The notes: generated by a model not told the origin, from the letters alone. DNA of 64,000 nucleotides from Halogeometricum sp. S1BR25-6 (GCF_031624495.1 NZ_JAMQOP010000001.1:248001-312000), one strand, 5' to 3'. Shown: positions 1 through 64,000, numbered from the stretch's first letter. Program-made: numbers and translations.

Positions 1-882
1 GTCGCTCCCGGTCCGCGGCGGGAGCCAGCAGGCCTGCCGCCCGACGGCCGCGAGACCGACCGGATTCCGCGTGTCCGCCAGTGCGGTCAGCACCTGTGCC
101 ATCCCCTCGCGGCCGCAGGCGACGGCGTGCGGTTCGTCCTCGTCGGCCGCGCGGTACGCCGAGGGGCGCGCGTCGAGACAGAGGACGACCGATGCGAGTC
201 GCTCTTCCCGGAACTCGATGGTGGTGAGTTCGCCCGTCTTCGCCCGCCGCCGCCAGTCGATGCGCGAGAGGGGGTCCCCGGAGCGGTACTCGCGCGTCTG
301 GTGGAACTCGGTGCCGGCGCCGCCCTCGTCGGTGACGACGGACCCGCTTCCGTGCATCGTCTGTTTCCGGAGGGGCACCTCGGGCACCGTCGCGGCGCAC
401 TCAATAGCGGTGTCCTCGCGGACGGTCGTCTCGACTTCGTGCGCGCCGGCCGCGTCGCGGACGATGGCCGTCGCGGGGTCGAACTGGTGGCGGCCGTGTT
501 CGGCGTGGACGGCGTAGGAGAACTCCGTCGTCGCGCCGGGACGCAGAAACGCCGCGTGCCGGGGCGTCCCCTCGCTCACGGTGAGCATCGGCGGGACGCC
601 GTCGACGAGGCGGAGGTCCGTCAGCGTCGAGGACCCGACGTTTCGAACTCGGACGGTCACACTCACGTCCTCGCCCGCCGCGGCGTCGCGCGGTTCGACC
701 GTCCGCGTCAGGTCGAGGTCGACCGACGGCGGCGAGGTGAGCCACGGGTACGCCGCGTACCCCGCGCCGACGGCGCCGAGGAGGAGGACGAGAGGGTCCT
801 TCGCGAGGAGGCCGACGGCCGTCGCGAACAGGGCGACGGCGACGACGCCGCGCCACCGGCGGGTCCGACGGACCGTCGTCAC
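1..882 (-). CDS. DUF58 domain protein (3' end beyond window)
   Basis: The reading frame starts with GTG at 882 and runs off the left edge, giving 294 visible residues. Two hydrophobic stretches lie at residues 12-42, followed by a beta-rich extracytoplasmic part. The DUF58 signature is seen near residue 200: YRSGDPLSRIDWRRRAKTG, followed by TIEFREER. DUF58 proteins usually sit beside MoxR-type AAA ATPases and are thought to act in assembly or maturation of surface or metal-binding proteins; that role is inferred. The GTG overlaps the stop of the upstream gene (GTGA), so it belongs to the operon 2338 to 1. It is too long to be seen as a closed ORF here because the stop is outside. Confidence 0.85.
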   Translation of the reverse strand, partial: MTTVRRTRRWRGVVAVALFATAVGLLAKDPLVLLLGAVGAGYAAYPWLTSPPSVDLDLTRTVEPRDAAAGEDVSVTVRVRNVGSSTLTDLRLVDGVPPMLTVSEGTPRHAAFLRPGATTEFSYAVHAEHGRHQFDPATAIVRDAAGAHEVETTVREDTAIECAATVPEVPLRKQTMHGSGSVVTDEGGAGTEFHQTREYRSGDPLSRIDWRRRAKTGELTTIEFREERLASVVLCLDARPSAYRAADEDEPHAVACGREGMAQVLTALADTRNPVGLAAVGRQACWLPPRTGSD

Positions 883-1523
883 CGCCGGCCCCCGTCGGTC
901 GCGGCTCTCGGTCCGTCTTCGGGGCCGCTCCGTTCGTCCGCGGCGCCTTCGATTCGACACACCTCGTCCGCCGCGCGCTCGGCCCCCCGCCGGAACCCCG
1001 GCCCCGAGAACGGACCGAGCAGGCGGTCGGTCAGCGACGTCCGTCCGTTCTCGGCGAGGAACGCGGCCGCCGCGTCGTCGTCGGTCCAGTCCCCGGCGTC
1101 GACGCGCGTCGCCGCCCGTTCGCGCGCGACGCCGTCGCGGTACATCACCGACCGGACCGCGGCCTCGCGGACCCGTTCGCGGACGGCTTCTCGCTCCCCG
1201 CCGCGGCCGACCCGGTTCCGCGACTCGCCTCCGACCGCGCGGTCGAACTTGACGCCGGGGTGCGCGGCGTTCTGGACGGTCTCCGGTTCGGGCGGCGTCG
1301 TCCGATTCACGCCGTCGGCGCCGCGGAGGACGAGAACGGCGACGACGACCAGCAGGGCCACCGACGCGACGCCCGCCGCGAGCACGTAGTCGTTGCCGGC
1401 GAGTGCAACGAGCGCCGCCGCCGCGTCGTCGGGGGCGCCGTTCGGAAGCGCGACGAGTGCGAGCGCACCCGCCGCTCCGACGGCGCCGAGCGTCCCGACG
1501 AGGAGCCGTCCCGCGCGACTCAC
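879..1523 (-). CDS. Small two-helix membrane protein of the DUF4129-DUF58 operon
   Basis: I chose the GTG at 1523 because it overlaps the TGA of the DUF4129 gene (GTGA), and the preceding in-frame sequence is only a shadow of that gene. The 214-residue product has two membrane helices (about residues 5-27 and 40-62), then a cytosolic charged helical part with the pattern REAVRERVREAAVRSV and a conserved-looking AFLAENGR segment. Haloarchaeal DUF4129 and DUF58 genes commonly bracket a protein of this size. Its function is unknown. Stop overlaps the start of the DUF58 gene, so translational coupling is likely. Confidence 0.75.
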   Translation of the reverse strand: MSRAGRLLVGTLGAVGAAGALALVALPNGAPDDAAAALVALAGNDYVLAAGVASVALLVVVAVLVLRGADGVNRTTPPEPETVQNAAHPGVKFDRAVGGESRNRVGRGGEREAVRERVREAAVRSVMYRDGVARERAATRVDAGDWTDDDAAAAFLAENGRTSLTDRLLGPFSGPGFRRGAERAADEVCRIEGAADERSGPEDGPRAATDGGRR

Positions 1524-2338
1524 CGTCCCAGTCCTCCCGGCGTTCGACTCTCCTCGAACTGCGAGAGGCCCTCCTCCATCCGTCGGACGCGTTCGTCCGT
1601 CACCTCGCGTCCGCCGTACCTGACCTCCTCGAAGACCCGTCTGAGGCGCTCGACGCCCTCGGGGTCGAAGCCGCTCTCGACGGCGGCGGAGGCGCACTCT
1701 TCGGGGGTTCGCCGCCACGGGTCCTCCACGTCGGCCGCGGCGAGGACGGATACCCACGCGCGTTCGACGGCGTTCTGCGGTTCGAGTTCCGGCGCGCCGG
1801 TCGGTCCCCGTGGGTCGGCGTCGCCTCCGAGGCGTCGAACGAGTCCGTCGCCGTAGCGCGCCAACAGCACCGCGACGCCGAGCAGGACCGCCAGCGCGAC
1901 GAACAGCGGGAGGAACGTCTCTAGGAAGTCGATAAAGACGTCGAGCCACTCCTGCGCCGGTTCGGTGACCTGCGAGTCGTCGGACTGCGACTGGGATTGA
2001 GATTGAGATTGAGACTGCGATTGAGACTGCGACTGCGATTGTGACTGGGATTGCGATTGGGACTGCGACTGTCGCTCCTCCTCGGATGCGTCGACGCGAG
2101 GTTGCGCCTCGCCGTCGCCGTCCACCGACCGCTGGACCGCCGCTTCAGACCCTTGGCCGGTCATCGCGCGCTTGAGGTCGCCCGCGGTGTCGGGGCTGAT
2201 GGGGACGGTGTCGTAGTCGAGGTCGACCACCTCGTCGGGGTTGGTCGACAGCGACGTTTCGAGCGTCGTCGACGCGACGCCGACCGATGCGATACAGGAC
2301 AGAACGACGAGAACGGCTGCGACTGTGCGTAGGTTCAT
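1520..2338 (-). CDS. DUF4129 domain protein with (QS)n linker
   Basis: 272 residues. Residues 1-22 form a signal peptide (MNLRTVAAVLVVLSCIASVGVAS). An acidic exported part follows, then an uninterrupted run of about 15 Gln-Ser pairs (residues about 89-118). One membrane helix (about 139-160) and the cytosolic DUF4129 domain come next, with the typical ERAWVSVLAAADVEDPWRRTP and YGGREVT motifs. DUF4129 is found with transglutaminase-like, MoxR and DUF58 genes in exopolymer or surface maturation loci, so a cell-surface role is inferred. First gene of a tightly overlapping three-gene operon. The hexanucleotide tract encoding the QS run lies at 1983-2072. Confidence 0.85.
   Translation of the reverse strand: MNLRTVAAVLVVLSCIASVGVASTTLETSLSTNPDEVVDLDYDTVPISPDTAGDLKRAMTGQGSEAAVQRSVDGDGEAQPRVDASEEERQSQSQSQSQSQSQSQSQSQSQSQSQSQSQSDDSQVTEPAQEWLDVFIDFLETFLPLFVALAVLLGVAVLLARYGDGLVRRLGGDADPRGPTGAPELEPQNAVERAWVSVLAAADVEDPWRRTPEECASAAVESGFDPEGVERLRRVFEEVRYGGREVTDERVRRMEEGLSQFEESRTPGGLGR
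1983..2072. repeat. Hexanucleotide tandem repeat encoding (QS)15
   Basis: Fifteen consecutive 6-bp units of the type GAYTGN (mostly GACTGC, GATTGA, GACTGG) encode Gln-Ser dipeptides on the minus strand. The third codon positions vary between units, which suggests some age or selection on the dipeptide rather than a fresh microsatellite expansion. Confidence 0.9.
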
Positions 2339-2649
2339 CTCTCGGGGTGCGCGGTGGCGGTGACGGCTCGCGGCCGACGGGGCGTCTGCGTCTCCGAGGC
2401 CCGGGTCCCGCCGTCCGCGAATGCTGATTTCGCGTGGATAGCCGACTCGCGCGTCCGCGGTAAGGCACTTGTGACGCTTCCAGCTGAAACGCTCGCGTTA
2501 GCCGCCGCTTAGCGTGAAACCGTCCGAAACTGTTCGGACCGGCTAGAGGGGAGCGCGGCGCGGAGAGCGACCCCGCGGACCGCGCGCCGGTCGGCGGTGG
2601 CACGTCGTGACACGTCCGACTTTTTAGCCCCGCGCTCGTCGCCCCCTGT
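2339..2649. promoter_or_regulatory. Divergent promoter region, DUF4129 operon / mgtE pair
   Basis: This 311-bp gap separates two divergent operons and holds no ORF that I trust. For the plus-strand genes a T-rich box (ACTTTTTAGCC, about 2619-2629) lies some 25 bases before the ATG at 2650, the spacing expected for a leaderless haloarchaeal transcript. No clear TATA box was picked out for the minus operon. Confidence 0.5.
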
Positions 2650-3231
2650 ATGACCATCCGCGACGCGGCCGTGGAGGCGTACCGCGAAGCCCTCCCGGCA
2701 CTCGTCGCGAGCCTCGTCGGGGGTCTCATCGCCGGCGTCGTTCTGACGGGGATGCGCGCCGAACTCCGCGAGGTGCCCGGACTGCTCGTTCTCGTTCCCG
2801 CTCTCCTCGCCACGCGCGGGAACGTCTACGGATCGCTCGGCGCGCGCATCGCCACCGCCCTCCACCAGGGGCTTATCGAACCCCGCGTCACCGCCGGGGA
2901 CCGTCGCCTGCGCGCCGCCGCGGCCGCGGCGCTCGGAAACGGCCTCCTCGCCTCCGCGTTCGCCGCCGTCGCCGCCTTCCTCGTGCTCACGGTGCTCGGC
3001 GCACAGGTCGCGCCCGTCGGCGTCCTCGTCGCCATCGCCGTCCTCGCGGGTCTCTTATCCGGAGTCGTCCTCGTCGCCGTCGTCGTCAGCGTCGTCTTCG
3101 CGGGCTACCGCCGCGGGCACAACCCCGACACGCTCGTCGGCCCCATCGTGACGACGACGGGCGACGTGTTCGGCGTCCTCTTCCTGCTCGTCGCCGTTCG
3201 CACCGTTCTCGCCGTCGTGGAGGTGCTCTGA
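2650..3231 (+). CDS. MgtE-type divalent cation transporter, membrane-domain protein 1
   Basis: 193 residues of almost pure membrane domain. The pattern PGLLVLVPALLATRGNVYGSLGARIATALHQG matches the signature loop of the MgtE/SLC41 transmembrane domain, followed by four further helices and the PIVTTTGDVFGV motif that contributes acidic residues to the ion path. The cytosolic N and CBS domains of bacterial MgtE are absent. Stop and the next GTG are adjacent (TGAGTG), so this and the following gene are made together and probably form one heteromeric transporter. Magnesium is the likely substrate; cobalt or other divalent ions cannot be excluded. Confidence 0.85.
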   Translation: MTIRDAAVEAYREALPALVASLVGGLIAGVVLTGMRAELREVPGLLVLVPALLATRGNVYGSLGARIATALHQGLIEPRVTAGDRRLRAAAAAALGNGLLASAFAAVAAFLVLTVLGAQVAPVGVLVAIAVLAGLLSGVVLVAVVVSVVFAGYRRGHNPDTLVGPIVTTTGDVFGVLFLLVAVRTVLAVVEVL

Positions 3232-3789
3232 GTGGCCACCGAGTGGACCGTCCGCGACATCACGCGGGCGATGCTGCCCGTCCTCCTGGCGCTGACGCTC
3301 GTGGAACTCGGGAGCGGACTCGTCCTCGGGAGCTTCGAGTCCCAACTGTACCGATACCCGACGCTCCTCGCCCTCGTTCCCGTCACCATCGGCACCGCTG
3401 GAAATCTGGGGAGTATCCTCGCGGCGCGGCTCTCAACCGCATTCCACCTCGGGACGCTCTCGTTCGACCCGACGGACGAGGAACTCGCGGGCAACGCCCT
3501 CGCCACCGTCGCCCTCTCGGTCACCGTCTTCCCCGTCGTCGGCGTGGGCGCGTGGCTCCTCACCTCGTTGGTCGGGGGGACGGCGCTCCCCGTCCGGACC
3601 GTGCTCACGGTGTCGCTCGCCTCGGGCGTCGTCCTCGCCGTCCTCGCCGTCGTCGTCACGCTGGCGGCGACGTACGCGGCCTACCGGTTCGAACTCGACC
3701 CCGACGACGTGGTCATCCCGCTGGTGACGAACTCCTGCGACGTGCTCGGCGTCCTGGTGCTGTTCGCGTCGATACAGGTGTTCGTGTAG
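3232..3789 (+). CDS. MgtE-type divalent cation transporter, membrane-domain protein 2
   Basis: 185 residues, GTG start directly after the stop of the preceding paralogue. Signature loop YPTLLALVPVTIGTAGNLGSILAARLST is closer to canonical MgtE than in the partner, and PLVTNSCDVLGV supplies the second conserved acidic motif. About five membrane helices, no cytosolic regulatory domains. The two genes look like an ancient internal duplication, as seen in SLC41-type proteins where two MgtE domains are fused in one chain. A heterodimer is the simplest model. No promoter of its own is visible. Confidence 0.85.
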   Translation: MATEWTVRDITRAMLPVLLALTLVELGSGLVLGSFESQLYRYPTLLALVPVTIGTAGNLGSILAARLSTAFHLGTLSFDPTDEELAGNALATVALSVTVFPVVGVGAWLLTSLVGGTALPVRTVLTVSLASGVVLAVLAVVVTLAATYAAYRFELDPDDVVIPLVTNSCDVLGVLVLFASIQVFV

Positions 3790-3842
3790 CTCGTTTCGTC
3801 AGTATTCGAAATTGGACTATCACGCGAGCACAGCTGTCTCGG

Positions 3843-3850
3843 GGTTTATT
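3843..3850 (+). promoter_or_regulatory. TATA element of the subtilase gene
   Basis: GTTTATTA lies about 27 bases before the GTG start at 3876, fitting a leaderless transcript. Confidence 0.5.
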
Positions 3851-3875
3851 ATTCGTGGAATAACCACGTGGTAAC

Positions 3876-5229
3876 GTGTCACAAAAGATAGATACGGGGC
3901 GGCTCGACAGGCGTGGCGCGCTCAAGGCCAGCGGTTCGCTCTTCGCCGGACTCGCGGTCGGGAGCGTTCCGACCGCGGCGACGGACGACGGTCGGTTCCT
4001 GCTGAAACCGAAATCGAACGCCGGACTCGGCGGACTGACCGTCGAGGAAGAGCTCCCGGCGCTCGAGTACGTCGCGGTCAGCGGTTCGGAGCGGGAGGCG
4101 AAGAAGCGGTCCACGGCCTACGTGCCGGACCCGACGCTGGAACCGACGCGTCCGACCGTCGAGACGCCCTCACTGCGGGGGGCGGTCGAGGCGCGGGACG
4201 AACCGCTCCTACGACCTCCAGTGGGACAAACAGGACCTCGACGTGCCGGAGGCGCAGAACGTGACGCGCGGCGAAGGCGTCCGCGTCTCCGTCGTCGACT
4301 CCGGCATCGCGGCGGACCACCCCGACATAGACGGCGTGAACCTCGACCTCTCGAAGAACTTCAGCGGCGACGGTCTCGGCGTCGGCGGCCCGTACGGCGG
4401 CTACCACGGCACCCACGTCTCCGGTATCGTCGCCGCGACGGACACGAACGACCTCGGCGTCGTCGGCACCGCGCCGGGCGCCGAGTTGGTCGACTGCCGC
4501 GTCTTCTCGCACGGGGGCGGGGCGCCCTTCTCGGTGGTCCTCGCCGCGCTCCTCCACAACGTCGAGGTGGACTCGGACGTGACCAACGTGAGCCTCGGCG
4601 CGTACTCGCCGCGGAGCGACTACGTGGACGACGGACGGTTCGGACGCTTCTACGGGCGACTCCTCAACCGCACGCTGACACACGCCAAGCGGGAGGGAAC
4701 GCTGGTCGTAATGTCGGCGGGGAACAGCGGCGCCGACCTGCAGCGCGACAAGCGGTGGCTCAGCCTGCCGAACGAGGGCGCACAGGGTCTCAGCGTCGCC
4801 GCAACCGGCCCCGTCGGGTTCGGGTGGGGCGCGGAGGGGAGGCGGGAACCGTACCGGAGTCCGGCGTTCTACACGAACTACGGAACGAACGCCATCGACC
4901 TCGCGGCGCCCGGCGGCGACGCCGACCGGTCGACCATCGGAACCGGCGTCCCGTGGCACCGCGACCTGGTCTTGAGCACCGTGGCGACGTTCGAACGGGG
5001 CGCGGACGGCGAGATAACCGGCGACCCCACCTACGGATGGGACTGGGCCGCCGGCACCTCGATGGCGGCGCCGAACGTCTCCGGGGCCGCCGCGTTGGTG
5101 CAGGCGAACAACCCCGAGTTCGGCCCGGAACGGGTGGAATCGGCGCTCACACGGGCCGCGGAGGTGCCAGAGGGATACGACAAGTCCTACTACGGATCCG
5201 GCTATCTGAACGTCGTCGACGCCCTGTGA
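3876..5229 (+). pseudogene. Tat-exported subtilisin-like serine protease (S8), frameshifted
   Basis: The first frame (GTG 3876) encodes a Tat signal (LDRRGALKASGS, then a hydrophobic stretch) and the start of the propeptide. The catalytic domain continues in another frame, open by about 4186 and running to the stop at 5229. The catalytic triad is intact: Asp in SVVDSG (codon 4297), His in YHGTHVSG (codon 4405), Ser in GTSMAAP (codon 5059). Codon phase moves from 0 to +1, equal to one extra base, and a run of six G at about 4178-4183 is a good candidate site. Everything else looks functional, so this is either a very recent pseudogene or a sequencing error. Halolysin-like extracellular proteases are the nearest family I recognise. 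Confidence 0.8.
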
Positions 5230-5247
5230 CCGCGCCGCGTCCGCCGG

Positions 5248-5622
5248 TTACCCCGACGCGTAGAAGTAGCCGGCGACGAGGGCGACGACGGCTTCGGCGA
5301 CTTTCGAGGCGATGGCCATCGGATTCGTCGGCCCGCCCATGGCGACGTAGGCGACGATTGTCAGGACGGCGTAGCCGGCGGCGACGAGGTGAAGCGCGCG
5401 CCGCCAGTAGCGGGTGAAAAACAGGCCGACGCCGACGAGCCACCCCAGCGCGTTCAGGTAGAACAAAACGCCCGTCGTCGGGTCGAACCCCATGACCGTC
5501 GGGGCGAGGTACAGGTGGATGACCGCGGAGACGAGGGCGGCGACGACGCCGAGGTACGCGAGGTTGTTCGATGGAAGGCTCAACAGCGAGGACCCGGAGG
5601 CGGCAGTCGATTGACTGGCCAT
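5248..5622 (-). CDS. Small four-helix membrane protein
   Basis: 124 residues if it begins at the ATG at 5622 (MASQSTAASG), preferred because the nine residues before it have no conserved look. Four predicted membrane helices cover most of the chain, with the pattern LAYLGVVAALVSAVIHLYLAPTVMGFDP in the first and GPTNPMAIASKVAEAVVA near the end. It resembles small haloarchaeal membrane proteins of unknown function. It is convergent with the subtilase gene, with only 18 bases between stops. Confidence 0.75.
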   Translation of the reverse strand: MASQSTAASGSSLLSLPSNNLAYLGVVAALVSAVIHLYLAPTVMGFDPTTGVLFYLNALGWLVGVGLFFTRYWRRALHLVAAGYAVLTIVAYVAMGGPTNPMAIASKVAEAVVALVAGYFYASG

Positions 5623-5777
5623 ACTCCCAGTAGCGCGGCCGGGGTGCAAATACCTTGACAGATTCGCCGCCGTTGGTAGTTCCGCTCTCTCTAGGGTTTG
5701 CTCGTCTCCCGTCCTCGCCCGTCCGTCGTCGGACGCCGACCGACGCCGATTAGGCCCGGCGTTCCCTACCGTCGTCC

Positions 5778-6173
5778 GTGCAGTCTGCCGGCTTCTTCGC
5801 CGAACTCTGGCCCGTCGCCGTCGAGGTTGCTCCCCGCGTCGCCCGCATCTCGGTACTGATCGCCGTCCCCAGAACTCGGAGAGTTCTGGGCTCGGAAATC
5901 GCTACGCGATTTCCGACCGTCGGCGTCTTCGTCGCCAACCTCGCCGTCGGGTTCGGCCTCGTCCGGTACGTCGCGGGCCTCTCGAAGTACCTCACCCGGC
6001 CCGCCAACCTCCCGGACGAAGCGGGAACGGCGATTATAACGACCGCTGCCTCCCCGACCGCAGGCTACGGCATGCTCGCGGAGTTCCGCGAGTCCGGGTG
6101 ACTGGACGACACCGCCACCCTCGTCGCCGTCACGATAAACACGTTTTTCGGCTTCGTCCAGCACATCTTCACC
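5778..6173 (+). pseudogene. Nucleoside-recognition (Gate) membrane protein, 5' fragment
   Basis: The frame from a GTG at 5778 matches the first about 120 residues of the intact copy at 6606-7622 (LANLAVGFGLV, PANLPDE, AASxTAGYGMLAEFRESG, VTINTFFGFVQHIFT). Damage seen: a 54-bp in-frame insertion of two hairpins at 5864-5920, a TGA at 6099-6101 in place of a Thr codon, and loss of similarity right after the Thr codon at 6171-6173. The missing 3' half is found at 9079-9735, so the gene was split by the intervening 2.9 kb. Confidence 0.85.
5868..5915. repeat. Twin 10-3-10 hairpins inserted in a coding frame
   Basis: Hairpin 1 has arms CCCAGAACTC (5868-5877) and GAGTTCTGGG (5881-5890) with loop GGA. 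Hairpin 2 has arms CGGAAATCGC (5893-5902) and GCGATTTCCG (5906-5915) with loop TAC. Both have perfect 10-bp stems and 3-base loops and are absent from the intact paralogue at the equivalent place, where a single Phe codon stands. Confidence 0.85.
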
Positions 6174-6508
6174 CCATTTAGAGCGATGTCCTCTATCTTG
6201 ATGTTCACCACTTCACTGCATCTCATACCGAACTTGAGCAGCAGGACTACCGCTTGGTCCCTCATGTGGTAGATACCGTCGACCGCCTCTCGCACCTCTT
6301 CGACGGGAATTTTCGGCGGATCCGGTGGTGGGACGTCGTAGGTTCGACTTGGTGAGCGCCAGCTCAAACGAGTTGAGCTCGTTGTACTTAGCAGGGAGCG
6401 ACGGCTCTGCCTGCCAGTATCGTATATCCGGTTGAGATAGCGGAACTTAGTCTTGACAGTCTCTGCAGAATTCGACTGTCCTCCGGACTGGTCGCGTGTA
6501 ACAGTCAC
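6173..6508 (-). pseudogene. Tyrosine recombinase (integrase) relic
   Basis: Minus-strand frames encode parts of a haloarchaeal XerC-like integrase. An N-terminal core-binding piece (KFRYLNRIYD, then YWQAEPSLPAKYN in a shifted frame) is followed by IPVEEVREAVDGIYHMRDQAVVLLLKFGMRCSEVVNIKIEDIAL, where MRDQAVVLLLxxGMRxSE is the typical first catalytic box containing the first Arg. At least two frameshifts lie around 6340-6430. All sequence beyond about 6175, including the rest of the catalytic domain with the Tyr nucleophile, is missing at the junction with the broken Gate gene. It is the probable remains of the enzyme that brought the island. Confidence 0.75.
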
Positions 6509-6605
6509 GGGATGAATTCACGAGCCTGTGACTCGTTTGGACGGGCAGGATGACGGTAGCCGACGATCCACCACCGATGGTCATTTGCTTACTCACCCTC
6601 GAATA

Positions 6606-7622
6606 ATGACTGTGGCTTCCGTGGTCGTCGCACTCCAGTCACAGCCGAGCGCGCTCCTCCCAGTCGTGGCCGAGGTGCTTCCCCGAGTCGCGCGGATAGC
6701 GCTGTTCATCGCCTTCGGAGTGTTCCTCGCGAACCTCGCCGTCGGGTTCGGTCTGGTTGAGCGAGTCGCTGGACTCTCGCGCTTTCTCACCGGTCCCGCA
6801 AATCTCCCGGACGAAGTCGGAACGGCCATCCTCACAACGGCTGCCTCCACGACTGCAGGCTACGGGATGCTTGCCGAGTTCCGCGAATCGGGGACGCTAG
6901 ACGACAAAGCGACGCTCGTAGCCGTCACCATCAACACGTTCTTCGGCTTTGTGCAGCACATTTTCACGTTTTACCTGCCAGTTCTTCTTCCGATACTCGG
7001 CCTTCGAGTGGGACTCCTGTATGTCGGCTCGCGGGCGCTCGTCGCTCTCTGTATCACGTTCACTGGCGTCTTCGCCGGAGCACTACTGCTCTCTCCCGCG
7101 AACGTCGACCAGTCAACGACCACCGCGGCCGACGGCGGCGCACAGGAGAGGGGTTCCGACACTCCCCGAGAGGTCGTCCACAACGCTTGGGACCGCACGC
7201 TCCCGAAGCTCCGGCGTATCGTTCCCCGGCTCGCCGTCGTCTATACTCTCGTCGTCGTCCTCACCCGGACAACGGATCTGACGGCGCTCACCGAGGTCGC
7301 GGATCCGCTCGCGACTATCGTCGGACTCCCGGGTGCGGCGATTCCTGTCATCGCCGTCTTCGCGCTGGACACCACGGCTGGAGCCGCGACCATCGCTCCG
7401 CTGGTCGGGGTGGACTTCACCGCTCGGCAGGCCGTGGCAACGATGCTCATCGGTGGTATCGTCTCTTTCGCGGTTTCAACGTTCAAGCGGTCCATTCCAT
7501 TCCAGTACGGTATTTGGGGCCCCCGCTTTGGGTCCAAAGTAGTCGCCGTCAATACGGCGCTGAAGATAGTGTGGATTGGAGCAGCGGTCGCTACTCTATT
7601 ATGGATACCCTCTCCGCTATGA
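6606..7622 (+). CDS. Nucleoside-recognition (Gate) domain membrane protein, intact copy
   Basis: 338 residues from the ATG at 6606. Two Gate-type membrane domains are seen: residues about 25-160 (GVFLANLAVGFGLV, PANLPDEVGTAILTTAAST, NTFFGFVQHIFTFYLPVLLPILG) and about 200-335 (LPGAAIPVIAVFALDTTAGAATIAPLVG, MLIGGIVSFAVSTFKRSIPFQYGIWGPRFG). Gate domains occur in nucleoside transporters and spore maturation proteins, so membrane passage of a small molecule is likely but the substrate is unknown. Codon use has more A/T at third positions than the split copy around it, consistent with import. It lies inside the 2.9-kb insert and probably replaces the function of the broken resident gene. Confidence 0.85.
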   Translation: MTVASVVVALQSQPSALLPVVAEVLPRVARIALFIAFGVFLANLAVGFGLVERVAGLSRFLTGPANLPDEVGTAILTTAASTTAGYGMLAEFRESGTLDDKATLVAVTINTFFGFVQHIFTFYLPVLLPILGLRVGLLYVGSRALVALCITFTGVFAGALLLSPANVDQSTTTAADGGAQERGSDTPREVVHNAWDRTLPKLRRIVPRLAVVYTLVVVLTRTTDLTALTEVADPLATIVGLPGAAIPVIAVFALDTTAGAATIAPLVGVDFTARQAVATMLIGGIVSFAVSTFKRSIPFQYGIWGPRFGSKVVAVNTALKIVWIGAAVATLLWIPSPL

Positions 7623-7635
7623 ACTCAATCGCTCT

Positions 7636-7652
7636 CCAGCTACCGTAGCTGG
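7636..7652. terminator. Palindrome just after the intact Gate gene
   Basis: Arms CCAGCTAC (7636-7643) and GTAGCTGG (7645-7652) follow the stop by 13 bases. A second small palindrome ACTCTTTAGAGT lies at 7672-7683. They may help end transcription; no long T-run follows. Confidence 0.35.
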
Positions 7653-7696
7653 TACACACCGTGTCTGCTGAACTCTTTAGAGTGTGATAGAAATAG

Positions 7697-7728
7697 CGTG
7701 CTGAATACAGAGGGGTGAGTTCAGCACG
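7697..7728. repeat. 9-bp inverted repeat, possible insertion-sequence end
   Basis: Arms CGTGCTGAA (7697-7705) and TTCAGCACG (7720-7728) enclose 14 bases. A related half GCTGAACTC sits at 7667-7675. The surrounding 7623-7864 segment is less GC-rich than the rest of the window and holds no gene that I can support. Confidence 0.5.
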
Positions 7729-7864
7729 GCTTCGACAAACGATCAGCAACCGAAGGATTCAACGGAGTCTCGAAAATCAGACCGTCGCCCGATAGTACGT
7801 GGATAGGCCGTCTTGCCCTCGCTCGGTCCGCCGACGCTTCTCGACGAGACCAACGTCGTTCGAG

Positions 7865-8090
7865 ATGAACCGCCGTGGGGCGCTGAAATCGCTCGCTACG
7901 GCGGGCCTCCTCGTCGGTGAGCCTTCGACGCCGAGACGACCACGACGGTCTGACTACGTCTTCGTATCGCGGCCGGGAACGACAGTGATTCGGAACGAGA
8001 GCGGTTTCTATTCGTCGACGAACGCCGTGTCGAAGTGTTCCACCCGACTATCACGCCATAATCCGCCCGTCTTCATCGCGGTCCCCGCTC
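7865..8090 (+). pseudogene. Relic of a Tat-exported protein
   Basis: An ATG at 7865 opens MNRRGALKSLATAGLLVG, a good Tat signal start. After it the frame loses any protein-like character; the neighbouring frame reads AFDAETTTTV, stop, then LRLRIAAGNDSDSERERFLFVDE, which looks like the mature part of a secreted protein. A frameshift plus stop codons therefore broke the gene. It points towards the convergent Hcp gene. The family is not recognised. Confidence 0.4.
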
Positions 8091-8104
8091 CCGACGGGTA
8101 CGCA

Positions 8105-8716
8105 CTAGGTCGGTCTGTTCGCCCTCACGTCCCACCCGAAGGTGTACTCCTGGACATTCCCATCGCCGTTCAGCATCCGGTATTCCACTCTTACCTTACC
8201 GAACGACAGTGAGTAGCTCTCTATCGGTCCAGCGTCGACCATGCCGTTGTTGTCGAACGTGAGGACCTCGACGTCCTCTAGTGTCACGGTGTAGACGTCG
8301 GCTTCGGGACCGTCAGTCGCTCGCGTGAGCGAGAGCACCGCCTCGGGGCGGTGTGCACCCGTCACGGCCAGTTCCAGCAACTGCGGTGTCGCCCTGTCGA
8401 TGCCCTTCGTGAGGACCAGCGAGTCGAATTGGGCAGCGCCCGTCGCCCGTCCTGTGCCGCGACTGCTCGCTCTCGATACACCCCAGCTGAACGAGAGTAC
8501 CTCGATCTCGTTTTCGTGGCCCGCGGTCTGCGATTCGCCCTGGATATCAGGGATCTTCAGATACAGTCCGGATGGGGGGGTCCCGGATTGTAACGCCCCT
8601 GTAGCCACGCTGTCACGGTTGTGGGCACCCAGTGGGAACCCTCCCACTCCCCCGGCTATCGATCCGGCCGCCATACCGCCCATAAAATGTCTCCGACTTG
8701 TCAAGAATTCGTCCAT
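8105..8716 (-). CDS. Tat-exported Hcp-family (type VI tube-like) protein
   Basis: 203 residues. The N-terminus has a Tat signal (SRRHFMGGMAAGSIAGGVGG). The mature part matches Hcp along its whole length: GLYLKIPDIQGES near residue 50, EIEVLSFSWGVS, LTKGIDRATPQLLELAVTG, a beta hairpin with VTLEDVEVLTF, ESYSLSFGKVRVEY and FGWDVRANR at the end. Bacterial Hcp forms the hexameric tube of type VI secretion systems and is not made with a Tat signal. No sheath, baseplate or VgrG gene is visible here, so this is a lone exported Hcp fold of unknown role. A TATA element lies near 8737-8747, about 25 bases upstream, so the transcript is probably leaderless. Part of the island. Confidence 0.85.
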   Translation of the reverse strand: MDEFLTSRRHFMGGMAAGSIAGGVGGFPLGAHNRDSVATGALQSGTPPSGLYLKIPDIQGESQTAGHENEIEVLSFSWGVSRASSRGTGRATGAAQFDSLVLTKGIDRATPQLLELAVTGAHRPEAVLSLTRATDGPEADVYTVTLEDVEVLTFDNNGMVDAGPIESYSLSFGKVRVEYRMLNGDGNVQEYTFGWDVRANRPT

Positions 8717-9078
8717 CGCCTACTGTACGTTACCAATTAACATATAGCTTGCTAGCCCCCTATACGGACGGATCCGTCGAACGACGGACGTCCACGCCGA
8801 CGAAAATTCTGGCGTATTCGGCGTGGAGTGAATGCCGACAGTAACACCACGTCCTGTCGAAGCGAGTCCTACTACCCCGTACAAGAACCCAAACGTGGAT
8901 GGCGTCGGTATTCGATCGTTTCTCGTACGTGACAGGACCTTGCCACTTCGCCCAAGTGAAAGATTCGCGCGCTGTATTCAGTACAGCCTCAAAAATATAT
9001 CTGCTTATGAGGCCTCGGCGGAACCGCTATGACCCGTCTGACTTCTCTCAGAATTCAATTGTAGATTCCAGTTCTACC
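8717..9078. other. Gene-poor right arm of the island
   Basis: This 362-bp stretch contains the leaderless promoter of the Hcp gene (TTAACATATAG region, 8736-8750) and an A/T-rich box TCAAAAATATATC at 8989-9001 followed by short open frames that resemble nothing known. It ends at the junction with the 3' part of the split Gate gene (CTACC|TTCTACGCG, 9078/9079). Confidence 0.5.
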
Positions 9079-9735
9079 TTCTACGCGCCCGTGCTGATTC
9101 CCATCCTCGGCCTCCTGTACGTCGGCGCCCGCGCGGCCGTCTCGCTGGCCATCACGCTCACCGGCGTCCTCGCAGGCGCGGTGTTGCTGTCGGAGGGGCG
9201 TGTTCGCTCCTCGTCCGCCGCCGAGGTGGACACGACGGACGCCGCGGAGACCGACGGCGGCGCGGCCGCCTTCGACGACGGCCCGGGGACGACTCGCGGC
9301 GTCGTCCGCGAGGCGGCCGAGAAGACGTGGCCGAAACTGACCCGCCTCGTCCCGCGTCTGGCCGTCGTCTACCTCCTCGTTACCCTCCTCGTGGAGACGG
9401 TGAATCTCCGCGAGTTCACCGCCGTCGCCGAACCCCTCACGACGCTCCTCGGTCTGCCCGGCGCGGCGGTGCCCGTCATCGCCGTGCTCGCCTTCGACAC
9501 CACCGTCGGCGCGGCGACCATCGCGCCCCTCGTCGGCGAGGCGTTCACCCCGCGGACCGCGGTGGCGACGATGCTCGTCGGCGGCATCGTCTCCTTCGCC
9601 GTCTCGACGTTCAAACGCTCCATTCCGTTTCAGTACGGCATCTGGGGGGCGCGCTTCGGGTCGAAGGTCGTCGCGTCAACACGGCGCTGAAAGTCGTCTT
9701 CATCGGAGTCGCGCTGGTCGTCCTGCTCGCACCTA
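9079..9735 (+). pseudogene. Nucleoside-recognition (Gate) membrane protein, 3' fragment
   Basis: This part starts exactly where the 5' fragment at 5778-6173 ends. FYAPVLIPILG corresponds to FYLPVLLPILG of the intact copy and the match continues to FKRSIPFQYGIWGARFGSKVV. It lacks three residues (RVG) after ILGL. A one-base loss at about 9672 shifts the frame; the last 20 residues (VNTALKVVFIGVALVVLL) follow in the next phase. Codon third positions are strongly GC, like the 5' fragment and unlike the copy between them. No start codon of its own belongs to this gene; the open frame only runs back into island DNA by chance. Confidence 0.85.
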
Positions 9736-9774
9736 AAGTGAGTATATCTCCGCGTCGCTCGTATCTCGACGCCC

Positions 9775-9990
9775 ATGACAGAGATTCGACGCTGTCCCGA
9801 CTGCGGCGTGACGATGGAGTCGATGAAACTACAGACCGCCGAGGGCTTCTCGCTGCATCTCGTGACGAACGAGCGGAAGAAGGGGTTCCTCGGCGGATTC
9901 GGTCTGAGGGAGAAACTCGAACCGACCGCGTACGTCTGTCCGGAGTGCGGGTTGATTCGCTCGTACGCCGAACGCGACGAGTCGGAGTGA
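9775..9990 (+). CDS. Small double zinc-knuckle protein
   Basis: 71 residues with CPDCG at residues 8-12 and CPECG at about 54-58, making one zinc ribbon with a 45-residue insertion (HLVTNERKKGFLGGFGLREKLEP). Such proteins are common in haloarchaea and have no firm function. A TATA-like GAGTATATC lies at about 9739-9748, some 27 bases upstream of the ATG, supporting a leaderless transcript. Confidence 0.8.
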   Translation: MTEIRRCPDCGVTMESMKLQTAEGFSLHLVTNERKKGFLGGFGLREKLEPTAYVCPECGLIRSYAERDESE

Positions 9991-10005
9991 ATCGCTCCTT
10001 CGCCG

Positions 10006-10425
10006 CTACTCGCGTTCGTCGGGCCGGACTGGTTTACCGTCTTCCGTCGGCGGCGCGACGTGATCGACGAACTCGTCAATGCTCGGGTTCTCGACGGTGA
10101 CGTGCACCTCGATGTCGCCCAGTTCGTCGGGGTTGCCGACGGAGAAGTTGACGACGCCCTTGAACGCCGCCTGCTTTTTCAGCGCGAAGGAGAAGCCCGA
10201 CTCGTCGCCGCGCTTGGTGAACTCCCGCCGGGCCGTGTCGAGGATGGCCTGTTCGTGCAGTTTCTCGGAGAACTGTTCGAGCGAGTGCGTCTCGCCGACT
10301 ATCCGGCCGGCCTCTCGTTCGAACTCCACGTTCGGGAAGATGTTGCGAACGGCGTCCTCGACGCGGTCGGTCACCTCCGTGTCGCGCACCGGGACGACGA
10401 TGCGCGCGTGAGCGCTGTAGATCAC
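10006..10425 (-). CDS. UPF0201 family RNA-binding-like protein
   Basis: 139 residues from a GTG at 10425 whose first bases overlap the TGA of the UPF0200 gene. The chain has the UPF0201 layout: VVVPVRDTEVTDRVEDAVRNIFPNVEFE at the start, then GETHSLEQFSEKLHEQAILDTAR and GFSFALKKQAAFKGVVNF. The family has a ribosomal-protein-L5-like fold and is related to exosome-linked archaeal proteins, so RNA binding is assumed. Coupled to the UPF0200 kinase, a pairing seen in many archaea. Confidence 0.85.
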   Translation of the reverse strand: MIYSAHARIVVPVRDTEVTDRVEDAVRNIFPNVEFEREAGRIVGETHSLEQFSEKLHEQAILDTARREFTKRGDESGFSFALKKQAAFKGVVNFSVGNPDELGDIEVHVTVENPSIDEFVDHVAPPTEDGKPVRPDERE

Positions 10426-11042
10426 GTCCGACCCTCCGCTTCGGTCTCGACTCCGGCCTCACCGCCGTCCGCGTCGCCGGTGTCCGACCCCTTCTCGCTT
10501 CTATCCTCTTCGAGAAGTGCGCGGATTCGCTCGCGGAACCGTTCGAGCGAGTCGGTGTTGTCGACGACGACGTCCGCGCGGTCCATCACCTCGCCCATGC
10601 CGAAGCCGAGTTCGCGCTCCTCCCGGTCGCGCAGGGCCTCGCGGTCCACGTCGCTGTCGTCGCGGCCGCGGTCCGAGAGGCGTTCGGCGCGGACCTCGAA
10701 CGGCGCTTCGACGCTCACGAGGACGAACGCCTCCCCGAACGCCTCGCGAAATCGGTCGAGTTCGTGCTCCGAGCGGAGGCCGTCGACGAGCACCACGTCG
10801 CTCGATTCGAGTTCCACCTCGACGAGCGGTAGCGAGCGCTCGGCGATGGCGGCCGGCCCCTCCTCCTCGCGGAGCGCCGTCGCTATCTCACCGTGGTGCT
10901 CGGCGGGTTCGAGGCCCCGCTCCCGGCACTCCGAGCGAATCACGTCGCCCATGGTCACGACCGGGACCCCGGCGTCTCGGGCGACCGACGCGGCCTCTCC
11001 CTTCCCGCTTCCGGGGAGTCCGACGGTTCCGATGACCTTCAT
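10422..11042 (-). CDS. UPF0200 P-loop kinase (dephospho-CoA kinase-like)
   Basis: 206 residues from the ATG at 11042 (MKVIGTVGLPGSGKGE). The Walker A motif GLPGSGKGE at residues 8-16 and VVLVDGLRSEHELDRFREAF (Walker B region) place it in the UPF0200 family, close to dephospho-CoA and adenylate kinases. Longer upstream frame exists but the M before KVIGTVG is the standard family start. The last 30 residues are an acidic tail. The phosphoryl acceptor is not known. Confidence 0.85.
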   Translation of the reverse strand: MKVIGTVGLPGSGKGEAASVARDAGVPVVTMGDVIRSECRERGLEPAEHHGEIATALREEEGPAAIAERSLPLVEVELESSDVVLVDGLRSEHELDRFREAFGEAFVLVSVEAPFEVRAERLSDRGRDDSDVDREALRDREERELGFGMGEVMDRADVVVDNTDSLERFRERIRALLEEDRSEKGSDTGDADGGEAGVETEAEGRT

Positions 11043-11146
11043 CGTCGCTCGTTTCTCGTCTGCCGGACTTAGGGCTGCCGTTCGTTCCGTCTCGCGTTTC
11101 GCCGCGGTCCCACCGTCTCGGGGCTTCGGCCGACCGTCCGACGCTA

Positions 11147-11644
11147 TCACGCGAACAGACCGAGTTCTACTAGGAGGACGAGTACGAGGGTAACAGACGC
11201 CTGCGCGACCGGCGCCCCCAACAGCGCCGCGGCGGCCAACGGTCGCGAGACGCTCCCGGCGACGACGTACGCGGCCGCGAGTGCGACCACGAACCAGAGA
11301 AACATCCCGAGGTCGTACAGCACCATCTCCTGACCGGTCAGCTCGCGCGGGAGCAGGTAGCTCACCGCGACCACGTAGACGCCGAGGACGCCGAGTCCGG
11401 ACCCGGCGACACCCCACCCGAGGAGGCCTAGTATTCGCTTCGACGACGCCTCCCGGACGCGGAGATAACAGAGCGTCGCGACGACCGGTGCGGTTACCAG
11501 AATCGGACCCGGTCCCGCGCGGAACGCAATCGACTGGTCGATCGCGTGCAGGAGCAGTCCCACCAGTAACGCCGCGGCGGCGGGGAGTAACGACGTGCGC
11601 GGATGCGCGTGCCGACCGAGAGTCCTCGACACGTCTCCTCTCAC
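11147..11644 (-). CDS. Membrane protein, unknown family
   Basis: 165 residues with about five predicted membrane helices (SLLPAAAALLVGLLLHAI, ILVTAPVVATLCYL, ILGLLGWGVAGSGLGVLGVYVVAVSYL, LGMFLWFVVALAAAYVVAG, ASVTLVLVLLVELGLFA). No motif is recognised. It is divergent from the YccF gene with 66 bases between starts. The exact start is uncertain. Confidence 0.6.
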   Translation of the reverse strand: MRGDVSRTLGRHAHPRTSLLPAAAALLVGLLLHAIDQSIAFRAGPGPILVTAPVVATLCYLRVREASSKRILGLLGWGVAGSGLGVLGVYVVAVSYLLPRELTGQEMVLYDLGMFLWFVVALAAAYVVAGSVSRPLAAAALLGAPVAQASVTLVLVLLVELGLFA

Positions 11645-11710
11645 GGCGGTGGCGGGGATAAGCGTACGTGGAGAGCGAGGCTTTTCCGGGTCGGCGTCCT
11701 CCTCTCGGTT

Positions 11711-12088
11711 ATGCGAGACCGTTCTCTGGTGGTGCGTGCGCTGTGGTTCCTGCTCGTCGGCTGGTGGGCGACGCCGGTCGTCGTCAACGCCGCGTGGGCG
11801 CTGAACGCCACCGTAATTCTCCTCCCCCTCGGCATCAAGGTCATCAACGTCGTCCCGACCGTCCTGACGCTGAAGGAACCCCGCTCGCTGTCGGTGCCCG
11901 AATCCGCGCGCGGCCAGCGCTCGCTTTTCGTCCGCGCCGTCTACTTCGTCCTCGTCGGCTGGTGGCTCAGTTTCTTCTGGGCGAACCTCGCGGCGTTCCT
12001 CGCGATAACGGTCGTCGGCCTACCCGTCGCTTACTGGATGCTCAACCGCCTGCCGTTCGTCACGTCGCTGTACCGCTTCCACGGCTAA
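11711..12088 (+). CDS. YccF family (DUF307) membrane protein
   Basis: 125 residues from the ATG at 11711. Two repeats of the YccF unit: LVVRALWFLLVGWWATPVVVNAAWALNATVILLPLGIKVINVVP and LFVRAVYFVLVGWWLSFFWANLAAFLAITVVGLPVAYWMLNRLP. The GWW motif and the LPxG/LPVAYWM ends are diagnostic. Family function is not established. The longer upstream frame is discarded since homologues begin at the MRDRSLVVRAL equivalent. Confidence 0.85.
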   Translation: MRDRSLVVRALWFLLVGWWATPVVVNAAWALNATVILLPLGIKVINVVPTVLTLKEPRSLSVPESARGQRSLFVRAVYFVLVGWWLSFFWANLAAFLAITVVGLPVAYWMLNRLPFVTSLYRFHG

Positions 12089-12140
12089 CTCGGACGGAAC
12101 CCGCATCGCTTTTGAACGGTCGGCTGATTAATCGAGAGGA

Positions 12141-12214
12141 GGGCGCGTAGCTCAGTTGGACAGAGCGTCGGACTTCTAATCCGATGGCCGCGGGTTCGAA
12201 TCCCGTCGCGCTCG
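12141..12214 (+). tRNA. tRNA-Arg (anticodon TCT)
   Basis: A 74-base cloverleaf: acceptor arms GGGCGCG (12141-12147) and CGCGCTC (12207-12213) with one G-T pair, D arm TAGCTCAGTTGGACAGAGC, anticodon arm TCGGA-CTTCTAA-TCCGA giving anticodon TCT, T arm with TTCGAAT loop. CCA is not encoded. Reads AGA (and possibly AGG) codons. No intron. Confidence 0.95.
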
Positions 12215-12278
12215 CTCCCTTCGGTCGCTCGCGCGACGACCCTCCGCTCACTGCGTTCGCGGAGGTCCCGTCGCGCTC
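12201..12278. repeat. 13-bp direct repeat of the tRNA 3' end with hairpins between
   Basis: TCCCGTCGCGCTC, the last T-arm and acceptor bases of tRNA-Arg (12201-12213), recurs at 12266-12278. Between the copies lie the hairpin-forming CCTCCGC...GCGGAGG (12241-12264) and GGTCGCTCGCGCGACGACC. A T4 run follows the second copy (12278-12282), so part of this may act as the terminator. Confidence 0.65.
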
Positions 12279-12316
12279 TTTTCGATATTCAACTGCCGTG
12301 TCTGGTGAGAACCCGT

Positions 12317-12424
12317 CTACCGAATCTCCAACTCCCGCCCGCATTCGGGGCACTCTTCGTCGACTATTGTCACCTGCGCGTCGCAGTCCGGACAGAACTC
12401 GCGGTAGCACGCGCGGTCGCCCAT
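12317..12424 (-). CDS. 35-residue zinc micro-protein
   Basis: A short frame from the ATG at 12424 reads MGDRACYREFCPDCDAQVTI, then VDEECPECGRELEIR and stop. Two CPxC knuckles 14 residues apart form a complete zinc ribbon. Haloarchaea carry several such one-domain micro-proteins, some linked to biofilm and motility control in Haloferax volcanii; whether this one is an orthologue is unknown. It lies between tRNA-Arg and the thermosome gene. Confidence 0.75.
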   Translation of the reverse strand: MGDRACYREFCPDCDAQVTIVDEECPECGRELEIR

Positions 12425-12601
12425 ACCGTCGGCTACGCACGCGACTCTGTTGTACGTTACCCCGTTTCACTAACGCACGAGACGCGCCGCTCTCGGATTC
12501 GCGTCGAAAGAAATCGGAGTCGATTCGGCCTGCGGCCGACGGTTGCGCGGCGATGCGAGGCTGGTCTGGGGAGTGGGTGGTGTAAGGCGTGCTGCGGGAG
12601 C

Positions 12602-14293
<1,692 letters not shown>

Positions 14294-14320
14294 ATTCAGC
14301 CGATTGGTTGTTTGCGATTC

Positions 14321-14330
14321 TATAAAAAAG
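14321..14330 (-). promoter_or_regulatory. TATA element of the thermosome gene
   Basis: On the minus strand CTTTTTTATA lies about 30 bases before the start codon, implying a leader of only a few bases. Chaperonin genes of haloarchaea are heat induced through this core promoter; no further operator was identified. Confidence 0.6.
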
Positions 14331-14497
14331 TTTCTCACCGCGCTCGACAAAACCGGGGTACGGGGCCGCTATTTGCATGATAGGACGTGGCACGAAAACA
14401 TGCCTATATATACTATTTTCGAGGTTCGGCGGGTGGTCCAAAAGGGTCAGAACGGTGGACGGGAGGAGGTCAGCGTCGGGACCCGTCGGTCGACGGT

Positions 14498-15040
14498 TCA
14501 GTCCGAGGGCTGGACGTCGAAGTCGCGCGTCAGTTCGTTGTGCTTGCGTTCGAGGAACGAGTAGACGGCGCCGTGCGGCGCGCCGTCGAGGAGCATCCCC
14601 GTGGCGCGGCGGACGGCCTCGACCTCCTCGGGTTGGCCGATGATGCCGAGCGTCGTCCCGCGGATGACGACTTCCGCACCCGACAGTTCCTCCATCAGTT
14701 CGCGCGTCCGGCCGTTCTCGCCGATGAGTCGGCCCTTCTGTCGCTGGAGGTCGTTCTTGTTTCGCGTGTGTTGCTGTAGGTCGATGAGTTCGAACGTCCG
14801 CATGTCGTCGTCGAGAAGCGAGAGCGCCGCTTCGGGCGTGAACCCGCGACCGACCGCGCGGACGATGTCGGGGGCGAGCATCCCCGTGACGGGGTCCCCG
14901 ACTTCGTCGATGGCGACGGCGCCGGTTTCGGAGTCGATATCCAGACGGACCTCGGCCCGGCGCTCTATCTCGCGCATCGTCTCGCCGCCCTCGCCGATGA
15001 GGACGCCGATACGGTCCTGCGGGACCTTCACGTGTTGCAT
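14498..15040 (-). CDS. KH-domain ribosome biogenesis protein (Pno1/Dim2-like)
   Basis: 180 residues with two KH domains: MQHVKVPQDRIGVLIGEGGETMREIERR at the start and QRQKGRLIGENGRTRELMEELSGAEVVIRG in the second half. The GxxG loops are GEGG and GENG. The order and length match archaeal Pno1/Dim2, which binds pre-16S rRNA and works with RIO kinase and Nob1 in small-subunit maturation. It follows rio1 and eif1A on the same strand, a conserved archaeal cluster. Confidence 0.9.
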   Translation of the reverse strand: MQHVKVPQDRIGVLIGEGGETMREIERRAEVRLDIDSETGAVAIDEVGDPVTGMLAPDIVRAVGRGFTPEAALSLLDDDMRTFELIDLQQHTRNKNDLQRQKGRLIGENGRTRELMEELSGAEVVIRGTTLGIIGQPEEVEAVRRATGMLLDGAPHGAVYSFLERKHNELTRDFDVQPSD

Positions 15041-15130
15041 ACCACTCGCTATCCGACCAAGCGGTTTAAGAGTTTTTCCGTCGGTTCGGGCCGTGCGGGC
15101 GCGCCTCGTGGCGTCGTAGCGCTCTTCGAG

Positions 15131-16039
15131 TCAGTTCTCGCCCCCCGCCTCTCGCCCGTCCACCTCGGGGTCGCCCGTCGGGTCCGCCTCCGCGTCGGTG
15201 ACGAACTCGTACAGGTCGTCGGCGGAGGTGTCGGTGCCCTGCCGCGAGAAGAACTTCGCCACGTTGCGGCAGTCCCGCCGCAGGAACTCGTCGGCGTTGG
15301 GGTGGTGGACGGTGACGGCCTGCCCGAGGTCGATGACGACGAGTTCGCCGTCGTGGATGATCATGTTGTACTCAGAGAGGTCGCCGTGGACGAGTCCGGC
15401 GGAGTAGAGGCGGCGCATGTACTCGCGGGCGACCTGATAGGCCGTCTCGGGGTTCTCGACGTTCACCTCGGCGAGTCGCCGCGCCCGGTCTTCGACCAGT
15501 CCCACGAGTTCCATCACGAGGACGTTCCGCTCGACGGCGATGGGTTCCGGCACCCGGACCCCGGCCCGTCGGGCGCGCGAGAGGTTGGCGAACTCCTTCT
15601 GCGTCCACGCGAGGACGACGCGCTTCTTGTCGTTTCCGATGCCCTCGAAGCGCGGGTCGCCTTCGAGGTAGTCGCGCATGTGGCGGAAGTTCGAGGCGTT
15701 TATCCGATAGATTTTGACCGCCACGTCGGTGTCGTCGGGACCGAGTGCTTCGTAGACGTTCGCCTCCTTACCCGTCGAGATAGGGCCGCCGAACGCGTCG
15801 ATGTGGCCATCTTGGACGAGTTTGTAGATGGCGGCGAACGTCGCGTCGTCGAACACCGACTGCTCGACTTTGAACTGGTCGGCGTCCTTCAGACGCTTCC
15901 GGAAGTCGTTGAACTTGCGGTCGCGCTTTCGGGCGATGCGGTCGGCTTCCGTGTCGGAGACGTCTATCTCCTCCCACTCGTCTCCCGGCGTGTCCGCCTC
16001 GTCCGGCGCGATGAGGCCGAACTCGTCGCTCTCGGTCAT
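15131..16039 (-). CDS. rio1: RIO1-type serine protein kinase
   Basis: 302 residues. Kinase motifs are complete: glycine-poor loop GGPISTGKEANVYEA, VAVKIYR (ATP-binding Lys), LVHGDLSEYNMIIHDGE (catalytic loop with Asp and Asn), VVIDLGQAV (metal-binding Asp). The RIO-specific N-terminal helices (RKRDRKFNDFRKRLKDADQFKVEQSVFDD) precede them. RIO1 acts late in 30S/40S subunit assembly, matching the neighbouring KH protein and aIF1A. Confidence 0.95.
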   Translation of the reverse strand: MTESDEFGLIAPDEADTPGDEWEEIDVSDTEADRIARKRDRKFNDFRKRLKDADQFKVEQSVFDDATFAAIYKLVQDGHIDAFGGPISTGKEANVYEALGPDDTDVAVKIYRINASNFRHMRDYLEGDPRFEGIGNDKKRVVLAWTQKEFANLSRARRAGVRVPEPIAVERNVLVMELVGLVEDRARRLAEVNVENPETAYQVAREYMRRLYSAGLVHGDLSEYNMIIHDGELVVIDLGQAVTVHHPNADEFLRRDCRNVAKFFSRQGTDTSADDLYEFVTDAEADPTGDPEVDGREAGGEN

Positions 16040-16131
16040 CTACGACGACGTACGGGACGGACCCTGAAAACCCCACAGGTCGGCGCGCCCGTGAGAGACG
16101 AGACACGAAGCGCGCGAGAACGGAGACGAGT

Positions 16132-16422
16132 TCAGGCGATGTGGCCTTCGTCGCGCAGTTGGTCGGCCTCGGCCTTCTCGTAGCGCCACGCCACGTCGGC
16201 CTTCTCGTCCTGCCAGTCCCACGGGTCGACGAGGACGACGTCGCCCTCCCGAATCCAGATGCGCTTTTGCATCCGACCGGGGATTCTGGCCGTCCGTTCG
16301 ACGCCGTCGGCGCAGCGCACCTTGATTCGGTTCGCTCCGAGCATGTCCTCCACGACAGCGAACACCTCGTCGCCCTCGGGCATCCGCAGGTCGCGGTGAC
16401 CCGCGTTTTCGTTGTCGCTCAT
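16132..16422 (-). CDS. eif1A: Translation initiation factor aIF1A
   Basis: 96 residues from the ATG at 16422 ([19 protein letters not shown]). The OB fold signature is clear: [59 protein letters not shown]. It stimulates ribosome dissociation and binding of initiator tRNA. A longer upstream frame is not used because that part is an unrelated, Arg-rich stretch. First gene of the aIF1A-RIO1-KH cluster. Confidence 0.95.
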
Positions 16423-16515
16423 GGGGTCGCATTGGTCCTCGCGTCGTTTAAAACCGCCCGTTCGCCCGTCGGCGCGGAACGGCACGTTTAGGTGACTGTC
16501 GCGGCGAGCGGCGGT

Positions 16516-16695
16516 ATGCTCGACAAACTCGGTACGAAAGGCATCGCGGGCGTCGTGCTCCTCGTCGTCGGCATCGCGCTGGTCGCCTATAGCTCCCCCA
16601 TCGTCGCCGCCGGTCTCGCCCTCGTCATCGCCGGCGTCGGCCTCGTCGCCTCCGGTCTCATCCAGTCGGCGATGGGCGCGTTCGGGATGATGTAG
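16516..16695 (+). CDS. Small two-helix membrane protein
   Basis: 59 residues from the ATG at 16516 ([19 protein letters not shown]). Two hydrophobic helices, [19 protein letters not shown] and [21 protein letters not shown], are separated by a Pro. The 8 codons before this ATG from a GTG at 16492 could extend it but look non-conserved. Function unknown. Its stop TAG directly abuts the stop of the convergent hydrolase gene (TAGCTA). Confidence 0.65.
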
Positions 16696-17529
16696 CTACA
16701 GTCGCTCGTCCAGCCACGAGAACACCGACTCGCGAATCTCGGGGTACCAGTACGACGAGTGGAGGTAGACGTGGTCGGCCCCCGCGTCGGTCCGCAACCT
16801 CGTCGTCGTGCCCGTTTCTTCCAGTCTCGCGGCCATCGCCTCCGAGGACTCGACGGGCACCGTCCCGTCCGCTTCCCCGTGCAGGAGGAACGTCGACGGT
16901 GCGTCCGCGGCGACGTGCGTCACCGGCGACGCCGCCGCGTACCGCTCCGGAACCTCCTCCTCGCTCCCGCCGAGGAACCGCCGCACCACGCCGTCCTCGT
17001 CCGAATCGGCCCGGAGGTCGTACGGACCGCTGATTCCCACGGCGGCGTGGACCGTCGGTTCGGGGTCGTACTCGCCGCCGAACGCATTTTCCGGCGCCAA
17101 CGCGGCGAGCATCGCGAGGTGCGCGCCCGCGGAGTGGCCGACGACGGCCACCCGGTCGGCGTCGCCGCCGAACCGCTCGGCGTTCTCGCGGACCCACGAC
17201 AGACACGCCCGCACGTCGCGTATTTGCGCGGGGAACGTCGCCTCGTCGCTCAGTCGGTACTCGAGTTCGACGGCGACGAAATCCTCGCTCGCCGTATCGT
17301 CGGACTCCGTCCGACTGCTCGCCGGACCGCGTCCGGCGGCGTCTAACGCCCACCGCGAGAACTGTCCGCGCGCGCCGGATTCCCACGCGCCGCCGTAGAC
17401 GAAGACGACGATGGGAGCGCCCTCGACGCCCTCGCCTCGGTAGGTGTCGACGGCGAGTCCGTCGGTCACCTCGCGGCCGCGTTCGACCCGTATCGATTCC
17501 TCCCCGTTCCGTCGGTCGGTCTCGCTCAC
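16696..17529 (-). CDS. Alpha/beta hydrolase (carboxylesterase-like)
   Basis: 277 residues. The motif VFVYGGAWESG near residue 42 is the oxyanion-hole loop (variant of HGGG), VVGHSAGAHLA near 150 holds the nucleophile Ser, TFLLHGEADGTVPV supplies the acid Asp, and GADHVYLHSS the catalytic His. This layout is that of the BD-FAE/esterase-lipase group acting on small esters or formyl-kynurenine-like amides; the natural substrate is unknown. No signal peptide, so it works in the cytosol. Confidence 0.85.
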   Translation of the reverse strand: MSETDRRNGEESIRVERGREVTDGLAVDTYRGEGVEGAPIVVFVYGGAWESGARGQFSRWALDAAGRGPASSRTESDDTASEDFVAVELEYRLSDEATFPAQIRDVRACLSWVRENAERFGGDADRVAVVGHSAGAHLAMLAALAPENAFGGEYDPEPTVHAAVGISGPYDLRADSDEDGVVRRFLGGSEEEVPERYAAASPVTHVAADAPSTFLLHGEADGTVPVESSEAMAARLEETGTTTRLRTDAGADHVYLHSSYWYPEIRESVFSWLDERL

Positions 17530-17614
17530 GACCCGAACTGCGGGCCGGCGGGTCGAGAGTGTGGTGTTTCGGCGTCCGAAAAAAGCCGGGAAAAGGGGTT
17601 ACCCCGAGCGTCGG

Positions 17615-18610
17615 TCAGGAGCGCTGCTGTCGAATCTTCTCGCGACCCGGCGCGACGAGTTCGTTCAGGTACTCCGCGAGCGCTCCCTTCGCGTCGGCGG
17701 GGTGGAGTTCGCCCGAGTCGAGGTCCGACGCCAGCGACTCGTAGTCGTCGTACTCCAGGTCGCCGCCGTACTGTTCGGGGCGTTCGACGACCACCTCGCC
17801 GAAGCGGGGGAAGACGTGGTACTCGAATATCTGCAGCACCGGGTTGTCTCGGTCCTCGCCGTCGGCGTCGGGTTCGGGGTCGCGCGACGGCGGGCAGTAC
17901 GCCTTGTTCACCTTCTCGCGGAGTTCCTCCTCCGAATCCTCCATCGAGATAGAGACGCCCGCGGAGGAGGACATCTTGCCGACGCCCGTCGACAGGTCGG
18001 CGATGAGCGGCGTGTGCAGACAGGTCGGCGCGTCCGCGCCGATGCTCGGCAGGGTGTCGCGCGCGAGCATGTGCACCTTGCGCTGTTCCATCCCGCCGAT
18101 GGCGAGGTCCACGTCGAGGTAGACGATGTCCAGCGCCTGCATCAGCGGGTACACTGCCTGCGCCACCGTCGCGGTATCGCCGCTCTGTATCTCGGCCATC
18201 GCTCTCTCGGCCCGCGAGAGGTTCGTCTCCAGTTCGAGGGCGTGCAGGTCCAAGGTGTACTCCTCGTCCAACTGGAACTCCGAACCGAGGACGAACTCGG
18301 TGTCAGACTCTTCGAGACCGTAGGCGACGAACTGCTCGCGCATCCGGTCGGCCGTCTCGCGAATCTCCTCGAACGTCCCCTTCCCGTTGAGGTAGGCGTG
18401 GACGTCCGCGAGGAGGACCACGATTTCGAAGCCGGCCTCCTGCAACTCGATGAGTTTGTTGGCCGTCAGCATGTGGCCGATGTGGAGGACGCCGGAGGGT
18501 TCGTAGCCGACGTAGGCCCGTTTTCCGTCGGGGTCCTCGGCTAACGAACGTACCTCGTCCTCCGTGACCACCTCGGCGGCGTTCCGGGTGATCAGGTCGT
18601 ACGCGTCCAT
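17615..18610 (-). CDS. tyrS: Tyrosyl-tRNA synthetase
   Basis: 331 residues, the archaeal/eukaryotic short form without an S4 domain. YVGYEPSGVLHIGHML near residue 35 holds the HIGH motif; GVGKMSSSAGVSISMED near 210 is the KMSKS loop. It attaches tyrosine to tRNA-Tyr. Both neighbours are separated by more than 80 bases, so it is monocistronic. Confidence 0.95.
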   Translation of the reverse strand: MDAYDLITRNAAEVVTEDEVRSLAEDPDGKRAYVGYEPSGVLHIGHMLTANKLIELQEAGFEIVVLLADVHAYLNGKGTFEEIRETADRMREQFVAYGLEESDTEFVLGSEFQLDEEYTLDLHALELETNLSRAERAMAEIQSGDTATVAQAVYPLMQALDIVYLDVDLAIGGMEQRKVHMLARDTLPSIGADAPTCLHTPLIADLSTGVGKMSSSAGVSISMEDSEEELREKVNKAYCPPSRDPEPDADGEDRDNPVLQIFEYHVFPRFGEVVVERPEQYGGDLEYDDYESLASDLDSGELHPADAKGALAEYLNELVAPGREKIRQQRS

Positions 18611-18674
18611 ACCCCTTCGTGTCCGGGGGGGAGGATATGACTTCTGGAACCGCGCGGACGGCGCTGCGGTGAGT

Positions 18675-18758
18675 TATCGTAGCGTCTGCAAGTCATTACT
18701 CACTCGACCGCACGACAGCGCACGGTCGGATAAGTAGACAGATGCAGACGCTACGATA
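18675..18758. repeat. 84-bp element with 16-bp perfect inverted ends (MITE-like)
   Basis: Ends TATCGTAGCGTCTGCA (18675-18690) and TGCAGACGCTACGATA (18743-18758) are exact inverted copies. The 52 bases between them carry no gene. Flanks GGTGAGT and GGTTAGT are similar but not identical, so a target duplication is doubtful. Confidence 0.75.
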
Positions 18759-18851
18759 GGTTAGTCTTCCCGCGTCGGAACTACGCGACCGGTCGCGCGC
18801 GGATTGAGCACTCTCTTATGGCAGCGTATTGACCTGATACGCGTTCGAGAC

Positions 18852-19707
18852 ATGTCTTCCCTACTACTCGTCGTCGGCGCAGTCCTGCTGGTCGTCGCGG
18901 CCTTCGCGGGCGTCTACGGTCGCCGCCAACATCGCAGGAGTGCCCTCATCGGCGATACCGAACGACCGACGTACGGGACATCAAAGGCGAGGGCCTCGTC
19001 GAACTCAAGTGGACCATCCGCGCCAGTGACCCGTTCGACGCTCCGATAACGGGAACGCAGAGCGTGCTTTCGGCGTGGGAAGTCGAGGAGTGGGACGAAC
19101 GCGGCGGGTCCGATATGTGGGAGACGCGCGCCACGGGCGTCTACGCGACCCCCTTCGAACTCGACGACGGAACCGGGCGCGTCCGCGTGGACGTCGGCGA
19201 CCACGTGAACGACGCGTCGTCCGGCACCGGGATTCACGATATCCAGGTGGGGGCGGTCGACGTCGACCGACTCCTCTCGACGGGGGTGACCGCCGACAAC
19301 GTCCTCGCACCGCTCGAGGGTTCTCCGTCGAGACTAGCGTCCCCCCGGAGCGCATCGCGGAGTTCGTCCGCGGCGAGGCGGGACTCTCGACCCAGACCGA
19401 CTCGATCACCAACGTCCTCGACGTCGGGAACGAACACGGTGAACGACGCTACTACGAGGGGACGCTCGGTCCGGGCGACGAAATCTACCTCCTCGGCCGG
19501 TCCCGCGCCGTCGAGAACGCGACACGTCCCCTGAAACCCGACGACGTCGTCGTCGCGCCGCCCGACGACGGCCAGTTTATCATCTCCGGCAGATCCGAGG
19601 CGGAACTCGCGGACTCCTTCGGCCAGTACAGGTACGCGTACCTCGGCGCCGCCGTCGCGGCCGTCGTCGGAGTCGCCGCCCTCGCCGTCGGTGCGGGTCT
19701 CGTATAG
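18852..19707 (+). pseudogene. GIDE-like (E3-ligase-type) membrane protein with two frameshifts
   Basis: From the ATG at 18852 an N-terminal helix (SSLLLVVGAVLLVVAAFAGVYG) leads into an outer domain. The frame then shifts at about 18958 and again at about 19321, each equal to one lost base; the second is in a G run. Joined, the chain reads GLVELKWTIRASDPFDAPITGTQSVLSAWEVEEW, FELDDGTGRVRVDVGDHV, and RRYYEGTLGPGDEIYLLGRS, then a C-terminal helix (AYLGAAVAAVVGVAALAVGAGLV). That is the layout of the BAM/GIDE domain known from MUL1-type ligases, here without a RING. No in-frame stop interrupts the joined product, so sequencing error is possible. Confidence 0.65.
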
Positions 19708-19823
19708 AGCCGGATAGCCATCTCGTCGGCGTCGCGTCCTCGCGGGGGACGACGCGCCGCAGCGCACCCGACGAAACGCGGGAAGAGAAACCCTCATCAC
19801 CGCACCGCCGCTAGCCCCGAGAG

Positions 19824-20132
19824 ATGGCTACGCGTTCACCGCTGTCGCTTCTCGCGCTCCTCGTCCTCGCGGCGTTCGTGCCGCTGGTGGTCATGTGGGC
19901 CGCCGTCTCCGGGTGGGGCGGCGTCGGCTATCTCCTCGGGTTCGCGCTCTTCTTTCTCGTCTTTCAGGTGCTCGTCCCCGCGCGGGTGTACGTCCACGCC
20001 CGCGCCAACGGCAGCAACGCCGTCCTCGCGTGGACGGGGCTGGCGTTCGTCCTTCCGGTCGTGGGTGCGCTCGTCTACTTCCTCGTCGCGGTAGCGTTCG
20101 ACCGGGCGGACCGGGCGGAGACGGACGGGTAG
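19824..20132 (+). CDS. Small three-helix membrane protein
   Basis: 102 residues, helices at about 8-28, 34-54 and 68-90. The last part, NAVLAWTGLAFVLPVVGALVYFLVAVAF, resembles the membrane anchor seen at the N-terminus of phospholipase-D/cardiolipin synthases (PLDc_N), but no enzyme domain follows. Function unknown. Convergent with the DUF460 gene. Confidence 0.65.
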   Translation: MATRSPLSLLALLVLAAFVPLVVMWAAVSGWGGVGYLLGFALFFLVFQVLVPARVYVHARANGSNAVLAWTGLAFVLPVVGALVYFLVAVAFDRADRAETDG

Positions 20133-20151
20133 TCGAGAGACGGCTCCCGCC

Positions 20152-22131
20152 TCAGCGGCTCTCGCTCTTCGTCTCGGCCCGGTGCTCGGAGATGATGCGG
20201 TCGACCATCTCCGACTGCTCCTCCTTTCGTCTGTCCTCGGCGCGCCGCTCCCAGTCCTCGATGACCGCTCCGACGTCCGCCTCGCGGGCGACGGCCAGTT
20301 CGTCTATCTCCTGCATCGTCACGTCCGCCGCCGGTCCGACGGGTATCCCGTGCTCGAACAGCACCTCGTCGGCGACGTCCGAGAGGCCGCCCGTCCGCAG
20401 GACCGCTCGCGGGTCCGTCTCCGCCAGTCGCTCGGCGGTCGACCGGCCCGCGCCCGAGGCGTCACGGAGGTAGACGACATCGCCGGGCGAGAGGCCGTAC
20501 GCCTCGTCCGCGCTGTCGATGGCACCCTTCGTGAACTGCTCGACGACCTTCACGGGCACGAGGTTCTTGTTCGTGTTCACGTCCGCGAAGTTCGAGTGGT
20601 CGAGCTTCCAGAGATGTTTCAACCGCTCTATCTTCGCCGATAGCTCCTCGTTCTCCTCCTCCATCGACGCCAGTTCCCGTTCGAGGCGGCCGTTGTCGCG
20701 TTCGAGACGCTGGACCTCGCGCCGCTCTCTCGCCTCCCGGCGCTCCTCGCGCTTGGCCTCCGAGAGTTCCTCTTTGTACCGCTCGATGGTCTCCTCTTTC
20801 TCCTCGATGGTCGATTCGAGGCTCTCGGCGTGCGATTCGAGGCGTTCGACGCGACGCTCCAGCCGCTTTATCTTCTTCTCCTCCTCCGTGAGTTCCCGCT
20901 CCTCGTGCGTCGACTCCTCCTCTTCTTCTCCGCCGTCGTCGCCGGTCATCTCGCGGAGGACCGCCTCGACGGACTCCTCGCCGGCGACGACGCGGGAGAT
21001 GACCTCGCCGCGTTCGATGTTCGGCGGCACCTTCCGCGAGATGCGCTCGAACTGGTCCTCGTGGGCGTCGAAGGCGAACAGGGCCGCCGCGAGGGCGTCT
21101 CGCTCGTGGTCGTTCTCGTAGCCGGCCTCGCGCGTGCGGTGGAGTTTCTCGTCGACCGGGAGGTCCTTCTCGGGTTCCCACCCGGCGGCGTCGAAGCTCC
21201 GGCGGAACTTCTCGACGGTTTCGGGCATCGGTTCCACGTCGGCGGCGACGATGACCGGCCGCCCGCGTTCGATGAGCCACTCGATGACGTCGGCGGTGTC
21301 GGCGGTGCGCGTCGAGTGCACGTCGAGTTTGTTCCCGTCCAGGTCGATGACGGCCGCCGCCGTCGTCGTTCCGGGGTCGATGCCGACGATGACGTGGTCG
21401 CGGCGCTTCACGAGCGGTTCGAACTCGATGCCGTCGCGCCGCTCTCTGTCTATTTCGACCCGCGTGTCGCCCGCGCGGCCGCTGGAGACGGGGATGTCGG
21501 AGGGTCGACCCTCGATGGTGAACACGGCGTTCGAGTAGCCGCCGTACTTCTCCGTCACGTCGATTTCGTACTCCAACCCCGCCTGCTTCAGTCGGTCCTC
21601 CACCTCGCGGCTCCGGCGCTTGACGGAGCCGTGGATACGCCGGGTGTAGCGGTCCTGGCTCCACCCGCCTTTCCCGGTCGAGCGCCCTCGGGACACCTTC
21701 AGCGTCGTGGTGTTGGTGAAGGCCGACACCTCGTGGCCGACGTTGACCGCGGCGAGTCGGGCGGCCGCCTCGGCTTCCTTCATCGGCTTCTTGCCGTAGG
21801 GGACGCCGTGGCGGGAGGCCACCCTGGAGAGCGGTTCCGGGCGCTCGGCGCCCGTCACCTGCACGAGTTTCGTCTCGGCCGGGAGCGAGCGCAGGAAGCG
21901 GACGAGTTCGTCCTTGTCGGCGGCCAACTCGTACATGTTGTCGGTCGCGAGGATGGCCGGCCGCTCTCGCTCGACGAGTCGCCGCAGCTTCCGGTGTGAG
22001 ACCACGTCTCGGTCGATGTTCTCGCCGTCGAAAGCCACGACGGCGTACGATGGGGCGTCGCCGCGCACGTCGCCGCTCTGGATGTCCACGCCGAAGACGA
22101 GAGAGTCGAGTGCGCTCGTCCGGTCGTTCAC
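20152..22131 (-). CDS. DUF460 protein: RNase H-fold domain plus coiled coil
   Basis: 659 residues from the GTG at 22131, chosen because NDRTSALDSLVFGVDIQSG is the typical start; twelve earlier codons to an ATG at 22167 exist. An N-terminal domain (LVFGVDIQSGDVRG, ILATDNMYELAADKDEL) and a central RuvC/RNase H-like domain (VIVGIDPGTTTAAAVIDLDG, PVIVAADVEPMPETVEKF, NDHERDALAAALFAF) carry Asp residues suited to metal-dependent nuclease chemistry. About residues 410-520 form a long charged coiled coil, then a C-terminal domain. DUF460 is archaeal; role is unknown, nucleic-acid processing is inferred. Confidence 0.85.
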   Translation of the reverse strand: MNDRTSALDSLVFGVDIQSGDVRGDAPSYAVVAFDGENIDRDVVSHRKLRRLVERERPAILATDNMYELAADKDELVRFLRSLPAETKLVQVTGAERPEPLSRVASRHGVPYGKKPMKEAEAAARLAAVNVGHEVSAFTNTTTLKVSRGRSTGKGGWSQDRYTRRIHGSVKRRSREVEDRLKQAGLEYEIDVTEKYGGYSNAVFTIEGRPSDIPVSSGRAGDTRVEIDRERRDGIEFEPLVKRRDHVIVGIDPGTTTAAAVIDLDGNKLDVHSTRTADTADVIEWLIERGRPVIVAADVEPMPETVEKFRRSFDAAGWEPEKDLPVDEKLHRTREAGYENDHERDALAAALFAFDAHEDQFERISRKVPPNIERGEVISRVVAGEESVEAVLREMTGDDGGEEEEESTHEERELTEEEKKIKRLERRVERLESHAESLESTIEEKEETIERYKEELSEAKREERREARERREVQRLERDNGRLERELASMEEENEELSAKIERLKHLWKLDHSNFADVNTNKNLVPVKVVEQFTKGAIDSADEAYGLSPGDVVYLRDASGAGRSTAERLAETDPRAVLRTGGLSDVADEVLFEHGIPVGPAADVTMQEIDELAVAREADVGAVIEDWERRAEDRRKEEQSEMVDRIISEHRAETKSESR

Positions 22132-22297
22132 GGACGACGGTTGGTCGTGTGTGGATATGAATCCCACGCCAGGGGGCGTCCCCGTCGGCGGTCGAACTTC
22201 CCGTCCGTTCGGTTCGACACTACTGCCTTCACGAAGGTCGGAGCCCCGGCACTCTCCCCTCCTCGGGGGCCGCTACTGCGCGGACTGTCTGGACTGA

Positions 22298-23170
22298 CTA
22301 CAGCAGGTCACCCTCGGCGACGAACTCGACGCGCCCGCCGACGCGGACGGACACCTCCTCGCCGTCTTCGGCTTCGAGGTGGAGCACGGACGGCCGACCC
22401 ATCTCGTACCCCTGTTCGACGGAGACGGCCACCTCGTCGTCGCCGAAGTAGCGGTGTCGGGCGAGGTAGCCTGCGAGGTTCCCGTTGGCGCTTCCGGTCG
22501 CGGGGTCCTCGTACAGGCCGTGACCGGGCGAGAACATCCGGGCCGCGAGGTGGTGGCCGTCCTCGCGCGGGTCCGCGCAGAACGGGAAGACGTTCTCGAC
22601 GCCCGTCTCGTCGTACAGCGCGCCGTACGCCGTCCGGTCGATATCGACCCGTCCGAGCGCGCCGCGGCCCGTCAGCGGGACCAGAATAGAGGGCAGGCCG
22701 GTCGAGACGACCTGCACGGGCCACTCGCGGTCTACGTCCTCGCTGTCGAGTCCGAGCACGCGGGCGAGGCGGGCGTGGTCGAGTTCGGCGCCGAACTCGG
22801 GGGCGTTCTGCGTCATCCAGTACGCCTCACCGTCGCCGTCGGGACGGACCTCGACGGGGATGTCGCTGACGCCGAGGCGCAGGGTCACGTCGTCGCCCGC
22901 GTCGAACCGCTCTCGGAGGACCGCCGCGGTGCCGAGCGTCGGGTGGCCGGCGAACGGAATCTCCTCCTTCTGCGTGAATATCCGCACCGGCCACGCGCCG
23001 TCGACGGGGTCGCCTTCGAGAAACGTCGTCTCCGAGTAGTTCATCTCCCGCGTGATTTCGAGCATCTCGTCGTCGGAGAGCGTCTCCCGACTCTCGACGA
23101 CGGCGAGTTGGTTGCCGGCGTAGCGCCGTTCTGCGAACACGTCCACGAGGTGGAACGGGGGGCCCGTCAT
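22298..23170 (-). CDS. PhzF family isomerase/epimerase
   Basis: 290 residues. The start FHLVDVFAERRYAGNQLAVV and SETTFL are the PhzF signature with the catalytic Glu (YSETTFLE), and the second half has EDPATGSANGNLAGYLARH, also diagnostic. The family includes the phenazine enzyme PhzF and many proteins of unknown substrate; nothing nearby suggests phenazine synthesis. 60 bases separate it from the RNase Z gene upstream on the same strand, so they may be cotranscribed. Confidence 0.9.
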   Translation of the reverse strand: MTGPPFHLVDVFAERRYAGNQLAVVESRETLSDDEMLEITREMNYSETTFLEGDPVDGAWPVRIFTQKEEIPFAGHPTLGTAAVLRERFDAGDDVTLRLGVSDIPVEVRPDGDGEAYWMTQNAPEFGAELDHARLARVLGLDSEDVDREWPVQVVSTGLPSILVPLTGRGALGRVDIDRTAYGALYDETGVENVFPFCADPREDGHHLAARMFSPGHGLYEDPATGSANGNLAGYLARHRYFGDDEVAVSVEQGYEMGRPSVLHLEAEDGEEVSVRVGGRVEFVAEGDLL

Positions 23171-23230
23171 ACGAGATTCTGCGGCGTCTTCGGAGAAAAG
23201 GCTACGGTGGGCGTGCGACTCCGTCTCCCC

Positions 23231-24175
23231 TTACGCCCCGTCGCGGTCGGCGTCGGGGTACGGCACCTCGAACTTCTGGCCGTCGTCGGGGACGAACGCC
23301 TCGCCGTCGAACGCTGCCTGCGCCTCGCGTTCGATGGGCGAGGCGTCGCCGGCGTACCGCGATGAGATGTGCGTCAGCGCCAGGTGCTTCGCCCCGGCGC
23401 GCGCGGCGATGTCGGCAGCCTCCTTTCCGGTCGAGTGACCGGTGCCGCGCGCCCGGTCGGCGCGGTCGGAGGCGAACGTCGCGTCGTGGACGAGGAGGTC
23501 CGGTTCGTCGGCCGCTTCGACGGTGGCGTCGACGGGGCGCGTGTCGCCGGTGTAGACGAGTTTCCGACCGGGTCGGGGGTCGCCGACGACCTCTTCGGGC
23601 CGGACGACGGTGCCGTCGTCCAGTTCGACCGCTTCGCCCTCGTGCAGGCGGCCGAACGCCGGGCCGACGGGGACGCCGAGTTCCTCGGCTCGCTTCCTGT
23701 CGAACCGGCCGCGCCGGTCGTCTTCGAGGAGTGCGTAGCCCATCGAGCGGACGTTCCTGTGCTCGGTCTCGAACGTCCGCACCTCGTAGTCGTCGCCGGA
23801 GAGGGCGACGGTGCCGGGTTTCACCTCGTGGATGTTGACGGGGAAGCCGGGTCGGTAGCCGCCGGCCTCGACGAGGCTCCGGAGGTGCCGCTTCGACCCC
23901 GGCGGGGTGTGTATCGCGAGCGCTTCCTCGCGGTCGTTGAAGTCCCACGTCTGCACCAGACCGGGAATGCCGAGAACGTGGTCGCCGTGGAGGTGCGTGA
24001 CGAACAGGTGCGAGACCGTAAAGCCCGTCCCGAAGCGCATCATCTGCCGCTGGGTGCCCTCGCCGCAGTCGAACAGCAACCGCTCGCCCTCCCGGTTGAC
24101 GAGGAGGGCGCTCGGACCCCGTTCGGTCGTCGGCACCGCGCCGCCGGTCCCGAGGAACGTCACGCGCATCGACAT
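23231..24175 (-). CDS. rnz: tRNase Z (RNase Z), tRNA 3' end processing
   Basis: 314 residues. Beta-lactamase fold with VTFLGTGGAVPT at the start, VTHLHGDHVLGIPGL (zinc motif HxHxDH), TWDFNDREEALAIHTPPGSKRH, YTGDTRP, and GHSTGKEAADIA...LTHISSRY. It cuts precursor tRNAs 3' to the discriminator, needed here since tRNA-Arg in this window lacks encoded CCA. Long archaeal-length single-domain form; no exosite anomalies seen. Confidence 0.95.
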   Translation of the reverse strand: MSMRVTFLGTGGAVPTTERGPSALLVNREGERLLFDCGEGTQRQMMRFGTGFTVSHLFVTHLHGDHVLGIPGLVQTWDFNDREEALAIHTPPGSKRHLRSLVEAGGYRPGFPVNIHEVKPGTVALSGDDYEVRTFETEHRNVRSMGYALLEDDRRGRFDRKRAEELGVPVGPAFGRLHEGEAVELDDGTVVRPEEVVGDPRPGRKLVYTGDTRPVDATVEAADEPDLLVHDATFASDRADRARGTGHSTGKEAADIAARAGAKHLALTHISSRYAGDASPIEREAQAAFDGEAFVPDDGQKFEVPYPDADRDGA

Positions 24176-24306
24176 GTGACGACAGAGAGGGTGACGGGGT
24201 AAACGCGTGTCGAATCGCCCGGCCGGGACGCACGCTCTCCCGGCCGACGAGTCCGACGCCCCGGCCCGCGCACAGTCTTTTCGTTCCCCGGCGCGACTGA
24301 GTTCGT

Positions 24307-24804
24307 ATGAGCGGGTCGGGTTCGGACCGAGAGGAGAGCGACGAGGACCGCTGGCTGAGCGACTGGTGGGACGACGAGGACGACAGTTGGGCCGGCATCG
24401 CCTCGCTTCTCGTCACCGGTCTGGGGTTGGCATCGCTGTTCGGACTGGTCCCCATCGGTCCGTTCTGGGCCATCTTCGCCATCGGTTTCGCCGTCGTCGT
24501 CCCTATCGTCGCCGTGCTCGAATCGCGGTACGGGAGGGCTTCGGAGTCGACGACGCCGCCCGAATCCGAGGCCCGCGCCCGCGCCGAACGCGCCGCCGAC
24601 GAGGACGACTCCGTCGCCGACGCCCTCGACCGCCTCCGCGACCGCTACGCCCGCGGCGACCTCTCCGACGAGCAGTTCGAGCGCAAACTCGAAGTGCTGC
24701 TGGAGACGGACACGCCCGAGAACGCCCGCGAGCGAGCGGATAGACGGCGTGATGAGCGGAAACGAGAGGGACGCGAGCGCGAGTCCTCCGAGCGGGAGAC
24801 GTAG
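24307..24804 (+). CDS. SHOCT domain membrane protein
   Basis: 165 residues. An acidic Trp-rich start (RWLSDWWDDEDDSW), two membrane helices (GIASLLVTGLGLASLFGLVPIGPFWAIFAIGFAVVVPIVAVL), then DALDRLRDRYARGDLSDEQFERKLEVLLET, a clear SHOCT motif, and a charged tail. SHOCT is a short oligomerisation module attached to many membrane proteins. Function not known. 33 bases before rfcC, possibly one transcript. Confidence 0.8.
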   Translation: MSGSGSDREESDEDRWLSDWWDDEDDSWAGIASLLVTGLGLASLFGLVPIGPFWAIFAIGFAVVVPIVAVLESRYGRASESTTPPESEARARAERAADEDDSVADALDRLRDRYARGDLSDEQFERKLEVLLETDTPENARERADRRRDERKREGRERESSERET

Positions 24805-24837
24805 GGTTTCTTACGCTCCGGCGGTTAGGCGAGTCCG

Positions 24838-25893
24838 ATGGACGCGCCCCTGTGGACCGACGCGCACGCCCCGTCGCTGTCGGACCTGCCCCAATCGGAG
24901 GTCCGCGACCGACTGGGCCGCACGGTGGACGAACCGATGAACCTCCTGCTGCAGGGGCCGCCGGGCGTCGGCAAGACGGCCGCGGTCCGAGCGCTCGCCC
25001 GCGAGGCGCACGACGACCCGGACAACGACCTCGTCGAGATAAACGTCGCGGACTTCTTCTCCCGGACGAAAAAGCAGATTCGAAACGACCCGCGGTTCGA
25101 GCAGTTTCTCACCGGACGGAGTCGGATGGCCAAGCGCGACATGATAAGCCGCGTGCTGAAGGAGTCGGCGGGCTACGCCCCCGTCTCCGGCGACTACAAG
25201 ACCATCCTCCTCGACAACGCCGAGCACATCCGCGAGGACTTCCAGCAGGCGCTCCGCCGCGTGATGGAGAAGCACCACCGCACGACGCAGTTCGTCATCA
25301 CGACGCGGCAACCGACGAAGCTCATCCCGCCGATTCGCTCGCGCTGTTTCCCCGTTCCCGTCCGCGCCCCCTCGACCGAGGAGACGAAAGCAGTCCTCCG
25401 CGACGTCGCCGAGGCGGAGGGCGCCGAGTGCGAGGAGATGGCGCTCGACATCGTCGCGTCGAAGGCCAACGGCGACCTGCGCGAGGCCATCTTGGCCGCC
25501 CAGAGCGCCGCCGTCGAGGGCGACGGCGAGCTAACGACGGAGTCCGCACAGACCGCGCTCTCATCGGTCGGTCACGACGACGAGTTGAAGGACGTCTTGG
25601 AGACGGCCCGCGACGGCGACCTGACGGACGCGCGGAAGTCGCTCACGACGCTTCTGGACGACGAGGGCTTCGACGGGCAGGAACTGCTCCGGGACCTCCT
25701 GCGCGTCGCCGACACCTACCCCGAGGAGTTCGGGGAGAGCGACGTGGTCCGCCTGCACCGTCTGGCCGGGTCGGTCGACCTGGACCTCGCGGAGGGCCTC
25801 GACGCTCGCCTCCACCTTACGCACCTGCTGTCGGCGTGGGCGACCGGACAGCGCGAACTCGACGAGAACCCGGACCGGGAGCGGGCGGTCTGA
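24838..25893 (+). CDS. rfcC: Replication factor C small subunit-like clamp loader (RfcC)
   Basis: 351 residues. AAA+ ATPase: Walker A LLLQGPPGVGKTAAV near residue 38, Walker B region KTILLDNAEHIREDFQQALRRVMEKH (DNAEH in place of DEAD/DEAH), sensor 1 FVITTRQPTKL and the arginine finger IRSRCF. C-terminal collar helices follow. It loads the sliding clamp, whose gene (pcn) lies in the same window. Haloarchaea have two small RFC subunits; the altered Walker B suggests the divergent second one. TGATG overlap with the next gene indicates coupled translation. Confidence 0.9.
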   Translation: MDAPLWTDAHAPSLSDLPQSEVRDRLGRTVDEPMNLLLQGPPGVGKTAAVRALAREAHDDPDNDLVEINVADFFSRTKKQIRNDPRFEQFLTGRSRMAKRDMISRVLKESAGYAPVSGDYKTILLDNAEHIREDFQQALRRVMEKHHRTTQFVITTRQPTKLIPPIRSRCFPVPVRAPSTEETKAVLRDVAEAEGAECEEMALDIVASKANGDLREAILAAQSAAVEGDGELTTESAQTALSSVGHDDELKDVLETARDGDLTDARKSLTTLLDDEGFDGQELLRDLLRVADTYPEEFGESDVVRLHRLAGSVDLDLAEGLDARLHLTHLLSAWATGQRELDENPDRERAV

Positions 25894-26498
25894 TGCGCTA
25901 CGCGCCCGGTGCCCGCAGGTTCGCGCTCCCGGTGTTCCTCGCGGCCGTCCCCCTCGCCGTCGTCGCACCGCCGCTCTCCGCCCTCTCGCTTCTCCTCGGC
26001 GGGTTCGTCCTCTGGTTCTTCCGCGACCCCGACCGAAAGCCGTCCGCGCCGGGCGTCGTCTCCCCCGCCGACGGCCGCGTCTCTGTCGTCCGCGAGGAGG
26101 GCGAACAGGTTCGCGTGGGCGTGTTCATGAACGTCACCAACGTGCACGTCAACCGCGCGCCGTTCGACGGCCGGGTAAACAGAGTCACCCACCGCTCCGG
26201 GGCGCACCGCCCAGCGTTCTCGAAGGAGTCCGAGCGGAACGAGAGAGTCGATATCGACGTGTCGACGCCCGAGGGCCCGGCCGAACTGTCGCTCATCGCG
26301 GGTGCGTTCGCCCGCCGCATCCACCCCTACGTCGAAGAGGACGACACCCTCGCCCGCGGCGGCCGAATCGGCCACATCGACTTCGGCAGTCGCGCGGACG
26401 TGCTCCTGCCGCCCTGTTACGACCCCGAGGACGTGACGGTCGAGGTGGGGGACAGACTGCGGGCCGGCGAGTCGGTGGTCGCGAAACGCGAGGAGTAG
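25893..26498 (+). CDS. asd: Archaetidylserine decarboxylase proenzyme
   Basis: 201 residues, ATG at 25893 sharing its first base with the rfcC stop. One or two N-terminal membrane helices (FALPVFLAAVPLAVVAPPLSALSLLLGGFVLWFF) are followed by RDPDRKPSAPGVVSPADGRV, MNVTNVHVNRAPFDG and ARGGRIGHIDFGSRADVLLP. The Gly-Ser in FGSR is where the chain cuts itself to make the pyruvoyl group. It converts archaetidylserine to archaetidylethanolamine at the inner membrane face. The short length is normal for the archaeal form. Confidence 0.92.
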   Translation: MRYAPGARRFALPVFLAAVPLAVVAPPLSALSLLLGGFVLWFFRDPDRKPSAPGVVSPADGRVSVVREEGEQVRVGVFMNVTNVHVNRAPFDGRVNRVTHRSGAHRPAFSKESERNERVDIDVSTPEGPAELSLIAGAFARRIHPYVEEDDTLARGGRIGHIDFGSRADVLLPPCYDPEDVTVEVGDRLRAGESVVAKREE

Positions 26499-26593
26499 TC
26501 ACTTCGACTGTTCGACTCCCGCCGACAACACGCAATCCGTGCATAGTTCAGTCACAGAATGAGACAGAAAAACGAATTTACATATTAGCATTC

Positions 26594-26616
26594 TGTTTAC
26601 TAGTTGAGAGTAAACA
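26594..26616. promoter_or_regulatory. Inverted repeat at the start of the DUF4352 gene, possible operator
   Basis: TGTTTACT (26594-26601) and AGTAAACA (26609-26616) are exact inverted copies ending three bases before the ATG at 26620. A TATA-like GAATTTACATATTA lies just upstream (26574-26587). A repressor bound here would cover the transcription start. Confidence 0.5.
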
Positions 26617-26619
26617 CAG

Positions 26620-27696
26620 ATGGACGAAACAGATTCACGTAGGTTCGGGAGACGCGCGTTCGTCGCCGCGGCGGCCTCCGTCGCGGTGGCCGGGTGTTCG
26701 AGCGAGGGCGGTACGACGGCGGAGGTAGATTCGTCGGGGGGTTCGACCTCGGAGGCAGGCGGATCCCCCGAGCAAGCCGCCACCGACACGGCAACGGCGA
26801 CGGAGTCCTCTGAGACGGAGACGACGGAACCCGAACAGGGAGCACAGAGCGCGTCAGTGGCCGTCGGTGAGGTGGTCGAAGACGACTCGCTCGCGATGGT
26901 CGTCCGCGGCGTGGAGAAGACGACGAACATCGGTGAGTTCCAAGAGTCGGATTCCGGGAACACCTACGTCGTCGTCGAGATGGCGGTGAAGAACAAGTCT
27001 TCCTCGGAGTTCGTGGACTTCAACAGCTTCTGGCAGACGCGCCTCAAAGACGACGCGAACCACGTGTACGACCAGACGATAGCCGTCACCGACAGTTCGA
27101 TGCAGAGCGGGCAACTGGCGCCGGGTGAGGTATCTCGCGGCGACGTCGTCTACGAGATACCGAAGGACGCCTCGGGTCTCTCGATGCAGTTCGACTTCAG
27201 TTCCTTCGACCTGTTCTCGTTCAACCGGGTGACGGTAGACCTCGCCTCCACGGCATCGAACGTCGCCGACCTCTCTCAGAACCTCGCCGTGGACGTGCAT
27301 TCGGCGGGCGATACGGTCTCCAAAGAAAACCTCCAAGTGACGCTCCACGGCTCCCGGACGGAAACAGAACTCGGCTCCTTCACGCAGGCCGAGGACGGGA
27401 ACCGATACGTCATCCCCGACATCTCGGTGAAGAACGACACGGGCGAACCGCTCTCCGTGTCCATCGCCCTCCAGATGCTCGTCAAGGACGGAACGGGACG
27501 AGCGTACACCGCCGATATCGGCGGTCTGTCGGCGCTCGACCAAGCGTTCGCACAGGGGTCGGAAATCGCGGCCGACGAGACGCGCCGCGGTGAAGTCGCC
27601 TATCAAGTACCCGAAGACGCGGGCGAACTGTTCTTCGCGTTCGAGTTCAGTCTCCTCGCCGACGGCGACAAGACGTTCTGGTCGCTCTCCCCGTAG
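26620..27696 (+). CDS. Tat-exported lipoprotein with DUF4352-type domains
   Basis: 358 residues. The start FGRRAFVAAAASVAVAGCSSEGG combines a Tat motif with a lipobox, so the protein is likely anchored by its Cys at the outer membrane face. A Ser/Thr/Glu-rich linker leads to two copies of a beta-sandwich: VGEVVEDDSLAMVVRGVEKTT...SGNTYVVVEMAVKNKSS and a second with TEDGNRY-like EDGNRYVIPDISVKNDTG. These match DUF4352 (telokin-like). Such domains often sense or bind at the surface; ligand unknown. Confidence 0.85.
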   Translation: MDETDSRRFGRRAFVAAAASVAVAGCSSEGGTTAEVDSSGGSTSEAGGSPEQAATDTATATESSETETTEPEQGAQSASVAVGEVVEDDSLAMVVRGVEKTTNIGEFQESDSGNTYVVVEMAVKNKSSSEFVDFNSFWQTRLKDDANHVYDQTIAVTDSSMQSGQLAPGEVSRGDVVYEIPKDASGLSMQFDFSSFDLFSFNRVTVDLASTASNVADLSQNLAVDVHSAGDTVSKENLQVTLHGSRTETELGSFTQAEDGNRYVIPDISVKNDTGEPLSVSIALQMLVKDGTGRAYTADIGGLSALDQAFAQGSEIAADETRRGEVAYQVPEDAGELFFAFEFSLLADGDKTFWSLSP

Positions 27697-27705
27697 CCGT
27701 CGGAC

Positions 27706-27813
27706 TCACTCCTCGTGGCCGTCGCGGGCGGCGAACGGCCCCACGAACAGCGTCGAACGCGACATCGCCGTCAGCCGGAACACGTAGGCGACGAGGACGA
27801 CGAACGGCGCTCG
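27706..27813 (-). pseudogene. 3' end of a membrane protein gene (minus strand)
   Basis: Read from the right, the minus strand gives APFVVLVAYVFRLTAMSRST, then LFVGPFAARDGHEE and stop at 27706. It looks like the last helix and tail of a membrane protein, but no start or further hydrophobic sequence is found upstream, where a plus-strand fragment begins instead. Confidence 0.4.
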
Positions 27814-28067
27814 GCTCCTTCGTCCTCGTCACACTCACTTCGTGGCTCGGTATCCTCCTCGCCCTCCTCGTTCTCGTCTTCGTCGTCCTCGACGTGTGGA
27901 CGCTCCGAAAGAGGGAGTCGGCCGCGTGGACGCCGAGTTTCGCGTGGACGCTCGCGGGTCTCGCACACCTCGTCGGGGCTGTCTTCGCCCCCGTCCTCGT
28001 CGTCTCGGTGCCCTCGCTCTCCTACTACGTTTACCGACGGTACGGCGACGAGCGGCCACCCGTCTGA
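27813..28067 (+). pseudogene. 3' end of a small membrane protein gene (plus strand)
   Basis: The frame from about 27813 reads GSFVLVTLTSWLGILLALLVLVFVVLDVWTLRKRESAAWTPSFAWTLAGLAHLVGAVFAPVLVVSVPSLSYYVYRRYGDERPPV and stops at 28067. It has three good helices and a DVWTLRKR turn typical of small haloarchaeal membrane proteins. No start codon fits at the beginning; the sequence before it belongs to the opposed fragment. Both genes seem to have lost their 5' parts in one deletion. Confidence 0.45.
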
Positions 28068-28133
28068 CCGCGCCGTCGCCGTCGGGCGGTCCAGCCGTAG
28101 GTTTTCTCCACCTCGATTCCGTGGTCGCTGACG

Positions 28134-28835
28134 ATGAACATCATCGCTCACCGTGGATTCGGAGACCGATACCCGGAGAACACCACGTTCGCCGCCGAGA
28201 GCGCGAGTCGCGACGCCGACGCCGTCGAGATAGACGTCCGGCGGTGCGGGTCGGGGGAGTTGGTCGCCAGCCACTTCAGTCGCCTGCGCTGGGTGTCCGA
28301 CGCGTCGGGTCACGTCGCGGACCACCCCGTCGAGACGCTGGCGTCGCTTCACGTCGCCGGGTCGGAGTACGGCATTCCGACGTTCGAGGAGGCGCTTTCG
28401 GCCGTCCCCTCCGACATCGCGGTGGAAGTCGACCTGAAGGAACCCGGCCTCGTCGCGGACGTCCTCGACGCGACGGACGCGGTGGAGAACTACACCACGC
28501 TCACCTCCTTTTATTCCGACACGCTCTGGGAGGCTCGCTCGGCGTCCGATGAGGTTGACCTGACGTACAACTTCGACGTCAGACTCGACCGGAACCTCCA
28601 CACCGCGGAACTACTCGACTGCGACCGGGTGAACGTCCACTGGTCGCTCTGTCTGGGAACGGACGTCGTCGAGCGAGCGAAGGCGAAGGGGATGGACGTG
28701 TACGCGTGGCCCGTCAAATCGCGGGCGGTCGCGGCGGCCGTCGGCGCCGCGGACGTCGAGGGGATGCTCGCGACCCGGCCGGGGACGGCGAGGTGGGCCG
28801 ACCGCGGCCGAAAACTGCGAGACGCACTCGCCTGA
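28134..28835 (+). CDS. Glycerophosphodiester phosphodiesterase
   Basis: 233 residues. IAHRGFGDRYPENTTFAAE gives the catalytic His-Arg and the metal Glu; ADAVEIDVRRCGSGELVASH provides Glu-x-Asp and the second His. EVDLKEPG and VYAWPVKSR complete the TIM-barrel metal sites. It cleaves glycerophosphodiesters to glycerol phosphate and an alcohol. No signal peptide, so it acts inside the cell. A little shorter than usual after the second His, where the typical HD is SH followed by FSRLRW. Confidence 0.9.
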   Translation: MNIIAHRGFGDRYPENTTFAAESASRDADAVEIDVRRCGSGELVASHFSRLRWVSDASGHVADHPVETLASLHVAGSEYGIPTFEEALSAVPSDIAVEVDLKEPGLVADVLDATDAVENYTTLTSFYSDTLWEARSASDEVDLTYNFDVRLDRNLHTAELLDCDRVNVHWSLCLGTDVVERAKAKGMDVYAWPVKSRAVAAAVGAADVEGMLATRPGTARWADRGRKLRDALA

Positions 28836-28848
28836 TTCGACCGTCGAC

Positions 28849-29838
28849 TCACACCCGCGAGAGCACGTGGACGTGTCGGTCCAGCGAACCGTGGACGCGA
28901 CGCTCGAACCGGGCGTCGACGCGCCACCCGGCGTCCTCGGCCGCCTCCTCCCACGACCGGTCCGCGACGACGACGGCCGACGGCGCGATTCTGGCCGCCT
29001 CCGAGAGCGCGCCGCCCACCAGGTCCGCGAGTTCGTGCCGGGCCACCTTCGACTGCCGGCCGTACGGCGCGTCGAACGCGACGGCGTCGGCGCAGTCGTC
29101 GCGGAGGGGGAGGGAGGTGGCGTCGCCGCGCACCGCCTCCCAGTCGGCGTCGGGGAGGTACGCGGCGAGGTTCGTCTGCGTCCCGCGGGCCATCTTCCAC
29201 TGGGCGTCGCTGCCGACGACGCGCGCGCCGACCAGCCCCGCCTCGACGAGGAGGCCGCCGGTGCCGCACATCGGGTCGACGACCGTCGCGTCCGGCAGGG
29301 CGTGGCCGGCGGCGAGGTTGACGTACGCGCGGGCGTCCAGCGGGTTCATACTTCCCGGTTGGAAGAACGGTCGGTCGGTGGGCGCGCGCGTCCCGAAGTC
29401 GCGGACGCTCTCGGCGGCCCGCCAACCGAGCAGACAGGTGTCCTCCGAGAAGAGCGCGCACAGGACGTTGTCGGGGTCGTCCAAGTCGACCGCGAACCCC
29501 CGGTCGACGAGGACGCCGCCGAGCGCTCGCTCCGCGGCGGAGGCGCTCACCCCCGAGGAGGAGCGCACGTCGCGGGCGCGGACGGCGACGCTTCCCTCCT
29601 TCTCGAACGAGGCCGCCGAGAGGAGGGCGGCGGCGCTCTCCACGTCGGCGTCGGTCCGCCCGAGCAGTTCCGAGACGCGGTGGGTGTACGCGAGCGTCGG
29701 CACCCGGTCGAGGCGGACGCCGCGGGCCGTCGCCAGTCCGGGGGCGGCCCGTTCGACGGCCGAGGCGGCGGCGCGTTCGGCTTCGAGGCGGGCGAGCGGT
29801 TCGTCGCCGGCCTGCCCGGCGAGTTCGAGGCAGTACAC
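28849..29838 (-). CDS. trmG10: tRNA (guanine10-N2)-dimethyltransferase (TrmG10)
   Basis: 329 residues from the GTG at 29838 (MYCLELAGQAGDEPLARLEAE as initiated). The first 150 residues form a THUMP-like RNA-binding module. The methyltransferase follows: VVDPMCGTGGLLVEAGLVGARVVGSDAQWKMARG (SAM binding) and DAVAFDAPYGRQS, the catalytic motif, here DAPYG rather than DPPYG. The enzyme methylates G10 of tRNA. Longer frame upstream overlaps the divergent gene and is rejected. Confidence 0.88.
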   Translation of the reverse strand: MYCLELAGQAGDEPLARLEAERAAASAVERAAPGLATARGVRLDRVPTLAYTHRVSELLGRTDADVESAAALLSAASFEKEGSVAVRARDVRSSSGVSASAAERALGGVLVDRGFAVDLDDPDNVLCALFSEDTCLLGWRAAESVRDFGTRAPTDRPFFQPGSMNPLDARAYVNLAAGHALPDATVVDPMCGTGGLLVEAGLVGARVVGSDAQWKMARGTQTNLAAYLPDADWEAVRGDATSLPLRDDCADAVAFDAPYGRQSKVARHELADLVGGALSEAARIAPSAVVVADRSWEEAAEDAGWRVDARFERRVHGSLDRHVHVLSRV

Positions 29839-29967
29839 GCTCGGACCTTCCCGGCCGCGGGCATCAGCGTGTCGACTCGGCCCGTCGCCCGAGCGCTCGA
29901 GGAGTGCGGAGGAGTTCGCGACCCCTCGGGGTATCGTATAAGTCCTCGGACGCCGTCGCTTCCGACG

Positions 29968-30327
29968 ATGCTCCCGGCCACCGTCGCGTCCCTTCCCGTT
30001 CCGGCGCTGGACGCCGCCCTCTGGCTTTCGGCCGTCGCCCTCTACGGCGTCGGCGACTACGTCACCACCGTCGCCGCGGTGACGCGACCCGGGGCGCGGG
30101 AACGGAACCCCCTCATCCGCCGCCTGTTCGACTCCGTCCCCCTCCCGCCGTCCGTCTCCTTTGCGGCCCTCAAACTCGTCGCGTTCGCCTGTTTCGTCGC
30201 CGGGTACCTCTCCGTCGATGCGCCGCCGCTCCGTCCGCTGATTCCGGCGCTCGTCGCGGCCGTCGGCGCCCTCGTGACCGCACAGAACGTCCGCGTGCTG
30301 AGCGGTCGTCACTCGCCCCCGCGGTGA
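29968..30327 (+). CDS. Small membrane protein (DUF5658-like)
   Basis: 119 residues from the ATG at 29968. Helices LDAALWLSAVALYGVGDYVTTVAAV, VSFAALKLVAFACFVAGYLSV and LIPALVAAVGALVTAQNV; between the first two is GARERNPLIRRLF. The GDYxTT plus ERNPLxRxLF pattern is that of small prokaryotic membrane proteins annotated as DUF5658; I am not certain. The TATA box TCGTATAAG (29935-29943) is about 28 bases upstream, so the transcript is leaderless. Confidence 0.7.
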   Translation: MLPATVASLPVPALDAALWLSAVALYGVGDYVTTVAAVTRPGARERNPLIRRLFDSVPLPPSVSFAALKLVAFACFVAGYLSVDAPPLRPLIPALVAAVGALVTAQNVRVLSGRHSPPR

Positions 30328-30346
30328 CTGCACTAACCTTTTTCAA

Positions 30347-30356
30347 CCTTTATATC
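30347..30356 (+). promoter_or_regulatory. TATA element of the tbp gene
   Basis: CCTTTATATC lies about 22-27 bases before the tbp ATG at 30374, the standard place for a leaderless promoter. The product of this gene binds such boxes, so autoregulation is possible but not shown. Confidence 0.6.
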
Positions 30357-30373
30357 GTCATTTAAGTCGTCGC

Positions 30374-30937
30374 ATGACCGACCCCAAGGATACTATCAAC
30401 ATCGAGAATGTCGTCGCCTCGACCGGTATCGGTCAGGAACTCGATCTCCAGAGCGTGGCGATGGACCTCGAGGGTGCGGACTACGACCCCGAGCAGTTTC
30501 CCGGACTCGTCTACCGGACGCAAGAACCGAAATCTGCGGCGCTCATCTTTCGTTCAGGCAAGATCGTCTGCACCGGCGCGAAGTCGACCGACGACGTGCA
30601 CGAGAGTCTCGAACTCGTGTTCGACAAGCTTCGCGCCCTCCAGATTCCCGTCGAGGACGACCCCGAGATCACGGTGCAGAACATCGTCACCTCGGCCGAC
30701 CTCGGCCGGAACCTGAACCTCAACGCCATCGCCATCGGTCTCGGATTAGAGAACATCGAGTACGAACCCGAGCAGTTCCCGGGGTTGGTCTATCGGCTGG
30801 ACTCGCCGGACGTGGTCGCGCTTCTCTTCGGGTCGGGCAAACTCGTCATCACCGGCGGCAAGCAGCCCTCGGACGCCGAGGAGGCGGTCGACGAAATCGT
30901 CTCCCGGCTCAGCGACCTCGGTCTGTACGACGGCTGA
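30374..30937 (+). CDS. tbp: TATA-box binding protein
   Basis: 187 residues formed by two direct repeats: INIENVVASTGIGQELDLQSVAMDL...QFPGLVYRTQEPKSAALIFRSGKIVCTGAKS and VQNIVTSADLGRNLNLNAIAIGLGLENIEYEPEQFPGLVYRL...VALLFGSGKLVITGGK. It is the saddle-shaped core transcription factor that recruits TFB. Haloarchaea often have several; nothing here says which this is. It stands alone with its own promoter. Confidence 0.97.
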   Translation: MTDPKDTINIENVVASTGIGQELDLQSVAMDLEGADYDPEQFPGLVYRTQEPKSAALIFRSGKIVCTGAKSTDDVHESLELVFDKLRALQIPVEDDPEITVQNIVTSADLGRNLNLNAIAIGLGLENIEYEPEQFPGLVYRLDSPDVVALLFGSGKLVITGGKQPSDAEEAVDEIVSRLSDLGLYDG

Positions 30938-30999
30938 CGCCGTCTCTTCTTTCGACCGGAATGTACGCGCCTAAGTCGTCGGCGCCCCTGGCGTCCCGT

Positions 31000-31386
31000 A
31001 TGTCGATACGCCTGGCTCCGTTGCAGTCCGGCACCGCCGGCGGCAGCGCCGTCGCCGTCGCGGGCACGGTCGCCTCGCTGGCTCTGTTCCTCTCCCTGAC
31101 CGCGCACATCGCGGCGAGAAACGTCCTCGGGGACGTCCCCGTGAGGTACGCGTTCGTCGTCGGCCCCGTCCCGGCCGTCGTCGCCGTCCTCTTCACCGCG
31201 TTCGGGCTGAACCCCCTCGTCGGCATCCTCCTCGCGATACTGCTTGACGGCGTCGCCGTGAGCTACCTCTACGGGCAGTCGCGACGCCTGACGGCGTACA
31301 TCACCTTCATCCACGTCGTCGTCTCCATCCTCCTCGGGACGGTGCTGTACGGCGTGCTGGCGCTGTGGGCCTCGGCGCCCGGCTAA
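31000..31386 (+). CDS. Membrane protein, unknown function
   Basis: 128 residues from the ATG at 31000 (MSIRLAPLQSGTAGGSAVAVAG). About four helices: GSAVAVAGTVASLALFLSL, YAFVVGPVPAVVAVLFTAFGL, PLVGILLAILLDGVAVSYLYG and YITFIHVVVSILLGTVLYGVLALWA. No motif points to a function. The 13 residues before this start in the same frame do not look conserved. Confidence 0.7.
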   Translation: MSIRLAPLQSGTAGGSAVAVAGTVASLALFLSLTAHIAARNVLGDVPVRYAFVVGPVPAVVAVLFTAFGLNPLVGILLAILLDGVAVSYLYGQSRRLTAYITFIHVVVSILLGTVLYGVLALWASAPG

Positions 31387-31434
31387 CCGGCCTCGGCGGA
31401 CCACTTTCTTGCGCCGTCGGTTCGAACCGCCGAC

Positions 31435-32439
31435 GTGAACCTCCCGCCCGCCGTCCGTACGGTTCTCGGCGTCGTCTGGAGTTGGATTCTCGTCGTCTGG
31501 AGCTGGATTGTCAGCGTCGTCTGGAACCGACGGGAGCGGCGCCCGCGTGCGCCGGTCCGACTGACCATCGGCGTCGTCGCATTGCTCACTACGCTCGTCG
31601 CGGTCGGCTTCCTCCTTACGTACGTCCTCGGAGCGCCGGGGCCGCTCGGCGGCCTCGTCTCCCAGTTCGTGTCCATCTTGGTTCCCGGGGCGCTGGCCCT
31701 CGGCCTCGCCGTCGTCGTCGACAGGCGGACCCTGACGGACCTCGGACTCGGCCTCGACCGCGACTGGTGGCTCGACCTCGGATTCGGCCTCCTCCTCGGC
31801 GCGGCGCTCATGACCGGAATCTTCCTCCTCGGCGTCTCGGTCGGTTGGTTCCGCGTCGAGGGCACCTTCAGCGGCGGTTCGCGCGGCTTCCTCGCTGGGT
31901 TCGCCCTCCTGACGCTCACGTTCCTCGCTGTCGGCGTCAGCGAGGAGGTGCTCTCGCGGGGCTACCTCCTGACGAACGTCGCCGAGGGGCTTTCGGGCTA
32001 CACCTCCCGAACCGTCGCCGCCGGCGTCGCCGTCCTCGTCTCTTCGGTCGTGTTCGGCCTCGCGCACCTCCAGAACCCGAACGCGACGCTCGTGAGCATG
32101 TTCGGCATCTCACTCGCCGGCATCTTCCTCGCCGCGGGCTACGTCCTGACCGACGAACTCGCCATTCCCATCGGTCTGCACGTCACGTGGAACCTGTTTC
32201 AGGGCGGCGTGTACGGCTTCCCGGTCAGCGGACTGGGCATCGGCGCGAACGTCGTCGACACGGTGGAGACCGGACCCGACGTCTTCACCGGCGGCGCGTT
32301 CGGCCCCGAGGCCGGATTGCTCGGGATGAGCGCCGTCGTCGTCGGGACGGTCGCCGTCGTCGCCTACGTCCGGTGGCGCTACGGCGAGGCGCGACTCGCC
32401 CCCGGCCTGTTCGTTCCCGACCTGCGCTGGCGCGACTGA
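31435..32439 (+). CDS. CPBP family intramembrane metalloprotease
   Basis: 334 residues, GTG start. Eight or so helices. The catalytic motifs are present: GVSEEVLSRGYLL (EExxxR), VFGLAHLQNPN (FxxxH) and LHVTWNLFQG (HxxxN/B). The family includes CAAX end proteases and bacteriocin-immunity proteins. An unusual Trp-rich start (RTVLGVVWSWILVVWSWIVSVVWN) repeats SWI twice and probably is an extra helix. Substrate unknown. Confidence 0.85.
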   Translation: MNLPPAVRTVLGVVWSWILVVWSWIVSVVWNRRERRPRAPVRLTIGVVALLTTLVAVGFLLTYVLGAPGPLGGLVSQFVSILVPGALALGLAVVVDRRTLTDLGLGLDRDWWLDLGFGLLLGAALMTGIFLLGVSVGWFRVEGTFSGGSRGFLAGFALLTLTFLAVGVSEEVLSRGYLLTNVAEGLSGYTSRTVAAGVAVLVSSVVFGLAHLQNPNATLVSMFGISLAGIFLAAGYVLTDELAIPIGLHVTWNLFQGGVYGFPVSGLGIGANVVDTVETGPDVFTGGAFGPEAGLLGMSAVVVGTVAVVAYVRWRYGEARLAPGLFVPDLRWRD

Positions 32440-32451
32440 GTCTCCCTCTCC

Positions 32452-33297
32452 TTACTCCACCAACCGCTCGATTTCGGTGACGAGGATGCCCGAGGCGCCG
32501 ACCGCCTTCAGGTCGTTCACCACCTCGAAGACGTGGCGCTCGTCGACGACGGCGTGGACCGCGACGGCGTCGTCGCCGGCCACGTCCATCACCGTCGGAC
32601 CGCCGAGGCCGGGAAGCACCTCGCGGATGTCGTCCAGTCTGTCGCGGGGGGCGTTCATCATCACGTAGCGCTTGTCCTCGGCGGCGAGAACGGACCGGAA
32701 GGCCGTCACCAACTGCTCGACCTTCGGGTCGTCGACGGCGTCGGGGTGCGCGAACAGGCGCACCGACGATTCGAGCACCTCGTCGACGATTGCGAGGCGG
32801 TTCATCCGCAGGGTCGTCCCCGTGGAGGTGATGTCGATGATGGCGTCGGCCATCTCGACGTGCGGGGTGAGTTCGGTCGCGCCGGTCACCTCGACCACCT
32901 CGGCGTCGACGCCCTGCTCGGCGAAGTACTCGCGGGCGATGGTGGGAAACTCCGTGGCGACGGTCTTGCCCGCCACGTCCTCGACCGACTCGATGTCGCC
33001 ATCCTCGGGCGCCGCGAGGACCAACCGACAGGAGCCGAACTCCAAGTCGACGAGTTCTTCGAGGTCGTGGCCCGACTCGCGCATCTGGTCGAGACCCGTG
33101 ACGCCGACTTCGGCGGCGCCGTCGCGGACGTACTCCGGAATGTCGGCCGCGCGGGCGAACAGCACCGTCACGTCGGGGTCGACGGTGTCGGCGTACAGTT
33201 TTCGGTTCGCTCCGTTCTTGATGTGGAGGCCGGCGCGCTCTAAGAGTTCGACGGTCGGGTCGTGGAGGCGCCCCTTGTTGGGCACGGCGATACGCAT
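32452..33297 (-). CDS. hisG: ATP phosphoribosyltransferase (HisG, long form)
   Basis: 281 residues. [23 protein letters not shown] and [28 protein letters not shown] are typical, and [19 protein letters not shown] is the PRPP-binding loop. The last 80 residues form the regulatory domain of long HisG, which allows histidine inhibition without HisZ. First step of histidine synthesis. No other his gene is nearby. Confidence 0.95.
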
Positions 33298-33426
33298 ACG
33301 TCCCCGTCTCGGCGGCGGAACCTACGCCTTTCGCTCTCGGCGACGGGGACGGAGACGGCTGCGCGGATAGCGGATACGAGAACGGCGAGTGGGAGGGCCG
33401 CGTCAGTCGGGGATTCGTCCGCGCTC

Positions 33427-33960
33427 TCAGTCGGCGTCGACGGGCGTCTCACTCGGTCCGGCGGCGTCGGCGCTCCGTTCCGCCGCCGCAACCGCGTCCG
33501 CGTCGAGGCGCGAGAGCAGCGCCGCCGTCGCCGCCGGCCGGTCGAGCACCAGCGTCACGCGGTTTCGGATGTCGCGCTCCTTCTCGACGACGCCCTCGGC
33601 TTCGAGGTGGCCGACGTGCCACTCTAGGGTGCTCCGGGCGATACCGAGGTCGTCGGCGAGGGCCGCCGGGCGCGCCTCCCCGTCTTCGAGGAGGGTTTCG
33701 AGCACCGCGCGCGCGGTCCCGCGGTGATAGAGGGCGACGGTCGCGCGCTCCCACTCGGTGAGGCCGGGGGAGTAGTAGTGCGTCCGGCCGTAGAACTCCT
33801 CGCGGACGACCGCCTCCGTCTCGACCAGGCGGCGGACGTGATGTTGGACCTGACCGGGCGCGAGGTCCAGCGAACGGACGAGGCCGTTGAAGTGGACGCC
33901 CGGGTGCGAGTCGACGTACGTGCGGATTTGGGTTCGTGTCTCGGTCATCTGTCGCTCCAC
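33427..33960 (-). CDS. Double winged-helix transcription regulator
   Basis: 177 residues. Two winged helices in tandem: residues about 10-70 (IRTYVDSHPGVHFNGLVRSLDLAPGQVQHHVRRLVETEAVVREEFYGRTHYYSP) and 85-145 (RAVLETLLEDGEARPAALADDLGIARSTLEWHVGHLEAEGVVEKERD). This MarR/ArsR-like double design is common in haloarchaea. A start at MTETRTQ (33948) is equally possible. Targets are unknown; it is divergent from dadD with about 220 bases between, which may be its target region. Confidence 0.85.
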   Translation of the reverse strand: MERQMTETRTQIRTYVDSHPGVHFNGLVRSLDLAPGQVQHHVRRLVETEAVVREEFYGRTHYYSPGLTEWERATVALYHRGTARAVLETLLEDGEARPAALADDLGIARSTLEWHVGHLEAEGVVEKERDIRNRVTLVLDRPAATAALLSRLDADAVAAAERSADAAGPSETPVDAD

Positions 33961-34182
33961 CGGCGCGCCGGGGGACGCGCCGACGTGTTAGTCGTAGACT
34001 CGGCCCGCGCCGTGGGTAAGATAGGTTCACGATTCTCGGAGTTCTGGAATCGGTTCGCTCGGCCCGCTACGGCCGTATTATCGACGGATAACTTCGCGCG
34101 CTCGCCGCACGTATCGTCCGACGTACACGTCGACGCGGCGGAACCCGATGGAGTGATACGCCCGCCGTCGGTACGGCCGTCC

Positions 34183-35481
34183 ATGAACGCGCTCTGTATC
34201 GCGGGCGGTCGGGTGCTCCGCCCGGACTGCTCCGTCGAGGCGGCCGACGTAATCGTCGACCGGGACACCGGCAACGTCCACGACGTGGGCGAGGGACTCG
34301 CGGCCGAGTACGACGGTGAGACGCTGGACGCCGCGGGCGGCGTGGTGATGCCGGGACTCGTCAACGCCCACACGCACGCGGCGATGACGCTGCTCCGGGG
34401 GTATGCCGACGACAAACCGCTCGGGTCGTGGCTCCGCGAGGACATCTGGCCCGCGGAGGCCGCCCTCGAACCCGAGGACGTGCGCGCCGGCACCGAACTC
34501 GGAATGGTGGAGATGATTCGCTCGGGGACGACGGCCTTCGCGGACATGTACTTCGAGGTGCCCGAAGTCGCCGCCGCCGTCGAGGAGTCCGGGATGCGCG
34601 CCCGCCTCGGCCACGGCGTCGTCACCGTCGCCAAGGACGACGAGGATGCCGCCGAGGACGTCGAGGAGAGCCTCCGCGTCGCCCGCGAGTTCGACGGCGC
34701 CGCGGACGGGCGAATCCGCACGGCGTTCATGCCCCATTCGCTGACGACGGTGAGCGAGGAGTTCCTCCGGGAGGCCACCGCGACGGCCCGCGAGGAGGGG
34801 ATTCCGCTGCACTTCCACGCGAACGAGACGGCCGACGAGGTGTCGCCCATCGTCGACGACTACGAGAAGCGCCCGCTGTCGTACGCCGACGACCTCGGCA
34901 TGTTGACGGAGGACGACTTCCTCGCCCACGGGGTCCACACCGACGCCGAGGAGATAGAACTCCTCGCCGCGCGCGGCACGAGCGTGATTCACTGCCCCGC
35001 CTCGAACACGAAACTCGCCTCCGGCATCGCGCCGATACAGGAGATGCTGGACGCGGGCGTGAACGTCGGCATCGGCACCGACGGCGCCGCCTCGAACAAC
35101 GACCTCGACATGTTCGACGAACTGCGCGACGCGGCGATGATCGGGAAACTCGGCGCCGACGACGCCGCGGCCGTCCCCGCCGCCGCCGCCGTCACCGCCG
35201 CCACCGCGGGGAGCGCGGACGCCGTCGGCCTCCCCGGCGGTCGAATCAAGGTCGGCGGCGCGGCGGACCTCATCGTAGTGGACTTCGACGCGCCGCACCT
35301 CGCGCCCGCCCACGACGCGGTGAGCCACCTCGCCTACGCCGTCCGCGGGTCCGACGTGCGCCACACCGTCTGCGACGGGCGGGTGCTGATGGAGGACCGC
35401 GAGGTGCAGACGCTGGACGAGGAGCGAGTCGTGGAGACGGCGAAAGAGCGGGCGGAATCATTGGTGGAACGGGCGGAGTAA
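34183..35481 (+). CDS. dadD: 5'-deoxyadenosine / S-adenosylhomocysteine deaminase
   Basis: 432 residues from the ATG at 34183. Amidohydrolase fold: VVMPGLVNAHTHAAMTLLRG (metal HxH), HFHANETADEV, FLAHGVHTDAEEI, SVIHCPASNTKLASG and VGIGTDGAASNNDLDMFDE. These match the MtaD/DadD group that deaminates 5'-deoxyadenosine, S-adenosylhomocysteine or methylthioadenosine. It precedes the adenosylhomocysteinase gene on the same strand, so both likely clear SAM by-products. Confidence 0.9.
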   Translation: MNALCIAGGRVLRPDCSVEAADVIVDRDTGNVHDVGEGLAAEYDGETLDAAGGVVMPGLVNAHTHAAMTLLRGYADDKPLGSWLREDIWPAEAALEPEDVRAGTELGMVEMIRSGTTAFADMYFEVPEVAAAVEESGMRARLGHGVVTVAKDDEDAAEDVEESLRVAREFDGAADGRIRTAFMPHSLTTVSEEFLREATATAREEGIPLHFHANETADEVSPIVDDYEKRPLSYADDLGMLTEDDFLAHGVHTDAEEIELLAARGTSVIHCPASNTKLASGIAPIQEMLDAGVNVGIGTDGAASNNDLDMFDELRDAAMIGKLGADDAAAVPAAAAVTAATAGSADAVGLPGGRIKVGGAADLIVVDFDAPHLAPAHDAVSHLAYAVRGSDVRHTVCDGRVLMEDREVQTLDEERVVETAKERAESLVERAE

Positions 35482-35517
35482 ACCTCCACTTCGGTGGACT
35501 TGTTTTGAGATACCGTA

Positions 35518-35634
35518 CCGCGAGGCGAGCGAATGCGAGCCTCGCGGCGTCTTTTTGGTCCAGCTTTTTGCGACGAGGGTCCCCGCAGCGTCGCCGAAGG
35601 CGACGCGAGGAGACCTGAATCTGCAAAAAGCTGG
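35518..35634. repeat. Cluster of three palindromes between dadD and ahcY
   Basis: Hairpin a: CCGCGAGGC (35518-35526) with GCCTCGCGG (35539-35547). Hairpin b: GCGTCGCC (35588-35595) with GGCGACGC (35599-35606). An outer pair CCAGCTTTTTGC (35560-35571) and GCAAAAAGCTGG (35623-35634) encloses hairpin b. A T5 run follows hairpin a (35552-35556), so it could end dadD transcription. Confidence 0.8.
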
Positions 35635-35673
35635 TTCGGTACTGATTTGAGTCATCTCCGCAAACTCCAACCT

Positions 35674-36957
35674 ATGAGTGACTATGCCCCCGTAAGCGAG
35701 CATCTCGACGATGTGGAGAGCGCTCGCACAGAGGGACGACGCAAGATGGATTGGGCGCTCCAGCACATGCCCATCCTGACGGAACTCCGCGAGCAGTTCG
35801 AGGCCGAGAAACCCTTAGAAGGCGAAGTCATCGGCATGGCGATGCACGTCGAGGCGAAGACGGCCAACCTGGTCGAACTCCTGGCCCTCGGCGGCGCGGA
35901 AGTTGCCATCACCGGCTGTAACCCGCTGTCGACGCACGACGACGTGAGTGCCGCCCTCGACGCCAACGACGCGATTACCTCCTACGCCGTCCGTGGCGTC
36001 GACGACGACGACTACTACGCCGCCATCGAGTCGGTCATCGACCACGAACCCACCCTGACCGTCGACGACGGGATGGACATGGTGTTCGCCATCCACGAGG
36101 AGCACCCCGAACTCATCGACACCATCGTCGGCGGGTGCGAGGAGACGACGACGGGCGTCCACCGCCTCCGCGCGATGGACGAGGACGGCGCGCTGAACTA
36201 CCCCGTCTTCGCCGTCAACGACACGCCGATGAAGCGCCTGTTCGACAACGTCCACGGCACCGGCGAGTCCTCCTTGGCTAACATCGCCATGACGACGAAC
36301 GTCTCCTTCGCCTCGAAGAACGTCGTCGTCGCCGGCTACGGCTACTGCGGAAAGGGCGTCGCGAAGAAGGCCTCGGGCCAGAACGCGAACGTCGTCGTCA
36401 CCGAAGTCGAACCCCGCCGCGCCCTCGAAGCGCACATGGAGGGCTACGAGGTGCTCCCGATGAAGGAGGCCGCGAAGAAGGGCGATATCTTCGTGACGAC
36501 GACGGGTAACCGCGACATCATCACCGAAGAGGACTTCGAGGTGATGAAGGACGGCGCCATCCTCTCGAACGCCGGCCACTTCGACATCGAAATCGACCTC
36601 GACGCCCTCTCGGACCTCGCGAGCGAGGAGTACGACGCCCGCGACGGCGTCCGCGCCTACGAGATGGACGACGGCCGCCGCATCAACGTGCTCGCGGAGG
36701 GCCGCCTCGTCAACCTCGCCTCGCCCATCGCCCTGGGTCACCCCATCGAGGTGATGGACCAGTCGTTCGGCGTCCAAGCCGTCTGCGTCCGCGAACTCGT
36801 CGAGAACGGCGACGACTACGGGGCGGGCGTCCACGACGTGCCCGACGACCTCGACAAGGAAGTCGCCGAGATCAAACTCGCTGCCGAAGGCGTCGAGATA
36901 GACGCCCTCTCCGAAGAACAGCGCGAGTACATGGGCAGTTGGAGCCACGGGACCTGA
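35674..36957 (+). CDS. ahcY: Adenosylhomocysteinase
   Basis: 427 residues from the ATG at 35674 (MSDYAPVSEHLDDVESAR). VIGMAMHVEAKTANLVELLALGGAEVAITGCNPLSTHDDVSAAL, VFAVNDTPMKRLFDNVHGTGES and the NAD site VVVAGYGYCGKGVAKKASGQNANVVVTEVEP are canonical, as is GHFDIEIDLDAL. It splits S-adenosylhomocysteine into homocysteine and adenosine, keeping methyltransferases active; several of those are in this window. Confidence 0.96.
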   Translation: MSDYAPVSEHLDDVESARTEGRRKMDWALQHMPILTELREQFEAEKPLEGEVIGMAMHVEAKTANLVELLALGGAEVAITGCNPLSTHDDVSAALDANDAITSYAVRGVDDDDYYAAIESVIDHEPTLTVDDGMDMVFAIHEEHPELIDTIVGGCEETTTGVHRLRAMDEDGALNYPVFAVNDTPMKRLFDNVHGTGESSLANIAMTTNVSFASKNVVVAGYGYCGKGVAKKASGQNANVVVTEVEPRRALEAHMEGYEVLPMKEAAKKGDIFVTTTGNRDIITEEDFEVMKDGAILSNAGHFDIEIDLDALSDLASEEYDARDGVRAYEMDDGRRINVLAEGRLVNLASPIALGHPIEVMDQSFGVQAVCVRELVENGDDYGAGVHDVPDDLDKEVAEIKLAAEGVEIDALSEEQREYMGSWSHGT

Positions 36958-37002
36958 GGTACGCGACCGACGCTGACGACGCCGACGGCGCCGCCGCACT
37001 TC

Positions 37003-37164
37003 TCACCCGATTTCACCGAACGAGTCGAACGCGTCCCAGCACTCGCAGTCCAAATCGTCCAAGGAGGTCACCTCGTCCGGCAGACTGGACACCGGCATCC
37101 CGCCGCCCACCGCCTCACAGTCGCCCGTGTGCATCGTGAAGTCGTCGCTCGACATCGTGTACAT
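37003..37164 (-). CDS. Small acidic Cys-containing protein
   Basis: A 53-residue frame from the ATG at 37164 (MYTMSSDDFTMHTGDCEAVG, then GGMPVSSLPDEVTSLDDLDCECWDAF). The TATA box CTTTTTATAG at about 37186-37195 on the minus strand is 25 bases upstream, which favours this start over the ATG at 37155. One Cys near residue 16 and a CEC pair near residue 40 could bind a metal. No family recognised. Confidence 0.65.
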   Translation of the reverse strand: MYTMSSDDFTMHTGDCEAVGGGMPVSSLPDEVTSLDDLDCECWDAFDSFGEIG

Positions 37165-37242
37165 CGAACACTAGTCAGATTCCCAACTATAAAAAGCTCA
37201 CTCGCGCTCGCAGGGGCAGCGAGCGGAGCAGGGGCCGGTCCG

Positions 37243-37443
37243 CTACCGCGTACGGTCGTCCATCTCGTCCGCCTGTCGGCTCACGTCGTTCAACGCCTTC
37301 TCCTGTTCGCCGCGTGCGATGCCGCCGGACTCCGCGTGGCGGCCGTCGTACTGTCGCCGCGGGATGGCGTCCCAGACGGAGTTCTCGCCGTCCCGGTCCG
37401 CCGAGACGAAGGCGCGGAGCCGTTCGAGGAGTCGGAGGGCCAT
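37243..37443 (-). CDS. Small charged protein
   Basis: 66 residues from the ATG at 37443 (MALRLLERLRAFVSADRDGENSVWDAIP). An amphipathic N-terminal helix is followed by a polar Arg/Glu/Asp-rich part without membrane segments. The composition and third-position GC fit a real gene, but I do not know the family. It sits 48 bases downstream of the FNT channel gene on the same strand and may share its transcript. Confidence 0.6.
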   Translation of the reverse strand: MALRLLERLRAFVSADRDGENSVWDAIPRRQYDGRHAESGGIARGEQEKALNDVSRQADEMDDRTR

Positions 37444-37491
37444 GCCTCGGAGTAGCACGTCGGAAAAGTTAATGTTCGGGTCGCCGCGGCG

Positions 37492-38319
37492 TCACCGCGA
37501 GGTGGTGGACCCGGCGCGGACGACGTGCCCGTACTTCAGGAGGGCGACGAAGACGGAGCCGCCGATAGCGTTGCCCACCGTCGAGACGGCCATGAACTCC
37601 GCGAACGTGGCGAGCCCGATTTTGGGGGAGAATATCATGGCCGGAAGCACCTCGACGATGCCGGCGATGCAGTGCGGCAGGTGGGCGATGCCGATGGTCG
37701 TGGCGACGAGCCAGACGAAGAACGTCCGGCTGATGGTCTCTTGGGCGGCGGAGACGAGCCACGAGAGCAGTCCCATCAGCCACCCCGCGAGGATGGCGGC
37801 GGCGAACTTCGCCTCGGGGGGATGGTCGACGAGCTTCAGGGCGATGTCGACGAACGCGCTCGGGTCGACGATGCCGAACGAGGGGGCGACGGTGACGGCG
37901 ATGAGGGAGAACGCGACGGCGCCGACGATGTTGCCGGCGTAGATGATACCCCACAGGCGGCCGAGTTGCTTGACCGAGGCGTCGCCGTTGAGCACCGGAA
38001 CCACCGCTAAGGTGGTGTGTTCGGTGAACAGTTCCGACCGGCCGAGGACGACGAAGATGAACCCGATGGCGTAGAGGTTCGCGAGGACGATGCTGCTCGT
38101 CACGTCCGACCAGGTGCCCGCCGCCGTCGTCGCCACCGTGGCCATCAGCAACGGGCCGAATCCGATGTCCAACCCCGCCGACAGCGCCGAGAGGAACAGG
38201 CCGCCCGACGGGCGCTGCAACTCGTTCAGCCCGTGTTCTATCTCGGTTTGGAGGATGGCGCTCATCGGCGTCTGGTCGTCAGAGCTACTCTTCATCTCCC
38301 CTTCGCTTGCCTCGCTCAT
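37492..38319 (-). CDS. Formate/nitrite transporter (FNT) family channel
   Basis: 275 residues with six helices. Motifs: [82 protein letters not shown] and [21 protein letters not shown] channels pass formate, nitrite or hydrosulfide with protons. The [10 protein letters not shown] helix differs from the GNxLVCL of formate types, so the substrate is open. A charged N-terminal tail of 30 residues precedes the first helix. Confidence 0.88.
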
Positions 38320-38415
38320 TCAATCGAACTGTCGGGCGGGGGCTTGAAAATCGCTCTTGCCGTTCCGGGCGTTTCCTTCGTCTCATTTAAGAACGGCCGC
38401 GGCCGAGAGTCGTCC

Positions 38416-38862
38416 ATGTCCTCGAACCGAAAGGGCGACCGCAGGGAGCGCGAACTCGTCAACCGCCTCGACGAGGCCGGGTTCGCGGTCATGCGCGCGC
38501 CGGCGTCCGGGAGCGCGACCGAACGCGAACTTCCGGACGTCCTCGCGGGCAACGGCGAGGTGTTCTACGCCATCGAGGCGAAGGCGAGTTCGGGTCGGCC
38601 CATCTACCTCCAGGGCGAGGAGGTGGAGGCGCTCATCTACTTCTCGCAGAACTTCGGCGCGAAGGCCCGAATCGCCGTCCGGTTCGACCGCGAGGACTGG
38701 TACTTCTTCCACCCGGGCGACCTCTACACGACCGACGGCGGCAACTACCGAGTGAAAAAGGAGACGGCGCTCGCGGAGGGGGAAGCGTTCGAGTCGTTCG
38801 TCGGCGGCCCGGCCCAGAGTAGACTGACGGACGTGAGCGAGGAGTCGGCGGACGGCGACTGA
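38416..38862 (+). CDS. hjc: Holliday junction resolvase Hjc
   Basis: 148 residues from the ATG at 38416. [61 protein letters not shown] holds the active site: Glu of RERE, Asp of LPDVLA, and Glu-x-Lys of [22 protein letters not shown] is the usual dimer region. It cuts four-way junctions during recombination. The C-terminal 30 residues form an acidic tail. Confidence 0.95.
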
Positions 38863-38952
38863 GCGAGGACGCCGACTCCGGCCCTCTCGAACCCCTTCGT
38901 TTCCACTGTACGATGACGCGCGTCTCGCGTCCGTCTGACGCGGGTTCGGCGC

Positions 38953-39690
38953 TCAGACCAGCGACGCCTGCCGCGTCTCCGGCCGGTCCGACGCCGTCGC
39001 GTGCCGGACTGACTCGGCGTCGGCGAAGTCGGATTCGACCGGGCGGAGACGCGAGGCGGGGAAGCGGTAGCGCGTCCGTCCCGCTAAATCCTCGACGCCG
39101 CCCGAGAGGGGCAGCGAGTCGACGTAGACGGCCTCGAAGACGGGTTCGTGCCGGCCGTAGTTCTCGTTGCTCTCGTAGTCGGCGACGAGCCTTCCCCCTC
39201 CGGTGGCCGACTCGTCGGCGCGTTTGCCCGTCGCGCGGACGACGACGAGGAGGCTCTTCGTCTCCCTGTCGCGCACCAAGTCGCCGGGGGCGTGAGCGTG
39301 TCGCTCGCAGAGGGTGGGCGCGGAGTCGAACATCGGGACGAACGTCCGGCGGCCGCAGACGGCGCAGGCGCTCGTTCGCTCGCCGGGGGCCGGAATCAGC
39401 CTCTCGTTTATCTCGATGGCGACGCGGCGCAGGTGCTTACAGCGGGCGCGTCTGATTGCGCTGTCCGGACAGGTGCAGGTTCCGGTCTCCACGTCGACGA
39501 CGTACGTTCCGCCGGTCGTCTCGACGACGTACCGGCCGTCCCTGAGCGGTCGGATGGCCATCGCTTCGGCGCGGGCGCGGCGCGTGCGGCCGGCGAACCC
39601 CTCGGCGGGGAGAGTCGTCATCCGTCTCACGGGGCGGACAGCGGGCGCGGAACGGGCTGTCGACGCGGGTGTGTTTCGGGTGTGCGTCAT
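38953..39690 (-). CDS. SWIM zinc-finger protein
   Basis: 245 residues. The SWIM motif CTCPDSAIRRARCKHLRRVAIEI (CxC...CxH) lies near residue 73, after YVVETTGGTYVVDVETG. A second zinc pair CAVCGRRT with LCERHAHA follows near 110-135. SWIM domains bind nucleic acids or proteins and are linked to recombination factors; its location next to hjc is suggestive. Start at 39690 or at the Met at 39621 cannot be settled. Confidence 0.8.
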   Translation of the reverse strand: MTHTRNTPASTARSAPAVRPVRRMTTLPAEGFAGRTRRARAEAMAIRPLRDGRYVVETTGGTYVVDVETGTCTCPDSAIRRARCKHLRRVAIEINERLIPAPGERTSACAVCGRRTFVPMFDSAPTLCERHAHAPGDLVRDRETKSLLVVVRATGKRADESATGGGRLVADYESNENYGRHEPVFEAVYVDSLPLSGGVEDLAGRTRYRFPASRLRPVESDFADAESVRHATASDRPETRQASLV

Positions 39691-39948
39691 GGGTGATTCG
39701 TGCCGAGAGAGCGTCTCTATCGTCGCTCTCCCGCTGTATTCTCCTACGTCCCCGACGGAGGTAAACCCTCGTTTCGTCTCGAAACAACGGACGATTTTTG
39801 TGCGACTACCGGTCCGAGTTCGCGTCGCCGCGAAGGGTCGTCGCCACCCCCAACCGACGCATATTCGAGTTAATTCGAGACAATTTAACTAAATTAGGAT
39901 AGTCAATATCTATATTATATGTGGACAAACGGATACGTAACGACCGTC
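39691..39948. promoter_or_regulatory. AT-rich divergent control region
   Basis: The 258 bases before the secreted coiled-coil gene are unusually AT-rich from 39870 on. A TATA box TATATTATAT (39911-39920) lies about 30 bases before the ATG at 39949. The repeated ATTCGAG at 39862-39868 and 39873-39879 may be a regulator site. Confidence 0.5.
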
Positions 39949-40851
39949 ATGAGACGAAGCGCAACCACGGCGATGACCGCGATGCTGCTGATCGCGGCAC
40001 TGACTATCGTCCCGATGGCGGGTCTCGCCCAGTCCGACACGGCGACCCCTGCGACCCCGACGCCGACGGCCGACTCCGAGTCGACCGACAACGAAAGCGT
40101 CAGGTCGGGAGAACTGCTGAGCGGCGTCCTCGCCGTTCAAGACGCCGAGATAGACGGCGAACTCGAAACCCGCGCGTTCGGTATTCGGGTGGCACAGGCG
40201 GCGACGGACGAGGCGAAGGCCGACGTCGTCGCCGAGCGACTCGAATCGAACCGAGTGCGACTCGACGAACTCGAACGACGCAAAGCGCGGCTCGAAACCG
40301 CCCGCGAGAACGGGTCGATGAGCCGCGGACAGTACGAGGCGCGGATCGCCGGACTCACCGTCGAGACGGCGACCGTGAAGGAACTGACCAACCGCTCGGC
40401 GAACGCTTCGGAGGGGATTCCGAGCGAACTGTTAGAACGACGCGGCGTCAACGCCTCGGCGATCCACACCCTCGCGACGCGGGCCGCCGATCTGACCGGG
40501 CCCGAAGTCGCGGAAATCGCCCGCAGCATCGCGGGACCGAACACCTCCCGTGGAGACGCCTCGGAACGGCGCGAAGCGGCCGGCAACGCGTCCGCACCCG
40601 GTGACCGCGCCGCCGCCGGCGATAGCGAACGTCGGGGAACGGACGCGGACGGACGGCGCGGACCGGCCGCGGAAGCCGACGACACGACGACCGGCGACGA
40701 GAGCGCAACGACCGAAACCGCGACCTCGGAGTCGAAATCGGGGTCCCACCCGCGTGACTCCGGGACCGACGATTCCGATGCCGACCGTGAACCCGGCGGC
40801 AGCACGCGAGGCGCGGCGTTCGCGTCGATATCGGGGGACGACCGCGCGTGA
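39949..40851 (+). CDS. Secreted coiled-coil protein with disordered tail
   Basis: 300 residues from the ATG at 39949; an earlier ATG at 39919 would lie inside the TATA box. A signal peptide (TAMTAMLLIAALTIVPMAGLAQS) is followed by a Thr/Pro linker, then a helical coiled coil (AKADVVAERLESNRVRLDELERRKARLETARENG) and a long Ser/Glu/Asp/Gly tail. The last stop overlaps the next start (GTGA), so the two exported proteins are coupled. No family recognised with certainty. Confidence 0.75.
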   Translation: MRRSATTAMTAMLLIAALTIVPMAGLAQSDTATPATPTPTADSESTDNESVRSGELLSGVLAVQDAEIDGELETRAFGIRVAQAATDEAKADVVAERLESNRVRLDELERRKARLETARENGSMSRGQYEARIAGLTVETATVKELTNRSANASEGIPSELLERRGVNASAIHTLATRAADLTGPEVAEIARSIAGPNTSRGDASERREAAGNASAPGDRAAAGDSERRGTDADGRRGPAAEADDTTTGDESATTETATSESKSGSHPRDSGTDDSDADREPGGSTRGAAFASISGDDRA

Positions 40852-41564
40852 GCCGACCGACCGGTGAGGCGAGACGGCTACTGCGATTGCTGCTGGTCGG
40901 CGCCCTCCTCGTCGCCGGGACGGCGCCGACCGTCGTCGCGGCGGAACCGACCGACTCCGGACTCGTCGTCGAACTCCACGACGACGGAACCGCCACGGTG
41001 ACGCTGCGAACCACCTACGACTTGGCGCGCGAGGAGGAGGCGCGAGCGTTCGCGGAACTGCGCGAGGACGAAGGCGCCCGCGAGCGACTGGTCGCGAGGT
41101 ACGCGGAGAGAATGACCCGCGTGGCCGCGGCGGCCGAGGCGGAGACCGACCGGACCATGCGCATCTCCGAGGAACGCGTCGCGCTCTCGACGAACGACGG
41201 CGTGGGCGTCGTGGCGCTCTCGGTTCGGTGGGAGGGCCTCGCGGCGACGGACGACGGCCGACTCACCGTCGCTCACCCGTTCGCCAGCGGCTTCGACGTC
41301 GACCGGCCGCTGACGCTCGTCGGACCGACCGGCTACGACGCCGTCGAGACCGCACCCGCGCCCGACAGTCGGACCGAGAACCGCCTCGCGTGGGAGTCGG
41401 GGGCCGAACTGGACGGCTTCGAGGTGGCGTTCGCACCGTCCGGCGTCGAGACCGACTCGTCCGCGGACGGCCCCGACACGGGAACGAACGTCCCCGGGTT
41501 CGGTGCCGTCGTCGCGGTCGTCGCTCTGTTCGTCGCTGCGATGTCGGCTCGACTCCGCGAGTGA
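40848..41564 (+). CDS. Exported protein with PGF-CTERM anchor
   Basis: 238 residues, GTG start. Signal peptide LLRLLLVGALLVAGTAPTVVAA. A beta-rich region (SGLVVELHDDGTATVTLRTTYDLAREEEARAFAEL) and further strands lead to TGTNVPGFGAVVAVVALFVAAMSARLRE. That end is a PGF-CTERM signal: the PGF motif, a helix and Arg residues, cut by archaeosortase A and joined to a lipid. The protein is thus probably on the cell surface. Function unknown; translated together with the coiled-coil protein before it. Confidence 0.8.
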   Translation: MSRPTGEARRLLRLLLVGALLVAGTAPTVVAAEPTDSGLVVELHDDGTATVTLRTTYDLAREEEARAFAELREDEGARERLVARYAERMTRVAAAAEAETDRTMRISEERVALSTNDGVGVVALSVRWEGLAATDDGRLTVAHPFASGFDVDRPLTLVGPTGYDAVETAPAPDSRTENRLAWESGAELDGFEVAFAPSGVETDSSADGPDTGTNVPGFGAVVAVVALFVAAMSARLRE

Positions 41565-41714
41565 CCCGGAACCCCGTCGCCGTACCGGGCGGGCCGTGAC
41601 GGACGCCGGGAGTCGGCGTTCCGAGACGGCGCTCTCGCTCTCCGGCGTCGGGTCGCCGACGCTGTCGGCTCAGACTTCGAAGCGCTTTTAGAACGGCCGA
41701 CGGAAGGCGAGAGC

Positions 41715-41912
41715 ATGGCTCTCGAAGCGGAGATGCGTCGCAAGATCGTCGTCTCCGTCGCCGCAGTCGGCTTCTTCATCGCGCTCGTTGTGGGGGTCGG
41801 TGCGACCTACAACGACGGCGGACTCGTCGGGGACGGCGGCCTCGTACTCGTCGGCATCCTCGCGCTGTTCGTACTGGTGATGGGTATCATCGGCTTCATA
41901 CTCGACCGCTGA
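41715..41912 (+). CDS. Small two-helix membrane protein
   Basis: 65 residues: a short charged start (MALEAEMRRK), helices IVVSVAAVGFFIALVVGVGATY and GLVLVGILALFVLVMGIIGFIL, ending DR. It resembles haloarchaeal DUF-type membrane micro-proteins beside priL. Function unknown. It converges on priL, with 50 bases between the stops. Confidence 0.75.
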   Translation: MALEAEMRRKIVVSVAAVGFFIALVVGVGATYNDGGLVGDGGLVLVGILALFVLVMGIIGFILDR

Positions 41913-41962
41913 GCGCGGCGCTCCCGGTCGCTTGTCTCCCTCTCGTCGTCCAGTCGCGACGC

Positions 41963-43087
41963 TCAGTCCCCGTCCGCGACCGCCTCGCGCCAGTCGCGCA
42001 CCTCGCCGGCGTCCCGCAGGGCGCCCGCGTAGTACGACAGGGGATGTGAGATGGTCTCGCAGCGCTCGTCTCTGTTCACGCAGTCGCCGTACGACTGCAT
42101 GCTCGCACACGAGGGTGGGGCGAACTGCGCGCCCTCGGCGTCCGCGAGGTACTCGACGCGCGTCTCCATCCGCGCCGCCGCCTCCTCGTCGGCCCCGAGC
42201 AGCGTGGTCACTTCCGTCGCGTCCATGCCGAGAGCGACGAGGAAGGAGACGAGCGAGAACTCGCTGTGCGAGGCGAGCGACTCGCCGTTTCGGGCGCGCT
42301 GAACCAACTCCTTCATGCAGGGGGGAAACAGCCCGGGGACGACGGCGTCTACCTCGGCGCCACCGGCCGCGTCGTGGTCGTTCAGCAGGGTCCGCAGCGC
42401 GGCAACCTCCTCTTCGAGGGCGTCGGCTATCTCCTCGCCGGCCGCGCTCCCCCGCACGGAGAACGGGAGACCCTCGGCGACGCGGCGGCGCACCGCCTCC
42501 TCCAGCAGTCGGCGGAGTTCCTCTTCGGTCACGCGCACGTCGCCGGCGGCGAGTTCGCGGTTGACGAGGCGCCAGCGCTCGCCCCACTCGGCCGTCGAGA
42601 GCGTCAGGTACGCGCCCGCGTCCACCCAGTAGTGCGAGGGGTCGCGGCCGCCCCGGCGCCCGCCGCCCTCGGCGCGTTCGGGTCGCACGTCGCCCGAGAG
42701 GTCGAACTCCCGGAGCACGTCGTCCAGCGAGACGGTTCGCGTCCCGGTGCTCTGCAGGCCGTCGTCGTCGGATTCGAAGTCCGTCTGGAAGCGGTCGTGC
42801 GCCGTCGCGGCCTCCGCGGCGGCGTACTTGTCGACGGCGGCGGGGGTGTCCACGAGGGAGACGAGGATGCGCGCGATGGGGTAGGAGAGCAGTTCCTCGC
42901 GGTCGGTCCAGCGCCGTTCGTCTTCGGGGGCGACGGTGCCCTCCATCAGCGCGCGTTCGACCCGCTCGAGGCCCCGTTCGACGGCGGGGGCGTCCTCGGC
43001 GATGAGTTCCGCCGGCGAGATGTCCGCGTCGCCGACGGCGTCGCGCGCGCCGTCGAAGAAGGGATACCGGGCGAAGTGCGGGTCCAT
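41963..43087 (-). CDS. priL: DNA primase large subunit PriL
   Basis: 374 residues from the ATG at 43087 (MDPHFARYPFFDGARDAV). The C-terminal domain has the four Cys that hold a 4Fe-4S cluster: FPPCMKELVQRA, PPSCASMQSYGDCVNRDERC. The N-terminal half carries SYPIARILVSLVDTP and the SHYWVDAGAYL segment. It works with the catalytic PriS to start DNA strands. The priL-zinc protein-pcn surroundings match Haloferax, apart from the MFS gene inserted after the zinc protein. Confidence 0.93.
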   Translation of the reverse strand: MDPHFARYPFFDGARDAVGDADISPAELIAEDAPAVERGLERVERALMEGTVAPEDERRWTDREELLSYPIARILVSLVDTPAAVDKYAAAEAATAHDRFQTDFESDDDGLQSTGTRTVSLDDVLREFDLSGDVRPERAEGGGRRGGRDPSHYWVDAGAYLTLSTAEWGERWRLVNRELAAGDVRVTEEELRRLLEEAVRRRVAEGLPFSVRGSAAGEEIADALEEEVAALRTLLNDHDAAGGAEVDAVVPGLFPPCMKELVQRARNGESLASHSEFSLVSFLVALGMDATEVTTLLGADEEAAARMETRVEYLADAEGAQFAPPSCASMQSYGDCVNRDERCETISHPLSYYAGALRDAGEVRDWREAVADGD

Positions 43088-43237
43088 CGGTTCGGCTCGT
43101 CGTTGCCGGTCTGACCGAATAAACACGACGATTGGTGCGGGGTCGTTCCGGTTCCGCCCTCTCCTCGGAACTCGCTCTCGGCCCGCCGTTGACCCGACAC
43201 CGCACGACCTAAGACGGCGCGCGCCCTCCCCGACGAC

Positions 43238-43825
43238 GTGCCGCAGTTCGACTACCCGTGTCCCGACTGCCGGGCGACCAACAGTCTCCACGACGTGGAC
43301 TGCCGCTTCGAGGGGACGCCGTGGCCCGCCGTCGAGAAAGCCTACGTCGACGCCGTCGCGCGACTCACGGCGGGGCCGGTCGCCGAGGACGACCTCGAGT
43401 CCGAGGTCCACGGCGACTGGGACAACCTCCACCGCGCCGCCCTCGAACGGTTGAAGCGCGACGGCCGGGTGTCGGAGGCCAACGGCGTGCTCAGACTGCT
43501 GACCGCCGAGGAGTTCCGCGAGGAGGTCTCGGAACCCACCGCGGAGCCGATGAAGACCATCTACCGCCGCGGGAGCGTCCCCGGCTGTCACGACAACGCC
43601 GTCTTCGCCATGATCGCGTGGTACGAGATGGTCGGCCTCTCGTGGTCGGAGACGCGCGAGAAGGTGGTGTCGTGGCTCGAAGAGAGCGGAACGTGGTCCC
43701 GCGGCGGATTCGAGGAGGCGACGCCGGCCCAACTGGTCGACAGCAAGCGCCACGTCTACGAGGCGGGGTACGGCTGGAAGGAGAAGGCCCAGTCGGCGAA
43801 GCGCGTCATCGACCGCCACCGCTGA
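43238..43825 (+). CDS. Zinc-knuckle protein linked to priL
   Basis: 195 residues, GTG start. FDYPCPDCRATNSLHDVDCRFEG gives a CxxC-xn-C metal site at the start. The rest, with EDDLESEVHGDWDNLHRAALERLKRDGRV and VPGCHDNAVFAMIAWYEMVGLSWSETREKVVSWLEESGTWSRGGF, seems to contain a winged helix and a helical bundle. It is conserved next to priL in related haloarchaea from memory. Role in replication is only suggested by position. Confidence 0.75.
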   Translation: MPQFDYPCPDCRATNSLHDVDCRFEGTPWPAVEKAYVDAVARLTAGPVAEDDLESEVHGDWDNLHRAALERLKRDGRVSEANGVLRLLTAEEFREEVSEPTAEPMKTIYRRGSVPGCHDNAVFAMIAWYEMVGLSWSETREKVVSWLEESGTWSRGGFEEATPAQLVDSKRHVYEAGYGWKEKAQSAKRVIDRHR

Positions 43826-43922
43826 CTCCGTCTCCATCCTCCTCGCTCCGCTCTCCGCCCCCGAGCGCACCGCTCGCACGCCCCTCGCCCCCTTTTACGT
43901 CGTTACCGTCCGTCTCTCCCGC

Positions 43923-45302
43923 GTGAGCGAACCAGAGGCGACGGGCGGCGACGACGGGGCGACGCCCGCGGCGGAGACCGTCGACTCCCCCCGTCGAGCC
44001 CTCGCCATCGTCGTCGGCATCGTGTTCATCGACCTGCTCGGCTTCGGCGTCGTCATCCCCGTCCTCCCGTTCTACGTTCGCAGTTTCGCGGTGAGCGACG
44101 TACTCATCGGGCTGCTCGCCGCGTCGTACTCGCTGATGCAGTTTCTCTTTGCACCCTTACTGGGCCGCCTCTCGGACGCGCGCGGCCGGCGGCCCGTCCT
44201 CATGCTGTCGCTGTTCGGCAACGTCGTCGCGTGGACCGTCTTCGGCCTCGCCGCCGAAGTCGGCCTCCTCCTCGGGACGACGGCCGCGCTGGCGACGCTG
44301 TTTACCTCGCGGATGCTCGCCGGTGCGATGGGCGGCAACATCGCCACCGCGCAGGCGTACATCGCGGACGTGACGGCCCCCGAACGCCGCGCCGCCGCCC
44401 TCGGTTTAGTGGGCGCGGCGTTTGGCCTCGGATTCGTCTTCGGCCCGGCCATCGGCGGCGCCGCCGCCAGCGACGGCGCCGTCGCCGCCGCGGAGTCGGT
44501 GCTTCCGTCGTTCGTCCCGGCGACGCGCTTCTCCCTGCCGAGTTTCGTCGCGGCCGCTCTCAGTCTCGTCGCTCTCGCCGCCACCGCGGCGTTCCTCCCC
44601 GAACCCGACCGGCAGCGCGGGACGGCGGGACGCGCGACGCTCGTCGGTCAGTTCGCTTCGGCCCTGCGCGACCGGTCGCTCCGCGGCCTCGTCGTCGCCT
44701 TCTTCCTCGTCTCCTTGGCGTTCTCCGGGGTGCAGGTCATGTTCATCCCGTACGCCGCCGACCTGTTCGGCTACGACGAGACGCAGACAGCGCTGCTTCT
44801 CACCTACATCGGCGTGCTCGGCGTGCTGAACCAGGGCGTCCTCGTCGGCCGTCTCTCGCGGCGCTACCCCGAGCGCCGCATCGCACTGGCGGGCGCCGTC
44901 CTCCTCGCCGCCGCCCTCGCCGCCATCCCGTTCTCGCATCTCGTCGGCGCGGCCGTCCCGCTGGCGGGCGTCGGCCCGGCGTGGTTCACCGGCCCCGTGG
45001 CGGTGCTCCTGACGGTTCTCGCCTGTCTCTCCGTCGGTAACAGCCTGCTGAACGTCGCGCTGTCGGCGCTCGTCTCGCGCGCCGTGCCGGCGGACAGGCA
45101 GGGCAACGCCTTCGGCGTCACGCAGGGGGCCGGCAGCCTCGGGCGGACCGTCGGCCCGCCGCTGATGGCGGCGCTGTACGTCGTCGTCTACTGGTCGCCG
45201 TTCGTCGCGGGCGCGCTGTTGGCGCTCCCCGTCGTCGCCATCCTCGCCGGGCGTGTCCTCGGCGACGCGACGGCGGCCGCGCCGCCGAGCGGGTCGGAGT
45301 AG
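43923..45302 (+). CDS. MFS transporter (TetA/drug:H+ antiporter type)
   Basis: 459 residues, GTG start, twelve helices. Motif A after helix 2, PLLGRLSDARGRRPVLMLSL, and motif C in helix 5, AAALGLVGAAFGLGFVFGPAIGG, place it with the 12-TM drug:proton antiporters such as TetA. The start has a 25-residue acidic tail. It lies between the priL-linked gene and pcn. Substrate unknown; resistance function is inferred from family only. Confidence 0.88.
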   Translation: MSEPEATGGDDGATPAAETVDSPRRALAIVVGIVFIDLLGFGVVIPVLPFYVRSFAVSDVLIGLLAASYSLMQFLFAPLLGRLSDARGRRPVLMLSLFGNVVAWTVFGLAAEVGLLLGTTAALATLFTSRMLAGAMGGNIATAQAYIADVTAPERRAAALGLVGAAFGLGFVFGPAIGGAAASDGAVAAAESVLPSFVPATRFSLPSFVAAALSLVALAATAAFLPEPDRQRGTAGRATLVGQFASALRDRSLRGLVVAFFLVSLAFSGVQVMFIPYAADLFGYDETQTALLLTYIGVLGVLNQGVLVGRLSRRYPERRIALAGAVLLAAALAAIPFSHLVGAAVPLAGVGPAWFTGPVAVLLTVLACLSVGNSLLNVALSALVSRAVPADRQGNAFGVTQGAGSLGRTVGPPLMAALYVVVYWSPFVAGALLALPVVAILAGRVLGDATAAAPPSGSE

Positions 45303-45439
45303 CGGAGCGTCGCGCGCCCGCGGCCGCTACGGGCGATTGCACCGGGGGTCGAAACGAAGGGGAAACAGGAGGGAGAAGAAAGGTAAAGCGGCGAGAGTGC
45401 GGGCGAGCGCGCGTCGAGCGCTTCGAGGCGGCCGTCCGC

Positions 45440-46183
45440 TCAGTCGCTCTGGATGCGCGGCGCGAGCATGTAGGTGACGTTGCCCTGCCCCTCGGCGATG
45501 CGGTAGTGGAGCTTCACGGGGAACTCCTCGCCCAGTTCCATGGTGACCTCGGCGTCCTTCGGGATGGCCTTGTTCATGTCCTTCAGGTAGTCCAGGGAGA
45601 ACAGCGAGTCGGCCGTCCCCGAGGTGAGGTCGATGAGGTCCTCGGCGTCGAGTTGGAAGTCCACGTCGTCGGTGTCGCCCTGCGCCTGGATGTGGAACGC
45701 CTCCTCCTCGTCGTCGACGCGGAGGCGGACGTGGTCGGAGACCATGTCGGCGGCCTTGATACCGCGGTCGAGTTGCGCGCCTTCGAGGACGATTTCGGCG
45801 GCGAGGTCGAGGTCCGGGATGTCGGGTTCCTGCCGGATGGAGTCGGGGTCGATGAGCGCCAGCGTCGAGGTGAGTCCGTCGATGCGAATCTGCAGTTTCC
45901 GCGTCTCCTCGTCGAGTTCGAGTTCGACCAACTGGTCGGAGTTCGCCATGCCGACGAAGTCTTCGAGTTTCGAGAGGTTGACGCCGATGACGCCGCCGTC
46001 GGCCTCGTAGGACTCGAACGAGGCGGCGTCAAGCGTCAGGTCGACCATGCCGACGTTCGCGGGGTCGACCGCCCGAATCGAGAGGTCGTCCTCGTTCAGT
46101 CGGATCTTACACTCGTCGACGAGCACGCTCACCGAATCCAGCGCGTCCCGGAGCGTGGAGGCGCTCACGATGGCCTTGAACAT
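45440..46183 (-). CDS. pcn: DNA sliding clamp PCNA
   Basis: 247 residues: [51 protein letters not shown], then the interdomain connector [15 protein letters not shown] and the end [27 protein letters not shown]. The usual acidic surface of halophilic PCNA is clear. It forms a ring that tethers polymerases and other factors. RfcC of this window is part of its loader. Confidence 0.97.
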
Positions 46184-46330
46184 GTGGACGCAGCTACGAC
46201 AGCGGGCTTAAAAATACCCTTGATTCGCCCGTTCACTAAGTGTGTTCTCGCACGCCCACGCGAGACCGTGCCTGCCTCTCCGCGCGCCCCGTCCTGTCGC
46301 CGATTCTGTCTGTTCCAGGTGGGAAAACAA

Positions 46331-46350
46331 CTATATGAGTATCTGCTCAT
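46331..46350 (+). promoter_or_regulatory. arsR promoter with overlapping inverted repeat
   Basis: TATA element CTATATG (46331-46337) lies about 27 bases before the ATG at 46361. The inverted repeat ATGAG (46335-46339) / CTCAT (46346-46350) overlaps it. A dimeric ArsR repressor bound there would block TBP, giving arsenic-inducible expression. Confidence 0.5.
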
Positions 46351-46360
46351 CTATTCATAC

Positions 46361-46735
46361 ATGGTGCAAGGCGCGAAGCTAGAGGGCGACGCGGCGGAGG
46401 AAAACGGAGACTGCTGCGGGACGGCGGAACTCGGCCCGGACGGGGCGAGCGACCGCACGGTCGAGCGCGACGTGGAGACGCTGAAAGCGCTCGGGAGCGA
46501 CACCCGCTACCGGGTCGTCAGACTCCTCGCCGCGGCCGACGAGGAACTGTGCGTCTGCGAGATAACGCCGCGGTTCGAGGTGAGCGACAGCGCCGTCAGC
46601 CACGCGCTGTCGGACCTCGCCGAGGCCGGGTTGGTCGCGCGTCGAAAGCAGGGGACGTGGCGGTACTACCGACCGACCGACCGGGCCGCGAAACTCGTCG
46701 ATGCGCTCGACGCCACGCGGGGTGAGGAGCGATGA
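46361..46735 (+). CDS. arsR: ArsR family metalloregulator
   Basis: 124 residues from the ATG at 46361. Winged helix: VETLKALGSDTRYRVVRLLAAADEELCVCEITPRFEVSDSAVSHALSDLAEAGLVARRKQGTWRYYRP. The ELCVCEI motif is the As(III)-binding Cys pair of ArsR; an additional CC pair sits near the start (GDCCGTAEL). It likely represses this operon until arsenite or antimonite binds. Its stop overlaps the arsC start (ATGA). Confidence 0.9.
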   Translation: MVQGAKLEGDAAEENGDCCGTAELGPDGASDRTVERDVETLKALGSDTRYRVVRLLAAADEELCVCEITPRFEVSDSAVSHALSDLAEAGLVARRKQGTWRYYRPTDRAAKLVDALDATRGEER

Positions 46736-47208
46736 GCGACGCCGACCGCGCCGCCCCGCAGGAGGACCCCGTCGACGCCGTCCGCGTCGCCTTCGTCTGC
46801 GTGCAGAACGCGGGTCGGAGTCAGATGTCGGCCGCCTTCGCCGAACGCGAACGCGACCGGCGGGGACTCGAAGACCGCGTGGAGATTCTGACCGGCGGGA
46901 CCCACCCCGCCGACCACGTTCACGACGTCGTCGTCCGACTGATGGACGAGGAGGGGTTCGACCTCTCGGACCGGACTCCCGGAGAGATATCGACCGCGGA
47001 GTTGGAGACGTGCGACTTCGTGGCGACGATGGGGTGTTCGACGCTCGAACTCGATACCTCCGGCGGCGTCGACGTACGCGATTGGGCGCTCGACGACCCC
47101 GACGGCGCCGACGAGGACGACGCGCGGGCGATACGCGACGAAATCGAAGAGCGGGTCGTCGCCCTGTTCGACGAGATAGAGGCGCGGGCCGAGGGGAAGG
47201 GAGCATGA
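46732..47208 (+). CDS. arsC: Arsenate reductase (low-molecular-weight phosphatase type)
   Basis: 158 residues. VAFVCVQNAGRSQMSAAFAER is the CX5RS phosphate-binding loop with the nucleophilic Cys; CDFVATMGCSTLELD supplies the Cys that continues the disulfide relay, and VRDWALDDPDG the acid Asp loop. It reduces arsenate to arsenite. Coupled by overlaps to arsR and arsM on each side. Confidence 0.9.
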   Translation: MSDADRAAPQEDPVDAVRVAFVCVQNAGRSQMSAAFAERERDRRGLEDRVEILTGGTHPADHVHDVVVRLMDEEGFDLSDRTPGEISTAELETCDFVATMGCSTLELDTSGGVDVRDWALDDPDGADEDDARAIRDEIEERVVALFDEIEARAEGKGA

Positions 47209-48074
47209 GCGACTCCGAGGACGGCGGGTCGGCGGACGCGCCGACGGATTCTCTCGACCCCGCCGCCCAGCGACGCGCCGTTCGGGAACGCTACGCCCGC
47301 ATCGCCACCGCCGGGTCCGCGTCCGACTCGACTTCGGATTCGACCGCGGACTCGACCGACGACGACGGTGGCTGCTGCGACGCCGACGCGATCGATTCGT
47401 CGCCCGACGACTCGACGGCCCTCGGCTACACCGACGACGACGTGGCCGCCGTCGCCGACGGCGCGGACCTCGGACTCGGGTGCGGCAACCCGAACGCCAT
47501 CGCCGCCCTCGAACCCGGCGAGACGGTGCTTGACCTCGGGTCCGGCGCCGGGTTCGACTGCTTTCTCGCCGCCCGCGAGGTGGGCGAATCCGGGCGCGTC
47601 GTCGGCGTCGACATGACGCCCGAGATGGTCGAGAAAGCCCGCGCGAACGTCCGGAAGAACGACGCGACGAACGTCGAGTTCCGCCTCGGCGAGATAGAGA
47701 ACCTCCCCGTGGCCGACGGGTCCGTCGACGTGGTCATCTCGAACTGCGTTATCAACCTCTCGCCGGACAAGCCGCGGGTGTTCCGCGAGGCGTACCGGGC
47801 GCTCCGCCCCGGCGGGCGACTCGCCGTCTCCGACGTGGTGCTGACCGCGTCGCTTCCCGACGACGTCCGCCACGACCCCGACTCCGTGGCCGCCTGCGTC
47901 GCCGGCGCGTCGACCGTCGAGGAGGTGGAGGAGATGCTGACCGAGGCGGGATTCGAGGACGTAGATATATCCCCGAAAGAGGAGAGCGCCGAGTTCATCG
48001 GCGAGTGGGACGACTCGCTCCCCCTGGAGGAGTACGTCGTCTCCGCGACCATCGAGGCGAGAAAGCCCGCGTAG
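47205..48074 (+). CDS. arsM: Arsenite S-adenosylmethionine methyltransferase
   Basis: 289 residues. SAM-binding TVLDLGSGAGFDCFLAAREVG and VVGVDMTPEMVEKARAN, with arsenite-binding Cys residues in GGCCDADAI, LGLGCGNP, ISNCVINLSPDK and AACVAGA. It turns arsenite into methylated arsenicals. An N-terminal Ser/Asp-rich insert (SASDSTSDSTADSTDDDGG) is lineage-specific. No efflux pump (ArsB/Acr3) follows, so methylation would be the exit route. Confidence 0.9.
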   Translation: MSDSEDGGSADAPTDSLDPAAQRRAVRERYARIATAGSASDSTSDSTADSTDDDGGCCDADAIDSSPDDSTALGYTDDDVAAVADGADLGLGCGNPNAIAALEPGETVLDLGSGAGFDCFLAAREVGESGRVVGVDMTPEMVEKARANVRKNDATNVEFRLGEIENLPVADGSVDVVISNCVINLSPDKPRVFREAYRALRPGGRLAVSDVVLTASLPDDVRHDPDSVAACVAGASTVEEVEEMLTEAGFEDVDISPKEESAEFIGEWDDSLPLEEYVVSATIEARKPA

Positions 48075-48193
48075 CGCGCCCGTCGACGCCGGTCGGTTCT
48101 CACTCGCCGACGCGACCCCGTGAACTCCCGTCGCACGCGCGTTCCATCCCGCTACCCCTATCTGTCTGAACCGAGTAGAGCCGACAATTGACC

Positions 48194-48967
48194 ATGGCCC
48201 GAAAGGACCACTACTACAACAAAGCGAAACAGGAGGGCTACCGCACCCGTTCGGCGTACAAACTGCAGCAGTTGGACGAGGAGACGGGGCTGTTCGGCCC
48301 CGGCAACACCGTCGTGGACCTCGGGGCCGCCCCCGGCGGGTGGCTCCAAGTCGCCGCCGAGGCCGTCGGCGACCGCGGGACCGTCGTCGGCGTCGACTTC
48401 CAGCGCATCCGCGACCTCGACGCCGACAACGTCGAGACTATCAAGGGCGACATGACCGAGGAGGGGACGAAGGAGCGACTCCGCGAGCGAATCGGCGCGG
48501 AGGGCGCGGACGTCGTCATCTCGGACATGGCGCCGAACATGACCGGCGAGTACTCGCTGGACCACGCTCGCTCCATCCACCTCGCCCGGCAAGCGTTCGA
48601 GGTGGCGCTGGACCTCCTCCCCGCCGGCGGCGACTTCGCTGTGAAGGTGTTCGACGGGCAGGACCTCGCGGACTTTCGCGCCGACATGGAGGAGGAGTTC
48701 CAGTACGTCCGGTCGGTCCGGCCGGACGCCTCCCGAGACGAGTCCTCCGAGCAGTACTTGGTGGGCAAACACCGCATCACCGCGCCCGTCGCGGAAGGGG
48801 ACGAGTTGGACGTCGTCATCCACGACGTGGGCAGCGAGGGCGACGGCATCGCCAAGGTCGACGGCTACACACTGTTCGTCCCCGGCACCGAGACGGGTCA
48901 GGAGGTCCGGGTGCGCGTCACCGACCGCAAGCCAAACTTCGGGTTCGCCGAGGTCGTCGACGGTTGA
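48194..48967 (+). CDS. rlmE: 23S rRNA (uridine-2'-O)-methyltransferase RlmE with TRAM domain
   Basis: 257 residues. The FtsJ core is complete: YRTRSAYKLQQLDEETGLF (catalytic Lys), VVDLGAAPGGWLQVAAEAVG (SAM site), VISDMAPNMTGEYSLDHARSI (Asp), and GGDFAVKVFDGQD (Lys). After about residue 200 a TRAM domain follows (DVVIHDVGSEGDGIAKVDGYTLFVPGTETGQEVRVRVTDRKPNFGFAEVV), the usual archaeal form that binds RNA. Alone in its transcript. Confidence 0.92.
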   Translation: MARKDHYYNKAKQEGYRTRSAYKLQQLDEETGLFGPGNTVVDLGAAPGGWLQVAAEAVGDRGTVVGVDFQRIRDLDADNVETIKGDMTEEGTKERLRERIGAEGADVVISDMAPNMTGEYSLDHARSIHLARQAFEVALDLLPAGGDFAVKVFDGQDLADFRADMEEEFQYVRSVRPDASRDESSEQYLVGKHRITAPVAEGDELDVVIHDVGSEGDGIAKVDGYTLFVPGTETGQEVRVRVTDRKPNFGFAEVVDG

Positions 48968-48990
48968 ACGGCGACGACGGTCGGTGAACC

Positions 48991-49015
48991 ACGAACGACG
49001 AACGACGAACGACGG
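48991..49015. repeat. 7-bp tandem repeat (ACGAACG)3
   Basis: Three whole units of ACGAACG plus a partial fourth lie 24 bases after the rlmE stop. No gene or known function is attached. Confidence 0.7.
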
Positions 49016-49066
49016 ACGTGCGCCGTCGCTCCTCGCTCTCCCGTCTTCTCCTCGTCTCTGATTCGG

Positions 49067-49216
49067 TTACTCGGACTGCCTCTCGACGACTACGTCGACG
49101 TGGAGGTGAGCCTCGCAACTGCCGCGCCCGCCGCCCCGCCGACATTGGCCCGTACTGATGATGTCCGAGAGGGTCGTGTACGTCCCGCACTCGGGGCATC
49201 GTAGCCCGCTCTCCAT
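49067..49216 (-). CDS. Small zinc-knuckle protein
   Basis: 49 residues from the ATG at 49216 (MESGLRCPECGTYTTLSDII). CPECG and CRRGGGRGSC form a possible zinc ribbon. An ATG 14 codons upstream (49258) is possible, but the added part lacks conservation features. A typical haloarchaeal micro-protein; function unknown. Confidence 0.65.
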   Translation of the reverse strand: MESGLRCPECGTYTTLSDIISTGQCRRGGGRGSCEAHLHVDVVVERQSE

Positions 49217-49323
49217 CGTATCACCTTCCGTCAGGCGAACGCGTTGCTCTCCGTCCATGCGTGTCGTACGATACCGCCCCGCATAAGAGGGTTAGTCTCG
49301 CCGCTGACCGGTCAGAACCCGTG

Positions 49324-50043
49324 TCACTCCAGCGCCCACGGGTCCCGTTCGTCGGGACGGCCGCCGCCGAGGGCGGCGACGACGCCGTAGACGAACGGCG
49401 TGTCGACGACGGCGATGAGCAGTTTCAGGAGGTACTGCCCGACCATGAGCGAGAGGAGGGCGCTCCACGGGAGGGCGTCGCCGATGCCGAGCACCCGCGG
49501 CGCGACGGAGAAGGCGACGAGGACGAAGATGACCGTATCGATGGCCTGACTGGTCGACGTCGAGGCGATGTTGCGGAGCCACAGGTGGTCCCGTCCGGTC
49601 GCCGCGCGGATGCGGTGGAAGACGACCACGTCCCAGTTCTGGCTCACGAGGTAGGCGAGGAGGCTCCCGGCGACGACGTTCGTCCCGGAGGCGAGGACGG
49701 TGCGGAACTGCCCGGCGAACTCCGGGTCGGCGGCCGGCAGGAGGATGGTGACCCACACCAACGCGAGGAGAACGAAGTTCATCGCGAAGCCGACGTTGAC
49801 CATCACCTGCGTCGACCGGCGGCCGTACAGTTCAGAGTAGCAGTCCGAGGCGAAGAAGGTGAGCGCGTACGCCACCGCCGCGCCCGGCATGAGCACCATC
49901 GCGCCGACGATGGGGAGCGTTCCGAGAGCCTCGGGAACGGGCACGGCGAGCAGTTTCGACGCCGTGAGTTGCGCCGTCGTCAGCGCGGTGACGAACAGGG
50001 CGAGGAGGACCACCTGCCCGGTTTCGAGTCCCCGCTCACTCAT
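49324..50043 (-). CDS. Queuosine precursor transporter (YhhQ/DUF165)
   Basis: 239 residues, six helices. Motifs LTTAQLTASKLLAVP, SDCYSELYGRRSTQVMVNVGF, GSLLAYLVSQNWDVVVFHRIR and LWLRNIASTSTSQAIDTVIFVLVAF are those of the QPTR family, which imports 7-deazaguanine precursors. In archaea these feed archaeosine in tRNA. Its ATG lies within the last codons of the RHH gene (8-bp overlap), so the two are one unit. Confidence 0.9.
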   Translation of the reverse strand: MSERGLETGQVVLLALFVTALTTAQLTASKLLAVPVPEALGTLPIVGAMVLMPGAAVAYALTFFASDCYSELYGRRSTQVMVNVGFAMNFVLLALVWVTILLPAADPEFAGQFRTVLASGTNVVAGSLLAYLVSQNWDVVVFHRIRAATGRDHLWLRNIASTSTSQAIDTVIFVLVAFSVAPRVLGIGDALPWSALLSLMVGQYLLKLLIAVVDTPFVYGVVAALGGGRPDERDPWALE

Positions 50044-50209
50044 CGTCGATTCGGTCGTGTCGGGCGTCTATCTCGTCGAGCAGATCGAGCGTCTTGCGGA
50101 CGGACGCGCGGATGGCGTCGCTGCGGTTGACGAACTTCTTGTCGTCGCCTACGTGTTCGTCTAAGTCGGCCAGGAGTTCGTCGGGTATCTCGACGCTTAT
50201 CTTGGACAT
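50036..50209 (-). CDS. Ribbon-helix-helix (CopG-like) protein
   Basis: 57 residues from the ATG at 50209: MSKISVEIPDELLADLDEHV, GDDKKFVNRSDAIRASVRKT, LDLLDEIDARHDRIDDE. The beta strand SKISVEIPDEL and the helix pair with NRSDAIRASVRK are classic RHH. It could regulate the downstream transporter gene. The frame was below the usual ORF length but its codon use and overlap with the next gene support it. Confidence 0.85.
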   Translation of the reverse strand: MSKISVEIPDELLADLDEHVGDDKKFVNRSDAIRASVRKTLDLLDEIDARHDRIDDE

Positions 50210-50311
50210 ACTCGTGGATTCTCAGGCGCATATTTACCGCTTTTCAATGGCCTGTCGGCCGGGCGACACCCGCCGCTCGGGCGGATTCTGAGACGACCTC
50301 CCTTCGTCGCC

Positions 50312-52504
50312 TCAGGTCGCCCGGGCGGGCGCGAGGTTGCGCCGGCCGCCGAGGGTGACGACGAACAGGAGGCCGAGTCCGATACCGTAGGCGGCCATCA
50401 GCGGAATCGTGACGAGGAACATCGTCAGGATGCCGGCGGGCGTGAACACCGCGGCGAACGCGAGGACGCCGACGGTCACCTCGCGCCAGCGACCGCGGAG
50501 TGACTGATAGGTGACGCCCGACCCGTTGAGCAGCAACAGCAGGATGGGGATGTCGGCGAGGAGGCCGATACCGCCCGTCGTGAAGAAGATGAGCCAGAAG
50601 AAGTCGGTGATGCGGTAGGAGATGATCATGTTCGACTGCACCGCGTCGTTGACCAGCCACGAGATGACCGCGGGGGCGACGTAGAAGTAGCCGAAGACGA
50701 ACCCGCCGAGCAGACCGCCGACGAGCGACCCCGTCCAGAGGAACACCGTGCGGCGGCGACGGCGGACGATGTTTCGCTCGCGCAGGGCGGGCCACGCGAA
50801 GAACGCCACGAGGGGGAGCGTGACGACGGCGCCGACGAGCACCGAGAACTTCACCATGAACAACAGCGCCTCCATCGGGTGGAGGGCGACGACGTTCAGC
50901 ACCTCGTCTGGCGTCACCTGCGCGGGGAGTCGGCTGAGGAACTGCTCGTAGACGACCCGCAGACCGCCGACGTACAGCGCCGTGAACGCCAGCGCCATCG
51001 TCGTCATGAACACGCCGACGATCCAGAACGTCTTCGAGGTGAGCGACTCGACGATGAACGAGATGTCCTTGTAGTAGCCGCCGATGTCGTCCTCGTCGGT
51101 TTCGCCGTCGGTGAGTCCCTCGAACAGCGTCCCGCCGGCGCGCGTCGCCCGGTCTTCGAGTTCGCCGGGTTCGTCTCCGTCTCCGGTTTCGGTCCCGTCT
51201 CCGCTCTGCCCGTCGGCCTCGCGCGCCGCCTCGGCCTCGTCGAACCGGTCGAGGACGGCCTGCGCCCGTTCGTTGTCACCCTCGTCGAGGGCGTCGCCCG
51301 CTATCGCCATCGCCTCCTCCTCGCTCAGGTCGGCGAACGCCTCGGGGGGCGCCGCGCGGACGCCCGCCGTGTCCAGTTCGGAGACGTCGATGCTGCCCGG
51401 GTCGCCGACGCCGCGTTCGAGCGGCCCGACAGACTCCTCTAAATCCTTGTAGACGGCGTAGCAGACGCCGAGACCGAGGAAGACGAGGCCGCCGAGAACC
51501 GACAGGAGGAGGAGGACGCTCTGGGCCGGGAGACCGAACGTCCCCTCGAGCGCGGGAACCTGGTAGTCGCTCCCGGCGAGGCGGAGTGCGCTGTCGACGG
51601 CCGCGGGACCGCCGACGGTGTAGAACAGGTAGACGGCCGCGCCGCCGAGGACGCCCACGCCGGCGACGACGTTCCAGCGCTTCGAGACGCCGGCGCGTAC
51701 GTCGATTCGCTCGCTCCCGCGCCGCGCCGTGACGAGCACCTTCGAGAGATACAGGCTGAACCCGTACAGCGTCAGCACCGGAATCGCCCACAGAATCTGG
51801 GTGAACGGCTCCGGCGGCGTGAACAGCGCGCCGGCGAGGAAGATGGCGACGACGGCGTAGCGCCACTGGTCGCGGAACGTCTCGTAGGGGACGATTTCGG
51901 TGTACGACAGCAGCGTCATCACCAGCGGCAGTTGGCTCGCCAGCCCGAACGAGACGGTGAGCAGGAACATGAACTGCGCCCACTTGACGATGGAGTAGGT
52001 GGGCGCGAAGCCGATGTTCACGGTGCTCTGCGCGAGGAACGCGAAGGTGATGGGGAAGAAGAAGAGATAGCCGTAAGCGACGCCGAGGGCGAACAGCGCG
52101 ACCATCCCGCCGACGACGAGCGCGAGTTTCCACCGCGGAACGGGCGATTCCGGCCAGTAGCCGCGCTCTCTGAGCGCGTCGCGCGAGAAGTAGATGAACA
52201 CGGGCGCGGCGACGATGAGACCGGTCACCAGTCCGATCTTCGCCTGGAGGAGGACCACGTCGAACGGCGTCTGAGCGATGATCTGCACCTCCTCGCTGAT
52301 GGTCTGCTGCATGTTCTGACGCGTGATGGCCTTCAGAAAGCCCCAGACGTACAGCCGAAGCGCGTAGAACGTGCCGAGGAATCCGACGAGAAAGACGATA
52401 AAGACCTTCTGGAGGTCCTTCTGCGCCGCGCGGAGCATCGCCCCCGCGGTCTCTCGACCCTCGTCGAGTGCGCGGCGAGTATCGCCGTCCAGCGCGCTAG
52501 ACAT
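50312..52504 (-). CDS. tatC2: Fused double TatC (TatCt)
   Basis: 730 residues from the ATG at 52504 (MSSALDGDTRRALDEGRET). Two complete TatC domains: residues about 25-280 (DLQKVFIVFLVGFLGTFYALRLYV, VVLLQAKIGLVTGLIVAAPVFIYFSRDALRERG, FMFLLTVSFGLASQLPLVMTLLSYTEI) and about 490-730 (MALAFTALYVGGLRVVYEQFL, FMVKFSVLVGAVVTLPLVAFFAWPALRERN). An acidic linker of some 110 residues with DDIGGYYKDISFIVESL joins them. This 14-helix form is peculiar to haloarchaea, whose Tat route exports most secreted proteins. Divergent from tatCo. Confidence 0.93.
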   Translation of the reverse strand: MSSALDGDTRRALDEGRETAGAMLRAAQKDLQKVFIVFLVGFLGTFYALRLYVWGFLKAITRQNMQQTISEEVQIIAQTPFDVVLLQAKIGLVTGLIVAAPVFIYFSRDALRERGYWPESPVPRWKLALVVGGMVALFALGVAYGYLFFFPITFAFLAQSTVNIGFAPTYSIVKWAQFMFLLTVSFGLASQLPLVMTLLSYTEIVPYETFRDQWRYAVVAIFLAGALFTPPEPFTQILWAIPVLTLYGFSLYLSKVLVTARRGSERIDVRAGVSKRWNVVAGVGVLGGAAVYLFYTVGGPAAVDSALRLAGSDYQVPALEGTFGLPAQSVLLLLSVLGGLVFLGLGVCYAVYKDLEESVGPLERGVGDPGSIDVSELDTAGVRAAPPEAFADLSEEEAMAIAGDALDEGDNERAQAVLDRFDEAEAAREADGQSGDGTETGDGDEPGELEDRATRAGGTLFEGLTDGETDEDDIGGYYKDISFIVESLTSKTFWIVGVFMTTMALAFTALYVGGLRVVYEQFLSRLPAQVTPDEVLNVVALHPMEALLFMVKFSVLVGAVVTLPLVAFFAWPALRERNIVRRRRRTVFLWTGSLVGGLLGGFVFGYFYVAPAVISWLVNDAVQSNMIISYRITDFFWLIFFTTGGIGLLADIPILLLLLNGSGVTYQSLRGRWREVTVGVLAFAAVFTPAGILTMFLVTIPLMAAYGIGLGLLFVVTLGGRRNLAPARAT

Positions 52505-52627
52505 ACCCGACGAAAGCCCTCTCGCAGTTATCAATCTTTTTCATGCGGTCGCGCGGGCGACCGCGTCCTTCTCGCGACGCGGCTATCCGGAAAGGCCTAT
52601 AAGAACCGGGAAGTGAATCTCTGGTGA

Positions 52628-54643
52628 ATGGCCGACGATTCGGAGTCGGAGCGTCCGCCGACGGACCCCGACGAGTCCGACGATTCGACCCCGGACGACG
52701 ACGAGACCGAGTCGTCCCAGACGCCGACCGACGGGGGCGGGGACGCGGACGACACCGAGAGCGACGGCTACGCCTCCGACGAGACCGATGCAGACGCGGA
52801 CGCGAACGGAGACGAAGACGCGGACGTCGAACACGAGGACGGAATCGACAGTCCCGACCGAGACGGTGACACCGACGCGGACGCCGATGCGGATTCCGAG
52901 GGGAGCGACGACCGGCCCGACGTCGCCGCGACGTCCGACGGCCGACCCGACGCGGAGGGTGACCCCGACGAGGAGGACGACGTCCCCCTCGAACGCGAGG
53001 GGCTCGTCCCGCCGCCGGGCGACGAGCGAGCGACGGACGTCTCCGGCGAGGAGGTAGACGGGGACGGTGCGGCCGCCGACCCCGACCCCGACCCCAACTC
53101 CGACGGCAACGCCGACGCCGACGACACTGATTCCGACTCCGCCACCGCCGACCCTGATTCCGACTCCGCCGCCGCCGACCCTGATTCCGCCGACGAGGAC
53201 GACGACCCCCTCTGGCCCGAGGGCCACGAGTACCCCGACACCGAGGCGGCCGAACGGCGGGAGGTGGCCGACGACGACCCGGCCGCCGTCGCCGACACCG
53301 ACGGCGGCGCGCCCGCCTCCGTCTCCGCCTCCACCGCTCCCGGACAGTCCCGCAACGACTTCGCGGACGACGACGACGTCGACCAGGGGATGTTCGGCGA
53401 CGGGCCGGAGTCAGACCAGGAGATGCCGCTGGCCGAGCACATCGAGGAGATGGTCAACCGCCTCGCGGCGGTGTTCCTCGTCGGCGGCCTCATCACCCTC
53501 CTGCTCTACCCCGGCGCCGACCTGGCGAACTCGGCGCTGAACCTGAACTTCGTGAGTTCGGCGGACGTCATCAACTTCCTGTGGAACAAACACATTCCCG
53601 GGGCACCGGAGATAGTCGACCGCCGCCCACGGGTGTACGGTCCGCTCGAACTCGTCCTGACCGAACTGAAGGTCGCCGGACTCGCCGGTCTCATCGTCGG
53701 TCTGCCGGTGTTCGTCTACCAGACCTACCTGTTCATGCGCCCCGGCCTGTTCCCCCGGGAGCGCCGCTACTACCTCGCCGCCGTGCCGACGAGTCTCATC
53801 CTCGCGTTCGTCGGCGTCGCCTTCGCGCACTTCGTCGTCCTCCCGGCCATCTTCGCGTACTTCACCTCCTACACCACCGGAACGGCCGTCGTCGCCTTCG
53901 GACTGAAGGAGACGTTCAACCTCATCCTCATCCTGATGGGCTACAACGCCATCATCTTCCAGATTCCACTGTTCATCATGCTCGCCATCATGATGAACCT
54001 CGTCACTCGGGAGTGGTTGGTCCAGCGCCGTCTCATCTTCTGGGCGTCCTTCCTCGGTCTGGCGTTCTTCGTCAGCCCCGACCCGACGGGGATGGCGCCC
54101 ATCATCGTCGGGACGACGATGATCACGCTGTTCGAGGGGACGCTGTTCCTCCTGCGCTGGACCGGGAAGGGGTCGCTGGTTCCCACCGCCGAGGGACTGG
54201 CAGCCTACCGTCCCCACGTCGCCGTGTTCGCGGCGCTCGTCGGCTACCTCCTCAGCCCCCTACCGGCCCCGACGGGCTACTACGACCTTCTTCCCGCGGT
54301 GGTCACCGAGACGCTCGCGGCCAACGACCTCGCGGTGTACACGCCCCTAATCATCGCGGGGGTCCTCGTCGGCGCGTTCGAACTCGCGTCGTTCCTCCTG
54401 CGCCGCTACGGTCGCTCGCGGCGGATGCTGCGGGCCCGTCTCGCCATCAGCACCGCCCGCCGTCCGGTGTGGCTGGTCGCCATCGTCGTGGGCTACCTCG
54501 GCAGCCCCGACCCGGTCCTCCTCCGGTGGGCCGCTGAGCCGAGTCTTCGCCCGGCGCTGGCCGGCGGAATCGCGGTCGGGCTGGTACTCGGGTACGAGGC
54601 GCTTCGCCTCCTGCTCGCGTCCCGCGAAGACCGCGCGGCCTGA
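52628..54643 (+). CDS. tatC1: TatC (TatCo) with long acidic N-terminal extension
   Basis: 671 residues. The first about 265 are an Asp/Glu/Ser/Thr-rich, probably disordered tail with near-repeats such as DPDSDSAAADPDS and DADADANGDEDADV. TatC proper begins at MPLAEHIEEMVNRLAAVFLVGG and runs through ELKVAGLAGLIVGLPVFVYQTYLFMRPGLFPRERRYY, FGLKETFNLILILMGYNAIIFQIPLFIMLAI and REWLVQRRLIFWASFLGLAFFVSPDPTGMAP. Two or three extra helices follow. It is the signal-recognising subunit of the Tat translocase. Normal haloarchaeal TatCo has a shorter head, from memory. Confidence 0.93.
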   Translation: MADDSESERPPTDPDESDDSTPDDDETESSQTPTDGGGDADDTESDGYASDETDADADANGDEDADVEHEDGIDSPDRDGDTDADADADSEGSDDRPDVAATSDGRPDAEGDPDEEDDVPLEREGLVPPPGDERATDVSGEEVDGDGAAADPDPDPNSDGNADADDTDSDSATADPDSDSAAADPDSADEDDDPLWPEGHEYPDTEAAERREVADDDPAAVADTDGGAPASVSASTAPGQSRNDFADDDDVDQGMFGDGPESDQEMPLAEHIEEMVNRLAAVFLVGGLITLLLYPGADLANSALNLNFVSSADVINFLWNKHIPGAPEIVDRRPRVYGPLELVLTELKVAGLAGLIVGLPVFVYQTYLFMRPGLFPRERRYYLAAVPTSLILAFVGVAFAHFVVLPAIFAYFTSYTTGTAVVAFGLKETFNLILILMGYNAIIFQIPLFIMLAIMMNLVTREWLVQRRLIFWASFLGLAFFVSPDPTGMAPIIVGTTMITLFEGTLFLLRWTGKGSLVPTAEGLAAYRPHVAVFAALVGYLLSPLPAPTGYYDLLPAVVTETLAANDLAVYTPLIIAGVLVGAFELASFLLRRYGRSRRMLRARLAISTARRPVWLVAIVVGYLGSPDPVLLRWAAEPSLRPALAGGIAVGLVLGYEALRLLLASREDRAA

Positions 54644-54724
54644 ACCGTCGGCTGTCTCGCACCTTTTCCGACGACCAGAACCGGGTCGAAACGCTCCGAC
54701 CACCGGCCGCCGACGGCTTCCTCT

Positions 54725-54896
54725 CCGCCGTTCGGGGGCGTGAGTCGGACGTGGGGCCGTGCTCCGACGGTCGCCCGCCGGGTGATTCGCGCGAACGGGT
54801 TTCGGTTCAGGACCCGTACGCCTCGAAGTCAGTGAGCCCTGTCCACACGTCCTCGGGCGGGACGTGGACATCGATGACCGTTCGAATCTGCTTCGT
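54725..54896 (-). pseudogene. SRPBCC family fragment, broken duplicate
   Basis: The minus strand reads TKQIRTVIDVHVPPEDVWTGLTDFEAYGS, stop, and in another frame NRNPFARITRRATVGARPHVRLTPPNG. These match the first half of the intact SRPBCC gene at 56636-57109 (ERVWTVLTDFEAYDEWNPFARIAGKPNVGAHPQVRLTPPDG). The start is now ACG. The rest of the gene is missing and is followed by the tatC1 3' end. Confidence 0.75.
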
Positions 54897-54961
54897 ACGC
54901 TCTCCGAGGCGGCTCCGGGGAATCTCTCGCGTGCGACGACGTGACTCCCCGTCGGGTCGCC

Positions 54962-55606
54962 CTAGGATTCGAGTCGCGCGGCGAAGAACGTCCACGGCGT
55001 CCGGTCCTCGGCCTCCTCCGCGCGGTCCGCCGCCAGCGGTGACCGGGTGCCCCACTCGTCGACGACGGCGAACCCCGCCCCTCGAAGGTGTTCGCGCGTC
55101 GTCGCCGCGCCGGCGATACTCCACTCCATGGAGACGCCCGTGTCGAGCCAATCCGGGTTCTCGCCGTCCCACGCCGTCGTCCCCTCCGAGAGGAGCACCC
55201 GACCGCCGGGTCGCAGGACCCGCGCGAACTCGTCGAGGACCGTCGGGTGTTCGGCCGCCGGGAGGTGGATGAGCGACCAGTAGGCGACGACGGCGTCGAA
55301 CGCGTCGTCGGCGAACGGCAGCGCCGCCATGTCCCCGCGGACGTGAGACGCCTCGGGGGCGTTCTCGGTCGCCGCGCGGAGTTGCGCCCGCGAGAAGTCG
55401 AGGCCGACGGCGTCCCCCTCGGCGCTCGCCCGCGAGAGCACCGGCGTCCCCCGCCCGCACCCGGCGTCGAGGACGCGCGGCGATTCGGGAAGCGTCTCGA
55501 GGAACGCCGAGAGGATAGCGACGTCCCGGCCGTCTTCGCCCCGCTGTGCGGCGTAGGCGTCGGCCAGCTCGTCGTACGACCGGCGGACCGCGTCCTTGTC
55601 GACCAT
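54962..55606 (-). CDS. Class I SAM-dependent methyltransferase
   Basis: 214 residues. MVDKDAVRRSYDELADAYAAQRGED at the start, VLDAGCGRGTPVLSRASAEGDAVGLDFSRAQL (SAM site), MAALPFADDAFDAVVAYWSLIHLPAAEHPTVLDEFARVLRPGGRVLLSEGT. The fold is Methyltransf_11/25; the acceptor is unknown. It lies in the segment between the two SRPBCC copies, 47 bases from the ABC permease gene on the same strand. Confidence 0.88.
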   Translation of the reverse strand: MVDKDAVRRSYDELADAYAAQRGEDGRDVAILSAFLETLPESPRVLDAGCGRGTPVLSRASAEGDAVGLDFSRAQLRAATENAPEASHVRGDMAALPFADDAFDAVVAYWSLIHLPAAEHPTVLDEFARVLRPGGRVLLSEGTTAWDGENPDWLDTGVSMEWSIAGAATTREHLRGAGFAVVDEWGTRSPLAADRAEEAEDRTPWTFFAARLES

Positions 55607-55653
55607 CGCCGGAGACGTCGGGCCGCGGCGCCGTAACTCCTCGGCGTCGGCGC

Positions 55654-56556
55654 TCAGCGCTCCGCCGGGACCGTCGCGGCGAGTCCGTCGACGAGGTAGT
55701 CGTTGGCGACGAGGAGAATCACGACGATGGGGAGCAGTCCGAGGACGGCGGCGGCCGCGCCGAGCGTCGCCTCGGAGTACCGGAGACCGTAGACGAACGG
55801 CGCGAGCGGCGCCCAGTGGTCCGGGTCGCCGTCGGTCATGAGGTACGAGAAGAAGAACTCGTTGTACACCTGGACGAACGTGAGGACGCCCGCCGTGGCG
55901 ATTCCGGGGCGAGCGAGGGGGAGCACGACGCGTCTGAGCGCGCCGAGCCGGGTCGCCCCCTCGACGCGCGCCGCCGCCTCCAACTCCTCGGGTATCTGCG
56001 CGTAGAACACCATCAGCACGTAGACCGCCAACGGCATCGTCAGCATCGACGTGGGCAGGACGACGGCCGCCGGCGTGTTGTACAGGGTGGGCGTCGCCAC
56101 CGTCACCGGCCCGAGCGGCACCGAGAGGCCGGTGAACAGACGGAACAGGGGAACGAGGAACGCCGCCGGCGGGACGTAGGCGAGAGCCAGAAACAGGAGC
56201 AGGAGGGGTCGGCGGCCGGGGAACGACAGGCGTCCGAACGCGTACCCCGCCAACGACCCGACGACGAGGACGAGCGCAGTGCTGAGTGCGGCGACGAGCA
56301 GGCCGTTGAGGAGGTGTCTGAGGAAGGGGGTGAACGCGGCGACGGCGACGAGGTTCGACGCCGTCAGCGTCTCCGGCGCGATACCGAGGCCGTTGACGGC
56401 CGCCGGCGGGGTCACGGCCAGCACGAGCAACCAGTAGAGGGGGAACCCGAACAGGAGGAGGACGAACGCGACCAGGACGCCGAACAGCAGCCGATACACT
56501 ACGTCAGGGTGTTCGATGGCGTTTCGGACGCCGCGCTGGAGGATGCCCTCACTCAC
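55654..56556 (-). CDS. ABC transporter permease, MalG/carbohydrate type (orphan)
   Basis: 300 residues, six helices. The EAA loop IPEELEAAARVEGATRLGALRRVVLPLARPGI that docks the ATPase is intact near residue 205, and FVQVYNEFFFSYLMT follows as in sugar permeases. The partners (second permease, binding protein, ATPase) are not within the window next to it. It might work with distant subunits or be a left-over. Start at 56556 (MSEGILQRGVRNAIEHPD). Confidence 0.88.
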   Translation of the reverse strand: MSEGILQRGVRNAIEHPDVVYRLLFGVLVAFVLLLFGFPLYWLLVLAVTPPAAVNGLGIAPETLTASNLVAVAAFTPFLRHLLNGLLVAALSTALVLVVGSLAGYAFGRLSFPGRRPLLLLFLALAYVPPAAFLVPLFRLFTGLSVPLGPVTVATPTLYNTPAAVVLPTSMLTMPLAVYVLMVFYAQIPEELEAAARVEGATRLGALRRVVLPLARPGIATAGVLTFVQVYNEFFFSYLMTDGDPDHWAPLAPFVYGLRYSEATLGAAAAVLGLLPIVVILLVANDYLVDGLAATVPAER

Positions 56557-56635
56557 GACCGATTCGCTCCTCGGGTGGGATACACGTCTCGTTGTGTCAA
56601 CTCAGTCGGGTAAAAAGGATAGGGACTCGCGCGTC

Positions 56636-57109
56636 TCACTCCGCCGTCGACGGGCGGGGCGCCTGCTCTTTCTCGGTTCTCTCCTCCGCACGGCGCTTCA
56701 GCGCCCCGTTCATCGCCTCGAAGCCGGCTTGCGTGTCGTCGCCGACCATCCGGAGGAGCGGACCGGCGAGGACGCCGCCGAACGTCTCGGCGTGGACGAA
56801 CCGGGTTCGCGCCCCGCCGTCGAGGGGTTCGAGGACGAAGCGGTGCTCGCCGTCGAACAGTCCCGGAACGTACAGGTGGCCGAGCCATCTGAGTTCGCGG
56901 TCCGGTTCGACGACGGTCACTTCGGGACGGAACGTCATCGCCCGGCCGTCCGGCGGCGTCAGCCGAACCTGCGGGTGCGCCCCGACGTTCGGCTTCCCGG
57001 CGATTCGCGCGAACGGGTTCCACTCGTCGTAGGCCTCGAAGTCGGTGAGTACGGTCCACACTCGCTCGGGCGTTGCGGCTATCTCGATACTCGTCAGAAT
57101 CTCCTTCAT
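56636..57109 (-). CDS. SRPBCC (START-like) family protein
   Basis: 157 residues from the ATG at 57109. KEILTSIEIAATPERVWTVLTDFEAYDEWNPFARIAGKPNVG and ELRWLGHLYVPGLFDGEHRFVLEPLDGGARTRFVHAETFGG are typical of the SRPBCC helix-grip fold of the polyketide-cyclase/CoxG-like sort, binding hydrophobic ligands. Ligand unknown. A damaged copy lies at 54725-54896 in the same direction. Confidence 0.88.
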   Translation of the reverse strand: MKEILTSIEIAATPERVWTVLTDFEAYDEWNPFARIAGKPNVGAHPQVRLTPPDGRAMTFRPEVTVVEPDRELRWLGHLYVPGLFDGEHRFVLEPLDGGARTRFVHAETFGGVLAGPLLRMVGDDTQAGFEAMNGALKRRAEERTEKEQAPRPSTAE

Positions 57110-57173
57110 TCGTCTCTTGACGCGCGCTGAGTCGATAATACTCGCGTGTGCCCTGTCACCCCGCCGCCGCGCG

Positions 57174-58121
57174 TCACTTCGTCGGGTACTCGGAGGCGAA
57201 CACGTCCTCGACGAGGGGTTCGTCGCCCGCGGACTCGGCGTTGGAACCGGCGTCGGCGTCGGTTTCCCCGTCGCCGTCGGCCTCCGCGGCCGGACTGACG
57301 CTCCCCGTCTGGTAGCCGTGCAGGTCGAGGGTGACGTGGTCGAACCCGAGTTCCGACAGGCGCTCCCGGACGGCGGCGGCGAAGTCGGGGTCGAGCGCCG
57401 TCTCCAACTCCTCACGGGCGATTTCGATGCGGGCGAGGCCGTCGTGGTCGCGGACGCGGAACTGCGAGAACCCCCACTGGCGGACGGCGCGTTCGGCCTT
57501 CTCGACGCGGCTCAGTCGCTCTTCGGTGACCTCAAGCCCCGTGGGGATGCGCGAGGACAGACACGCCATCGAGGGTTTCTCCGCGACCGAGAGACCGTAG
57601 TCGTCGGCGACGTCGCGCACCTCCTCCTTCGAGAGGTCGTGCGCGAGAAGGGGTGAGAGCACCTCCAACTCCTCGACGGCGCGGAGACCCGGTCGGTGGC
57701 CCTCGCCGGGGTCGGAGGCGTTCGTGCCGTCGCAGACCGTCTCGATTCCCCGCTCCCGAGCGGCGTCGTACATCCGGCCGAGGCGCATCGTCCGGCAGTG
57801 GTAACACCGGTCGCCGTCGTTCTCGACGAAGTCGGGGTTGTCCAGTTCGGAGAACTCGACGACTTCGTGTCGGATGCCTATCTCCTCGGCCACGCGGCGG
57901 GCGTCCTCCAACTCCTCGGCGGGGAGCGTCTCGGACTTCGCCGTGCAGGCGACGGCGTCGTCGCCGAGGGCGTCGCGGGCGAGGGCGGCGACGACGGCGG
58001 AGTCGACGCCGCCGGAGAACGCGACGAGGACGCCGTCCCGCTCTCGGAGCGACGCGCGCGCCGCCGCGGTCTTCTCCGCGAGCGTGGGGGCCGGGTCGTC
58101 GGGCGTGTCCGCGTCTGACAT
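57174..58121 (-). CDS. larE: LarE-type ATP-dependent sulfur transferase
   Basis: 315 residues from the ATG at 58121. The PP-loop VLVAFSGGVDSAVVAALARDALG lies near residue 34. DRCYHCRTMRLGRMYDAA, CDGTNASDPGEGHRPGL and KPSMACLSSRIPTG are LarE motifs; the Cys of SMACLSS is the one that gives its sulfur to the nickel-pincer cofactor of lactate racemase in bacterial LarE. A 40-residue acidic insert lies near the end. LarB/C are not nearby, so sulfur acceptor may differ. Confidence 0.88.
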   Translation of the reverse strand: MSDADTPDDPAPTLAEKTAAARASLRERDGVLVAFSGGVDSAVVAALARDALGDDAVACTAKSETLPAEELEDARRVAEEIGIRHEVVEFSELDNPDFVENDGDRCYHCRTMRLGRMYDAARERGIETVCDGTNASDPGEGHRPGLRAVEELEVLSPLLAHDLSKEEVRDVADDYGLSVAEKPSMACLSSRIPTGLEVTEERLSRVEKAERAVRQWGFSQFRVRDHDGLARIEIAREELETALDPDFAAAVRERLSELGFDHVTLDLHGYQTGSVSPAAEADGDGETDADAGSNAESAGDEPLVEDVFASEYPTK

Positions 58122-58224
58122 GCGGGTGACTTCCCCCCGGAGCGTCAAAAGTACGTTGTCCTCGGCCGGGGCCGCCGGCTCTCCGCCGTCAGGATAACAA
58201 CGCGCGCCGACGAACCGGCTGGTA

Positions 58225-59307
58225 ATGCCGGTTGACCCTGCCATCGAATCGCGCGCGGCCGAGGCGGAGATAGAGGACCACGACGCCACCGTCACCGACG
58301 TCGCCGTGATGGACCGGGACCGCGAGGAGGAGATCGAGGCGGCGGTCGACACCCACCGCGAAGCGATACGCCAACGGCTCGACATCGAGGATACCCTCGG
58401 ACCCTTAGGCGAGAGCGGGGACGCCTGGGACCGGGTGACCGCGGAACTGTCGGCGCAGGGCGAAGAGGAACTCGGGGGGAAACTGGAGGCGCTGAAAAAG
58501 CGGCTCGAACGGCCCTACCCCTCGCTCGTCCGCATCCGCTTCGAGGTGGGCGAGGCGGCGGACGACCCCGACGACACCACGTTCGACTACGTCCCCGGTC
58601 AGTACGCCAGAATCAGCTACGGCGACGAGGAACCGCGCGTCTACTCCATCGCCAGTTCGCCCAACCGCGACTACGTCGAACTCTGCATCCGGCGGGTGCC
58701 GGGCGGCGAACTCACGCCGCACCTGTGCACGGAGACGAAGGAGGGCGACTCGCTGTTCGTCCGCGGACCGTACGGCGACGAACTCATGCTGGAGAAGCCC
58801 TCCGAACGTGACCTCGTCTTCATCGCCACCGGGACGGGCGTCGCCCCGTTCAAGAGCATGATCAACTACGTCTTCGAGGAGGAGATGGACCAGTACGACG
58901 GCGACGACCGGGACGTGTGGCTGTTCCTCGGGTCGTCGTGGGAGGACCATCTGCCCTATCACGAGGAGTTCCGCCAGTTGGACGACGAACGGGAGAACTT
59001 CCACTACGTGCCGACGCTCTCCCGCGAGAACTACCTCACCGAGTGGGAGGGAGAGACCGACTACGTCCAGTACTGCCTCCTCCGGTATCTCGACCGCGAG
59101 GCGACCGACCTCGACGCCCTCCCCGAGGAGTTCGCCGACTACGCCGAGAAGGAACCGACCGTGGACGTGGACGGCGGCGCCCGCGTCGACCCCGCGAAGA
59201 TGGAGGTGTACGTCTGCGGCATCGGCGCGATGTGCGACCCCATCGAGAACGTCGTCGCCTCCCTCGGCGTCGGCGAGGAGTTCCTCGACGTGGAGAGCTA
59301 CGGATAG
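58225..59307 (+). CDS. FAD-dependent NAD(P)H oxidoreductase (ferredoxin reductase fold)
   Basis: 360 residues. The first 100 residues are charged and helical without a known domain. The FAD domain has FDYVPGQYARISYGDEEPRVYSIASSPN (RxYSxxS) and GGELTPHLC; the NAD(P) domain has LVFIATGTGVAPFKSMI and VYVCGIGAMCDPIENV. Such proteins pass electrons between NAD(P)H and ferredoxin or flavoproteins. No iron-sulfur domain is attached. Divergent from larE by 103 bases. Confidence 0.88.
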   Translation: MPVDPAIESRAAEAEIEDHDATVTDVAVMDRDREEEIEAAVDTHREAIRQRLDIEDTLGPLGESGDAWDRVTAELSAQGEEELGGKLEALKKRLERPYPSLVRIRFEVGEAADDPDDTTFDYVPGQYARISYGDEEPRVYSIASSPNRDYVELCIRRVPGGELTPHLCTETKEGDSLFVRGPYGDELMLEKPSERDLVFIATGTGVAPFKSMINYVFEEEMDQYDGDDRDVWLFLGSSWEDHLPYHEEFRQLDDERENFHYVPTLSRENYLTEWEGETDYVQYCLLRYLDREATDLDALPEEFADYAEKEPTVDVDGGARVDPAKMEVYVCGIGAMCDPIENVVASLGVGEEFLDVESYG

Positions 59308-59408
59308 TCTCGCGCAAGGTCGTTTACTGTCGACCGCCAGACCTGGCCCCGAAGGCGTCCCCATCGGACCCGTAACGTTTTCTCCGAGGGGGCGATACTC
59401 CACCCCGA

Positions 59409-61400
59409 ATGGAGTTCGAGGCCATCCCGGGCGTCGGGGAGAAGACGGCGAAGTCGCTGTCGGAACTCGACGACGCCGAGCGAGCCCTCGCGGCCGGCGA
59501 CGTGGCCGCCCTCGCTCGCGCCCCGGGACTCACCGAGGGCCGCGCGGCGGCCATCGCCCGCGGCGCCATCCGCCGCCGTCACGGCGACGACGGCGACTTC
59601 CTTGCCACCGACCGCGCCCGCGAAGTCTACCGCGACGTGCTCTCTCTGCTCCGCGAGCGGACCGTCACCACCTACGCCGAGAAGCGACTGGAGACGCTCT
59701 TTCCCACCGCCTCTGCGTCCAGAATCGAGGAGGTCCGGGCGTTCGCCGCCGAGGCGATGGAGCGAGACCCGGACCCGGCGGTCCTCGACGCCCTCGACGG
59801 GGTCGCATCGCTCGAACCCGCCTCGGGCATCCGGGTCCGAGAGCGCTGTCTCGCCACCGCCGACGCGGAGCGCTACGCCGCCGCGAAGGACGCCTTCCCG
59901 GAACTCTCCGTCGAAGTCGTCGAGGACGCCCGCGGCCTCGCCGAACTCGCCCGGTCGTACGCCACCGTCGTCGCCCTCGACGAGGAGTTCGCGGGTGTCG
60001 ACGTTGAGGGCGACGTGCGCGTCCGCCCCGACGCCGAGGAGCACCCGGACGACATCGTCCCCGAACGAGTGCTGGCCTTCTTCGCGCAGAACCGCGGGCG
60101 CATCCGCGCCGCCGCCGACGTGCACGAGGCGGCGGGGATGGACATCCCCTGCGACCTCGACTCGCTCCGCGACGCGCTCACCCGGTTAGACGACGACGGC
60201 ACCGTCGTCGGCGACGAGGAACTCGACCGCCTGACGAACGCCGTCGACGACGCCGACGCCGCCGTCTCGACCGCCGAATCGGTCGCCAACGACCACCTCC
60301 GCGACGCCATCCGCGAACGCGACGTGACCATCGAGGGGACGGACTTTCTCTCCCTGGTCGAACAGGGCGCCCGCGTCGACTCGCTGCTCTCGCGGGAACT
60401 CGAAGACCAGTACGCCGGGGCCGTCGCCGCGGCCCGCGAGCACCTCGTCGAGTCGCTCTCGCTGCGACCCGAAGAGGCCGACATCGCGAACCGAATCTTT
60501 TCGGACGACCCCTCCTTTCCCGTCGGCTACGACGAGGAGATGCTCTCGCGCCTCCGCACGGAGTTGAAGGCGGGGCGGGACCGCCGGGCCATCCGCTTGA
60601 AACGCGAACTCGCCGCGGACCTCTCGGCGCTCCGCGACCCCGCGAACGAGATGGTGACGGACGCCCTCGAACTCGACGTGGAACTCGCCGTCTCGCGGTT
60701 CGCCCGCGACTTCGAGTGTTCGATGCCCGAGTTCGTCGAAGGGGGAGACGCGGACGACCCGGCGGGGTTCGCCATCGAGGGCGGCCGCTCGCCCCTGCTC
60801 GACGTGCCGTTCGAGGCAGCCGACCCCGTCGACTACGGCGTCTCGGGCGTCACGCTCCTCTCGGGGGTCAACTCCGGCGGGAAGACGTCGACGCTCGATT
60901 TGGTGGCCCTCGTCGTCGTCCTCGCGCAGATGGGGTTGCCCGTCCCGGCCGACCGCGTCGAACTCGAACGCTTCTCGGAGTTACATTACTACGCGAAGTC
61001 GCAGGGAACGCTCGACGCCGGGGCGTTCGAGAGTACGCTCCGGGACTTCCGCGAACTCGTCGACGGCGAGACCGACCGGTTGGTGCTCGTCGACGAACTG
61101 GAGAGCATCACCGAACCCGGCGCCTCGGCGAAGATAATCGCCGGCATCCTCGAAGCGCTGGACGACCAGTCCTCGACGGCGGTGTTCGTCTCCCACCTCG
61201 CCGACGAGATACGCGAGGCCGCCGGATTCGCCGTCGCCGTCGACGGCATCGAGGCCGTGGGGCTGGAGAACGGAGAACTCGTCGTCAACCGCTCTCCCGT
61301 CAAGAACCACCTCGCGCGGTCGACGCCGGAACTCATCGTGGAGAAACTCGCCGGCGAGGACGCCTCCGGCTTCTACGACCGCCTGCTGGAGAAGTTCTAG
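59409..61400 (+). CDS. HhH-MutS family DNA-binding ATPase
   Basis: 663 residues. A helix-hairpin-helix pair opens the protein (FEAIPGVGEKTAKSLSELDDAERALAAGDVAALARAPGLTEGRAAAIARG). Then comes a helical middle part like the MutS lever and clamp, and the MutS ATPase: LLSGVNSGGKTSTLDLVALVVVLAQMGLPVPA (Walker A), RLVLVDELESITEPGASAKIIAGILEAL (Walker B) and TAVFVSHLADEI. The mismatch-binding domain I is absent, as in MutS2/MutS5-like proteins, nor is there a Smr nuclease end. Role in recombination or repair is likely, not proven. Confidence 0.88.
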   Translation: MEFEAIPGVGEKTAKSLSELDDAERALAAGDVAALARAPGLTEGRAAAIARGAIRRRHGDDGDFLATDRAREVYRDVLSLLRERTVTTYAEKRLETLFPTASASRIEEVRAFAAEAMERDPDPAVLDALDGVASLEPASGIRVRERCLATADAERYAAAKDAFPELSVEVVEDARGLAELARSYATVVALDEEFAGVDVEGDVRVRPDAEEHPDDIVPERVLAFFAQNRGRIRAAADVHEAAGMDIPCDLDSLRDALTRLDDDGTVVGDEELDRLTNAVDDADAAVSTAESVANDHLRDAIRERDVTIEGTDFLSLVEQGARVDSLLSRELEDQYAGAVAAAREHLVESLSLRPEEADIANRIFSDDPSFPVGYDEEMLSRLRTELKAGRDRRAIRLKRELAADLSALRDPANEMVTDALELDVELAVSRFARDFECSMPEFVEGGDADDPAGFAIEGGRSPLLDVPFEAADPVDYGVSGVTLLSGVNSGGKTSTLDLVALVVVLAQMGLPVPADRVELERFSELHYYAKSQGTLDAGAFESTLRDFRELVDGETDRLVLVDELESITEPGASAKIIAGILEALDDQSSTAVFVSHLADEIREAAGFAVAVDGIEAVGLENGELVVNRSPVKNHLARSTPELIVEKLAGEDASGFYDRLLEKF

Positions 61401-61449
61401 CTCCAGGTTCTGACGGAAGTTTATCACGATTCGCCGTCGACGGTCGAGT

Positions 61450-61803
61450 ATGGTCTCCGAGACGGACCCCCCTCCCGCCACCGATGCGGACGGTTCTCGT
61501 CGCGACGACCGCGCCGCCGTCGACTCGACCGCTACGACGACCGACGGCGGGTCGACGGCGGCCGACCCGCGCGACGGCCCGACGTACGACGTCGTCTACC
61601 GCGCGACGCGGGACGCGATGTGGGACGTGGTCGGAACCGCGACGCTCATCCTATTCTTCCTCGCGCTGGCGGGCATCGGTCTCTCCGTCGCGTGGACCGG
61701 CTTGGGCTTCGGCGTCGGTCCGGTCGGGGTCGCTATCGGACTCGTCGGACTGGCCGTCAGCCTGTTCGCCGCCTCCCGCGTCTACGTCCTCGTCACCGAG
61801 TGA
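61450..61803 (+). CDS. Small membrane protein with disordered head
   Basis: 117 residues. The first 45 are Asp/Thr/Ser-rich; then TYDVVYRATRDAMWDVVGTATLILFFLALAGIGLSVAWTGL and GVGPVGVAIGLVGLAVSLFAASRVYVLVTE give two helices. No family is recognised. It lies between the HhH-MutS gene and orc. Confidence 0.7.
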   Translation: MVSETDPPPATDADGSRRDDRAAVDSTATTTDGGSTAADPRDGPTYDVVYRATRDAMWDVVGTATLILFFLALAGIGLSVAWTGLGFGVGPVGVAIGLVGLAVSLFAASRVYVLVTE

Positions 61804-61950
61804 GGTCGACTGGCGCCGGGTCGAGTCGACGCGCCGAATCGAATCCGGCGTCAGTGGACACGCGACGCCGTCCGTCGGTTTCGTCCGTTATTTCACTTTC
61901 ACTCCGGCGCTGGGGAACGGTTAAGTAGACTGCTCTGCGTGATTCAACCG

Positions 61951-63075
61951 ATGAGCGAGGACCCCGAGGAGGGGATGCTGTCGTGGGACGAGACGGTGTT
62001 CCGCGACGAGCACGTCTTCGAGATAGACTACGTTCCGGAGACGTTCAACCACCGCGAGACGCAGTTGCAGAGTCTCAAGTACGCGCTGCGTCCGGCCGTC
62101 CGGGGGTCCCGCCCGCTCAACACCACCGTCCGCGGTCCGCCGGGGACGGGCAAGACCACCGCCGTCCAGAAACTGTACGGCGAACTCGGCGCGCAGTCGG
62201 GCGTCCGCGCCGTGCGCGTCAACTGCCAGGTCGACTCCACCAGATACGCCGTCTTCTCCCGCATCTTCGAGCACATCTTCGAGTACGAACCGCCCTCCTC
62301 GGGCATCTCCTTCAAGAAGCTGTTCGGGCAGATAACCGACAGATTGGTCGAGGAGGACGAGGTGCTCGCCGTCGCGCTCGACGACGTGAACTACCTGTTC
62401 TACGAGAACGAAGCTTCGGACACGCTGTACTCGCTGCTCCGCGCCCACGAGACGCACTCGGGGGCGCGCATCGGCGTCATCATCGTCTCTTCGGACCTCG
62501 CCTTGGACGTCATCGACGAACTCGACGGGCGCGTTCAGAGCGTCTTCCGGCCCGAGGAGGTGTACTTCCCGGTGTACGGCGTCGACGAAATCGTCGACAT
62601 CCTCCGCGGGCGGGCGAAACGCGGGTTCCACGACAGCGTCGTCGGCGCCCCCGAACTTGACCGGGTGGCCGAACTCACCGCCGAGAGCGGCGACCTCAGG
62701 GTCGGAATCGACCTGCTCCGCCGCGCCGGCCTCCACGCCGAGATGCGCGCCAGTCGCACCGTGACGCTCGAAGACGTTGAGGCGGCCTACGACAAATCGA
62801 AGTACGTCCACCTCTCGCGCTGTCTCCGCGGCCTCTCCGACTCCGAACGCGCCCTGGTGCGCGTCGTCGCCGAGTACGACGGCGAACAGGCCGGCACCGT
62901 CTACGAGGGATTCCACGACGAGACCGGACTCGGCTACACGCGTTACTCCGAAATCGTCACCAAACTCGATCAACTCGGTATCATCGACACAGAGTACGCC
63001 GAGATAGACGGACGCGGCCGCTCCCGGTCGCTCTCCCTGGCGTACGACGCCGATGCGGTTCTCGACCGGCTCTGA
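61951..63075 (+). CDS. orc: Orc1/Cdc6-type replication initiator
   Basis: 374 residues from the ATG at 61951 (MSEDPEEGMLSWDETVFRDE); an in-frame GTG four codons earlier (61939) is possible. AAA+ part: LNTTVRGPPGTGKTTAVQKLYGEL (Walker A), VLAVALDDVNYLFYENEAS (Walker B written LDDVN), VIIVSSDLALDVIDELDGRVQSVFRPEEVYFP (sensor 1 and arginine region). The C-terminal winged helix is GFHDETGLGYTRYSEIVTKLDQLGIIDTEYAE. Haloarchaea encode many Orc paralogues; the shortened, atypical Walker B marks a divergent type. I see no origin box set beside it. Confidence 0.9.
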   Translation: MSEDPEEGMLSWDETVFRDEHVFEIDYVPETFNHRETQLQSLKYALRPAVRGSRPLNTTVRGPPGTGKTTAVQKLYGELGAQSGVRAVRVNCQVDSTRYAVFSRIFEHIFEYEPPSSGISFKKLFGQITDRLVEEDEVLAVALDDVNYLFYENEASDTLYSLLRAHETHSGARIGVIIVSSDLALDVIDELDGRVQSVFRPEEVYFPVYGVDEIVDILRGRAKRGFHDSVVGAPELDRVAELTAESGDLRVGIDLLRRAGLHAEMRASRTVTLEDVEAAYDKSKYVHLSRCLRGLSDSERALVRVVAEYDGEQAGTVYEGFHDETGLGYTRYSEIVTKLDQLGIIDTEYAEIDGRGRSRSLSLAYDADAVLDRL

Positions 63076-63096
63076 ATCCGGCTTCGACCCCCGTGC

Positions 63097-63876
63097 TCAC
63101 TGCGTGTTCGCCATTCCGCCGTCCACCGAGAGGGACTCGCCGTTCACGTACCCCGAGAGGTCGGACGCGAGGTAGAGCGCCACGTCGGCGACGTCCTCGG
63201 GCGTTCCGCTCCGCCGACTCGGAATCGACTGCGTGTACGCGTCCTCGGCGTCCGTTCCGAATATCGGCACGTCGTCGGTGGTCATCGCCGTCTCGATGAG
63301 GCCGGGGTGGACGGCGTTGACGCGGACGCCCTCGGGTCCGAGGCGGGCCGCGAGCGCGTACGTCATCAGACGAACCGCGCCCTTCGAGGTGCAGTAGCTC
63401 ACGAAGTCGGCCGACCCGCGCAGGCCGGCGACGCTGGAGAGGTTGATGATGCTGCCGCCGTCGCCGCCGTCCTCGACCATTCGATTCGCCGCCGCGCGCG
63501 CCCCGTAGTAGACGCCGCGGACGTTGACGTCCATCGTCCGGTCGAACACCTCGTCGTCCTCGTCGAGGAACGTCTCGGCGCGGAAGATGCCCGCGTTGTT
63601 CACCATCACGTCGACGCCGCCGAACTCGTCGGCGACGTCCATCGCGTCGAGGTGGTCGTCGTATCGGCTCACGTCGCACTCGACGAACGCCGCGCTCGCG
63701 TCCGTCTCGGCCTCGATTCGCTCGTGAGTCGGCTCGTCTCCCTCCCGCGGTTCCTCCTGTACGTCCGCGACGACCACGTCGCACCCCTCCTCGGCGAAGA
63801 GTAGCGATATCGCCCGTCCGATTCCGCTCGCACCGCCTGTTACGACCGCCGTCTCGTCTGTCAGTAGTTCTCGCAC
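63097..63876 (-). CDS. Short-chain dehydrogenase/reductase (SDR)
   Basis: 259 residues from the GTG at 63876 (VRELLTDETAVVTGGASGIGRA). The Rossmann motif TGGASGIG, MVNNAGIF, catalytic SSVAGLRGSADFVSYCTSKGAV (Ser, Tyr, Lys) and VNAVHPGLIETAM are complete. ADVQEEPREGDE after the second strand (acidic Asp) hints at NAD rather than NADP. Substrate unknown. Ends SVDGGMANTQ as usual for classical SDRs. Confidence 0.92.
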   Translation of the reverse strand: MRELLTDETAVVTGGASGIGRAISLLFAEEGCDVVVADVQEEPREGDEPTHERIEAETDASAAFVECDVSRYDDHLDAMDVADEFGGVDVMVNNAGIFRAETFLDEDDEVFDRTMDVNVRGVYYGARAAANRMVEDGGDGGSIINLSSVAGLRGSADFVSYCTSKGAVRLMTYALAARLGPEGVRVNAVHPGLIETAMTTDDVPIFGTDAEDAYTQSIPSRRSGTPEDVADVALYLASDLSGYVNGESLSVDGGMANTQ

Positions 63877-63975
63877 GACTCCCGGTACCGCACCGCGGTA
63901 GAAGTATCTACCCGAAAACATTTGTCTTCTGCCACGACCGGCTCGACGAGGCCCGGCCCGCCGCGGACGCCGACC

Positions 63976-64000
63976 CTACAGGAACTCGATGTCGCCCGTC
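63976..64000 (-). CDS. 3' end of a gene entering from the right
   Basis: The minus strand reads TGDIEFL and stop at 63976-63978 before the window ends. Only eight codons are seen, so the product cannot be named. Confidence 0.35.

What the first reader, a model, noticed from the sequence alone, without database searches (positions are those of the whole stretch)
5778..9735. Resident Gate-protein gene split by 2.9 kb that carries a complete paralogue of itself
The 5' fragment ends at a Thr codon (6171-6173) and the 3' fragment resumes at the next Phe codon (9079), so joining them restores the gene. The DNA between contains an integrase relic, an intact homologue with a different codon bias, and an Hcp-like gene. 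A mobile segment that lands inside a gene and brings its own replacement copy is the pattern known for some integrative elements that restore their target. Here the replacement is a whole diverged gene.
Basis: partly seen in the sequence, partly recalled or inferred. Interest (0 to 1): 0.65.

Follow-up and report, generated by a model that had tools for sequence, protein, structure and literature searches.

The report
Gene displaced by foreign copy inside
In this salt-loving archaeon (Halogeometricum), a membrane-protein gene was cut in two by 2.9 kb of foreign DNA that carries an intact version of the same gene from another genus, so the old gene died and the foreign one is the only copy left; this is a known kind of gene replacement, caught with the old gene's remains still in place.

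Summary
A congener (G004) has the uninterrupted Gate gene, co-linear with window 1-6173 and 9076-11083 at 89-90% identity. Window 6174-9075 (2902 bp) is therefore an insertion, between Thr and Phe codons, with a 3-bp repeat (ACC) and no host base lost. Both fragments are one gene (about 95% identical to G004). The intact copy is not a paralogue but a xenologue: it nests with Halobium, Salinigranum and Haloquadratum J07HQW1, and its lineage is under purifying selection. The resident is dead (stop, frameshift, indels), but only recently.

The 'mobile element bringing its own replacement' reading is not supported. The integrase is a multiply broken relic without its catalytic half. The 3-bp repeat is below any reported archaeal att site. 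No terminal repeats were found, and no other genome searched carries the block. The insert's dead parts look older than the split, so it probably arrived as already decayed foreign DNA.

Best reading: xenologous gene displacement in situ, by capture of a foreign fragment inside its own homologue. Congener G001, sharing an early palindromic insertion, has lost the gene altogether; J07HQW1 has the same foreign clade in its native locus. The joining mechanism is unproven.

The parts
5778..6173 (+). 5' piece of the resident Gate pseudogene
   Evidence: co-linear with G004 and 82/85 aa identical; in-frame TGA at 6102
5868..5916 (.). double-palindrome insertion (two hairpins, 54 bp with the flanking CCGTC repeat) inside the resident gene; also present at the same place in congener G001
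   Evidence: alignment with G004, G002, G003, G011; G001
6171..6173 (+). left copy of the 3-bp repeat ACC
   Evidence: single copy in G004
6174..9075 (.). 2902-bp insert
   Evidence: absent from G004, G002, G003 and G011
6174..6556 (-). relic of a haloarchaeal tyrosine integrase, cut at the left junction; no N-terminus, no catalytic C-terminal half, several frame changes and stops
6606..7622 (+). intact foreign Gate gene (xenologue), 338 aa
   Evidence: Pfam PF07670; tree with Halobium, Salinigranum and J07HQW1; dN/dS 0.11-0.13
7661..9029 (.). decayed element with IS6-like left end (about 7661-7728) and right end (about 8955-9029); limits approximate
   Evidence: end families aligned
7780..7860 (-). 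relic of a winged-helix protein gene
   Evidence: two similar places in the own genome and plasmid genes at 80-86% identity
8105..8716 (-). open gene for an Hcp-like protein with a twin-arginine type N-terminus
   Evidence: Pfam PF05638 E 7e-33; TAT_signal_seq E 0.017, just under its cut-off
9076..9078 (+). right copy of the 3-bp repeat ACC
9079..9735 (+). 3' piece of the resident Gate pseudogene (12-bp deletion near 9111, 1-bp deletion near 9674, stop codon lost)
   Evidence: 187/198 aa identical to G004

Best explanation
Xenologous gene displacement in situ, caught unfinished. A fragment of foreign haloarchaeal DNA, already holding a dead integrase piece, a decayed IS6-like element with an Hcp-like passenger, and a complete Gate gene from a Halobium/Salinigranum-like lineage, was captured inside the resident Gate gene between the Thr and Phe codons, leaving a 3-bp ACC repeat. 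The resident, which probably already carried a small palindromic insertion, gathered further lesions and is a pseudogene. The foreign gene is the only intact copy left and presumably does its job. Shown: the insertion, the foreign origin of the intact copy, the death of the resident, purifying selection on the intact gene's lineage. Inferred: that the block arrived in one piece, that it was already decayed, that homology between incoming and resident Gate genes guided it, and that the final joins were illegitimate rather than site-specific.
For: Empty site in G004 and exact junctions. Tree: resident sister to G004 in Halogeometricum, intact copy in the Halobium/Salinigranum/J07HQW1 clade, SH-aLRT 99 each. 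dN/dS 0.11-0.13 for the intact copy against relatives. The resident branch has 16 synonymous to 7 non-synonymous changes, close to G004's 13 to 5, so it decayed late, while the integrase piece in the insert is far more decayed. Low GC and GC3 of the insert. Gate-to-Gate DNA similarity of 79% over 256 bp is available for pairing. G001 has the same palindrome and no Gate gene left. J07HQW1 has the foreign clade in its native locus, whereas J07HQW2 has another clade there.
Against: No hybrid Gate junction is seen, so guidance by homology has no direct trace. Nothing shows that all parts of the insert came together; no donor with the same order was found. Expression and function of the foreign gene are untested. 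Some decay of the insert could have happened after arrival.
Confidence: 0.7

Rival explanations
1. One reading: an integrative element targets the Gate gene and carries a whole replacement copy, so the host keeps the function; its integrase later decayed.
For: An integrase piece lies at the left junction, cut exactly there; the target is preserved without base loss; landing inside its own homologue by chance is only about 1 kb in 4.5 Mb.
Against: 3-bp repeat only, against 8-60 bp for archaeal att sites; the host side of both junctions matches G004 without decay; no C-terminal integrase half at the right end, as a split (suicidal) integrase would leave; no terminal inverted repeats; no second copy of the block and no other split Gate gene seen in the family search; the integrase is much more decayed than the resident gene.
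Confidence: 0.1
2. Two steps: other DNA (integrase relic, IS6-like element) first split the resident gene, and the foreign Gate gene entered the island later, perhaps selected because the function was lost.
For: The insert is a mosaic of parts with different histories; the palindrome shared with G001 suggests that the gene was damaged early in this group.
Against: The resident decayed only late on its branch; a later arrival landing exactly between the two halves needs a second coincidence, and homologous recombination with the halves would more easily have repaired the gene.
Confidence: 0.17
3. Assembly artefact: a contaminating or misjoined contig piece.
For: Draft genome in 9 contigs, contamination estimate 4.8%; reads not available here.
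Against: The locus lies well inside a large contig (C1:254174-257075), there is no long repeat at the junctions to cause a misjoin, and the resident carries independent lesions that fit a gene that is really dead.
Confidence: 0.03

Closest known systems
Xenologous gene displacement in situ (Omelchenko et al. 2003, cited in PMC5867893 and PMC1274311)
   Same: A horizontally acquired orthologue takes the place of the ancestral gene at the same chromosomal position; the ancestral gene is lost.
   Different: Here the ancestral gene is not overwritten: its two halves still flank the foreign gene, and unrelated passenger DNA came along or accumulated.
Integrative elements in protein-coding genes that restore their target (for example NitEve-E2 of Nitrososphaera, PMC6563490)
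   Same: Foreign DNA inside a protein-coding gene, proven by an empty site; an intact version of the gene product can still be encoded.
   Different: Those use the 3' end of the gene, att repeats of 8 bp or more, and supply only a short replacement end. Here the site is in the middle of the gene, the repeat is 3 bp, and a complete separate gene is present.
SSV-type (suicidal) integrase elements (PMC8371274)
   Same: An integrase gene is broken at the edge of the inserted DNA.
   Different: No second integrase half at the other edge, no 40-50 bp att repeat.
Archaeal IS6-type elements and transposase-free derivatives (ISH14 group, MITEHarch3; PMC6807381)
   Same: Ends inside the insert align with a family of ends beginning GGCTCTGTTGAAA repeated in this genome; the one sister pair scanned with Pfam holds no transposase.
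   Different: About 1.37 kb with an Hcp-like passenger; it does not span the 2.9-kb insert, so it did not cause the insertion as such.

Membership tests
Xenologous gene displacement in situ | the new gene groups outside the host's genus in a tree while the old one groups inside it | tested here: met
   (quick tree; SH-aLRT 99 for both groups)
Xenologous gene displacement in situ | same chromosomal position as the native gene in relatives | tested here: met
Xenologous gene displacement in situ | the native gene is lost or inactive | tested here: met
   stop, frameshift, indels and split
Xenologous gene displacement in situ | the new gene provides the function | not testable with these tools
   open frame and dN/dS of 0.11-0.13 only
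Site-specific integrative element | functional integrase encoded in the insert | tested here: not met
   relic without catalytic half, several frame changes and stops
Site-specific integrative element | direct att repeats of at least about 8 bp | tested here: not met
   3 bp; yardstick from PMC8371274 and PMC6563490
Site-specific integrative element | further copies or occupied sites elsewhere | tested here: not met
   none beyond the Gate gene and short pieces in the own genome, 170 family genomes, plasmids, phages and viral contigs
DNA transposon (whole 2.9 kb) | terminal inverted repeats at 6174 and 9075 | tested here: not met
   repeat search found no inverted pair at the insert ends
IS6-type transposase-free element (7661-9029) | left and right ends of the family in facing orientation | tested here: met
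   naming the family IS6 rests on the GGCTCTGTTGAAA end, from own knowledge
IS6-type transposase-free element (7661-9029) | 8-bp target duplication | tested here: inconclusive
   ends are decayed and their limits uncertain; no clear duplication seen by eye

The most novel reading that the evidence does not exclude
The foreign Gate gene was carried by a (now dead) element family that uses Gate genes as its landing site and compensates with a full diverged copy: a whole-gene version of target restoration, which I did not find described in the papers read here.
Probability: 0.07. Interest if true: 0.65.

Novelty: new member of a known kind. Interest (0 to 1): 0.33.

Why it matters
Displacement of a gene by a foreign orthologue is common in haloarchaea but is usually inferred after the fact from trees. 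Here the old gene, the foreign gene and the passenger DNA are still side by side, with an empty site in a congener, so part of the order of events can be read. It also shows that a complete homologue inside a disrupted gene need not mean a target-restoring mobile element.

Tried and rejected
Suicidal-integrase split: rejected, no C-terminal half at the right end and no long att repeat. Transposition of the whole insert: rejected, no terminal inverted repeats. IS6-like element as vehicle of the whole block: its ends lie inside the insert. Campbell-type or one-sided homologous crossover: no hybrid Gate gene at either junction. True paralogue by duplication: rejected by the tree. Two fragments from different homologues: rejected, both are closest to G004. 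Related blocks in viral contigs, phages and plasmids: none (one distant Gate gene on a Natrinema plasmid, 53%). The careful tree did not finish in the time allowed; the quick tree is reported. A paper search for whole-gene replacement by islands found nothing close.

Full report
Check of the observation. The window belongs to a Halogeometricum genome: congener G003 has the 939,581-bp contig that genome contigs names H. limi, and the window is G000:C1:248001-312000. The Gate gene has three matches in the genome: one intact copy (6606-7622) and the two pieces. Congener G004 has the gene uninterrupted. Its locus aligns with window 1-6173 at 89.5% and with 9076-11083 at 90.5%, the two blocks meeting with an overlap of three bases. 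Base by base, G004 reads CATCTTCACCTTCTACGCG, and the window reads CATCTTCACC, then 2902 bp, then ACCTTCTACGCG. G002, G003 and the more distant G011 also have uninterrupted genes.

Same gene or different homologues? The 5' piece is identical to G004 at 82 of 85 residues and the 3' piece at 187 of 198, against 73/85 and 129/188 to the intact copy. In a tree of 111 proteins the joined resident is sister to G004 within Halogeometricum (SH-aLRT 99). The intact copy sits in a separate clade of seven with Halobium (G010), four genomes of one genus that I take for Salinigranum (g27; Salinigranum salinum of genome contigs has a close copy too) and Haloquadratum J07HQW1 (G132) (SH-aLRT 99, quick method because the careful run did not finish). 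The intact copy is therefore a xenologue, not a paralogue.

State of the two copies. The resident has an in-frame TGA at 6102 (CGA in G004), a 12-bp deletion near 9111, a 1-bp deletion near 9674, a lost stop codon, and a 54-bp double-palindrome insertion at about 5868-5916 with a 5-bp repeat CCGTC. The intact copy is open over its full length and shows dN/dS of 0.11-0.13 against its nearest relatives. Polarised with G002, the resident branch has 16 synonymous and 7 non-synonymous changes, much like G004's 13 and 5. From these small counts I estimate that the resident was unconstrained for at most about a quarter of its branch. It died late.

What is in the insert. (a) 6174 to about 6556, minus strand: a piece of a haloarchaeal tyrosine integrase, aligning to the middle part of 380-440-residue relatives, with several frame changes and stops, no N-terminus and no catalytic half, cut exactly at the left junction. 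(b) The Gate xenologue. (c) About 7661-9029: a pair of ends, one of left type and one of right type, of an IS6-like family. The core motif GTGCTGAATANAGAG occurs 36 times in the genome (one mismatch allowed) against 0 for the reversed control, and well-kept ends begin GGCTCTGTTGAAA. Inside lie a winged-helix relic and the Hcp-like gene. The one sister pair scanned with Pfam holds no transposase. Calling it IS6-type rests on the terminal sequence (own knowledge) and on the archaeal IS6 table of PMC6807381; no transposase was found to confirm it. (d) A short right end of unknown origin. Outside the Gate gene only short pieces matched anything in the own genome, 170 family genomes, plasmids, phages or viral contigs.

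How it most likely arose. The integrase is far more decayed than the resident gene, which was under constraint until late. The simplest reading is that the insert came in as already decayed foreign DNA, so the integrase in it did not do the joining. This fits the 3-bp repeat: archaeal att sites are usually given as 40-60 bp, at the shortest 8 bp (PMC8371274, PMC6563490), and the host sides of both junctions match G004 without decay. No terminal inverted repeats mark the 2902 bp. A match of three or more bases at a random join has a probability of about 5% (own estimate), so the repeat is weak evidence for any mechanism. Landing in its own homologue by chance is about 1 kb in 4.5 Mb for a single event, less striking over many transferred genes and genomes. 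I therefore favour capture guided by the Gate homology (79% over 256 bp) with illegitimate final joins; no hybrid junction proves it, and a two-step origin remains open.

The wider locus. Congener G001 has the same palindrome at the same position, keeps only the first part of the gene, and has about 5.4 kb of other genes (HTH_10/BAT regulators among them) up to the zinc-ribbon gene. It has no Gate match by protein search. By neighbouring sequence, G004 and the window are mostly slightly closer to each other than to G001, so the palindrome was either lost in G004 or moved by recombination. The gene was thus already in trouble in this group and is dispensable in at least one member. Haloquadratum J07HQW1 has a member of the foreign clade in its native locus beside the RNA-binding and thermosome genes, whereas J07HQW2 has a Halobellus-like gene there. 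That is a second displacement involving the same clade.

Known or new. Xenologous gene displacement is described as the most frequent outcome of gene transfer in haloarchaea (PMC5867893), and displacement in situ is an established idea (Omelchenko et al. 2003, cited). This case is an unusually legible member of that kind. The nested geometry is uncommon. The claim of a target-restoring element fails the tests that could be made here.

Noticed in passing
8105-8716 (minus); L226, L227: Hcp-like (T6SS_HCP) proteins with twin-arginine type N-termini occur in only 3 of 391 class-level genomes searched (window genome, G010, G391); all three read S/R-R-x-F near the start. Stand-alone exported Hcp-like proteins in haloarchaea look rare and unexplained.
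   Followed up: partly
7661-9029; loci L181-L209: Family of transposase-free elements with IS6-like ends (36 motif hits in the genome), several in facing pairs 460-770 bp apart; the window copy appears to carry a passenger gene.
   Followed up: partly
L225:4700-10301 (G001): Congener G001 has lost the Gate gene: the first part with the same palindromic insertion is followed by about 5.4 kb of other DNA with HTH_10/BAT regulator genes.
   Followed up: partly
5868-5916: Double palindrome with a 5-bp flanking repeat, at the same site in two congeners but with inverted hairpin loops between them; one further partial copy in the genome (C2:473324).
   Followed up: partly
L004 (Haloquadratum J07HQW1): The native Gate gene appears replaced by the same foreign clade, in its native locus.
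   Followed up: partly
3876-5229: Subtilase gene looks frameshifted: a twin-arginine type N-terminus in one frame (from 3876) and the S8 domain in another (from 4243).
   Followed up: no
1520-2338 (minus): Predicted membrane protein with a long Gln-Ser dipeptide run, probably variable in length.
   Followed up: no
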